The notes under the pieces are model-generated. The model searched no databases and had not been told where the DNA came from. It saw nothing but the letters and a program-made list of their open reading frames with translations. This document shows positions 1-36,493 of a stretch of DNA of 36,493 bases, piece by piece (position 1 is the first letter of the stretch; the number at the start of each line of letters is the position of its first letter). This DNA is from Roseateles sp. (lineage in GTDB: Bacteria; Pseudomonadota; Gammaproteobacteria; Burkholderiales; Burkholderiaceae_C), in contig JADMJQ010000031.1 of the NCBI GenBank assembly GCA_018780415.1, forward strand, positions 72,112 to 108,604, written 5' to 3'. A program made the position numbers and the translations under genes.

Positions 1-28
1 GGCTGCCAGCCAGCGTCCACTGTCATGC

Positions 29-445
29 CTATGCCGCCCGACCGGGCTCAAACTGGGCCAGCTGACTCAACGCCCATTGAATGATCTGCGCCACCACCAG
101 CAGCGCACGCGCGCGGTCCAAACCCGTCGGGTCAATCGTGCCACAACGCGCTTCCACAGCGTAGGGATTGAGCTCATCGACCCAATCGGCCCCCGGCGGC
201 GCATCGACGCCATGATCCTGCAATAGATCAAGCAAAGTGACCAAGTCATGGGTGCGGCGAAACTCGATGCCGCGGGCACTGAGCACCACCTTCAGTGATT
301 TTTCGACCGCTTGCTGAGCATGAAAACCGACCACGCCGTCACCTATCCCGGCTGCGCTCGCCAGCAAGATGCAAGCGGCCTGATCCTGCCGCGCCGCCTC
401 CAAAAGCAATTGCGCAACCGACTTGGCCGAGGCCGATTCAGCCAT
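29..445 (-). CDS. HEPN domain protein (toxin side of MNT-HEPN pair)
   Basis: A 138-residue helical HEPN-domain protein. The family signature is visible near the middle (FHAQQAVEKSLKVVL, then RRTHDL) and a pfam05168-like tail follows. HEPN proteins paired with minimal nucleotidyltransferases usually act as RNases or ribosome-dependent toxins neutralised by the partner. The ORF track begins 57 codons earlier, but that part is out-of-frame sequence of the upstream gene. The ATG at 445 overlaps the partner's stop by 8 bases (ATGGCTGA), so translation is probably coupled. The canonical catalytic Rx4-6H motif is not obvious: only an R-x7-H is seen around the RRTH segment. It may therefore be a divergent toxin or a non-nuclease HEPN. 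Family call is good; activity is inferred. Confidence 0.85.
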   Translation of the reverse strand: MAESASAKSVAQLLLEAARQDQAACILLASAAGIGDGVVGFHAQQAVEKSLKVVLSARGIEFRRTHDLVTLLDLLQDHGVDAPPGADWVDELNPYAVEARCGTIDPTGLDRARALLVVAQIIQWALSQLAQFEPGRAA

Positions 446-752
446 GCACAACCCGCCCTTCCTTGAGCGCCCAGTACAGCGCCGTGCCGGGCTGCTTGCC
501 CCAGCGCAAGACCTCGTCGCGGCTGTAGACCAAGACATCGGCGGCGATGCGCAAGGGGCGCAGCACACGCCGCAGCCGAACCATCTCACGAGCGCGATCG
601 GGCAACTCAGACTCAATCACCAAAAAGTCGAAGTCCGAACCCTCGGACGCATCACCGCGTGCGCGCGAGCCAAACAGCACAATCTGTTCGGCCTCAGGCG
701 CAGCCTGCGCCAAGGCACGCACGGCGGCAGTCAACTTCTCGGTGTCGTTCAT
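438..752 (-). CDS. MNT-type nucleotidyltransferase (antitoxin partner)
   Basis: A 104-residue minimal nucleotidyltransferase. The catalytic signature GS-x10-DxD is intact (GSRARG at residues 28-33, then SDFDF with Asp40 and Asp42), and a third acidic residue sits at Asp72 in ADVLVY. In characterised MNT-HEPN pairs this protein inactivates the HEPN toxin, in MntA-HepT by AMPylation. It lies 39 bases downstream of trpC on the same strand and overlaps the HEPN gene by 8 bases. The pair therefore appears to ride at the end of the trp operon, although a private promoter in the short gap cannot be excluded. Confidence 0.88.
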   Translation of the reverse strand: MNDTEKLTAAVRALAQAAPEAEQIVLFGSRARGDASEGSDFDFLVIESELPDRAREMVRLRRVLRPLRIAADVLVYSRDEVLRWGKQPGTALYWALKEGRVVHG

Positions 753-791
753 TGGGCTGACTCACACTGATGCAATGGAGCGACCATTCTC

Positions 792-1592
792 TCAGGCAAA
801 CACCGCCGCCAGCGCCGCACCCGGGTCCGGCGCCCGCACAAAGGCCTCGCCGACCAAGAAGGCGTTGACATTCGCCGCCCGCATCCGCGCCACATCGGCG
901 GCACCCAGAATGCCCGACTCGGTGACCAGTAGTCGATCGGCCGGCACGCGGTCCAGCAAGCCCAGCGTGGTGTCCAGCGTCACGTCAAAGGTGCGCAGAT
1001 TGCGGTTATTGATGCCGACCAGCGGCGTGCGCAGGCGCAAGGCACGGTCCAGCTCCGCGCCGTCATGCACTTCGACAAGCACGTCGAGCTTGAGGCTGAG
1101 CGCCACCGCTTCAAGGTCGGCCATCTGGGCATCATCAAGGCAGGCGGCGATCAGCAAAATGCAATCCGCACCCATCGCCCGCGCCTCGAAGACCTGGTAC
1201 TCGTCGACCATGAAGTCCTTGCGCAAGACCGGCAGCTCGCAGGCGGCGCGGGCCTGTTGCAGGTAGGCGACCGAGCCCTGGAAGAACTGCTCGTCGGTCA
1301 AAACGCTCAGGCAAGCCGCGCCATGTTTGGCATAACTCTCGGCGATGGCAGCAGCTTGAAAGTCGGCGCGCAACACGCCCTTGCTGGGTGAAGCTTTCTT
1401 GATCTCGGCGATCACGGCGCTTCCCGCCAAGGACGAGCCGACGGCGATCTTGGCGCGCAGCGCGGCCTCGAAGCCGCGTTGGTCATGTCGTCCTTCTGCC
1501 TCCTCTCGCTGGCTGGCCAGCGAGCGGCGCTTGCGGGCCAGGGCCAGCTCTTCATGTTTGACCGCAACAATGCGGCGCAGGATGTCGGACAT
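792..1592 (-). CDS. trpC: Indole-3-glycerol phosphate synthase
   Basis: TrpC, 266 residues, a typical length for the monofunctional enzyme. It closes the indole ring from carboxyphenylamino-deoxyribulose phosphate in tryptophan synthesis. Visible signatures are [11 protein letters not shown] near residues 62-72 (catalytic lysine), [22 protein letters not shown] and the phosphate-binding VTESGI segment near the C-terminus, all on a TIM-barrel frame. The ATG follows the trpD stop by a single base, so translation is almost certainly coupled. There is no fusion to trpF, unlike in enterobacteria. Confidence 0.97.
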
Positions 1593-1593
1593 A

Positions 1594-2634
1594 TCAGCCT
1601 CGCCCCAGGGCTTGTGTGGTACTCACGAAATGATCCAGCTTGGCTCGCGCTGCACCGCTGGCAATCGCCGCCCGGGCCAGTTGGATACCGCCGGCGATCG
1701 AATCGGCCACATTGGCGGCGTACAGCGTCGCACCGGCGTTCAGGATCACGATGTCGCGGGCCGCACCTTCTTCATTGTTCAAGGCACCTATCAACATCAG
1801 CCGCGACTCCTCAGGCCCGGCCACCTTCAGCGTACGGTTCGAGGCCATGGCCATGCCGAAGTCCTCGGGGTGGATCTCGTACTCGCGCACCTCGCCGTTT
1901 TTCAGCTCACCCACCAGGGTCGCGGCGCCGAGCGAAATCTCGTCCATGCCGTCCTTGCCGTAGACCACCAGCGCATGTTCGGCGCCGAGGCGCTGCATCA
2001 CGCGCACCTGGATGCCAACCAGATCGGGGTGAAACACACCCATCAGGATATTGGTCGCGCCGGCCGGATTGGTCAGTGGACCCAGGATGTTAAAGATGGT
2101 GCGCACGCCCAGCTCACGCCGCACCGGCGCGATATTTTTCATCGCCGGGTGGTGGTTGGGGGCGAACATGAAGCCGATGCCGGTCTGCGCCACCGAGGCC
2201 GCCACCTGCGCCGGCGTCAGCATGATATTGGCGCCCAAGGCCTCCAGCACATCGGCACTGCCGGTCTTGCTGGAGACGCTGCGGTTGCCATGCTTGGCGA
2301 CTTGCGCACCGGCCGCTGCGGCCACAAACATCGAACAGGTTGAGATATTGAAGGTGTGGGCGCCGTCGCCGCCGGTGCCGACCACGTCGACCAGATGCGG
2401 GTGGTCCGAAATCACCAAGGGCACCTTGGTCGACAGTTCACGCATCACCTGGGCTGCGGCGGTGATCTCACCGATGGTTTCCTTCTTGACGCGCAGGCCG
2501 GTCAGCAGGGCCGCAGCCATCACCGGCGACATCTCACCGGCCATGATGCGGCGCATCAGGGTGAGCATTTCGTCGTGGAAGATTTCGCGGTGTTCGATGA
2601 CGCGGGTCAGCGCTTCTTGGTCGGTAAATGGCAT
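1594..2634 (-). CDS. trpD: Anthranilate phosphoribosyltransferase
   Basis: TrpD, 346 residues, transfers phosphoribosyl from PRPP to anthranilate. The PRPP/Mg-binding glycine-rich motif [12 protein letters not shown] is at about residues 85-96, and [21 protein letters not shown] lies further on. The segment containing [19 protein letters not shown] is also typical. It is separate from trpG, unlike the enterobacterial fusion. A good ribosome site (AGGA) lies about 8 bases before the ATG, in the 12-base gap after ltaE. Only one base separates it from trpC downstream. Confidence 0.97.
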
Positions 2635-2646
2635 CTTGAATCCTGT

Positions 2647-3678
2647 TTATCCAGCGAAGTATTCGCGCATAGCGGCGATGGCTTGGTCCACCGCGGCTTC
2701 GTCCACATCCAGATGGGTGACGAAGCGCAGCTTGTAGAGGCCGGTGGCCAGCACGCCGCGCGCCTTCAAGTACTCGATCACGCCGGCGGCCCTGCTTGCG
2801 GTCACGCCGGCCACATCGACGAAGACGATATTGGTCTGCGGCGCCTCAACCGTCACGCCGGGCAGGCCTTGCAGCCCGGCGGCCAGACGCTTTGCCAGCG
2901 CATGGTCATCGGCCAAACGCGCCACCTGGTGGTCAAGCGCGTAATGCGCCGCCGCCGCCAACACGCCGGCCTGGCGCATGCCGCCGCCCAGCATCTTGCG
3001 CCAGCGCTTGGCCTGTTTGATCAGGGCGGCCGAGCCGCACAGCACCGAGCCGACCGGCGCGCCCAGGCCCTTGGAGAAGCAGACCGACACGCTGTCGAAA
3101 TACTGCGTTATCTCACGGGCAGCCGCATAAGGGTCGCCGCCAGCCGACACCGACGCGTTGAACAGCCGAGCACCGTCCAAATGGCGCGCCAGCCCATGCT
3201 TTTGCGCCAGCGCCGAGGCCTCGGCCAAGTAGGCCAAGGGCAGCACCTTGCCGCCAATGGTGTTCTCCAGCGTCAGCAAACGCGTGCGCGCGAAATGCAC
3301 ATCATCGGGCTTGATGTTCGCTGCGATGTCTGCCAAGGACAGCGAGCCATCGGCCTGGTGATTCAGCGGCTGCGGCTGGATGGAGCCCAAGACCGCTGCG
3401 CCGCCGCCCTCCCAGCGATAGGTATGGGCGAACTGGCCGACGATGTACTCGTCGCCGCGCTGGCAATGCGCCATCAAGGCACAGAGATTGCTCTGCGTGC
3501 CGGTCGGCATGAACAGCGCCGCCTCAAACCCTAAGCGCTCGGCGACTGCCTGCTGCAGCGCATTGACGCTGGGGTCATCGCCGAACACATCGTCCCCGAG
3601 CTGCGCTGCGGCCATTGCTTCGCGCATGCCGGCCGTCGGCTGGGTCACCGTGTCGCTACGGAAATCAACTGTTTTCAT
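2647..3678 (-). CDS. ltaE: Low-specificity L-threonine aldolase
   Basis: A 343-residue PLP-dependent aldolase of the LtaE family, cleaving L-threonine or L-allo-threonine to glycine and acetaldehyde. The N-terminus (VDFRSDTVTQPT) is diagnostic. His85 (AHTYRWEGGG), Asp168 (HLDGAR) and the Schiff-base lysine Lys203 (CFSKGLGAPVG) are in their expected settings. The gene is embedded in the trp operon, 3 bases after trpG and 12 bases before trpD. No step of tryptophan synthesis needs it. A link through glycine/serine supply (TrpB consumes serine) is only a guess. Confidence 0.95.
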   Translation of the reverse strand: MKTVDFRSDTVTQPTAGMREAMAAAQLGDDVFGDDPSVNALQQAVAERLGFEAALFMPTGTQSNLCALMAHCQRGDEYIVGQFAHTYRWEGGGAAVLGSIQPQPLNHQADGSLSLADIAANIKPDDVHFARTRLLTLENTIGGKVLPLAYLAEASALAQKHGLARHLDGARLFNASVSAGGDPYAAAREITQYFDSVSVCFSKGLGAPVGSVLCGSAALIKQAKRWRKMLGGGMRQAGVLAAAAHYALDHQVARLADDHALAKRLAAGLQGLPGVTVEAPQTNIVFVDVAGVTASRAAGVIEYLKARGVLATGLYKLRFVTHLDVDEAAVDQAIAAMREYFAG

Positions 3679-3681
3679 GGC

Positions 3682-4266
3682 CTACAGCGCCAGCGTCAGG
3701 AAGTTCTTCAGCATCGCGTGGCCATGCTCGCTGAGGATGGATTCCGGGTGAAACTGCACGCCCTCCAGCGGCGTCGCCGTGCCGGCCAGCTCGCGGTGGC
3801 GCACGCCCATGATCTCGCCGTCTTCGCTGCGCGCGGTGATGTCGAGCACGGCCGGCAGCGAGGCCTCCTCGATCGCCAGCGAGTGGTAGCGAATCACGCT
3901 GAAATCCTTGGGCAGGCCCTTGAACACGCCCTTCTCGTCGGTCGTGATGGTGCTGGCCTTGCCGTGCATCTGGCGCTGCGCGCGGACTATTCTGCCGCCC
4001 AGCGCTGCACCCATGCTTTGGTGACCTAGGCAGACACCCAGAATCGGCAGCTTGCCGATGAAGTGCTGGATCGCCGCGATGCAGATGCCGGCCTCTGCCG
4101 GCGAGCAAGGCCCCGGTGACAGCACCAGATGGTCGGGCTGCATCGCTTGGATTTCTTCCAGCGTGATCTCGTCGTTACGGGCGACCCGCACCTCAGCGCC
4201 GAGTTCCCCAAAATACTGCACCAGGTTGAAGGTGAAGCTGTCGTAGTTGTCGATCATCAAGAGCAT
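3682..4266 (-). CDS. trpG: Anthranilate synthase component II (glutamine amidotransferase)
   Basis: TrpG, 194 residues, hydrolyses glutamine and passes ammonia to TrpE. Class I amidotransferase features are clear: the start [14 protein letters not shown], nucleophile Cys79 in LGVCLGHQ, and the His173/Glu175 pair in FHPES. The ORF track starts at a TTG seven codons earlier. The ATG at 4266 is preferred because it gives the family N-terminus and has a GGGGA ribosome site just upstream. The left inverted repeat of the GxxExxY cassette begins only 21 bases before this ATG, so an insertion would have placed new sequence right at the trpG leader. Confidence 0.96.
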
Positions 4267-4287
4267 TTTTATCCCCAAGGCAAGCAA

Positions 4288-4325
4288 GGACGCAGAGTTC
4301 GCAAAGGGACGCAGAGTCCGCAGAG
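4288..4325 (+). repeat. Left inverted-repeat arm, four CGCAGAG-like units
   Basis: Four units read on the plus strand: CGCAGAG at 4291, CGCAAAG at 4300, CGCAGAG at 4310 and CGCAGAG at 4319. Steps are 9, 10 and 9 bases. Two of the four units are preceded by GGA. The arm ends two bases before the stop end of the GxxExxY gene. Confidence 0.85.
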
Positions 4326-4326
4326 C

Positions 4327-4704
4327 TCACAGCTGGTTCACAAGCCGCCTCAATCCTTTCAACAGAGTCGGCTGATTGAAATTGATCAGCAGACCAAGAC
4401 GTTTATCGCTGAGTCGCAAATAAGAAAGCAGCTGTGCTTCATGCTGCGGGGTCAAAGCATCCACCGCCTTGAGCTCCACCAGCACACAGTCCTGGACCAA
4501 AAAGTCGGCCCGGTACGAGACGCCAAGGTCCTGCCCTTTGTACAAGGCCCGAATCCCAAGCTCACGCTCGAAAGAGCAGTTCCGCAATTGAAGCTCGATC
4601 GACAGCGCATTGGCATACGCCGACTCCAGCAGCCCGGGTCCCAGGCAACGATGGACTTCGACAGCAGCGCCAATCACCATTTCGCTGACTTGATTTTCAA
4701 TCAC
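4327..4704 (-). CDS. GxxExxY protein (PD-(D/E)XK nuclease-like)
   Basis: A complete 125-residue GxxExxY family protein. The naming motif is GLLESAY (residues 24-30), after an AAVEVHRCLGPG segment. A PD-(D/E)XK-like core follows, with Asp67 in YRADFLV and Glu77-x-Lys79 in LVELKA, so the nuclease fold may be catalytic. The biological role of the family is not established. The start is GTG, fused to the inner end of the right repeat arm. A GGAGG created by one variant repeat unit lies 8 bases upstream, and the family N-terminus (MIENQVSEMV) agrees. It sits between trpE and trpG on their strand, so it is probably co-transcribed with them, yet it has no evident link to tryptophan. Confidence 0.9.
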   Translation of the reverse strand: MIENQVSEMVIGAAVEVHRCLGPGLLESAYANALSIELQLRNCSFERELGIRALYKGQDLGVSYRADFLVQDCVLVELKAVDALTPQHEAQLLSYLRLSDKRLGLLINFNQPTLLKGLRRLVNQL

Positions 4705-4742
4705 CTCTGCGACCTCCGCGTTCCTCTGCGCACTCTGCGTCC
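4705..4742 (-). repeat. Right inverted-repeat arm, four CGCAGAG-like units
   Basis: Four units on the minus strand (plus-strand spans 4733-4739, 4724-4730, 4714-4720 and 4705-4711). The third from the outer end is CGCGGAG; the others are CGCAGAG. Steps are again 9, 10 and 9 bases, mirroring the left arm. Its inner end abuts the GTG start of the GxxExxY gene and supplies its ribosome site. Confidence 0.85.
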
Positions 4743-4755
4743 GAATTCCCGAGTC

Positions 4756-6255
4756 CTAAAACCCCTCCTCAACCAACTCCGCCGCCCGTATCAAGGCCCT
4801 CGCCTTAGCTTCCGTCTCGGCCCATTCCAGCTCGGGCACCGAGTCGGCCACCACGCCGGCCGCCGCCTGCACATAGAGGGTTTCGTCCTTGATGATGCCG
4901 GTGCGGATGGCGATGGCCAGGTCCATATCGCCGGCAAAGCTCAGGCAACCGACCGCGCCACCATAAATGCCGCGCTTGACCGGCTCCAGCTCATCGATGA
5001 TCTGCATCGCGCGGATCTTGGGCGCGCCGCTTAGCGTGCCGGCCGGGAAGCTGGCTCGGAACACGTCCAGATTGCTGATGCCGTCATTCAAGATGCCCTC
5101 GACATTGCTGACCAGATGCATCACATGCGAGTAGCGCTCGACGACAAAGGCATCGGTCACCTTGACCGAACCAGTCTTGACGATGCGGCCGATGTCGTTG
5201 CGGGCCAGGTCAATCAGCATCAGATGCTCGGCCAGCTCCTTGGGGTCGGCCTTCAGCTCACGCTCCAGGGCCAGGTCTTGCTCCAGCGTGCCGCCGCGCG
5301 GGCGGGTGCCGGCCAGCGGGCGGATGGTGACCTTGTCACCGTCGGGAGAATGCTCCTGGCGGACCAGAATCTCCGGCGAGGCGCCGACGATCTGGAAGTC
5401 GCCCATATCGTAGAAATACATATAGGGGCTGGGGTTCAAGGAGCGCAGCGCCCGGTACAGGCTCAAAGGCGATTCGGTGTAACGCTTGCGCAGGCGCTGA
5501 CCAATCTGCACCTGCATCATGTCGCCGGCGGCGATGTATTCTTTGGCCCGCAACACCGCCTTCAAATAATCTGCCTTGGCAAATTCGCGCTCGACCGGGT
5601 GCGCCTGCCCGCGTTTGACCAGCGGCGCCGAGACGCTATAGGCCAGCTTGTCGCGCAGCTCGGTCAGGCGCTTTTGCGCCTTGAAAAAAGCCTCGGGCTG
5701 GCTCGGGTCGGCGTAAACGATCAAATAGAGCTTGCCGCTGAGGTTGTCGATCACCGCCAGCTCCTCGCACTGCAAGAGCATCACGTCCGGCGTATCGATG
5801 CCGCCGGGCATTGCTGTCTTGGCGAGCTTGGGTTCGATATAGCGCACCGCGTCATAGCCGAAATAGCCGGCCAGGCCACCGCAAAAGCGCGGCATGCCGG
5901 GCCGCAGCGCGACCTTGAAGCGCTGCTGATAGGCGGCGATGAAGTCGAGTGGGTTGCCGTTGTGAGTCTCAACCACCTGGCCGTCGCAGATCACCTCGGT
6001 CAGCAGGCCGCGGCTCTGCAGCACGGTGCGGGCCGGCAGGCCGATATAGGAGTAACGCCCAAAGCGCTCGCCACCGACCACCGATTCCAGCAAGAAGCTG
6101 TTGCGCCCCCCTTTGCCGCCATAAGCCCCGGCGCCCGAGCAGAGCTTCAGGTAGAGCGAAAGCGGGGTTTCCAGATCGGCGAAGGCCTCGCTGATCAAGG
6201 GGATGCGGTTGTAGCCGAGCGCGGCCAGGCTTTTAAATTCAAGTTCGGTCATCAT
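4756..6255 (-). CDS. trpE: Anthranilate synthase component I
   Basis: TrpE, 499 residues, makes anthranilate from chorismate with TrpG. The Trp feedback-binding motif LLES is present near the N-terminus (NSFLLESVVGGERFGRYSY). Chorismate-binding segments follow: LAGTRPRGGT, LIDLARNDIGR and the C-terminal SGAPKIRAMQIIDELEP with YGGAVG. Length and order are normal for the free-standing enzyme. The start chosen is the ATG ATG pair at 6255/6252, because ELEFKSLAALGYNRIPL is the usual proteobacterial N-terminus; the ORF track start at 6288 adds 11 unlikely residues. It is first in the operon, preceded by a candidate leader peptide and hairpins. Confidence 0.96.
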   Translation of the reverse strand: MMTELEFKSLAALGYNRIPLISEAFADLETPLSLYLKLCSGAGAYGGKGGRNSFLLESVVGGERFGRYSYIGLPARTVLQSRGLLTEVICDGQVVETHNGNPLDFIAAYQQRFKVALRPGMPRFCGGLAGYFGYDAVRYIEPKLAKTAMPGGIDTPDVMLLQCEELAVIDNLSGKLYLIVYADPSQPEAFFKAQKRLTELRDKLAYSVSAPLVKRGQAHPVEREFAKADYLKAVLRAKEYIAAGDMMQVQIGQRLRKRYTESPLSLYRALRSLNPSPYMYFYDMGDFQIVGASPEILVRQEHSPDGDKVTIRPLAGTRPRGGTLEQDLALERELKADPKELAEHLMLIDLARNDIGRIVKTGSVKVTDAFVVERYSHVMHLVSNVEGILNDGISNLDVFRASFPAGTLSGAPKIRAMQIIDELEPVKRGIYGGAVGCLSFAGDMDLAIAIRTGIIKDETLYVQAAAGVVADSVPELEWAETEAKARALIRAAELVEEGF

Positions 6256-6306
6256 CAAGTCCAACCCTAGCAAAAGCGCGCCGGCCATCTCTGTGGGGCG
6301 CGCCGC

Positions 6307-6367
6307 AAAAAACAGGGCGCTTGGGCTGACCGGGCTCTAAAGAGCGATCAGGGGCAGCGCGCAAGCG
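6307..6367 (-). promoter_or_regulatory. Candidate attenuator hairpins upstream of trpE
   Basis: On the minus-strand transcript, CGCTTG (plus 6362-6367) can pair with CAAGCG (plus 6318-6323). This encloses an inner hairpin: CTGATC/GGTCAG and GCTC/GAGC around a TTTA loop, plus 6326-6351. Five bases past the outer stem comes a run of six T (plus 6307-6312). The inner hairpin contains the leader peptide's stop codon. The arrangement resembles an attenuator driven by ribosome position on the leader. Alternative pairings exist and no folding energy was computed. Confidence 0.45.
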
Positions 6368-6452
6368 TCATCAAACGGGCAGCGGGCGTGCGGCGCCAGG
6401 GCCAGGCTCCCCGGTCGTGAGACCCCTTGATGAAGTTGCGCGTGATGAACAT
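6348..6452 (-). CDS. trpL: Candidate trp operon leader peptide
   Basis: A 34-codon ORF upstream of trpE, too short for the ORF track. Its N-terminus reads MFITRNFIKGSHDR, followed by two tryptophan codons in an AWPW context at positions 17 and 19. Tandem or near-tandem Trp codons directly upstream of trpE fit a leader peptide whose translation senses charged tRNA-Trp. Its stop lies inside a hairpin that precedes a T-run. No good ribosome site precedes the ATG, but a possible extended -10 (TGATACACT) ends six bases before it, which would make the transcript leaderless. The trpL assignment is by position and Trp codons, not by a homology search. Confidence 0.65.
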   Translation of the reverse strand: MFITRNFIKGSHDRGAWPWRRTPAARLMTLARCP

Positions 6453-6467
6453 GAAATCAGTGTATCA
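6453..6467 (-). promoter_or_regulatory. Candidate extended -10 promoter for the trp leader
   Basis: On the minus strand TGATACACT (plus 6459-6467) matches an extended -10 element, TGn followed by TACACT. Six bases separate it from the leader ATG, so transcription would start at about the A of the ATG. No convincing -35 is seen 16-18 bases upstream. Confidence 0.35.
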
Positions 6468-6508
6468 GCCGGGTGTGTCATCTTGCCCACGCCGAACGGC
6501 GCGCCGCC

Positions 6509-7273
6509 CTACTGCCCCTTGAACAAGGCCTGGAACTGCCGCGACACCGGCAGCTTCTCGTCGCGGCCCTTCAGCGTGATGTGCATGGCGTTCTCATCCA
6601 CCCGTAAAGCGCTGGCGATGCAGCGGCTGTTGACCAGCACGCTGCGATGAACCTGCCAGAACAGCTCGGCATCCAGGCCGGCCAGCAACTCCTTCAGCGG
6701 CGTGCGAATCAGCGCTTCGCCGCCTTGATAGACAACCCGGGTGTAGCGGCTGTCGCTCTCGAAATAGACCACCTCTTCCGGCGCGATCAGCTTGATCTCG
6801 CGCCCCAGCGAGGCCTGGATGGGGCGCATCGTCGCCTTCGGCGCGGGCAGCATTTGCTGCAGCAGCTTTTGCAAATCCAGCGCCGGCGCGGTCGGCGCGG
6901 CGCTCAAACGTGCCCGCACCCGCTGCAAGGCCTGCGCCAGCCGCACGTCCTCGACCGGCTTGAGGCAGTAGTCGACCGCACCGGCCTCGAAAGCCGACAG
7001 CGCGTGGTCACCATAGGCACTGACAAACACCACCTGCGGCGGCGTGGCCAACTCGCTCATGCGGCGCGCCACCTCCAGGCCACTCAGGCCCGGCATGCGG
7101 ATGTCCAGAAAACACAGGGCCGGCTCATGTTCCAGGTAGTCGTCCCAGGCGTCGACGCCGTTCTCGCTGGCGGCCACGATATGCAACTCCGGCCACAGCC
7201 GCTTCAGTGCGGCGCGCAGCTGCTCGCGCGGGCCTTCTTCGTCATCGGCGATCAAGGCCTTGAGGGTGCTCAT
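6509..7273 (-). CDS. LytTR-family response regulator (AlgR-like)
   Basis: A 254-residue two-domain response regulator. The receiver domain has acidic pair Asp10/Asp11, phospho-acceptor Asp57 in FLDIRMPG, Ser85 in VSAYGD and Lys105 in CLKPV. The C-terminal LytTR DNA-binding domain spans about residues 150-252 (VVYFESDSRYTRV, FWQVHRSVLVN). The gene overlaps the histidine kinase by four bases (ATGA), a coupled two-component pair of the LytS/LytR or AlgZ/AlgR type. Targets are unknown. LytTR proteins bind paired direct repeats, but no such pair was recognised nearby. Confidence 0.93.
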   Translation of the reverse strand: MSTLKALIADDEEGPREQLRAALKRLWPELHIVAASENGVDAWDDYLEHEPALCFLDIRMPGLSGLEVARRMSELATPPQVVFVSAYGDHALSAFEAGAVDYCLKPVEDVRLAQALQRVRARLSAAPTAPALDLQKLLQQMLPAPKATMRPIQASLGREIKLIAPEEVVYFESDSRYTRVVYQGGEALIRTPLKELLAGLDAELFWQVHRSVLVNSRCIASALRVDENAMHITLKGRDEKLPVSRQFQALFKGQ

Positions 7274-8394
7274 GCTGTGGGCTCCAGGGTTTGAATTTGC
7301 AGACGCGCCAGGCAGCCCGGCGACAAGGCCTCAAGACTCAGCCGAGCCCGCTCGCCAAAGAGTTGCTGCAGGCGTTCGCGTGAATTCTTCAGGCCCAGGC
7401 CATCCACGGCATCGGGGCTAAGGCCGGCGCCGTCATCGCTGATCTCGATCACGACCTGACTCTCGGCCGGGCGGGTCACCACGATGGTGATGCGCCCGCC
7501 ACGCAACGCCGGCTCGATGCCGTGGCAGATCGCGTTCTCGACCAGAGTCAGCAGCAGGCCCGGTGGCAGTAGCAGCAGCTCATCCACCCCATCGCAGAGC
7601 TCGACCTGCCATTGCAGCCGCGTACCCAAGCGCGCCTGCATCACTTCCAAGTAGCTGCGCACGATTTGCAGCTCGTCCTTTAGGTGGAGGCTCTCGCGCT
7701 CGAACATCGGCAAGGTGGCGCGCAAATAGGACGTGAACGAGCGCAAGGTGCTGGCGGCGCGTGGGTCTTGGGTGTCGACCCAATGCTGGACCGAGGCCAG
7801 CGTGTTGAACAAGAAATGCGGCTGGATCTGGGCGGTAGCGAGGCGGCGGGCGAGCTTGAGGTGACGCTCCTGCTCGTCCAACTCGCGCAGGCGGGCGGCG
7901 ATCTGCTGGCTGCGAATCAGCACCAAGAAAAACCAGGAAACTAGCGACGCCATCACCACCGCCGCAATGATCAGCGTCAGCCCCTTCAGCTCAGCTCGCG
8001 CCATATCTTGAACCGGCCCGATGGGACTGAACTTCAACAATAGCGCCACCCCTATCATCACGCCGCCCGAAACCAGGCTGGCCAGATTCAAGCACTTGCG
8101 AGTCGGTTGCCGCCACAGCGCCTTGGCCACCCACAAGGCCAAATAACTCAGGCCAAACACCAGCACCGCGGCCCACTGGATCAGCTCGCGGGCCAGCAGA
8201 TTGAAATTGATGACCAGCAACACAAACACATTGCTGTAGACGTAGTACTCAATCGCCTTGGGCCAGGGCTGCTGGCCGGCGCGGGCCATCTCACTGGCCG
8301 TGAACACGCGCTTAGGCCCCGGGTAGACCCATTGGGTCCAATCCAGCTTGAGCTTGTCGTCAGATTCGGTGGACTTGGAAGATGTGCAGCGCAT
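7270..8394 (-). CDS. LytS/AlgZ-type sensor histidine kinase
   Basis: A 374-residue membrane histidine kinase. Four hydrophobic helices occupy roughly residues 50-160 with little periplasmic sequence, then the His-kinase domain carries IQPHFLFNTL with phospho-acceptor His193. An HATPase domain ends the protein (VENAICHGIEP, DDGAGLSPDAVDGLGLKNSRERL). The small loops suggest sensing in or near the membrane. The start at ATG 8394 is chosen over the TTG at 8436; no strong ribosome site helps. It is upstream of, and overlapping, its partner regulator. Confidence 0.9.
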   Translation of the reverse strand: MRCTSSKSTESDDKLKLDWTQWVYPGPKRVFTASEMARAGQQPWPKAIEYYVYSNVFVLLVINFNLLARELIQWAAVLVFGLSYLALWVAKALWRQPTRKCLNLASLVSGGVMIGVALLLKFSPIGPVQDMARAELKGLTLIIAAVVMASLVSWFFLVLIRSQQIAARLRELDEQERHLKLARRLATAQIQPHFLFNTLASVQHWVDTQDPRAASTLRSFTSYLRATLPMFERESLHLKDELQIVRSYLEVMQARLGTRLQWQVELCDGVDELLLLPPGLLLTLVENAICHGIEPALRGGRITIVVTRPAESQVVIEISDDGAGLSPDAVDGLGLKNSRERLQQLFGERARLSLEALSPGCLARLQIQTLEPTA

Positions 8395-8451
8395 GATCGG
8401 CAGTCTAGGCCAGCCCTGCCGGCTCGCCGGCCCCAATGCGGCGAATGGCGC

Positions 8452-9210
8452 TCAGGCCGACACCAACTCACCGCCAACAAACACCAATAGCTGGCCAGGC
8501 TGGAACGCCGTCCAGGGTTCGTCCCGCGTCAGCGGCTCGGTCGCGATGATGGCGACGCGGTCGTTTTGCGTGGTCAAGGCAGCAAAGTCGACGCTGAGGT
8601 CTTCGTCCTGCAAATTGACCCGCCCAAACGGATGGCGGCGTTGCAAATAATGCAGATGGGTGGAGCCATGCGCCCACAGCGCTTGGCCGTTGGACAACAG
8701 CATATTGAAGGTGCCGAAGGCGTTCAGCTGCGGCAGCAGCTCGGCCAGCGTGTGCGTCAGCTCCTCGACCGAGGGCACATCGCAATGCGCTTTAGATAAC
8801 TCCTGCATCAGCCAGCAAAAGGCGCGCTCGCTGTCGGTCTGGCCTACCGGTTTGAAGGCCGCATGCAGGCGCGGCTCAAAGCCCAATAAATTGCCGTTGT
8901 GCGCAAACACCCAGTAGCGGCCCCACAACTCGCGCTGGAACGGGTGGGTGTTTTCCAGCGCGACCTGGCCCTGCGTGGCCTTGCGGATATGGGCAATGAC
9001 GTTGTCGCTCTTGATCGGATAGCGCTGCACCAGTTCGGCCAAAGGCGAGACGCGGGCGCTGTGATGGTCGACAAAATGACGCAGTCCGCGGCCCTCGAAG
9101 AAGGCAATGCCAAAGCCGTCCTTGTGCTCATCGGCGCGGTTAGCCAGGCCGGTGAAGCTGAACATCACATCGGTGGGCGTGTTGGCATTCATGCCGAGCA
9201 GCTGGCACAT
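8452..9210 (-). CDS. Class II glutamine amidotransferase (YafJ-like)
   Basis: A 252-residue N-terminal-nucleophile amidotransferase of the YafJ/DUG3-like group. Cys2 (MCQLLGMNAN) would become the catalytic nucleophile after removal of Met1. DGFGIAFFEG, AHIRKATQG and FAHNGNLLGFEP are the expected class II glutaminase motifs. There is no synthetase domain, so the ammonia acceptor is unknown. It lies 12 bases downstream of the flavoprotein gene on the same strand, suggesting co-transcription. Confidence 0.92.
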   Translation of the reverse strand: MCQLLGMNANTPTDVMFSFTGLANRADEHKDGFGIAFFEGRGLRHFVDHHSARVSPLAELVQRYPIKSDNVIAHIRKATQGQVALENTHPFQRELWGRYWVFAHNGNLLGFEPRLHAAFKPVGQTDSERAFCWLMQELSKAHCDVPSVEELTHTLAELLPQLNAFGTFNMLLSNGQALWAHGSTHLHYLQRRHPFGRVNLQDEDLSVDFAALTTQNDRVAIIATEPLTRDEPWTAFQPGQLLVFVGGELVSA

Positions 9211-9222
9211 GGGTTTTACCTT

Positions 9223-10494
9223 TCAGCCCTCGAAAAACAGGCGCTTGAAGCCATTGAAGCTGAGCAGATTGCCCGGGTTGCTGGTCTCGTTCAGCACCCC
9301 GCTCATGCGCCTCAGCAGGCGCTCGCTCTTGTTGGCGCGCCAGATCAGGAGGTCGATCAACCAGGGGTGGGCGTTGACCTGGTTGGCGCGCTCGTACAAG
9401 TCGAACTTGGGTCTAAGCGCGGTCAAGCCTTGTTCGTAATGCGCGCGCACCTGGGCCTCGTCCAATCCTTTGGCTCGCGCTAGCAGCAGCGCGTCGGCGG
9501 CCAGCATGCCGGTTTCCATCGCCTTGCCAATGCCTTCGCCGGTGAAGGAATAAGTGCTGCCGGCCGCCTCGCCGGTGACCAATAAACCGGGACGGCTCCA
9601 CTTGGCGCCGCTCAAGGTACAGCGCAGCGGCGCGCCCTTGAGCTCACCGACCAAGACGCCCTCGCGCATCAGTTGCGCGGCGGGCGGATAGCTCTCGACA
9701 AAGGCATCAAAAATAGCGCGCAGGTTCAGCTCTTTCTTGCTGCCTTTGCCCCCAACGGCCTTGTGGCTGTCGGTCACGCCGACACCGATATTGAAGCAGC
9801 CATCCGGCGCCGGGAAGATCCAGCCATAGCCGGGCCGCACCGCCTTGGTCCACACCACATCCATCGCCTTGATGCGGCCGACCATGCTGGGCGCATGCAC
9901 ATAACCACGCAGCGCCACGCCACTGGGCGTGTGGCGCTCGCACAGGCCGGCGGCGGTCAGCGCCTTGGGCACGGCGCCGGTGGCCAAAATCACCCAGCTG
10001 GCGCGAACTTCATGCAGCGCGTCGCCGAGCTTCAGCGTCGCGCCGATCACGCGTTGCTGCGCATCCAGCAGCGGCGCCTCGAAGCGCACCGGCGCCAAGA
10101 ACCTCGCGCCGGCGTCCTGCGCGCCTTGGCACAAGATGTCATCCAAGACCTTGCGCGGCCGCACGGCCAACTGGCCGGGCACGTCGATGCGCCCACCGCG
10201 CGGGCCTATGCAGCCGACATGGGCGACCGGCTGCGCGCGCGCCATCACCTTGTCCAGCAGGCCCAAACGAGCCAGGGCGGCGTGAGAGTCCGGGATCAGG
10301 CCATCACCGCAAATCTTGTCGCGGCCTTGTGGCTGTTGGTCGATCAACAGCACGTCCAGGCCAGCCGCCGCCAACACCTTGGCCGCCGCACTGCCGGCGG
10401 GGCCGGCGCCGATGATCAAGATCTCACAAACGGCGGGCAGCGATGCACCGTCCGGCAGCGTCGCCGGGTCGGTCATCGTGTTGGGATCTGACAT
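9223..10494 (-). CDS. FAD-dependent oxidoreductase, geranylgeranyl reductase family
   Basis: A 423-residue flavoprotein. The Rossmann FAD motif is IIGAGPAGSAAAKVLAAAG at about residues 27-45. It is followed by CGDGLIPDSHAALARLG, the family's GWIFPAPDG segment, and GEAAGSTYSFTGEGIGKAMETG for the second FAD contact. Relatives reduce isoprenoid or other unsaturated chains; the substrate here is unknown. The ORF track start is 58 codons too early. The ATG at 10494 has a strong AGGAGG about 8 bases upstream and gives a normal N-terminus. It is first of a likely two-gene unit with the amidotransferase. Confidence 0.9.
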   Translation of the reverse strand: MSDPNTMTDPATLPDGASLPAVCEILIIGAGPAGSAAAKVLAAAGLDVLLIDQQPQGRDKICGDGLIPDSHAALARLGLLDKVMARAQPVAHVGCIGPRGGRIDVPGQLAVRPRKVLDDILCQGAQDAGARFLAPVRFEAPLLDAQQRVIGATLKLGDALHEVRASWVILATGAVPKALTAAGLCERHTPSGVALRGYVHAPSMVGRIKAMDVVWTKAVRPGYGWIFPAPDGCFNIGVGVTDSHKAVGGKGSKKELNLRAIFDAFVESYPPAAQLMREGVLVGELKGAPLRCTLSGAKWSRPGLLVTGEAAGSTYSFTGEGIGKAMETGMLAADALLLARAKGLDEAQVRAHYEQGLTALRPKFDLYERANQVNAHPWLIDLLIWRANKSERLLRRMSGVLNETSNPGNLLSFNGFKRLFFEG

Positions 10495-10939
10495 GCATTC
10501 CTCCTGATTCGGGACTGCGCATTCTAGGGGGCCGCTCCGTAACAACAGCGAGCCCCGATGGCCCATCCCCTGCGTCGCGCTCACACCATAAAGCATCAAT
10601 CGAGCTGTTGCACCAGTTGCAAAAGTCACCCCCAAAAAGTCTGCATCGAAGCTTGCCAGCGCACGCACCGACGAATTTGCCGCTGTTCATGGCGGGGCGA
10701 GAAGCGCGCCGCAGCGGTTCGCTTTCAAGTCCCATGGAAAACCCCTAGGGTTCTCGTGAACCTTGGCCAAACCGAGCGTTGCACGCCTCCGACAGGCTCG
10801 CTGTGACTTTCGGCAGGGTCGATTTTTGGTTCATAGACTCAGCCGCGCTGAAGGTATGCCGCCATCCCACACCTCTTACCAGCGGGGTCAAGAGCGCCGC
10901 CACCTTGGGTCACAAGCCACAACAACCAGGAGTACATCT
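10495..10939. other. 445-base intergenic region between divergent genes
   Basis: Non-coding stretch between the flavoprotein gene (minus) and the first TonB receptor (plus), expected to hold both promoters. No gene is supported. Two overlapping palindromes are visible near 10740-10762. A direct repeat GTTGCA occurs twice within TTGCACCAGTTGCAAAAG. No confident -35/-10 pair was identified. Confidence 0.6.
10740..10762. promoter_or_regulatory. Overlapping palindromes, possible operator
   Basis: AACCCCTAGGGTT (10740-10752) and GGTTCTCGTGAACC (10749-10762) share the GGTT segment, so an AACC-GGTT-AACC alternation is present. It may be a protein-binding site for the receptor gene 180 bases downstream, or chance. 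Confidence 0.25.
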
Positions 10940-13822
10940 ATGTTTAGAAAAGATCGAATCAGCGCTGCGGCCGCGCTACTGATGAGCGGCATGCTGCCGT
11001 TCGCGGGCACTGCTTTCGCGCAGAGCACCGACAAGGTCGAGAAAGTGGAAACCGTCGTCGTCACCGGTTCGCGCATCGTGCGCCCCAACTTGACCAGCTC
11101 GACGCCGGTGGTGGCCATCTCGGCCGACACCATGGGCAATATGGGTTTCGAGAACTTCGCCGATATGGCGACTCAGCTGCCCGCGTTTGCGCCGGCCTTT
11201 GGTGCCTCGCGCACGCAGTCGACCTTCTCCGGCGTCGAGTCCTCGGGCTTGAACAATGCCAATTTGCGCAATATGGGCTCACAGCGTAGCCTGGTGCTGG
11301 TGAACGGCCGCCGTGTCCCCGGCGGCACGTCCACCGGCATGTCGGTTGACTTCAACTCCATTCCGACCGCCAATATTGACCGCATCGAAGTGATCACCGG
11401 CGGCGCGTCGGCGATTTACGGCGCTGACGCGATGGCCGGTGTGATCAACATCATCACCAAGCGCAATTTCGAAGGCGTCGAAATGGGCGTCAGCTATGGC
11501 CAGACCTTCGAAGGCGACAATAAGAACCCTAGCGCATCGATCATGATGGGCGGCAAGTTCGGCGACAACAAGGGTCGCGCGTTGCTGACCATGCAGTTCG
11601 ACAAGCAAGGCCGCGTCAGCTGCGTCGACCGCGAAATTTGCAATGATGACATCTTCTGGGGCGCACCTGACAGCCTGGTGCGCGGCCCTGACGCGCGCTC
11701 CGGCGTCGGCATTGAAGGCAGCTTCATCCTTGACCGCATCGGTGCCGACGGCAAGCCTGCCGCCGTGCGCTACACTCGTCGCGGCGGCCAGTTCACTGAC
11801 GCTGCCGGCAATCTGATCCCGTTCAAGACCTCGGTCGACGGCTACAACCGCAATGCCCAGCGCGATCTGGCCATTCCGACCACGCGTATCTTGGTCGGCG
11901 GCGACGCCGAGTACCAGCTCACCAGCGGCATCAGCGCCTTTGGTGAATTCAATCTGGCCAACACCACGATCGAGTCGAAGTTCGAAGGTCACCCGTTCCA
12001 GTCGAACAACAACACCTTCGGCGGCACGGCGGCCACCATCCCCAAGGACAACCCCTTCATTCCCAAGGCGATGAAGGACAGCTTCCTGCCTACGCAGGGT
12101 GACCTGAACTGGTGGCAGCGTTTCTCGAACGAGAGCCTGGGCGGCAGCCGCGGCGCCGACAGCGAGCGTTCGATGATTCGCACCGTGGTTGGCTTGAAGG
12201 GCGAAATGGACACGCTGTTCGGCCTCGGCAATGACTGGCGCTGGGAAGCTTCGCACACCTACGGCCGCACGCGCACCAACCTGGGCACCGCGGGCTCGGT
12301 CGGCTTGCCACAGCTCTACAACGGCCTGCGCGTTGAAGAAACCAAGCCGGGTTCGGGCGTCTATCAGTGCAAGGACGCAACCGCACGCGGCCAGGGCTGC
12401 GTTCCTGTCAACCCGTTCGCGCCTTACACCAAGGCGATGGCGGACTATCTGGTGCAGGACACCACGTCGACCGGCGCCAACTCGCTGAACGACAGCATCA
12501 TTTCCTTGTCGGGCGGCATCTTCAAGCTGCCGGCCGGCGATGTGATGGCTTCGGTCGGCGCCGAGCGTCGCAGCTATTCTGGCTACCTGAACCACGATTC
12601 GCTGATCAACCAAGGCACGGTGACCGGCAACCAGATCGGTGACACCGACTACATCAAGACCACCACCAACGAAGTGTTCGGTGAGCTGGTGGTGCCGGTG
12701 CTGGCCAATATGGCCTTCGCCAAGCAGCTGAATGTGGAAGGCGCTTATCGCCGCTCCGAGTCCAGCGGTGAGAGCTACAACACCTGGAAGTTCGGCGGTG
12801 ACTGGGAGCCGGTCGGTGGCCTGCGTCTGCGTGCCATGAAGGCACGTGCGGTGCGCACCCCTGTGCCGGGCGAGTTGTCCGGCATTGGCCAGACCTTCGG
12901 CGTCATCAATGACCCCTGCACCAAGTCCCGCCGCAATGCCAACGCGACGCGTGCGGCCAATTGCAGCGCCGACGGCGTGCCGGCGGATTACACACCCTCG
13001 CAGATCATCGAGCAGAGCGTGCAAGGCTTCTCGGGTGGTAACGCCCTGCTGAAGCCTGAGACGGGTGACACGTTGACCTTCGGTCTGGTGTTCCAGCCTA
13101 GCTTTGCCAAGGGCTTGTCGCTGGCTGTCGACCGCTTCCAGATCGAAGTGACCGACCAGATCACTGCCGTGGGCCGCCAACTGGCCGTTGACCAGTGCTA
13201 TGACACCGCCAGCCGTCTGCTGTGCGATGCCAAGACACGCGGCCCCAACGTCTTGCTGCCGGGCGCCAACTATGTGCTGATCGGCGTCAACGAGCAGTTG
13301 CAGAACGTTGCCTCGATGAACATCAAGGGCATTGACTTCGATGTGCGCTACGCCTTCAAGACCGGCTTCGGCGACTTTGATTTGAACGCTTTGGCCACCG
13401 TCTATGACGAAGCCACCTTGTTGCCATTGGCTGGTCAACCCAGTGTTGACCTGCTGGGCCAGGCCGGCGGTTCCACTACCGACCAAGGCTTCATCAAGTT
13501 CACCGCCAACGCCAATGTGGGCTGGCGCATGGGCGCGATCCGGGCCAACTGGAACATTCGCTACATCGGCTCGGCCGATATGGCGACAGGCACGACGGCC
13601 GATGGCTTCCCGAAGATCCCGGCGCATGCGTATCACAATGTGAGCGCAGGCTACGAAGTCAAGAAGGGCTGGGAGTTGACAGCCGGCGTCACCAACTTGT
13701 TTGACAAGCAGCCGCCGCTGTTCGCATCCGGCACATCGGGCACGCAAGCGCTGGACACCATTCCCGGTTACTACGACGTGATGGGCCGTTCGTTCTTCGT
13801 TGGCGCCAAGGTCAAGTTCTGA
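10940..13822 (+). CDS. TonB-dependent outer membrane receptor
   Basis: A 960-residue TonB-dependent receptor. It has a signal peptide ending near AFAQS, a TonB-box-like segment (VETVVVTGSRI), and a plug domain with RSLVLVNGRRVPGG and IYGADAMAGVINIITK. A long beta-barrel ends in the aromatic-terminal FFVGAKVKF. Several close cysteine pairs lie in predicted extracellular loops. The ligand cannot be told from sequence; no siderophore or vitamin genes flank it. The start is the ATG at 10940 with AGGAG nine bases upstream; the ORF track's TTG at 10763 adds non-signal sequence. It ends in a strong terminator and converges on a second receptor gene. Confidence 0.95.
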   Translation: MFRKDRISAAAALLMSGMLPFAGTAFAQSTDKVEKVETVVVTGSRIVRPNLTSSTPVVAISADTMGNMGFENFADMATQLPAFAPAFGASRTQSTFSGVESSGLNNANLRNMGSQRSLVLVNGRRVPGGTSTGMSVDFNSIPTANIDRIEVITGGASAIYGADAMAGVINIITKRNFEGVEMGVSYGQTFEGDNKNPSASIMMGGKFGDNKGRALLTMQFDKQGRVSCVDREICNDDIFWGAPDSLVRGPDARSGVGIEGSFILDRIGADGKPAAVRYTRRGGQFTDAAGNLIPFKTSVDGYNRNAQRDLAIPTTRILVGGDAEYQLTSGISAFGEFNLANTTIESKFEGHPFQSNNNTFGGTAATIPKDNPFIPKAMKDSFLPTQGDLNWWQRFSNESLGGSRGADSERSMIRTVVGLKGEMDTLFGLGNDWRWEASHTYGRTRTNLGTAGSVGLPQLYNGLRVEETKPGSGVYQCKDATARGQGCVPVNPFAPYTKAMADYLVQDTTSTGANSLNDSIISLSGGIFKLPAGDVMASVGAERRSYSGYLNHDSLINQGTVTGNQIGDTDYIKTTTNEVFGELVVPVLANMAFAKQLNVEGAYRRSESSGESYNTWKFGGDWEPVGGLRLRAMKARAVRTPVPGELSGIGQTFGVINDPCTKSRRNANATRAANCSADGVPADYTPSQIIEQSVQGFSGGNALLKPETGDTLTFGLVFQPSFAKGLSLAVDRFQIEVTDQITAVGRQLAVDQCYDTASRLLCDAKTRGPNVLLPGANYVLIGVNEQLQNVASMNIKGIDFDVRYAFKTGFGDFDLNALATVYDEATLLPLAGQPSVDLLGQAGGSTTDQGFIKFTANANVGWRMGAIRANWNIRYIGSADMATGTTADGFPKIPAHAYHNVSAGYEVKKGWELTAGVTNLFDKQPPLFASGTSGTQALDTIPGYYDVMGRSFFVGAKVKF

Positions 13823-13854
13823 CCCCACGCTTCGATAGCTAGTTAGTTAGATTG

Positions 13855-13885
13855 AAAACGGCGCCCGAGGGCGCCGTTTCTTTTT
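13855..13885 (+). terminator. Rho-independent terminator
   Basis: A GC-rich hairpin with arms AAACGGCGCCC and GGGCGCCGTTT, followed by CTTTTT, lying 33 bases after the plus-strand receptor's stop. Perfect 11-base arms leave a very tight loop. Confidence 0.9.
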
Positions 13886-13910
13886 GGGGCTGACATTTAG
13901 ATGGGCGTAA

Positions 13911-13934
13911 AAAAAGGGGCCTAAGCCCCTTTTT
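13911..13934. terminator. Bidirectional terminator between convergent receptors
   Basis: A symmetric hairpin AAAAAGGGGC / GCCCCTTTTT with a CTAA loop. T-runs on both strands let it serve both converging receptor genes. It lies 22 bases past the minus-strand receptor's stop. Confidence 0.9.
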
Positions 13935-13956
13935 AGTTCGACCAAGGTCGCGCCTC

Positions 13957-16749
13957 TTAGAAGCTGTAGCTGCCGGTCAGATAGACACGACGCAGCAACA
14001 CATCAGAATAGCGCGGGTCGTAACCCACTTGGTGACCGGACGAGTCACGCAGCGTCAGTGGTGGCTCGGAGTTGAACAAGTTCTTGACGCCGGCCGTCAA
14101 TTGGAACGACTTGTTGTAGTTGTAGACGCCTTGCCAATCAAAGGTGAAGTAACGCGGCACACTCAAAGTGACCGCTTCGTTCTTGCCAGTCGCCACATTG
14201 CGCACGGTCGAATTTGCCTTGTCGGCATAACCATCACGACCACTCAACGTGAAGGTATTGACGAAAGAACCCGACTCCAGGCTGGCCGTCGCACGATAGA
14301 TATTGCGTGACGACACGGCCGCGTTTTCACCATATTTGTTCATGTTGTTGGTGAAGTCGTTGTCCGTACCGGGGCGTGTGTACTCCGATTCGATCAGATA
14401 GGTACCGGCCAGACCCAAGGTCAGGCGGCCGATATCCAGGTTGGCGCGACCGGTGATGTCCCAGTCAATACCGCTGGTATTCTGCTGCCCAATATTGGTC
14501 GACGACTCGATGAAGGCGTAGTAAGCCTGCGGTTCCTGCGACGTCTTGTAGGTCGTAAACAGGTTGCCGTACTTTGCAGGATTGCCGAAGGCCTGGTTCT
14601 CAGACACGGCGCTGACCGCATCCTTCAGCTTGACGCTCCAATAGTCGGCCCCAATCCCAAACGCAACATTGGGCTCGAAGCGAATACCGAATGTGCCTCC
14701 CTTGGAGGTCTCAGGCTTGAGCTTTTCATTGCCGCCGCTCAGCACACTGTACTGCTCGGTAGTTGCTGGTTTGCAAGCATCGGTACCAGGGAAAGGGCAA
14801 GGCTGCTTAGCTGCCGTCACACCAGCCGCAGTCAACGGCTGCGCCAGATCCAGCATCGACGGCACCTTGAAACCGGTGCCGTAAGAACCACGGAACAGCA
14901 GTTGCGGCAAAGCCTGGTAGCGTGCCGAGACCTTGTAAGTGCTGGAGCTCATGCTCTCGCCGACGGTCTTGTTCGCCACCGAATCCTTGATGGCATCGGT
15001 TTTGTCGTAACGCAAGGCAGCGTTGAATTCCAGATTCTTGATCACCGGGATCTGCAACTCAGCAAACACACCGCCCGACTTGCGCTCAAGATCGTAAGGC
15101 GCGACGGCGGCATAGTTGTAAATGTCGCCATTCACGGCCGCTGCCGATGGTGTCTGCGTGTACTTCATATTGCGCAGATCGCCGCCCATGCCCAGGGCCA
15201 CATCGCCGGCTGGCAATTTGAACAATTCACGCGAAGCGCGGAAGTCAACACCCGTCATGGTGGTTTCGGACTTGCGCACATTGCCGAGGTAAATCGAGTC
15301 CTGGATCAAGGCCATCGTCGCAGCCGACTGGTTGCCGGATTCAACGAAGGGATCGAACTTACCGCCGTCGCGCAAGGCCAGGAATTCATTGGTCTTGAAA
15401 TAGCCGCCGACATAGCGCTCATCGATCGAATTGCGCGACCAGGTCAAGCCGGATTCCATATTCCAGCCGGCCAACTCGGCCTCGGCGCCGATGACGAAAT
15501 GCTTGGAATCCGTGATCGTTTGCGAGTCACGCGTGCCGAAATCTTGCGCGCGGTAAGCAGCCGTGACCGTGTTGACATTGGCCAATTGAGCCGGCGTCAA
15601 ATAAGGCTTGATGTAATCGGTGAAATAGCTGGAAGTCTTGCTGATCGCCACTGGCACCGGGTTGGCGGCGATACGCGCCGTCAAGTCAAAACGCGACAAG
15701 GCCACATCGCTGAAGAAGCGCAACTGATCGTTGACCTTGAACTGTCCAGTCAGGAACAGCGAGTCACGCTTGTTCTCAGGGAAAATCTCGATCGTTTTGA
15801 CAAAGTCAAAGGCGCAGAGCTGGGTCACCGATGTCGCAGTGGCCGTATTGCTCAGGCTATAGAAGTTGCCGGCGGCACAGGCGCCCGTTTTCTTCTGGAA
15901 GGGGTTGAAGCCATACGAAGGAAAGGCTTTGCCGGTCGCTGGATCAATAGCGCCCTTCAAGAATGTCACCGTCGCATTGGCAGGCACGGCGGACGAACTG
16001 GTGCGGTCATAGATGTAGTTCTTGCCATTGAACTCAAACGGCAAATAGGCGGTGCTGCCGAAATCGCGGTCGGTCGCTTTCAGCTGCTTTTGCTCGTCAT
16101 GGCGATAGGACATCAGGACATTGAAGCGGTCCTTATCGATATCACCGATGCCGTAGGTGGCGCTGACATAGCCTGACTTGCCGCCGCCTTCTGTGGGCAC
16201 CATTCCGCTGGCGGTGATGTTGCCGCCCTGTTGGTTCTTCTTCAAGACGAAGTTGACCACGCCGGCAATCGCATCCGAGCCGTACAGCGCCGAGGCGCCG
16301 TCGGTAAGGATTTCAATGCGGTCAATGGCGCTCATCGGAATGGAATTCAGATTCACTGTGCTGCCCGAACCAGTCGGCGCCACGCGGCGGCCGTTCAGCA
16401 GCACCAGGGTGTAGGAAGCCCCAATATCGTGAATGCTGGCGGTCACGATGCCGCCGGAGTTTGAACCCACGGCGATGTCTGCAATCTGGAAACCCTGCAT
16501 TGCAGGCAGCTTTTGCAACACTTCGGCCACAGACGTCGCACCTGAGCGGGCAATTTCCTTGGCGCTGACGATTTGAACCGGCAGCGAACCTTCACTGGCA
16601 ATGCGCTTGATACTGGAACCTGTGATCTCGATACGCTCGAGTTGTGCCGGCGGTGCAGTCTGAGCCTGTGCCGACATCGTCATCGCGCCCATCGCGGCGA
16701 TCACGGCAATGCGAACCGCACTGGCTTTATGAGTTTTTTTCAGAGACAT
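13957..16749 (-). CDS. TonB-dependent outer membrane receptor
   Basis: A 930-residue TonB-dependent receptor with signal peptide (cleavage near SAQAQ), a TonB-box-like stretch LERIEITGSSIKRI, and a plug domain (YTLVLLNGRRVAPTGSG, ALYGSDAIAGVVNFVLKK). The long beta-barrel ends VYLTGSYSF. Plug features resemble the other receptor, but the barrels differ, so they are probably not a recent duplication. AAGG lies about 10 bases before the ATG. The ligand is unknown. The gene is convergent with the first receptor and has its own 223-base upstream region, in which no confident promoter was recognised. Confidence 0.95.
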   Translation of the reverse strand: MSLKKTHKASAVRIAVIAAMGAMTMSAQAQTAPPAQLERIEITGSSIKRIASEGSLPVQIVSAKEIARSGATSVAEVLQKLPAMQGFQIADIAVGSNSGGIVTASIHDIGASYTLVLLNGRRVAPTGSGSTVNLNSIPMSAIDRIEILTDGASALYGSDAIAGVVNFVLKKNQQGGNITASGMVPTEGGGKSGYVSATYGIGDIDKDRFNVLMSYRHDEQKQLKATDRDFGSTAYLPFEFNGKNYIYDRTSSSAVPANATVTFLKGAIDPATGKAFPSYGFNPFQKKTGACAAGNFYSLSNTATATSVTQLCAFDFVKTIEIFPENKRDSLFLTGQFKVNDQLRFFSDVALSRFDLTARIAANPVPVAISKTSSYFTDYIKPYLTPAQLANVNTVTAAYRAQDFGTRDSQTITDSKHFVIGAEAELAGWNMESGLTWSRNSIDERYVGGYFKTNEFLALRDGGKFDPFVESGNQSAATMALIQDSIYLGNVRKSETTMTGVDFRASRELFKLPAGDVALGMGGDLRNMKYTQTPSAAAVNGDIYNYAAVAPYDLERKSGGVFAELQIPVIKNLEFNAALRYDKTDAIKDSVANKTVGESMSSSTYKVSARYQALPQLLFRGSYGTGFKVPSMLDLAQPLTAAGVTAAKQPCPFPGTDACKPATTEQYSVLSGGNEKLKPETSKGGTFGIRFEPNVAFGIGADYWSVKLKDAVSAVSENQAFGNPAKYGNLFTTYKTSQEPQAYYAFIESSTNIGQQNTSGIDWDITGRANLDIGRLTLGLAGTYLIESEYTRPGTDNDFTNNMNKYGENAAVSSRNIYRATASLESGSFVNTFTLSGRDGYADKANSTVRNVATGKNEAVTLSVPRYFTFDWQGVYNYNKSFQLTAGVKNLFNSEPPLTLRDSSGHQVGYDPRYSDVLLRRVYLTGSYSF

Positions 16750-16972
16750 TGTCTATAACCTTGGGGTAGTGGTTTTTACGATCGCTGCCGCCGATGACCC
16801 GCCTTTTTCGGGCGAGGCCGGCCAGACCAGCGGCTTTTCGTAATAAAACTTTACCCGCTAGTAGTGCCGAAAGACATGGCGGCATCTCCCCGTGACGGCA
16901 ATGCAACAACCCCCCCGAGATGAGGGGCAGTTTGCTGTAGGGCAAAACGCCTACCCGAATCGAAGCGAAAGT

Positions 16973-19150
16973 TCAATCCCTATTTGCTTTCACTTTGAGG
17001 CGCCAGGCGTGCAGCAGCGGCTCGGTGTAGCCGCTGGGTTGCTCCAGACCCTTGAAGACCAGATCCAGCGCTGCTTGATAGGCGGCCGAGGGCTCGAAAT
17101 GGCCGGCCATGGCTTGGTACTGCGCATCCCCGGCGTTTTGCCCGTCCACCACCGCTGCCATGCGCTGAAAGGTCGCGTTGACCTGCGCCGCGCTCACCAC
17201 ACCATGTAGCAGCCAGTTGGCAATATGTTGGCTGGAGATTCTTAGGGTGGCGCGGTCTTCCATCAGACCGATATTGTGAATATCCGGCACCTTGGAGCAG
17301 CCGACACCCTGGTCCACCCAGCGCACCACATAGCCCAAGATGCCCTGGGCGTTGTTGTCGAGTTCCTGCTGAACCTCGGCGGCGGACCAATTTGCTTGTG
17401 CGACTACCGGAATCTGCAGCAATTTATCCAGAATCGAGTGACGCTCCGCATCTGCATCGATTTGCTCCAGTTCCTTTTGCACCTGCGCCACATTGACCTG
17501 GTGGTAGTGCAAAGCATGCAAGGTCGCCGCCGTCGGCGACGGCACCCAGGCGGTGTTGGCGCCGGCCTTGGGGTGGGCAATCTTTTGCTCCAGCATCGCC
17601 GCCATCAGGTCGGGCATCGCCCACATGCCCTTGCCAATTTGAGCTCGACCACGCAGGCCGCAGCTGAGGCCCGTCAGCACATTGCTGCGCTCGTAAGCGG
17701 CAATCCAGGCGCTGGTCTTCATATCGCCTTTGCGGAACATTGCACCGGCTTGCATGGCGGTGTGCATCTCGTCACCGGTGCGGTCCAGGAAGCCGGTGTT
17801 GATGAAGGCGACCCGGCCCGCCGCGGCCGCGATACAGGCCTTCAGATTGACGCTGGTGCGGCGCTCTTCGTCCATGATGCCGAGCTTGACGGCGTTCTCG
17901 GCCAGACCCAGCATGGCCTCGACACGGCCGAAGATCTCGGACGCGAACGCGACCTCGGCCGGGCCATGCATCTTGGGCTTGACGATATAGACCGAGCCGG
18001 TGCGGCTATTGCCCTTGCGCTGCAGATCGTGGATCGCGATCGTCGTCGTGATGACGGCATCCATGATGCCCTCGGGGATCTCCCGGCCGTCGGCATACAG
18101 AATCGCCGGATTGGTCATCAGATGGCCGACATTGCGCACAAACATCAGCGAGCGGCCATGCAGCTTGACCTCGCCACTCGAGGCGCCGGTGTAAATGCGG
18201 TCCGGGTTGAGCCGGCGCGAAATGGTTTTGCCGCCCTTGCTAACTTCTTCGGTCAGCGTACCTTTCAAGATGCCCAGCCAATTGCCATAGGCCAAGACCT
18301 TATCCTCAGCGTCGACAACGGCGACCGAGTCCTCCAGATCAAGAATCGTCGACAGTGCCGCCTCCAGCACCAGATCGCTGACGCCCGCCAGATCGCTTTG
18401 GCCGATTGCGGTTGAGCGGTCGATCTGGATGTCCAGATGCAGGCCGTTATGGCGCAACAGCACCGAGCTGGGCGCTGCCGCCTCGCCTTGGTAACCGACA
18501 AACTGGGCCGCATCGGCCAGTCCAGTGACGCGGTCGCCCAAGGACACCTGCAAACGGCCCGCGACCACGCTGTAGCCGGTGGCGTCGCTGTGCGAGCCTT
18601 CAGCCAAGGGCGCGGCCTGATCCAACACCTGGCGAGCAAAGGCAATCACCTTGGCGCCGCGCACCGGGTTGTAGCGGCCCGCCTTTTCTGCGCCATCGGT
18701 CTCGGCGATCACATCGGTGCCATAGAGCGCGTCATAGAGCGAGCCCCAGCGTGCATTGGCGGCGTTCAAGGCATAGCGGGCATTCAGAATCGGCACCACC
18801 AATTGCGGGCCGGCCTGTGTGGCCAACTCGGCGTCGACGTTGGCGGTGCTGATCTGCACCGCACCGGGCGCCGGCACCAGATAGCCGATCTGCTCCAGAT
18901 GGGCACGGTAGGCCGGCATATCGCTGATCGGCCCTGGGTGGGCGCGGTGCCAGGCATCCAGATCGGCTTGCAGACGATCACGCTCGGCCAGCAAGGCCAT
19001 ATTCTTGGGCGCCAGGTCGCTGACGATGGCGTCAAAGCCGGCCCAGAACGCGGCGCTGGCCACACCGGTGCCGGGCAGCACCTGGTCCTCGATGAAGCTA
19101 AAGAGCTCGGTGGCAACTTGCAAACCGTGGATGGTGGTGCGTGCGGTCAT
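16973..19150 (-). CDS. glcB: Malate synthase G
   Basis: Malate synthase G, 725 residues, the usual large form; it condenses glyoxylate with acetyl-CoA. Recognisable segments include [15 protein letters not shown], the conserved [34 protein letters not shown] and [16 protein letters not shown], which holds the catalytic Asp. The start is the ATG at 19150 ([13 protein letters not shown]) with GAGG upstream; the ORF track uses a TTG six codons earlier. Isocitrate lyase is not in the window. A LysR regulator is divergent, with repeats in the shared gap that suggest local control. Confidence 0.97.
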
Positions 19151-19306
19151 GGTGTTGAGCCTCAACAATTGAAATGGAATGCCCTGAATTTATGCCAAAA
19201 CCGACCCGGCATTCATCGCCTTGGATGCATTGAATACCTGATGAATTTGCATGAATCAAACGGAATGCCCGTTTTTTCACTCGATGCGGCAGCACAATCA
19301 ACGGCC
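19151..19306. promoter_or_regulatory. glcB-lysR divergent control region with repeats
   Basis: GGAATGCCC occurs at 19176-19184 and again at 19262-19270, and the inverted GGCATTC lies at 19208-19214. A further inverted pair, ATTCATC (19211-19217) and GATGAAT (19240-19246), has a 22-base spacer. These are candidate binding sites for the divergent LysR protein; binding is inferred from position only. Confidence 0.5.
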
Positions 19307-20215
19307 ATGGACCGCCTCAAACAGATCGAATCCTTTGTCTCGGTAGCCACCCGTGGCAGCCTGACCGCCGCCGCGCAAGTCGAGGGCGTGGCGCCAGCGG
19401 TGATGGGCAGGCGCATCGACGCGCTGGAATCTCGCCTGGGCGTCAAGCTCTTGCTGCGCACCACCCGGCGCATCAGCCTGACGCATGAGGGCAGCGCCTT
19501 CCTGGAAGACTGCCAGCGCCTGCTGGTGGACTTCAACAATGCAGAGGCCAGCGTCAGCGCCGGCGGCGTCAAGGCCAGCGGCCATCTGCGCATCACCGCG
19601 CCGGCTGGCTTCGGCCGCCGCCATGTGGCGCCGCTGGTGCCGGAGTTCCTCGCCCAGCACCCCGAGGTCAGCATTTCGCTGAACTTGAGCGACCGCGTGG
19701 TTGACATCAGCGGCGAGGGCTTTGACTGTGCGGTGCGCGTCGGCGATTTACCGGACTCCAGCTTGGTCAGTGTCCGGCTGGCCGACAACCGGCGCTTGTG
19801 CGTGGCCACGCCCGCCTATCTGAAGCGCGCTGGCACACCGCAACATCCGAGCGAGCTGAGCCGCCACAGCTGCCTGACGCTCAGCTCCGACGCCAGCCAG
19901 ACCCGCGGCTGGGCCTTTCTCATCAATGGCGAGTTGAGCTTCGCCCGGCCCAACGGCCGGCTCGATTGCAGCGACGGCCAGGTCTTGCACGACTGGTGCT
20001 TGGCCGGCTTAGGGCTGGCCTGGCGCAGCACCTGGGAGGTCGAGGCCGACATCCAGGCCGGCCGGCTGGTCGTCGTGCTGGACAGCTTCGCCGCGCCGCC
20101 CAACGGCATCTTCGTGCTGATCCCGCAGCGCAAACATCTTCCCTTGCGGGTACGGCTGTGGATGGATTTTCTGAAGCTGAACTACGGCAACGACAACTAC
20201 TGGTTGAACCGATGA
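19307..20215 (+). CDS. LysR-family transcriptional regulator
   Basis: A 302-residue LysR regulator. The N-terminal winged helix-turn-helix reads MDRLKQIESFVSVA, SLTAAAQVEGVAPAVMGRRI and LGVKLLLRTTRRISLT. The remainder is a LysR-substrate-type effector domain (SGHLRITAPAGFGRRHVAP onward). The ORF track start (18437) lies inside glcB on the other strand and is spurious. In-frame ATGs at 19241 and 19265 are possible, but the one at 19307 gives the standard LysR start. Divergent placement points to glcB as a likely target. It overlaps the next gene by four bases. Confidence 0.93.
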   Translation: MDRLKQIESFVSVATRGSLTAAAQVEGVAPAVMGRRIDALESRLGVKLLLRTTRRISLTHEGSAFLEDCQRLLVDFNNAEASVSAGGVKASGHLRITAPAGFGRRHVAPLVPEFLAQHPEVSISLNLSDRVVDISGEGFDCAVRVGDLPDSSLVSVRLADNRRLCVATPAYLKRAGTPQHPSELSRHSCLTLSSDASQTRGWAFLINGELSFARPNGRLDCSDGQVLHDWCLAGLGLAWRSTWEVEADIQAGRLVVVLDSFAAPPNGIFVLIPQRKHLPLRVRLWMDFLKLNYGNDNYWLNR

Positions 20216-20676
20216 TGACGATGAATCTAGAAGCCCTGCTGGCCTATCTGCATATCGCCGCCATCCTGAGCCTGGTGGTTTTCATCAGCAGCCAGGCGGC
20301 GCTGTGCCGGGTCGAATGGCTGAATGCGGCCGTGGTGCGGCGTTTGGTCGTTTTGGACAAGATTTATCTGAGCGCCGCCGCGCTGATCCTGGCCAGCGGC
20401 CTGGCGCGCACGTTCTGGGGCATCAAGGGCTGGGTCTGGTACATCGGCCAGCCGCTGTGGTGGGCCAAGCTGGGGTTGATGCTGCTGCTCCTGCTACTGT
20501 CCATCAAGCCCAGCCTGGCGCTCCGGCGCTGGCTGGTTCAGCTTGAGGCCCAGGGCAGCTTGCCGGCCGAGCGAGAAATCAAGGCAGTGCGGGCGCACAT
20601 CATGCGCACCGCCCACCTGCTCTTGCTGATCCCCGTGGCCGGCGTGATGCTGGCGCGCGGGCTGGGGACTCTTTAA
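20212..20676 (+). CDS. DUF2214-like small membrane protein
   Basis: A 154-residue integral membrane protein with about four hydrophobic segments (ALLAYLHIAAILSLVVFISS; YLSAAALILASGL; LGLMLLLLLLSI; LLLLIPVAGVML). The AYLHIAAI start and the WAKLG segment suggest the DUF2214 family, whose function is unknown. Its ATG overlaps the lysR stop (ATGA), so it is co-translated with the regulator. Three alternative in-frame ATGs lie within the first four codons. It converges on the PsiF-like gene, with one base between stops. Confidence 0.8.
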   Translation: MMTMNLEALLAYLHIAAILSLVVFISSQAALCRVEWLNAAVVRRLVVLDKIYLSAAALILASGLARTFWGIKGWVWYIGQPLWWAKLGLMLLLLLLSIKPSLALRRWLVQLEAQGSLPAEREIKAVRAHIMRTAHLLLLIPVAGVMLARGLGTL

Positions 20677-20677
20677 T

Positions 20678-21073
20678 TTACTTGGCGGCGGCGTCGGCGA
20701 CGCATTTCTTCTCGAAGCTGGTCTTGGCGGCGCCGGCCAGCTTCTTCTCGGCTGACTTGGCTGAGCAAGCGGCGGCGGCATCGCCGGCCGGGGCGGCAGC
20801 GGCCATATCGGGACCACCGTCGACCGTACATTTCTTGACGAAGCTGATCTTGGCTGCGCCGGCCAGTTTCTTCTCGGCCGCCTTGGCATCGCAGGCCGGG
20901 TTGCCGGCCACTGCGGCGGCGGCCGGGTGATCGGCATTGCACTTCTTCAAAAAGCTGGTCTTGGCAGCGCCGGCCAGCTTCTTCTCGACGGCCTGCGCGT
21001 CGCAAGTGGCGTCGGCCGCTGCGGCGCCGAAAGCAAACATGGCCAAAGCCGCAAAGCTAATCAGTTTCTTCAT
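20678..21073 (-). CDS. Secreted protein with three PsiF-like repeats
   Basis: A 131-residue exported protein: signal peptide MKKLISFAALAMFAFGAAAA, then three copies of a roughly 23-residue unit of the form C-x3-A-x2-KKLAGAAK-x-SF-x-KKC, joined by Ala/Gly/Pro-rich linkers. The spacing of the cysteines and the L-x-G...F...C pattern match the PsiF repeat (phosphate-starvation-inducible PsiF of E. coli has two). Each unit probably holds one disulfide. Function is unknown. The start at 21073 is chosen because it gives the signal peptide; the track start adds 20 odd residues. The repeats are well conserved even at DNA level, suggesting internal duplication. Confidence 0.8.
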   Translation of the reverse strand: MKKLISFAALAMFAFGAAAADATCDAQAVEKKLAGAAKTSFLKKCNADHPAAAAVAGNPACDAKAAEKKLAGAAKISFVKKCTVDGGPDMAAAAPAGDAAAACSAKSAEKKLAGAAKTSFEKKCVADAAAK

Positions 21074-21159
21074 CTGAGGACTTTCTGAATGAGTGGGGTG
21101 GATTGAAAACGGCCTTCTGAGCAATTCAAGCACGCTAACGCGACAGACTCAAGACGGGT

Positions 21160-22521
21160 TTACATGATGCGGCGCGGGTGGGCCATTGATTCGTGCGCGG
21201 CGTGCAAGCGGCGCACCAGCACCTGGATGAAACCACGGTCAAACCGGTGCTGGCACTCCGGGCTGAGCATGCCGATCGATTCGGGCGTGAACGAGATCGT
21301 GGTGCAGATCTCGCTGACGATCACGTCGGTGCTGTGCCGGCGCAGATCGGGGTTAGGCGCCAGATAGGCCATCTCGCCGACCGAGGTGCCCTGGCCCAGC
21401 GTGGCGACTGATGTGCCGTCACGGAACACCTCGACCGCGCCTTGCGCAATGATGTGAAAGGTATTGCCCTCCTGGCCGCGCTTGTACAGCGCATGCTCGG
21501 GCGGGAAGCGCCGCCAGCGGCCGCGGTGCACCACCTCCCACAGTTCCACATCGCCAAATTCGGCAAAAAACTCCAGCTCGCGCAGCATATTGAAGCGCTC
21601 GGAGTCCTTCACCTCATAGAGCCTGGCCAGCGGCACCAATTGCTTGGAGACCAGCTCCGACAGCGCGCGCCCGAACGCCTCCCAGTCCGCATAGCGCTCG
21701 GCCGGGTGTTTGGCTAGCGCCTTCAGGATCACCGCGTCCAGCTCGGCCGTGACGCCGCCACGCAGGCCCACCAGCGAGGGCGGTGCCTGGTGATAGATCT
21801 GGTGCATCAAGGCCATCTGGCTGGGCGCGTCAAACGGCGGCCGCCCGGCCACCAGGTGATAAAGCACGGCACCCAGCGCATAGACATCGGCCCGGCAATC
21901 GACGTCGCCGCCCTCGATCTGCTCAGGCGGCATATAGGCCAAGGAGCCGACCCGGTGCACCTGGGTGGAGTCGGAATGCAGATTCAGCGCGCTGCCGAAA
22001 TCGCTGACCTTGACGTCGGTGACCTGGCCTTGCGCGTCCAGCACCGCCAGCAGATTGGCCGGTTTGACATCGCGGTGGATCAGGCCTTGGCGGAACACAT
22101 AGCTCAAGGCCATTGCACACTTGAAACCCAACTCGACGATTTGGTCCAGCGGCAGTAGGCGGTCGCTGCGGCAAAAATGTTTGAGCGTCACGCCGGGCAC
22201 AAACTCCATCACCAGATAGGGTGCATCCTGATCCGGCACAGCGTCGAGGATTTGCACCACATTGGGATGCTGGAGCCGCCCGGCCAAAGCGGCCTCGGCG
22301 GCATAGAAGTGAAAACTGTAGTCGCCCTGCTGGCCGGCCCGGCTTTGCGTGGCCCAGGAGCGCATGCGTTTGATCGCCACCTCGGCCTTGCGGAACTCAT
22401 CGAAAGCCAGAAACACATCGCTGGTCGCGCCCTCGCCCAAGCGGCGCAGAACCTTGTACTTGCCGATATAGACCGGCAAGTCGACATTCGCTACTACGGG
22501 GAGATCGGAGTCCGGGGACAT
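21160..22521 (-). CDS. Ser/Thr protein kinase with C-terminal cNMP-binding-like domain
   Basis: About 453 residues. The Hanks-type kinase domain comes first: LGEGATSDVFLA loop, Lys51 in VAIKRM, HRDVKPANLL with Asp151, DFG at about 174-176, and MPPEQIEGG. A CRP-like cyclic-nucleotide-binding domain occupies roughly residues 320-440 (NTFHIIAQGAVEVFRDG, TSVGEMAYL), but the classic phosphate-binding cassette is only partly kept. There is no transmembrane helix or PASTA repeat, so it is probably cytoplasmic. The start is uncertain: ATGs at 22533, 22530 and 22521 are in frame and none has a strong ribosome site. It is divergent from argS across only about 30-40 bases. Confidence 0.88.
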   Translation of the reverse strand: MSPDSDLPVVANVDLPVYIGKYKVLRRLGEGATSDVFLAFDEFRKAEVAIKRMRSWATQSRAGQQGDYSFHFYAAEAALAGRLQHPNVVQILDAVPDQDAPYLVMEFVPGVTLKHFCRSDRLLPLDQIVELGFKCAMALSYVFRQGLIHRDVKPANLLAVLDAQGQVTDVKVSDFGSALNLHSDSTQVHRVGSLAYMPPEQIEGGDVDCRADVYALGAVLYHLVAGRPPFDAPSQMALMHQIYHQAPPSLVGLRGGVTAELDAVILKALAKHPAERYADWEAFGRALSELVSKQLVPLARLYEVKDSERFNMLRELEFFAEFGDVELWEVVHRGRWRRFPPEHALYKRGQEGNTFHIIAQGAVEVFRDGTSVATLGQGTSVGEMAYLAPNPDLRRHSTDVIVSEICTTISFTPESIGMLSPECQHRFDRGFIQVLVRRLHAAHESMAHPRRIM

Positions 22522-22549
22522 GACAACCATCATACGCAAGGCGGGCCCG

Positions 22550-22555
22550 TAGAAT
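22550..22555 (+). promoter_or_regulatory. Candidate -10 element for argS, leaderless geometry
   Basis: TAGAAT ends six bases before the argS ATG and no ribosome site lies between them, so transcription would begin at about the start codon. No good -35 is visible at the usual distance. Confidence 0.35.
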
Positions 22556-22561
22556 CTCGCC

Positions 22562-24271
22562 ATGATCCAAGCCAAGCAAGAACTGCTCGCCGCCCTGGGC
22601 GATGCCATCCAGGAACTCAGCCCCGGCTCCGCGCTGCCGGCTGCCTTTGAATCGCCCAAGCAGGCCAGCCACGGCGACTTCGCCTGCACGGCCGCCATGC
22701 AACTGGCAAAGCCGCTTAAAAAGAACCCGCGTGAGCTGGCGCAGGCGCTGATTGACGCGCTGCAGGCCAAGCCGGCCTTTCAAAAATGGGTCGCGGCGCT
22801 GGAAATTGCCGGGCCAGGCTTCATCAATATCCGCCTGCTCGATGCCGCCAAGCAGGCCGTCGTCGCCGAGGTCTTGAGCGCGGCCGAGGCCTTCGGCCAG
22901 CAGCCGGCCAACGAGCGCCATGTGATGGTCGAGTTCGTCTCGGCCAACCCGACCGGTCCCTTGCATGTGGGCCATGCCCGCCAGGCCGCCTTGGGCGACG
23001 CACTGTGCAGTCTGTTCAAGACCCAAGGCTCCCAAGTCACCCGCGAGTTCTATTACAACGACGCCGGCGTGCAGATCGCCACGCTGGCCAATTCAACCCA
23101 ATGCCGCTTGAAGGGCATCAAACCCGGCGACGCGGGCTGGCCCGAATCGGCCTACAACGGCGACTACATCCAGGACATCGCCAACGCCTTCCTGGCCAAG
23201 CAAACCGTGGTCGCCGATGACCGCCAATTCACCGCCTCGGGCGATATTGAGGACCTGGACAGCATCCGCCAGTTCGCCGTCGCCTATCTGCGCCACGAGC
23301 AGGATCTGGATTTGCAGGCCTTCGGGCTCAAGTTCGACAGCTATTTTCTCGAGTCCAGCCTCTACAGCAGCGGCCGCGTCGACGACACCATCGCCAAGCT
23401 GAACGCCAGCGGCAAGACTTTCGAAGAAGGCGGCGCTTTGTGGCTGCGCACCACCGACTACGGCGACGACAAAGACCGCGTGATGCGCAAGAGCGAAGGT
23501 GGCTACACCTACTTCGTGCCCGACGTCGCCTATCACATCGACAAGTTCCAGCGCGGCTACAGCAAGTGCATCAATATCCAGGGCACTGACCACCACGGCA
23601 CGATTGCCCGCGTGCGCGGCGGCCTGCAGGCGGCCAATGTGGGCATCCCGCTGGGCTTCCCTGACTACATCTTGCACAAGATGGTGACGGTGATGAAGGG
23701 CGGCCAAGAGGTCAAGATCTCCAAGCGCGCCGGCAGCTATGTAACGCTGCGTGACCTGGTCGACTGGACCAGCCGCGACGCGGTGCGTTTCTTCCTGATC
23801 GGCCGCAAGGCGGACACCGAATTCACCTTCGACGTCGATCTGGCCTTGAAGCAGAACGACGAAAACCCGGTCTTCTATGTGCAGTACGCCCACGCGCGAA
23901 TCTGCTCGGTGCTGCGCAACTGGGTCGCGCGTGGCGGCGATGAAGCGACGCTGAACCAGGCGGACCTGAGCCTGCTGAGCGCACCGACCGAGGCCGCTCT
24001 GATGCTCAAGCTGGCCGATTACCCGCGCATGTTGACCAGCGCTGCCGAATCGCTGGCGCCGCATGATGTGGCTTTCTATCTGCGCGACCTGGCCGCCTGC
24101 TATCACAGCTACTATGCCGCCGAGCGGGTGCTGGACCAGACGCCGGCGCTGAGCCAGGCGCGGGCCGCCCTGCTGGCCGCCACCCGTCAGGTGATTGCCA
24201 ACGCTTTGGCCGTGCTGGGCGTTACAGCACCTACCATCATGAATCGTGAAGCGATCGAGGAAAGCGCATGA
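22562..24271 (+). CDS. argS: Arginyl-tRNA synthetase
   Basis: ArgRS, 569 residues, a class I synthetase. The N-terminal Add1 domain comes first, then the HIGH-type motif in [40 protein letters not shown], and a KMSKS-equivalent [13 protein letters not shown]. The C-terminal anticodon-binding helical domain ends in [13 protein letters not shown]. It overlaps the SPOR-domain gene by four bases (ATGA), so the two are translationally coupled. Confidence 0.97.
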
Positions 24272-24990
24272 GCCAAAGCAGCGGTAGCAGCAGCAGTAAA
24301 AAACAACAGCAGCGCGGCGGCTTTGTGCTGGGCCTGATCGTCGGCGTTTTGCTGGGGCTGGCGGTGGCGCTGGGCGTGGCGCTTTACATCACCAAGGTGC
24401 CGATTCCCTTCATCAACAAGGTGCCGCTGCGAACGGCCGAGCAGGATGTTGAAGAAGCCGCGCGCAACAAGAACTGGGACCCGAACGCGCCGCTGGCCGG
24501 CAAGGCCGGCGCCAAGGTGGCCAGTGGTGTGGTGAGCGCCGCGCCCGCCGCCGCACCCGCCGTAGAGCCGACAGCTGCCCCGGCACCGGTGAGCGCCGCC
24601 CCCGCGGTGCCCGCCAGTGCGCCGGCCCAGAAAGTGGCAGAAAAAGCTGCTGAAAAGGCAGCGGACAAGCCGCAAGACAAGGCCGCCGAGAAAGCCGCCG
24701 ACAAAAAGCTCGACGCCAAAGCCGCGGCAGCCGCTGCGGCGAACACCGCCGAGCCCTTTATTTACTTCGTCCAGGCCGGTGCCTTCGTCAAGACCGAAGA
24801 CGCCGAGCAGCAACGCGCTCGTCTGGCCATGCTGGGCTTCAGCGCCAAGGTGCTGGAGCGCGAGCAGTCCGGCCGCACGGTGATGCGCGTGCGCATAGGC
24901 CCGCTGGAGAACCGCGACGAGGCCGAGGAGCTGCAACGCAAGGTTGAGGCCGCCGGCATCGAAGCCAATCTGGTGCGCGTGCAACGCTGA
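24268..24990 (+). CDS. SPOR-domain membrane protein (FtsN-like architecture)
   Basis: A 240-residue bitopic protein: short cytoplasmic Ser/Lys/Gln-rich tail, one transmembrane helix at about residues 19-41 ([20 protein letters not shown]), an Ala/Pro/Lys-rich periplasmic linker, and a C-terminal SPOR domain ([22 protein letters not shown] ... [16 protein letters not shown]). SPOR domains bind denuded peptidoglycan at division sites. The architecture is that of FtsN or a DedD-like protein. The argS-SPOR arrangement is common in betaproteobacteria. Confidence 0.92.
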
Positions 24991-25047
24991 TCGCTCAGCA
25001 TTGCACGCTCTACTCCAAGCCATTTTTACCCCGCCCCTAGGATTTTC

Positions 25048-25728
25048 ATGATGATGAAGCGTCGCGATTTCTCCGCAATTTTCAGCCTCAGCGCCATTGG
25101 CATGATCGGCGCCGCCGGCTTTCCGACTGCCGCCTTGGCCCAAGGCGGCCCGATCGAAGGCCGGCAATTCCAAAGGCTGGGGCAGCCCTTGGCGGTGGCG
25201 CCGGGCAAGGTCGAGGTGGTCGAGTTCTTCTGGTACGGCTGCCCGCATTGCTTCGCCTTTGAGCCCGTCGTCGAGGCTTGGTCCAAGCAGCTACCCGCCG
25301 ATGTGGCGTTCCGCCGGGTTCACGTTGGTTTTCGCGCCAATATCAAGCTGCACCAGCGCTTGTTCTTTGCACTCGAAAGCATGGGCAAGGAAGAAGAGCT
25401 GCGGCCGCGCATCTTCAACGCCTTCCACGTTGAACGCCTGAATCTCGACGATGAGAAGTCCATCCTCGAGTTGGCCGCCCGCATGGGGCTGGACATGGCC
25501 AAATTCACCGCCGCCTTCAACTCCTTCGGCGTCCAAACCAAGAGCGCGCAAGCCAGCAAGCTGTCGGAGAGCTACCGCATTGACGGGGTGCCGGCGCTCG
25601 GTATTGGCGGCAAGTTCCTGACCTCGCCCGCCATGGCCGGCGTGCAAGGGCAAAGCGAGGTGCAGCATGGCCAGCAAGCGGTGGCAGTGGCCGACTACTT
25701 GATCAAGCTCGCACGCAACAAGGCCTAA
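25048..25728 (+). CDS. dsbA: DsbA-type thiol:disulfide oxidoreductase, copy 1
   Basis: A 226-residue periplasmic DsbA-like oxidase. The active site CPHC is at residues 65-68 (FFWYGCPHCFAFEP), with the cis-proline loop in GVPALGIGG. The signal peptide has a twin-arginine motif (MKRRDFSAIF) and ends near ALAQG. TAGGA lies about 8-10 bases before the ATG. It follows the SPOR gene by 57 bases and precedes a second DsbA by 10. It introduces disulfides into exported proteins; its DsbB partner is not in the window. Confidence 0.93.
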   Translation: MMMKRRDFSAIFSLSAIGMIGAAGFPTAALAQGGPIEGRQFQRLGQPLAVAPGKVEVVEFFWYGCPHCFAFEPVVEAWSKQLPADVAFRRVHVGFRANIKLHQRLFFALESMGKEEELRPRIFNAFHVERLNLDDEKSILELAARMGLDMAKFTAAFNSFGVQTKSAQASKLSESYRIDGVPALGIGGKFLTSPAMAGVQGQSEVQHGQQAVAVADYLIKLARNKA

Positions 25729-25738
25729 GCCAATCATC

Positions 25739-26398
25739 ATGACGCAGATACAACGCCGCCACTTCAACACCGGCCTCATCGCCGTGGCTGTAGCCAGCTT
25801 GCCCAGCCTGAGCCAGGCGCAAGCCCCCGCACAAGCGCAGCCCATCGAGGGCAAACAATTCCTGCGCCTGAGCCAGCCGCTGGCTGCCGGCGCCGGCGGC
25901 AAGATCGAGGTGTTCGAGTTCTTCCTCTACACCTGCCCGCATTGCTTTGCCTTCGATCCTCTCGTCAGCGCCTGGAGCAAGCAATTGCCCGCCGACGTGC
26001 AGCTGCGCCAGATTCATGTCGGCATAGGCGCCATGCACAAGCTGCATCAGCGCCTGTTTTATGCGCTGGAGAGCCTGGGCCGCCTGGGTGATCTGCACAC
26101 GCAGGTTTTCAATGCCCTGCAAGTTGAGCGCCTGGATCTGAGCAGCGAGAAGGCCATCACCGCCTGGGCCGTCAGCAAGGGCCTGGACGCCAGCAAGTTC
26201 AGCGCCGCCTTCAATTCCTTCGGCGCACAGGCCCGCCTGGGCCAATCGACCAAGCTGGCCGAAGCCTATCGCGCCGACGGCGTGCCGGCCTTGGGCGTCG
26301 GCGGGCGCTTTTTGACCTCGCCCAGCATGGCCGGCGGCATGCCGCAGGCCTTGGCCGTTACCGACCATCTGATCAAGCTGGCCCGCAGCAAGGGCTAG
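25739..26398 (+). CDS. DsbA-type thiol:disulfide oxidoreductase, copy 2
   Basis: A 219-residue paralogue of the preceding gene, alignable over its whole length (PIEGKQFLRLSQPLA versus PIEGRQFQRLGQPLA; LHQRLFYALESLG versus LHQRLFFALESMG). The active site CPHC is at residues 66-69 (FLYTCPHCFAFDP), and the cis-proline loop GVPALGVGG is kept. It also has an RRxF signal motif (QRRHFNTG) and an AxA cleavage site. The residue before the first cysteine differs (Thr versus Gly), which could change partner choice. It is 10 bases from copy 1, surely the same transcript. Confidence 0.92.
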   Translation: MTQIQRRHFNTGLIAVAVASLPSLSQAQAPAQAQPIEGKQFLRLSQPLAAGAGGKIEVFEFFLYTCPHCFAFDPLVSAWSKQLPADVQLRQIHVGIGAMHKLHQRLFYALESLGRLGDLHTQVFNALQVERLDLSSEKAITAWAVSKGLDASKFSAAFNSFGAQARLGQSTKLAEAYRADGVPALGVGGRFLTSPSMAGGMPQALAVTDHLIKLARSKG

Positions 26399-26470
26399 CG
26401 CAGGCCACCAGGCGCAGGCAGCCGCTGCCGGCGGGCTAGAATGAACTGCAAGAATTGTGCCGCCACCCAG

Positions 26471-27169
26471 ATGATGCCTATCCCTAAGCCTGCCCTTCGA
26501 CGCAACGTCGCCTTTTTGCCGCCCAAGCTGCTCGGCCTTGCCTTGGGCGTCGCTGGCTTGCTGCTGCTGGCCGCGGGGCCGGCACGGGCCGAAAAGGCCG
26601 ATCGCCTGATGCCGCTGAACATCGTCTCCGAGAAGGGTGGCAGTGTTGACGTCGCCAATCAACGGACCGAGTTCCTCGGCGATGTGGTGTTGAGCCGAGG
26701 CAGCCTGCTGTTGCGGGCCGAGCGCATCGACCTGCGCGAAACCGGTGACGGCTATTACCAGGCCAATGCCAGTGGCAAAACCGGCAAGCAGGTCAGCTTC
26801 CGCCAGGCTCGCGACGTGCCGGGCGAAGCGATCGAAGGCTATGCCGATGCGCTCGAATATGACACCCGCAGCGACTCGGTGCGCTTTTTGGGCAATGCGG
26901 TGGTGCGTCGCACCCAGGGCAACCGGGTCGCCGACGAGGTGACCGGCGCCGTCATCGTCTACAACAACCGCAGCGAAGTGTTCACCGCGGAAGGCGGCAA
27001 CGCCTCGCCGCACCCGACCGGCCGGGTGCGGGTGGTGCTGATGCCGCGCGGTGCGGCTGCCGCCGCCGATGCGGCGGCGTCGGCGGCGTCGGCGGCGTCG
27101 GCTGTAGCGACGCCTCCGGGCGTGCCGCTGCAGCCCAGCCTGACGCTGCCGCAGCCCAAGCCGCTATGA
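26471..27169 (+). CDS. lptA: LPS transport periplasmic protein LptA
   Basis: LptA, about 232 residues, the periplasmic bridge protein carrying LPS between LptC and LptD. A signal peptide ends at PARAEK, then the OstA-like beta-jellyroll: [31 protein letters not shown] and [32 protein letters not shown]. The C-terminal extension is low-complexity Ala/Ser/Pro and includes three 9-base repeats. The start is uncertain: the track ATG at 26441 overlaps a TAGAAT (-10-like) at 26437, while the ATG pair at 26471/26474 gives a normal signal peptide, so the latter is preferred. It overlaps lptB by four bases. Confidence 0.92.
27074..27100 (+). repeat. Three tandem 9-base repeats in lptA
   Basis: GCGGCGTCG occurs three times in tandem and encodes Ala-Ala-Ser units in the low-complexity LptA tail. 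Copy number changes would stay in frame. Confidence 0.8.
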
Positions 27170-27969
27170 GCGCCGCGCCAGCAGCCCCGCACGCGCACAG
27201 CCCCGTCGCCGCCCTTGAGTCCGGGCCGCGCAGCCGTTTAGAGGCCGAGGGTCTGGCCAAGAGTTATGGCGTGCGCCGCGTCGTCACCAATGTTCATGTC
27301 GGCGTCAATAGCGGTGAAGTGGTCGGCCTGCTGGGCCCCAATGGTGCCGGCAAGACCACCAGCTTTTACATGATCGTTGGCCTGGTGCGCGCCGATGCGG
27401 GCGAGATCCGCATCGACGGCCAGGCGGTGCAGCACCTGCCCATTCACCAGCGCGCGCGCCTGGGCCTGAGCTATTTGCCGCAAGAAGCTTCGATCTTCCG
27501 CAAGCTGACGACCGAAGAAAACATCCGCGCGGTGCTGGAGTTGCAGCTCGGGCCGGATGGCCAAGCCCTCGCGCCCGCGCGCATTGAGGAATTGCTGGAG
27601 AGCCTGCTGCACGATCTCAGCATCGAGAAGCTGCGCGACAGCCCGGCACCTGCCTTGTCGGGCGGCGAGCGACGGCGGGTCGAGATTGCCCGCGCGCTGG
27701 CCACCCAGCCGCGCTTCATCCTGCTGGACGAGCCCTTTGCCGGCGTCGACCCGATCGCGGTGCTGGAGATCCAGCGCATCATCGGCTTCCTGAAAGCGCG
27801 TGGCATCGGCGTTTTGATCACCGACCACAATGTGCGCGAAACGCTGGGCATTTGTGACCGCGCCTACATCATCAGCGAGGGCTCGGTGCTGGCCGAGGGC
27901 ACGCCGGCCGAGATCGTCGAGAACGCCGATGTGCGCAAGGTCTATCTCGGCGAAAACTTCCGCATGTAG
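27166..27969 (+). CDS. lptB: LPS export ABC transporter ATP-binding protein LptB
   Basis: LptB, 267 residues, the ATPase of the LptB2FG LPS extractor. Walker [10 protein letters not shown] is at residues 57-65, then [20 protein letters not shown], the signature [15 protein letters not shown], Walker [14 protein letters not shown] and the H-loop ITDHNV. An N-terminal extension of about 25 Ala/Pro-rich residues precedes the usual start. Its ATG overlaps the lptA stop (ATGA). rpoN follows four bases after its stop. Confidence 0.97.
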
Positions 27970-27973
27970 TGTG

Positions 27974-29494
27974 ATGAAGCCCTCTCTGCAGCTACGGCTG
28001 AGTCAGCACCTCTCTTTAACGCCGCAGCTGCAGCAGTCGATCCGGCTCTTGCAGCTCTCCACCTTGGAGCTGAACCAAGAGGTAGAGCAGATGCTGGCGC
28101 AGAACCCGCTGCTGGAGACCGAGGAGGACTTCAGCGTTGCCGCGCCCGAGCTGGCCGAGCTGCGCGCCAATCTCAGCGAGGCGACTGCCGCCGAGGACAG
28201 CGGCGCCGATGCCGAGTTGGGCGGCGGCAGCGAGACGACGGCCGAGTTGCAGGCGGATGACTTCGGCGCGCCGGAGCGCGAGGACTGGGAAAACGGCACC
28301 GAGCGAGATGATTTCGACGGCATCCGCGAGCTGCCCACCAACAAGCCTGGCAGCGCCAATGCTGGCGACGACGACGGTGAGCATGCCGACCAATCGAATG
28401 GCGAAATCAGCCTGCAGGAACACCTGACGCAACAAATGGCCGGCATGGGGCTGTCGGCGACCGACCGCATGGCCCTGCATGTGTTGATCGAATCGCTGAA
28501 CGAAGACGGTTATCTGGAAGACTGTCTGGATGAGATTGCCGAGGCCTTGACCGAAGATGCGGAGGAGCGCGAGGACCTGCTCGACCATTTGCGCATCGCC
28601 TTGAAATGGCTGAAAAACATGACGCCCACCGGCGTCGGCGCCAAGGATTTGGCCGAATGCCTGGAGCTGCAATTGCGCGCCCTGCCGCGCAGCGCCGCGC
28701 AGATGATCGCCATCATGATTTGCCAGAAGTATCTGGAGCTGCTGGCCCGGCGCGACAGCAAGAAGCTGATGGCCTTGACCGGCGCCGATGATGAGCTGTT
28801 GCGCGAAGCGCAGGCCTTGATCGTGTCGCTGGAGCCCAAGCCGGGGCGTGCGTTCGCGCGCGGCATGGCCGCGGCGGTGATCCCGGACGTGATCGTGCGC
28901 AAGGTCGGACGCGAGCTGCGCGTCATCATCAACCCCGAGGTGGCGCCCAAGCTGCGCATCAATGAGCTGTATGCGAATGCGCTGAGGCAGACGCGCGGCG
29001 GCATTACCAACAGCCCGCTCGGCGGCCAGTTGCAGGAAGCGCGCTGGTTCATCAAGAACATCCAGCAGCGCTTCGACACGATTTTGCGCGTCTCTCAGGC
29101 CATCGTGGAGCGCCAAAAAGCCTTCTTCACGCATGGCGCTTTGGCGATGAAGCCGCTGGTGCTGCGCGAAATTGCCGATGAGCTGGGCCTGCATGAGTCG
29201 ACGATTTCGCGCGTCACCACGGCCAAATACATGGCGACCGTGTTCGGCACCTTCGAGCTGAAGTACTTCTTCGGTTCGGGCTTGAGCACCGAGGCCGGCG
29301 GCAATGCCTCGAGCACCGCCGTGCGGGCGCTGATCAAGCAATTCATCGACGCCGAGAACCCGGCCAAGCCGCTGTCCGACAGCGCGCTGGCCAGCATGCT
29401 GGAGGAGCAAGGCATCCAGGTCGCTCGCCGCACCGTCGCCAAGTACCGCGAAGGCATGAAGATCGGCACGACGACGATGCGGCGGGTCAACTAA
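27974..29494 (+). CDS. rpoN: RNA polymerase sigma-54 factor
   Basis: RpoN, 506 residues. Region I at the N-terminus is glutamine/leucine-rich (MKPSLQLRLSQHLSLTPQLQQSIRLLQ), followed by an acidic region II. The core-binding and HTH segments include LVLREIADELGLHESTISRVTT, and the diagnostic RpoN box ARRTVAKYRE is at about residues 484-493. The start is ATG 27974 (a GTG lies one codon upstream); the track start lies within lptB. The lptA-lptB-rpoN order is classical. The usual hpf/ptsN genes do not follow: the stop overlaps that of the convergent mipA gene. Confidence 0.97.
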   Translation: MKPSLQLRLSQHLSLTPQLQQSIRLLQLSTLELNQEVEQMLAQNPLLETEEDFSVAAPELAELRANLSEATAAEDSGADAELGGGSETTAELQADDFGAPEREDWENGTERDDFDGIRELPTNKPGSANAGDDDGEHADQSNGEISLQEHLTQQMAGMGLSATDRMALHVLIESLNEDGYLEDCLDEIAEALTEDAEEREDLLDHLRIALKWLKNMTPTGVGAKDLAECLELQLRALPRSAAQMIAIMICQKYLELLARRDSKKLMALTGADDELLREAQALIVSLEPKPGRAFARGMAAAVIPDVIVRKVGRELRVIINPEVAPKLRINELYANALRQTRGGITNSPLGGQLQEARWFIKNIQQRFDTILRVSQAIVERQKAFFTHGALAMKPLVLREIADELGLHESTISRVTTAKYMATVFGTFELKYFFGSGLSTEAGGNASSTAVRALIKQFIDAENPAKPLSDSALASMLEEQGIQVARRTVAKYREGMKIGTTTMRRVN

Positions 29495-30336
29495 AACAAA
29501 TAGGTAACGCCGGCGAAACCGCTCACCGATGAGCTTTGCTGCACCAGCGGGCTTCGTTTGGCTTCGCTGAGCAATTGCCCCGCCGTCAGCCCGAACGAGA
29601 CCCCCAGCCGCTGGCTGTAGCTATAGGTCAGCGCCAGATTGGCGCGCGCATCGCGCCCGCCCGCCTTGGGGCTGTAGCGCGCCAGGCCACTGCGCCCGGC
29701 CTGCGCCTGAGTCACGCCAAAATAGCTCTGCATATAGTCCTCGTTGACCCAGCTCGCCGCGACGCCGACGCCCAGCATCCAGCTGGGCGAGACGGGGTAG
29801 GCGTAGCTCAGGCCCAGGTCGGCAACCAGGCCGTTTTTCTGATCACCGGAGCCATAGCGCAGCGAGCTGGTGGCTTGCAGACCCCGTGCGATTTCATAGT
29901 TGAAGAACAAGCCCAGCTCGGGCCTGACCTTGATGTCACCCAGGCCGGCCAGATGGTCGTCAGCGTCTTCTTTGCGGCCGATGTCGACCGTCAAACGGGC
30001 GCCGAACTGGGCCGGGCCGCTGCCGCCGAAATTGACGCCTATGCCATTGCCGGTGCCTGCAAATAATCCATTACTCCAGCGGTATTCGAGCAAGGGAAGC
30101 GGGCGCAGGCCGGCGTCCTTGGCGCCCATGTACTTGGGCAGATAGGCCAGCCCCATGCCGACCGAGCCGCCGCTTTCGGCGGTTTTGACGCCGTACAGGC
30201 GCACGGCATCGAAGGCCTGTGCGCGCGCGTCGCTGACCAGACTCAGAGACGCGATGCAGGCCAGCGCGGTGATCAGGGAGACCAGGGCCAGGCGGCCCGG
30301 CTTGAATTTGCTTGTTGCTTGCTGAAGTTGCTTCAT
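29491..30336 (-). CDS. MipA/OmpV family outer membrane protein
   Basis: A 281-residue outer membrane barrel protein of the MipA/OmpV family (MltA-interacting). The signal peptide ends near DARAQA. Family segments follow: VGMGLAYLPKYMGAKD, PLPLLEYRW, GLFAGTGNGIGVNF and a final FAGVTYLF aromatic end. The start at 30336 gives the signal peptide. It is divergent from a tetR gene, with a large palindrome sitting between the -35 and -10 of its likely promoter, so TetR repression is strongly suggested. Its stop overlaps that of rpoN. Confidence 0.9.
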   Translation of the reverse strand: MKQLQQATSKFKPGRLALVSLITALACIASLSLVSDARAQAFDAVRLYGVKTAESGGSVGMGLAYLPKYMGAKDAGLRPLPLLEYRWSNGLFAGTGNGIGVNFGGSGPAQFGARLTVDIGRKEDADDHLAGLGDIKVRPELGLFFNYEIARGLQATSSLRYGSGDQKNGLVADLGLSYAYPVSPSWMLGVGVAASWVNEDYMQSYFGVTQAQAGRSGLARYSPKAGGRDARANLALTYSYSQRLGVSFGLTAGQLLSEAKRSPLVQQSSSVSGFAGVTYLF

Positions 30337-30409
30337 GTCGATACCAAAAAGTAGGAAAAGGGAGTGCGGGGGACGGGAGCCAGCCCGAAATGGGCGCGGC
30401 ATGAATTTC

Positions 30410-30438
30410 ACTATACACTGACCGAACCGTTCAGTCAG
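30410..30438 (-). promoter_or_regulatory. Candidate mipA promoter
   Basis: On the minus strand CTGACT (plus 30433-30438) and TATAGT (plus 30410-30415) are 17 bases apart, matching -35 and -10 elements. The intervening spacer is largely the palindromic operator. Confidence 0.55.
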
Positions 30439-30440
30439 TG
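30416..30440. promoter_or_regulatory. TetR-type palindromic operator
   Basis: A 25-base near-perfect palindrome with half sites CACTGACCGAAC and, on the other strand, CACTGACTGAAC. They differ at one position of 12 around a single central base. It lies in the mipA promoter and about 80 bases before the tetR start. Size and symmetry fit a TetR-family operator; binding is inferred. Confidence 0.75.
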
Positions 30441-30521
30441 ACAAGCGCCGACTTATTGCTGAGGCTGCCGGTTTTTGCTGAACTTACAATTTATCGACCC
30501 CTCGCTACCCACCGACCACCG

Positions 30522-31169
30522 ATGCCACAAAGCCATGGGACCTGCCCGCCATCCACCGCCCCAGCCTTGCGCGAAGGCCTGAGCGCCGCCAAGCGGGAGC
30601 AAATCCTGCAGGGCGCGATGCGCGTCTTCACCAGCGAAGGCTTCGGCGGCGCCAGCATGGAGCAGGTCGCCAAACACAGCGGCGTCTCCAAGGGCACGCT
30701 CTACAACTACTTCGACAGCAAACAGGCGCTGTTCGCCGTGCTGATTGAGCTGGAATGCGACAAGCTGCGCGGCCTGGTGTTCTCGCTTGACGGGGTGCGA
30801 GCGGCGCCCGAGGCCGTACTGATGCAGGTCGGCCTCGCCTTTATGCAGTCAACCTTGCGCCCGCATGAAATGGCGATGGCACGCACCGTGCTGGCCGAGA
30901 GCCACAAGTTCCCCGAGCTGGGCCGTGCGTTCGAGTCCGCCGGCCCCGAGCTGGGCGCCCTCTCTTTGGGCCGTTACTTGCGCGGCTTGGCCGACCAGGG
31001 TCTGCTGAAGATTGACGACGAGCTGCTCGCCGCCCACCAATTCATCGGGCTGTGCGATGCTGGCATGAGCCGGCGCGCACATTTGCAGATCGAGCAGCCG
31101 AGCGAGCAGCAAATCAGCGCGACGGTGGCCGCTGCGGTGCGGCTCTTTCTCAAAGGCTATGCCGGCTGA
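30522..31169 (+). CDS. TetR-family transcriptional regulator
   Basis: A 215-residue TetR-family regulator. The helix-turn-helix is EQVAKHSGVSKGTLYNYFDSKQALFAVLIE, preceded by REQILQGAMRVFTSEGFGGAS. The C-terminal helical domain resembles that of AcrR-like regulators (ARTVLAESHKFPELGRAFE). The start at 30522 follows the non-coding divergent region; the track start at 30438 would lie within the operator. It is divergent from mipA, and a perfectly placed palindrome suggests it represses mipA and possibly itself. Confidence 0.92.
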   Translation: MPQSHGTCPPSTAPALREGLSAAKREQILQGAMRVFTSEGFGGASMEQVAKHSGVSKGTLYNYFDSKQALFAVLIELECDKLRGLVFSLDGVRAAPEAVLMQVGLAFMQSTLRPHEMAMARTVLAESHKFPELGRAFESAGPELGALSLGRYLRGLADQGLLKIDDELLAAHQFIGLCDAGMSRRAHLQIEQPSEQQISATVAAAVRLFLKGYAG

Positions 31170-31213
31170 GGTCGGCACCAGACTGCGTCAATCAACCCAC
31201 TTGGAGCAAATCC

Positions 31214-31732
31214 ATGGCCCAGCGAAACCGTCTTGCAATGCTTGCCCTCATCGGAGGCCTATGTATGAGCCTGGCTGCATGCGTCAGCATACCGAGCCCG
31301 GGCAGCGTCGGCCCTGGCATGAGCAGTGCCGCCGTGCTGGCCCAATATGGCCAACCCGTACAGATCTGGCCCGATCTGGACGGCAAGGGCGGCAAAACCT
31401 TGGAATATTCGCAGCAGCCGATGGGCAAGAGTGCCTGGATGATTCGGATCGACGCCGGAGGCAGGGTTTCCAGCATCGAAGACACGCTGCAGCCAGCCGC
31501 GCGTGCTCGCGTTCAGCCGGGCTGGACGCCCGATCAGGTCAGCCGCCTGCTGGGCCGGGAGCGCAGCCGCATGACGTTCAGATTCAGCGGCGAAGAGGTG
31601 TGGGACTGGACCGTACCCGATGAAATGATGGGTCAGCGCCAGCGCTTCAATGTGCACTTCAAGGACGGCGTCGTGCTGCGCACCACCCACAGCATGATCT
31701 TCGATGACGACCGTATGTTCCCCATGCGCTAA
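31214..31732 (+). CDS. Lipoprotein with BamE/OmlA-like repeats
   Basis: A 172-residue lipoprotein. The lipobox LAAC is at the end of the signal (LCMSLAACVSIPSPG). Two BamE/SmpA-like half-motifs are seen: VGPGMSSAAVLAQYGQPVQIW, and VQPGWTPDQVSRLLGRERSR followed by SGEEVWDWTVPD. The true BamE has one. It is probably an envelope-associated lipoprotein; a role in outer membrane assembly is only suggested by the fold. GGAG precedes the ATG at 31214. It lies 44 bases downstream of tetR on the same strand. Confidence 0.82.
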   Translation: MAQRNRLAMLALIGGLCMSLAACVSIPSPGSVGPGMSSAAVLAQYGQPVQIWPDLDGKGGKTLEYSQQPMGKSAWMIRIDAGGRVSSIEDTLQPAARARVQPGWTPDQVSRLLGRERSRMTFRFSGEEVWDWTVPDEMMGQRQRFNVHFKDGVVLRTTHSMIFDDDRMFPMR

Positions 31733-31753
31733 GGCCTGCGGCCCGGGGCCTTA
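31730..31753. terminator. Hairpin built from two convergent stop codons
   Basis: TAAGGCC (31730-31736) and GGCCTTA (31747-31753) form a perfect 7-base stem with a 10-base GC-rich loop. Each arm contains the TAA stop of one of the two converging genes. Only a short T-run follows, so it may be a weak bidirectional terminator. Confidence 0.45.
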
Positions 31754-32161
31754 TTTGGGGTAAAGCAGCAGCTGCGTGCAGCGAAACAGCGCCAGCGTCT
31801 TGCCGGTGTCGCGGTGCGTCACCACCGCGTCCCAAACTTGCGTCGTGCGGCCCAGATGCACCGGGCGGGCCTTGCACTCGATCACGCCGTCGCGGGCCGT
31901 GCGCAGATGGTTGGACTTCAGCTCGATGGTCGTGAAGCCATTGGCGCCGGCCGGCAGATTGGCGATGCAGCCATAGCCGGCGCAGGTATCGGCCAGGCTG
32001 ACGATGCTGCCGGCATGCAAATAGCCATTCGGCGCCATCACGACCGGGCGCACCGGCAGTTCGGCATGCACCTCCTCGGGGCTGGCTTGCAAAATCACGA
32101 TGCCCAGCAAGCCGGGCAAGCCGGCGGCGCCGAACTGGGTCAATTGGTCAGAGGTGAGCAT
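31751..32161 (-). CDS. Hotdog-fold thioesterase (PaaI family)
   Basis: A 136-residue hotdog thioesterase. The family core is PNGYLHAGSIVSLADTCAGYG at about residues 44-64, followed by FTTIELKSNHLRTARDG and a final CTQLLLYP strand. Such enzymes hydrolyse aromatic or short-chain acyl-CoA. The substrate is unknown. It is divergent from the rRNA methyltransferase gene across 77 bases and convergent with the lipoprotein gene. Confidence 0.88.
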   Translation of the reverse strand: MLTSDQLTQFGAAGLPGLLGIVILQASPEEVHAELPVRPVVMAPNGYLHAGSIVSLADTCAGYGCIANLPAGANGFTTIELKSNHLRTARDGVIECKARPVHLGRTTQVWDAVVTHRDTGKTLALFRCTQLLLYPK

Positions 32162-32238
32162 GAGGTCCTGGGTTTGAAATGTGACGGGCAGTTTAGGCCG
32201 TTCGTCATCGCTGCTGCCGATGCTGGGACAATAGGCCC

Positions 32239-33522
32239 ATGGCCGCCAAAGAATCCCCCAAAACCTCTCTACAACTTTTCCTCTCCTGCGCCTCCGGCGT
32301 GGAGCGCTTGCTGGACGAAGAAGTCCGCCTGATCCTGCCCAAGACGCATATCGAGGTCTTGCGCGGCGGCATCGCGCTGAAGAGCGATCTCGAGGGCGTG
32401 ATGAAGCTCAACCTCGAATGCCGGCTGGCCCAGCGCGTGATGATCGAGTTGGCCTCGGGCGGCTACCGCCATGAGGACGATATCTATGCACTTGCACGCA
32501 CCATTGACTGGACCGAGTGGATCACGCCGGCCGAGACGATCCGGGTGGACACCGTGGCGCGCCACTCGCCGCTGCGCAGCCTCAACTTCGCCACGCTGCG
32601 CGTCAAGGACGCGATCTGCGATGTGTTGCGCGACGCCACCGGCGAGCGCCCCAGCGTCGACACCCGCTTCCCCGACCTGCCCATCATCCTGCACCTGAGC
32701 GAGCTGGACGCGACGCTCTATGTCGACACATCGGGCGAGCCGCTGTTCAAGCGCGGTTGGCGTGAGGACAAGGGCGACGCGCCGCTGAAAGAAACGCTGG
32801 CCGCCGCGATGCTGGCCGCCGCAGGCTGGAAGGGCACGCCCGAGACCGGCGGCGCCCTGCATGACCCCTGCTGTGGCTCGGGCACGATCGCGGTCGAGGC
32901 GGCGCAAATTGCCTGCGGCATGGCGGCCGGCATGCAGCGCCGTTTTTCATTCGAGAAGCAATTGCCGTTTGTGCCCTTGCGCGGCCGCTGGCAGGCGATC
33001 AAACAGGCCGCCAAGGACCGCGAACATGCGCCGGCCGTGCCTATCTTTTGCAGCGATGTGGCCTTCCGCATGGTGGACTTTGCGCGCCGCAATGCCGAGC
33101 GCGCTGGCGTCGCCCAGTACATCCAGTTCAACGGCGGAGACGCGCTGGAGCGCCCCGCGCCCGAGCTGCCGGAGGGCATGCCCGGCACCATCATGATGAA
33201 CCCGCCCTATGGCGAGCGGATCGAGGTACGCGGCAAGGCGGCTCATTACCGTGACGCAGGGGGCTCCGAAGCACGCGATGCCGGCGACGACTTCTTCCCG
33301 CGCCTGGCCTCGCATTGGAAGCGCGCCTACACAAACAACCCGGCCGGCTGGACCGCCTGGCTGCTCTGCCCGGATATGAAGTTACCTCAGCAGATGCGGC
33401 TGAAGGAATCGCGCCGCTTCCCGATGTGGAATGGCCCGATCGAATGCCGGCTGTTCCGCTTCGACCTGGTGGCCGGCTCGGCGCGTACACCCAAGCCAGG
33501 CGCCGAGCCGTCTGAAGTCTAG
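32239..33522 (+). CDS. rlmL: THUMP-domain rRNA methyltransferase (RlmL-like)
   Basis: A 427-residue SAM-dependent RNA methyltransferase. It has an N-terminal ferredoxin-like/THUMP region (LQLFLSCASGVERLLDEEV), then a Rossmann methyltransferase core with motif I in DPCCGSGTIAVEAA and the catalytic NPPYGERIE, typical of N2-guanine methylation. It corresponds to the N-terminal RlmL half of the E. coli RlmKL fusion (23S rRNA m2G2445), without the RlmK half. Its stop shares the palindrome CTAG with the stop of the convergent rsmE gene. Confidence 0.9.
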   Translation: MAAKESPKTSLQLFLSCASGVERLLDEEVRLILPKTHIEVLRGGIALKSDLEGVMKLNLECRLAQRVMIELASGGYRHEDDIYALARTIDWTEWITPAETIRVDTVARHSPLRSLNFATLRVKDAICDVLRDATGERPSVDTRFPDLPIILHLSELDATLYVDTSGEPLFKRGWREDKGDAPLKETLAAAMLAAAGWKGTPETGGALHDPCCGSGTIAVEAAQIACGMAAGMQRRFSFEKQLPFVPLRGRWQAIKQAAKDREHAPAVPIFCSDVAFRMVDFARRNAERAGVAQYIQFNGGDALERPAPELPEGMPGTIMMNPPYGERIEVRGKAAHYRDAGGSEARDAGDDFFPRLASHWKRAYTNNPAGWTAWLLCPDMKLPQQMRLKESRRFPMWNGPIECRLFRFDLVAGSARTPKPGAEPSEV

Positions 33523-34267
33523 ACTTCCTGCAGGGACAACCAGCCGAGCACGGCCAACGGCGCGGTGTCGGCGCGCAGGATGCGGGGGCCGAGCTGGGCG
33601 GCCTGAAAGCCACGGCCGCGCGCCGCCTGCTCCTCGGCCGGGCTGAGCCCGCCCTCGGGGCCACTCAGGACCAGGGTTTGCTTGGCGACAACGGCGTTCA
33701 ACGAGGTCAAGGGCTGAGCGGCGGTCGGACTGAGCAGCCAGCGGCGTTGTTCAAGCGTGGGCTGGGCCAGCTCGGCCAGCCAGGCCGCCAAGCTCTTCAC
33801 CGGGGCGATCCTGGGCACCTTGGTGCGGCCGCTTTGCTCGCAAGCGGCAATGGCCACGCCGGTCCAATGAGCGGCCTTCTTGTCGGCCCGCTCACCGCTG
33901 AGCCGCAGCACCGAGCGCTCGCTCATCAAGGGCTGAATGCAGGCCACGCCGAGTTCGGTGGCCTTCTCGACCAGGCCGTCCATGCGGTCATTGGCCGGCA
34001 TCACCACGGCCAGGGTCACGTCCTGCGCCAACTCACGCTGCACCAGATGGCGCGCCTGCAGATGCACGCGCACCTCGCTGCGGCCCATCGCCAGCACTTC
34101 GGCCTGCCATTCATGGCCGGAGCCGTCGAACAGAGTCAGCGGGCTGCCCGGCTGCAGGCGCAGCACCTGCACATGGCGCGCCGGGCGGCCGAGGGCGGCA
34201 AAAGCAAATCAGTGCCGCTGAGCTCGGGGGCGCTCAGTGGGCTATCGACAAAAAAACGCGGGGGCAT
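33519..34267 (-). CDS. rsmE: 16S rRNA m3U1498 methyltransferase RsmE, 5' end frameshifted
   Basis: The intact part (33519-34172, 217 codons from a GTG) is clearly RsmE: VQVLRLQPGSPLTLFDGSG, the SPOUT core with VMPANDRMDGLVEKATELGV, and knot residues LSGPEGGLSPAEE and ILRADTAPLAVLGWL. The normal N-terminus is missing from that frame but is present just upstream in another one: from the ATG at 34267, MPPRFFVDSPLSAPELSGTD and then DLLLPPSAARR. The two frames are joined through a GC-rich GGCGCGCC stretch at about 34173-34180, 95 bases from the ATG to the GTG, so the gene is out of frame by one missing or two extra bases. It could be a sequencing error or a real lesion. No ribosome site precedes the internal GTG. 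Confidence 0.8.
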
Positions 34268-34329
34268 GGCTGGCAGCTTGAATCGCAAAAGCGCTCAGTG
34301 TGCCAGCAAGTTCATGCGCATCAAGCACA

Positions 34330-34797
34330 TCAGGTGGATCGGATGATGGACATGGCACGCCGCACCTGATCGGCCACCACCGGACCCTGCGCTTGCTGGA
34401 CCTCGGCCACGAAGCGCTGCCCCAAGATACGCAGAGCCGCCAGGTCGCCGCAGCGTTCCACCTCCAGCACCATGCGGTAGCCCTTCATCAGACCCAGATA
34501 CTGCTTGGCATGGCGAGTCAGAAAGCCGTAGAGCTGCTCGTAGTCCAGCGGCGAGAGATCGTCCGGTGCACTTGCGCCGGCGTCCGGGCCTGCGTTGGCG
34601 TCGGCAATCAAGCCCTGCGCCAGCAGATAGTCGATGTCGGCCGCCACCGTGCCCTGCACCAGACTCAGCCATTGCGCCGCGGTCTTGCCGCCATCAATCA
34701 TCAGCAATAGATTGCGCACGCTGCGCGACATGGCCAAGCCGCGCGCCTTGATTTCGGCACGCCCCGCCTCGGTCTTGAGGTAAGCCCGGTCCAGCAT
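34330..34797 (-). CDS. Conserved-looking hypothetical protein
   Basis: A 155-residue soluble protein that I do not recognise. The N-terminal part (SRSVRNLLLMIDGGKTAAQWLSLV ... DIDYLLAQGLI) reads like a small winged-helix fold. A Pro/Ala/Asp-rich linker and a C-terminal helical region (YEQLYGFLTRHAKQYLGLMKGYRMVLEVERC) follow. No signal peptide or membrane segment is present. The start is the ATG at 34797 with a GGGGG-type ribosome site about 8 bases upstream, rather than the GTG at 34818. It lies between rsmE and the acyl-CoA ligase on the same strand. Confidence 0.75.
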   Translation of the reverse strand: MLDRAYLKTEAGRAEIKARGLAMSRSVRNLLLMIDGGKTAAQWLSLVQGTVAADIDYLLAQGLIADANAGPDAGASAPDDLSPLDYEQLYGFLTRHAKQYLGLMKGYRMVLEVERCGDLAALRILGQRFVAEVQQAQGPVVADQVRRAMSIIRST

Positions 34798-34875
34798 TGT
34801 TGTCACCCCCTGCAGCACATGGTGGACTCTAAATGGGACTGGGCTTGTGCGCGCGTTGGTTCAGCGCACGCGGAC

Positions 34876-36493
34876 TCAGGTCTTGTCGCGTAATTCACGC
34901 CGCAAGATCTTGCCGACCGGCGTCTTGGGCAACTCATCGCGGAACTCGACCACCTTGGGCCGCTTGTAGCCGGTCAAATTCGCCTCGCAATAGGCGCGCA
35001 CATCGGCCTCGGTGACCGGCCAGACCGCGGGGTCCTTGCGCACAATCACCACCTTGACCGCCTCGCCGGCCTTGGCGTCGGCGATGCCGACCGACGCGCA
35101 TTCCAGCACACCCTCCATCTGCGTCAACACATCCTCGATCTCGTTCGGGTAGACATTGAAGCCGCTGACCAGAATCATGTCTTTCTTGCGGTCCACGATG
35201 CGGAAGAAGCCGCGCTCGTCCATGGTGCCCACGTCGCCGGTGCGGAAGAAACCATCGGCCGTCATCACCTGCGCGGTCTCATCGGGCCGCTGCCAGTAGC
35301 CCGCCATCACCTGGGGCCCGCGGATAGCGATCTCGCCCCGCTCACCATTGGCCACCGGCTGACCCAGATCATCCAGCAGCAAGATCTCGGTGCTGGGCAT
35401 GGGCAGGCCGATCGAGCCGGTGTAGGCAAGGCTGTCGGTCGGATTGCAACTGGCGATCGGCGAGGTCTCGCTGAGGCCGTAGCCTTCGCAGATCGGGCAA
35501 CCGGTCTTTTCCAGCCAGAGCTTGGCCGTGGCCTGCTGCACCGCCATGCCGCCGCCTACCGCGATCACCAAGCCGCTCCAATCCACCGTATTGAAATCCT
35601 TGTGGTTGGCCATGGCCATGAACAAGGTGTTGACCGCCGGCAGGCTGTGAAACCTATGCTTGGCCAACTCCTTGAAGGTGCCCGGGATGTCGCGCGGATT
35701 GGGGATCAAGACATTGCAGCCGCCCACATGCATGGACAACATCATGTTCGTCGTGAAACCGAAAATGTGATACAGCGGCAGCGCGCAGATGCTGACCAAC
35801 TGCTCGCCGGCCGGGATCTTCTTGAGTGCCGGCTGATACCAAGCCTCGGCCTGCATCACATTGGCGACCAGATTGCGATGCAAAAGCACGGCGCCTTTGG
35901 ACACGCCGGTGGTGCCGCCGGTGTACTGCAGCACCGCGATGTCGTTGGGGCCAACGGTGGGCGCCTTGTAGCTGAGCGCGCGGCCGCGCGTCACCGCATC
36001 ATTGAAATTCACCGCGCCGGGCAACTCGAAGGCCGGCACCAATTTTTTAACCTTGCGCACCACATAGTTGACGAGCAGCCCCTTGGGGAAGCCCAACATA
36101 TCGCCCATGGACGCCAGCACGATATGCTTGGTCGGCACCTGCTTGAGCACTTGTTGCAGGGTGATCGCAAAGTTCTCCAGGATCACGATCGCCTTGGCGC
36201 CGGAGTCCTTCAGCTGGTGCTCCAGCTCACGCGGCGTGTACAGCGGGTTGACGTTGACGACCACACAGCCGGCCCGCAGCACGGCGGCGACAGCGACCGG
36301 GTACTGCATCACATTGGGCATCATCAAGGCGACGCGGTCGCCCTTCTCCAGCCCCAGGCTTTGCAAATAGGCGGCCAGCGCGCGGGAACTTTCATCCAGC
36401 TGGGCGAACGGGATCTGCCGGCCCATCATCTTGTACGCCGGCTGCTGCGGGAATTTCTTGAACGCCGAGTTCATCAGCTCCACCAGCGACGGG
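34876..36493 (-). CDS. fadD: Long-chain acyl-CoA synthetase, N-terminus cut by window edge
   Basis: An adenylate-forming ligase of the FadD type that activates fatty acids to acyl-CoA. The AMP-binding P-loop is LQYTGGTTGVSKGAVLLHRN. Further motifs are YGLSETSP, GEIAIRGPQVMAGYW, FRTGDVGTMDERGFFRIVDRKKDMI and the C-terminal lysine region KTPVGKILRRELRDK. The frame stays open to the right edge of the window (PSLVELMNSAFKKFP), so about 15-30 N-terminal residues and the true start are missing; the track's start at 36483 is a GTG inside the gene. Confidence 0.93.
   Translation of the reverse strand, partial: PSLVELMNSAFKKFPQQPAYKMMGRQIPFAQLDESSRALAAYLQSLGLEKGDRVALMMPNVMQYPVAVAAVLRAGCVVVNVNPLYTPRELEHQLKDSGAKAIVILENFAITLQQVLKQVPTKHIVLASMGDMLGFPKGLLVNYVVRKVKKLVPAFELPGAVNFNDAVTRGRALSYKAPTVGPNDIAVLQYTGGTTGVSKGAVLLHRNLVANVMQAEAWYQPALKKIPAGEQLVSICALPLYHIFGFTTNMMLSMHVGGCNVLIPNPRDIPGTFKELAKHRFHSLPAVNTLFMAMANHKDFNTVDWSGLVIAVGGGMAVQQATAKLWLEKTGCPICEGYGLSETSPIASCNPTDSLAYTGSIGLPMPSTEILLLDDLGQPVANGERGEIAIRGPQVMAGYWQRPDETAQVMTADGFFRTGDVGTMDERGFFRIVDRKKDMILVSGFNVYPNEIEDVLTQMEGVLECASVGIADAKAGEAVKVVIVRKDPAVWPVTEADVRAYCEANLTGYKRPKVVEFRDELPKTPVGKILRRELRDKT

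Follow-up and report, generated by a model that had tools for sequence, protein, structure and literature searches.

Leader Region Upstream of trpE

The window, that is, the whole stretch of 36,493 nucleotides of Roseateles sp. DNA that was analyzed, carries on its reverse strand the trpE gene and, approximately 90 nt ahead of its start codon, a short ORF with Trp codons, which lies between an extended −10-like box and trpE (Table 1). TrpE and TrpG-type domains were confirmed by Pfam, and TrpE by NCBIfam as well. The longest trpE ORF starts at ATG 6288; however, homologs begin at the codon aligned with ATG 6255, and an annotation from 6288 would therefore probably be too long. The 11 extra codons (6288-6255, reverse strand) overlap a GC hairpin. 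Between trpE and trpG lies a GxxExxY / PDDEXK_3 gene (4327-4704, reverse strand; Pfam PF13366, E 1.7e-39; TIGR04256), and the gene directly after trpG, where trpD would be expected (2647-3678, reverse strand), is one that we take by eye to be threonine aldolase-like.

Table 1. Coordinates of the features at the trpE leader
Feature	Position	Strand	Remark
Extended −10 promoter element, TGATACACT	6467-6459	-	6 nt spacer to the leader ATG
trp leader peptide ORF, 34 codons	6452-6348	-	MFITRNFIKGSHDRGAWPWRRTPAARLMTLARCP
Candidate outer helix P0	6442-6427 (about codons 4-9) with 6375-6358 (ORF end)	-	cross-species pairing statistic
Predicted hairpin P1	6414-6396	-	5′ strand 6414-6409 CCGGGG, loop 6408-6402 AGCCUGG, 3′ strand 6401-6396 CCCUGG
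Trp-Pro-Trp sensor codons, UGG CCC UGG	6404-6396	-	across 142 distinct leaders, both UGG and the first two Pro bases are (almost) invariant
Six T	6312-6307	-	not conserved
GC-rich hairpin (6304-6276), then UUUU	6304-6272	-	possible weak terminator
trpE, anthranilate synthase component I, controlled gene	4756..6255	-	start ATG 6255 by homolog alignment

Conservation of the Leader ORF

The first-pass annotation had pointed to a 34-codon ORF with Trp-Pro-Trp before trpE, and comparison with relatives confirms that this ORF is real and that the ORF and its Trp codons are conserved across the family of the window. When trpE was located in 60 relatives and the DNA upstream of it was read, most members of the family among them were found to carry an equivalent ORF, and such an ORF precedes trpE in the 172 leaders collected. 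The peptide reads MFITR(K/N)xxIKGSHDRGAWPWRR in the genus of the window and MFIHRxxITGxSDRGAWPWRKP in other genera. A search that left the third codon positions free detected the DRGAWPWR core in 193 of 251 sampled family genomes, representing 113 of 141 genera, and the core was nearly always written CGGGGAGCCTGGCCCTGGCG despite this freedom. A pattern that is blind to trpE (TACACT, ATGTTY, and GCNTGGCCNTGG with gaps) gave at least 119 matches in 84,980 genomes, one per species. Among the matches listed, 114 of 117 complete loci lie 104-259 nt upstream of trpE, and the genera include Acidovorax, Variovorax, Rhodoferax, Ramlibacter, Hydrogenophaga, Comamonas, Roseateles, Rubrivivax, and others. 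Since this pattern fixes TACACT and ATGTTY, and hence selects for both, these two features have to be judged on the leaders L171-L199.

The leader is missing from some species in the genus of the window. In one of them (L005), the promoter and the RBS region are kept and the leader ORF is lost; in three others (L016-L018), the promoter and the leader are both gone, and trpE lies 8 nt behind an upstream ORF, which looks phosphatase-like. The leader behaves as a removable control unit.

Promoter and Predicted Leaderless Start

The usual distance between a −10 box and the transcription start site is approximately 6 nt. In the 169 leaders with a recognizable box, the box ends 6-11 nt before the leader ATG, and the spacer is exactly 6 nt in 72 of them; among the leaders L171-L199, a set assembled without selection for the box, it is 6 nt in 15 of 28. 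This spacing predicts that the transcript starts at the ATG or within approximately 5 nt of it. Judged by this promoter geometry, the leader ORF is probably leaderless. A Met-Phe start (ATG TTC at codons 1-2) is near-universal in the family, including most of the loci that were not selected for ATGTTY, and is perhaps a context for leaderless initiation.

Predicted RNA Helices of the Leader ORF

Both Trp codons lie within the hairpin P1, and the use of synonymous codons follows this structure. In 142 distinct ungapped leaders, two third positions inside the stem CCGGGG/CCCUGG are strongly constrained, namely those of the Arg codon CGG (G in 141 of the 142) and of the Pro codon (C 136, U 5, A 1), whereas no such constraint is seen at the Ala codon in the loop (C 110, U 17, A 14, G 1) or at the Arg codon after Trp-Pro-Trp, which lies outside the stem (U 76, C 35, G 17, A 14). 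The Gly codon, at the edge of the loop, uses purines only (A 121, G 21, never C or U). This is the pattern expected of the stem CCGGGG/CCCUGG with the loop AGCNUGG. Covariation is scarce because the stem is nearly invariant; the third pair changes from G-U to A-U in four leaders (L024, L087, L075, and L077), and two leaders of another family (L048 and L254) have a shifted six-pair version of the stem with a loop that is one base shorter (stem variants CCAGGG-GCCUGG-CCCUGG and CCGGGG-GCUUGG-CCCUGG). Pausing at rare codons could account in part for the frozen third positions, as a partial alternative for some of the sites. A further outer stem directly around P1 (CAGG/CCUG) was considered and rejected, as it is only partly paired and, for most pairs, no better than in shuffled sequences.

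An outer helix, P0, is suggested by comparison between species. Nucleotides 12-27 of the leader pair with the stop-codon region of their own species with a score of 14.08, as compared with 12.35 for cross-species combinations, a difference of z 9.5 that has to be read against a null inflated by relatedness (the z over 275 pairs of segments in the pairing matrix has an SD of approximately 2). The control segments (nt 0-12, nt 24 to W-18, P1, and others) are flat. Examples of the two strands in various leaders are GCAAGCAAACC/GGUUUGUUUGC, GAAACACCA/UGGUGUUUC, GCAAACUAA/UUAGUUUGC, and GUGUUCA/UGAACAC. Swapping the strands between related species also favors the own partner (19 vs. 8, p 0.026; 32 vs. 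18, p 0.033), with flat controls; at stricter similarity cut-offs, where few pairs are informative, the counts are 4 vs. 0 (p 0.06) and 6 vs. 3 (p 0.25). Thus, the support for P0 is moderate and weaker than that for P1. The same matrix, with its relatedness-inflated null, displays local hairpins near the stop codon and near −50/−30 of trpE. The ORF had been noted to end inside a hairpin, and it does stop at the 3′ strand of a local hairpin. Together, P0, with its moderate support, and P1 would provide a helix of the 1:2 type that involves the leader ORF, as in the E. coli trp attenuator.

Possible Masking of the trpE Ribosome-binding Site

One way in which such a leader might act is translational attenuation, in which the leader RNA masks the trpE RBS until a ribosome that stalls on the Trp codons sets it free. 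This mechanism is well supported in other families of the order. The upstream DNA of trpE in 150 genomes sampled from the order revealed, in many of these families, leader ORFs that end in WRWRR, WRWWR, or similar and lie only 60-90 nt before trpE. In a test set of 47 such short leaders, taken from 49 that were chosen automatically and imperfectly and probably include some false ones, the stretch preceding the Trp codons (up to 45 nt) scores 17.37 in pairing with the trpE RBS of its own species, vs. 13.80 across species (SD 0.41, z 8.8, 0 of 300 permutations), and the Trp codons themselves give z −0.4 against the RBS. Swaps between sister pairs favor the own partner (12 vs. 4, p 0.038). Opening of the RBS costs 10.6 kcal/mol in the native short leaders, 7.6 when the upstream sequence is shuffled, 7.5 with a ribosome at the Trp codons, and 9.5 with a ribosome at the stop codon. 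Examples of anti-RBS and RBS segments are ACCACAGAGACACAGA/UCUGUGUCUCUGUGGU (L040), CCCGGAUCCUGAA/UUCAGGAUCCGGG (L235), and CUCCUGUA/UACAGGAG (L246). As far as sequence comparison can tell, the short leaders of other families look as a translational attenuator should look.

Among the leaders L214-L313 are very short ones with Trp codons whose upstream codons are complementary to the trpE RBS, with up to 13 perfect pairs (L235), and a leader of the first set of relatives (L040) forms 16 such pairs.

In the family of the window, no such masking is detected. The energy of opening the RBS is the same in native and shuffled leaders (difference 0.02 ± 0.28 kcal/mol) and almost unchanged on stalling, and leader-RBS helices occur at the chance level (p below 0.05 in 4.1 percent of 172 leaders). 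In the window itself, a pairing of CUGGCCCUGGCG with the RBS segment UGCUAGGGUUGG is possible (p 0.015); however, this is one of 172 leaders tested, and close relatives contain only a shorter core of the match. Masking of the RBS as the mechanism at this locus is therefore rather unlikely. Pairing between the Trp hairpin and the trpE RBS appeared attractive in alignments of Ramlibacter and Acidovorax, and was discarded because it is at the chance level over the 172 leaders.

It is also tempting to consider the trpE leaders of the order together as terminator-free systems, in which, in many families, the leader codons upstream of the Trp codons hide the RBS until a ribosome stalled for want of Trp uncovers it, and the family of the window has rebuilt its leader as a leaderless ORF closed by a two-part hairpin of its own, with an output other than intrinsic termination. 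The arguments for and against this order-wide view seem to us evenly balanced.

Search for a Terminator and an Antiterminator

The classical alternative is an attenuator of the E. coli type, in which stalling at the Trp codons leads to a 2:3 antiterminator and a 3:4 intrinsic terminator otherwise forms before trpE. The 1:2-like helix P0 is in keeping with it. The first-pass annotation had proposed ribosome-mediated attenuation with a larger stem and the six T as the terminator, an assignment that does not hold: no strong hairpin lies directly before the six T, a terminator scan at this site gave nothing, and the run is unique to the species of the window, the three closest relatives having TTTCT or similar. 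The one element here that is shaped like a terminator is the GC-rich hairpin with its UUUU tail, which lies 16 nt ahead of the start of trpE and has a counterpart in one relative (L002); however, the hairpin is seen in relatives of which two (L003 and L004) lack the U tail. Across 172 leaders, terminator-like sites between the ORF and trpE (at least 5 U in 8, ΔG at most −9) occur at much the same rate as in dinucleotide shuffles of the leaders (0.140 vs. 0.147). With the same setting, an excess is seen at convergent gene ends in these taxa (0.123 vs. 0.042), so that the detector has some power. The strands of P1 are no more complementary to the sequence downstream than expected, and the 3′ strand of P0 has no second partner; thus, a 2:3 helix is undetected in the family of the window. 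Rfam gave no family match up to E 5. An attenuator of the E. coli type is thus unlikely. Folding of the leader transcript of the window as a single sequence, which had been suggested as a check, was no better than that of shuffled sequences (z −0.64), a result that weighs against any leader-based reading. Of the attenuation proposed in that annotation, the Trp-codon sensor stands, strongly supported by its conservation and position, and the intrinsic terminator and the 2:3 helix fall with the family-wide tests; consequently, the locus is placed here among the variants of leader-peptide attenuation rather than with the trp attenuators of the E. coli type.

Possible Function of the Leader Peptide Itself

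The conserved RGAWPWR might instead be an arrest peptide that senses Trp in the ribosome, or a trans-acting peptide like peTrpL of Sinorhizobium. Conservation extends to residues beyond Trp, including an Ala with a free third base, and the Met-Phe start recurs, both of which would suit such a peptide. On the other hand, the P1 stem accounts for most of the conserved codons, the C-terminal tail is variable, and a replacement of Arg by Gln occurs in which the pairing of P1 is kept. Synonymous sites are frozen where the hairpin needs them and free elsewhere, and much of what looks like a specific peptide is therefore a constraint on the RNA. For most residues, the earlier idea of an N-terminus with a function of its own is thus not needed, as the DRGAWPWR codons build P1 and codons 5-9 join P0. 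A peptide acting in its own right is accordingly improbable. A chance ORF in GC-rich DNA, which the shortness of the frame and the ordinary single-sequence fold might suggest, is practically eliminated by the family-wide conservation and the tight linkage to trpE.

Proposed Mechanism and Output

A short conserved ORF just upstream of a biosynthetic gene carries sensor codons for the amino acid that the pathway makes. Control of trpE by a Trp-responsive attenuator based on this leader peptide is therefore likely, with the response taken from the logic of leader peptides. Comparison between species backs the ORF, its link with trpE, the Trp codons, the position of the promoter, and P1, and backs P0 more weakly; the response to Trp and its direction are what we infer. 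In this model, transcription would start at the leader ATG or within a few bases of it, and a ribosome would load on the leaderless, or nearly leaderless, message and translate the ORF. When charged Trp-tRNA is ample, the ribosome would pass Trp-Pro-Trp and leave at the stop codon, the ORF would refold into P0 and P1, and trpE expression would be low. When Trp-tRNA is short, the ribosome would halt inside P1, both P0 and P1 would stay open, and trpE expression would rise. The statistical tests on which the elements are judged overlap and use related sequences.

Since the searches for a conserved intrinsic terminator and for RBS masking were both negative in the family of the window, Rho-dependent termination in the untranslated, C-rich and G-poor spacer is the best guess for the output, one made by judgement and held at somewhat below an even chance. 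Next to it, likewise as guesses, come a translational effect, then a weak U-poor terminator, and last an effect on RNA stability. The spacer between the stop codon and trpE has a median length of 143 nt, with C at 0.38 and G at 0.30, and C exceeds G in 90 percent of the leaders. This composition is compatible with Rho and not specific for it, as families with translational control are C-rich too; moreover, the guess does not account for how a ribosome stalled in the middle of the ORF would stop Rho.

Comparison with Known Systems

Textbooks present the trp attenuator as the model of ribosome-mediated control. A large group of bacteria appears to keep the sensor, a leader ORF with Trp codons, with no sign of the textbook effector, an intrinsic terminator, between the ORF and trpE. 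If this is true, the attenuation of one gene has been rebuilt with different outputs, as sister families seem to use masking of the RBS. It would then also provide a matched series of natural constructs, species without the leader among them, for testing which part matters. In the literature that was searched, nothing on trpE leaders in this order was found; the work of Lopatovskaya et al. (2010), cited in PMC4833913, may overlap.

The locus resembles the E. coli trp attenuator (trpL, Rfam Trp_leader) in that a short ORF with nearby Trp codons precedes trpE and a hairpin involves the ORF. By contrast, the start here is predicted to be leaderless, the sensor is Trp-Pro-Trp rather than Trp-Trp, and neither a conserved U-tailed terminator, nor a 2:3 switch, nor an Rfam match was detected. 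The trpLE(G)/rnTrpL system of Sinorhizobium meliloti, in which Trp codons likewise precede trpE, is closer in its start: rnTrpL begins at its trpL ATG (PMC7298713), which is a precedent for the leaderless start that is predicted here. However, the Trp codons of S. meliloti are consecutive and transcription attenuation yields an attenuator sRNA, whereas the family of the window has no conserved terminator signal and a dissimilar peptide.

According to the account in PMC9031893, leaderless short ORFs with polycysteine codons in mycobacteria control downstream genes via the speed of the ribosome (Canestrari et al., 2020). As described there, these are similar to the present leader as leaderless (here by prediction) short ORFs with sensor codons; they differ in that they concern cysteine in Actinobacteria, and the family of the window concerns tryptophan, with an output that may be other than translational. 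In the LEU element of actinobacterial leuA, the leader ORF pairs with the Shine-Dalgarno sequence without a terminator (PMC1262725). In that element, it is the sensor codons that pair with the Shine-Dalgarno sequence, and changes of these codons left the regulation unaltered (PMC1262725), whereas the paired segment of the short trpE leaders lies upstream of the Trp codons and the family of the window lacks such pairing. The LEU element, with its terminator-free pairing between leader and Shine-Dalgarno sequence, thus resembles the trpE leaders in the other families of the order.
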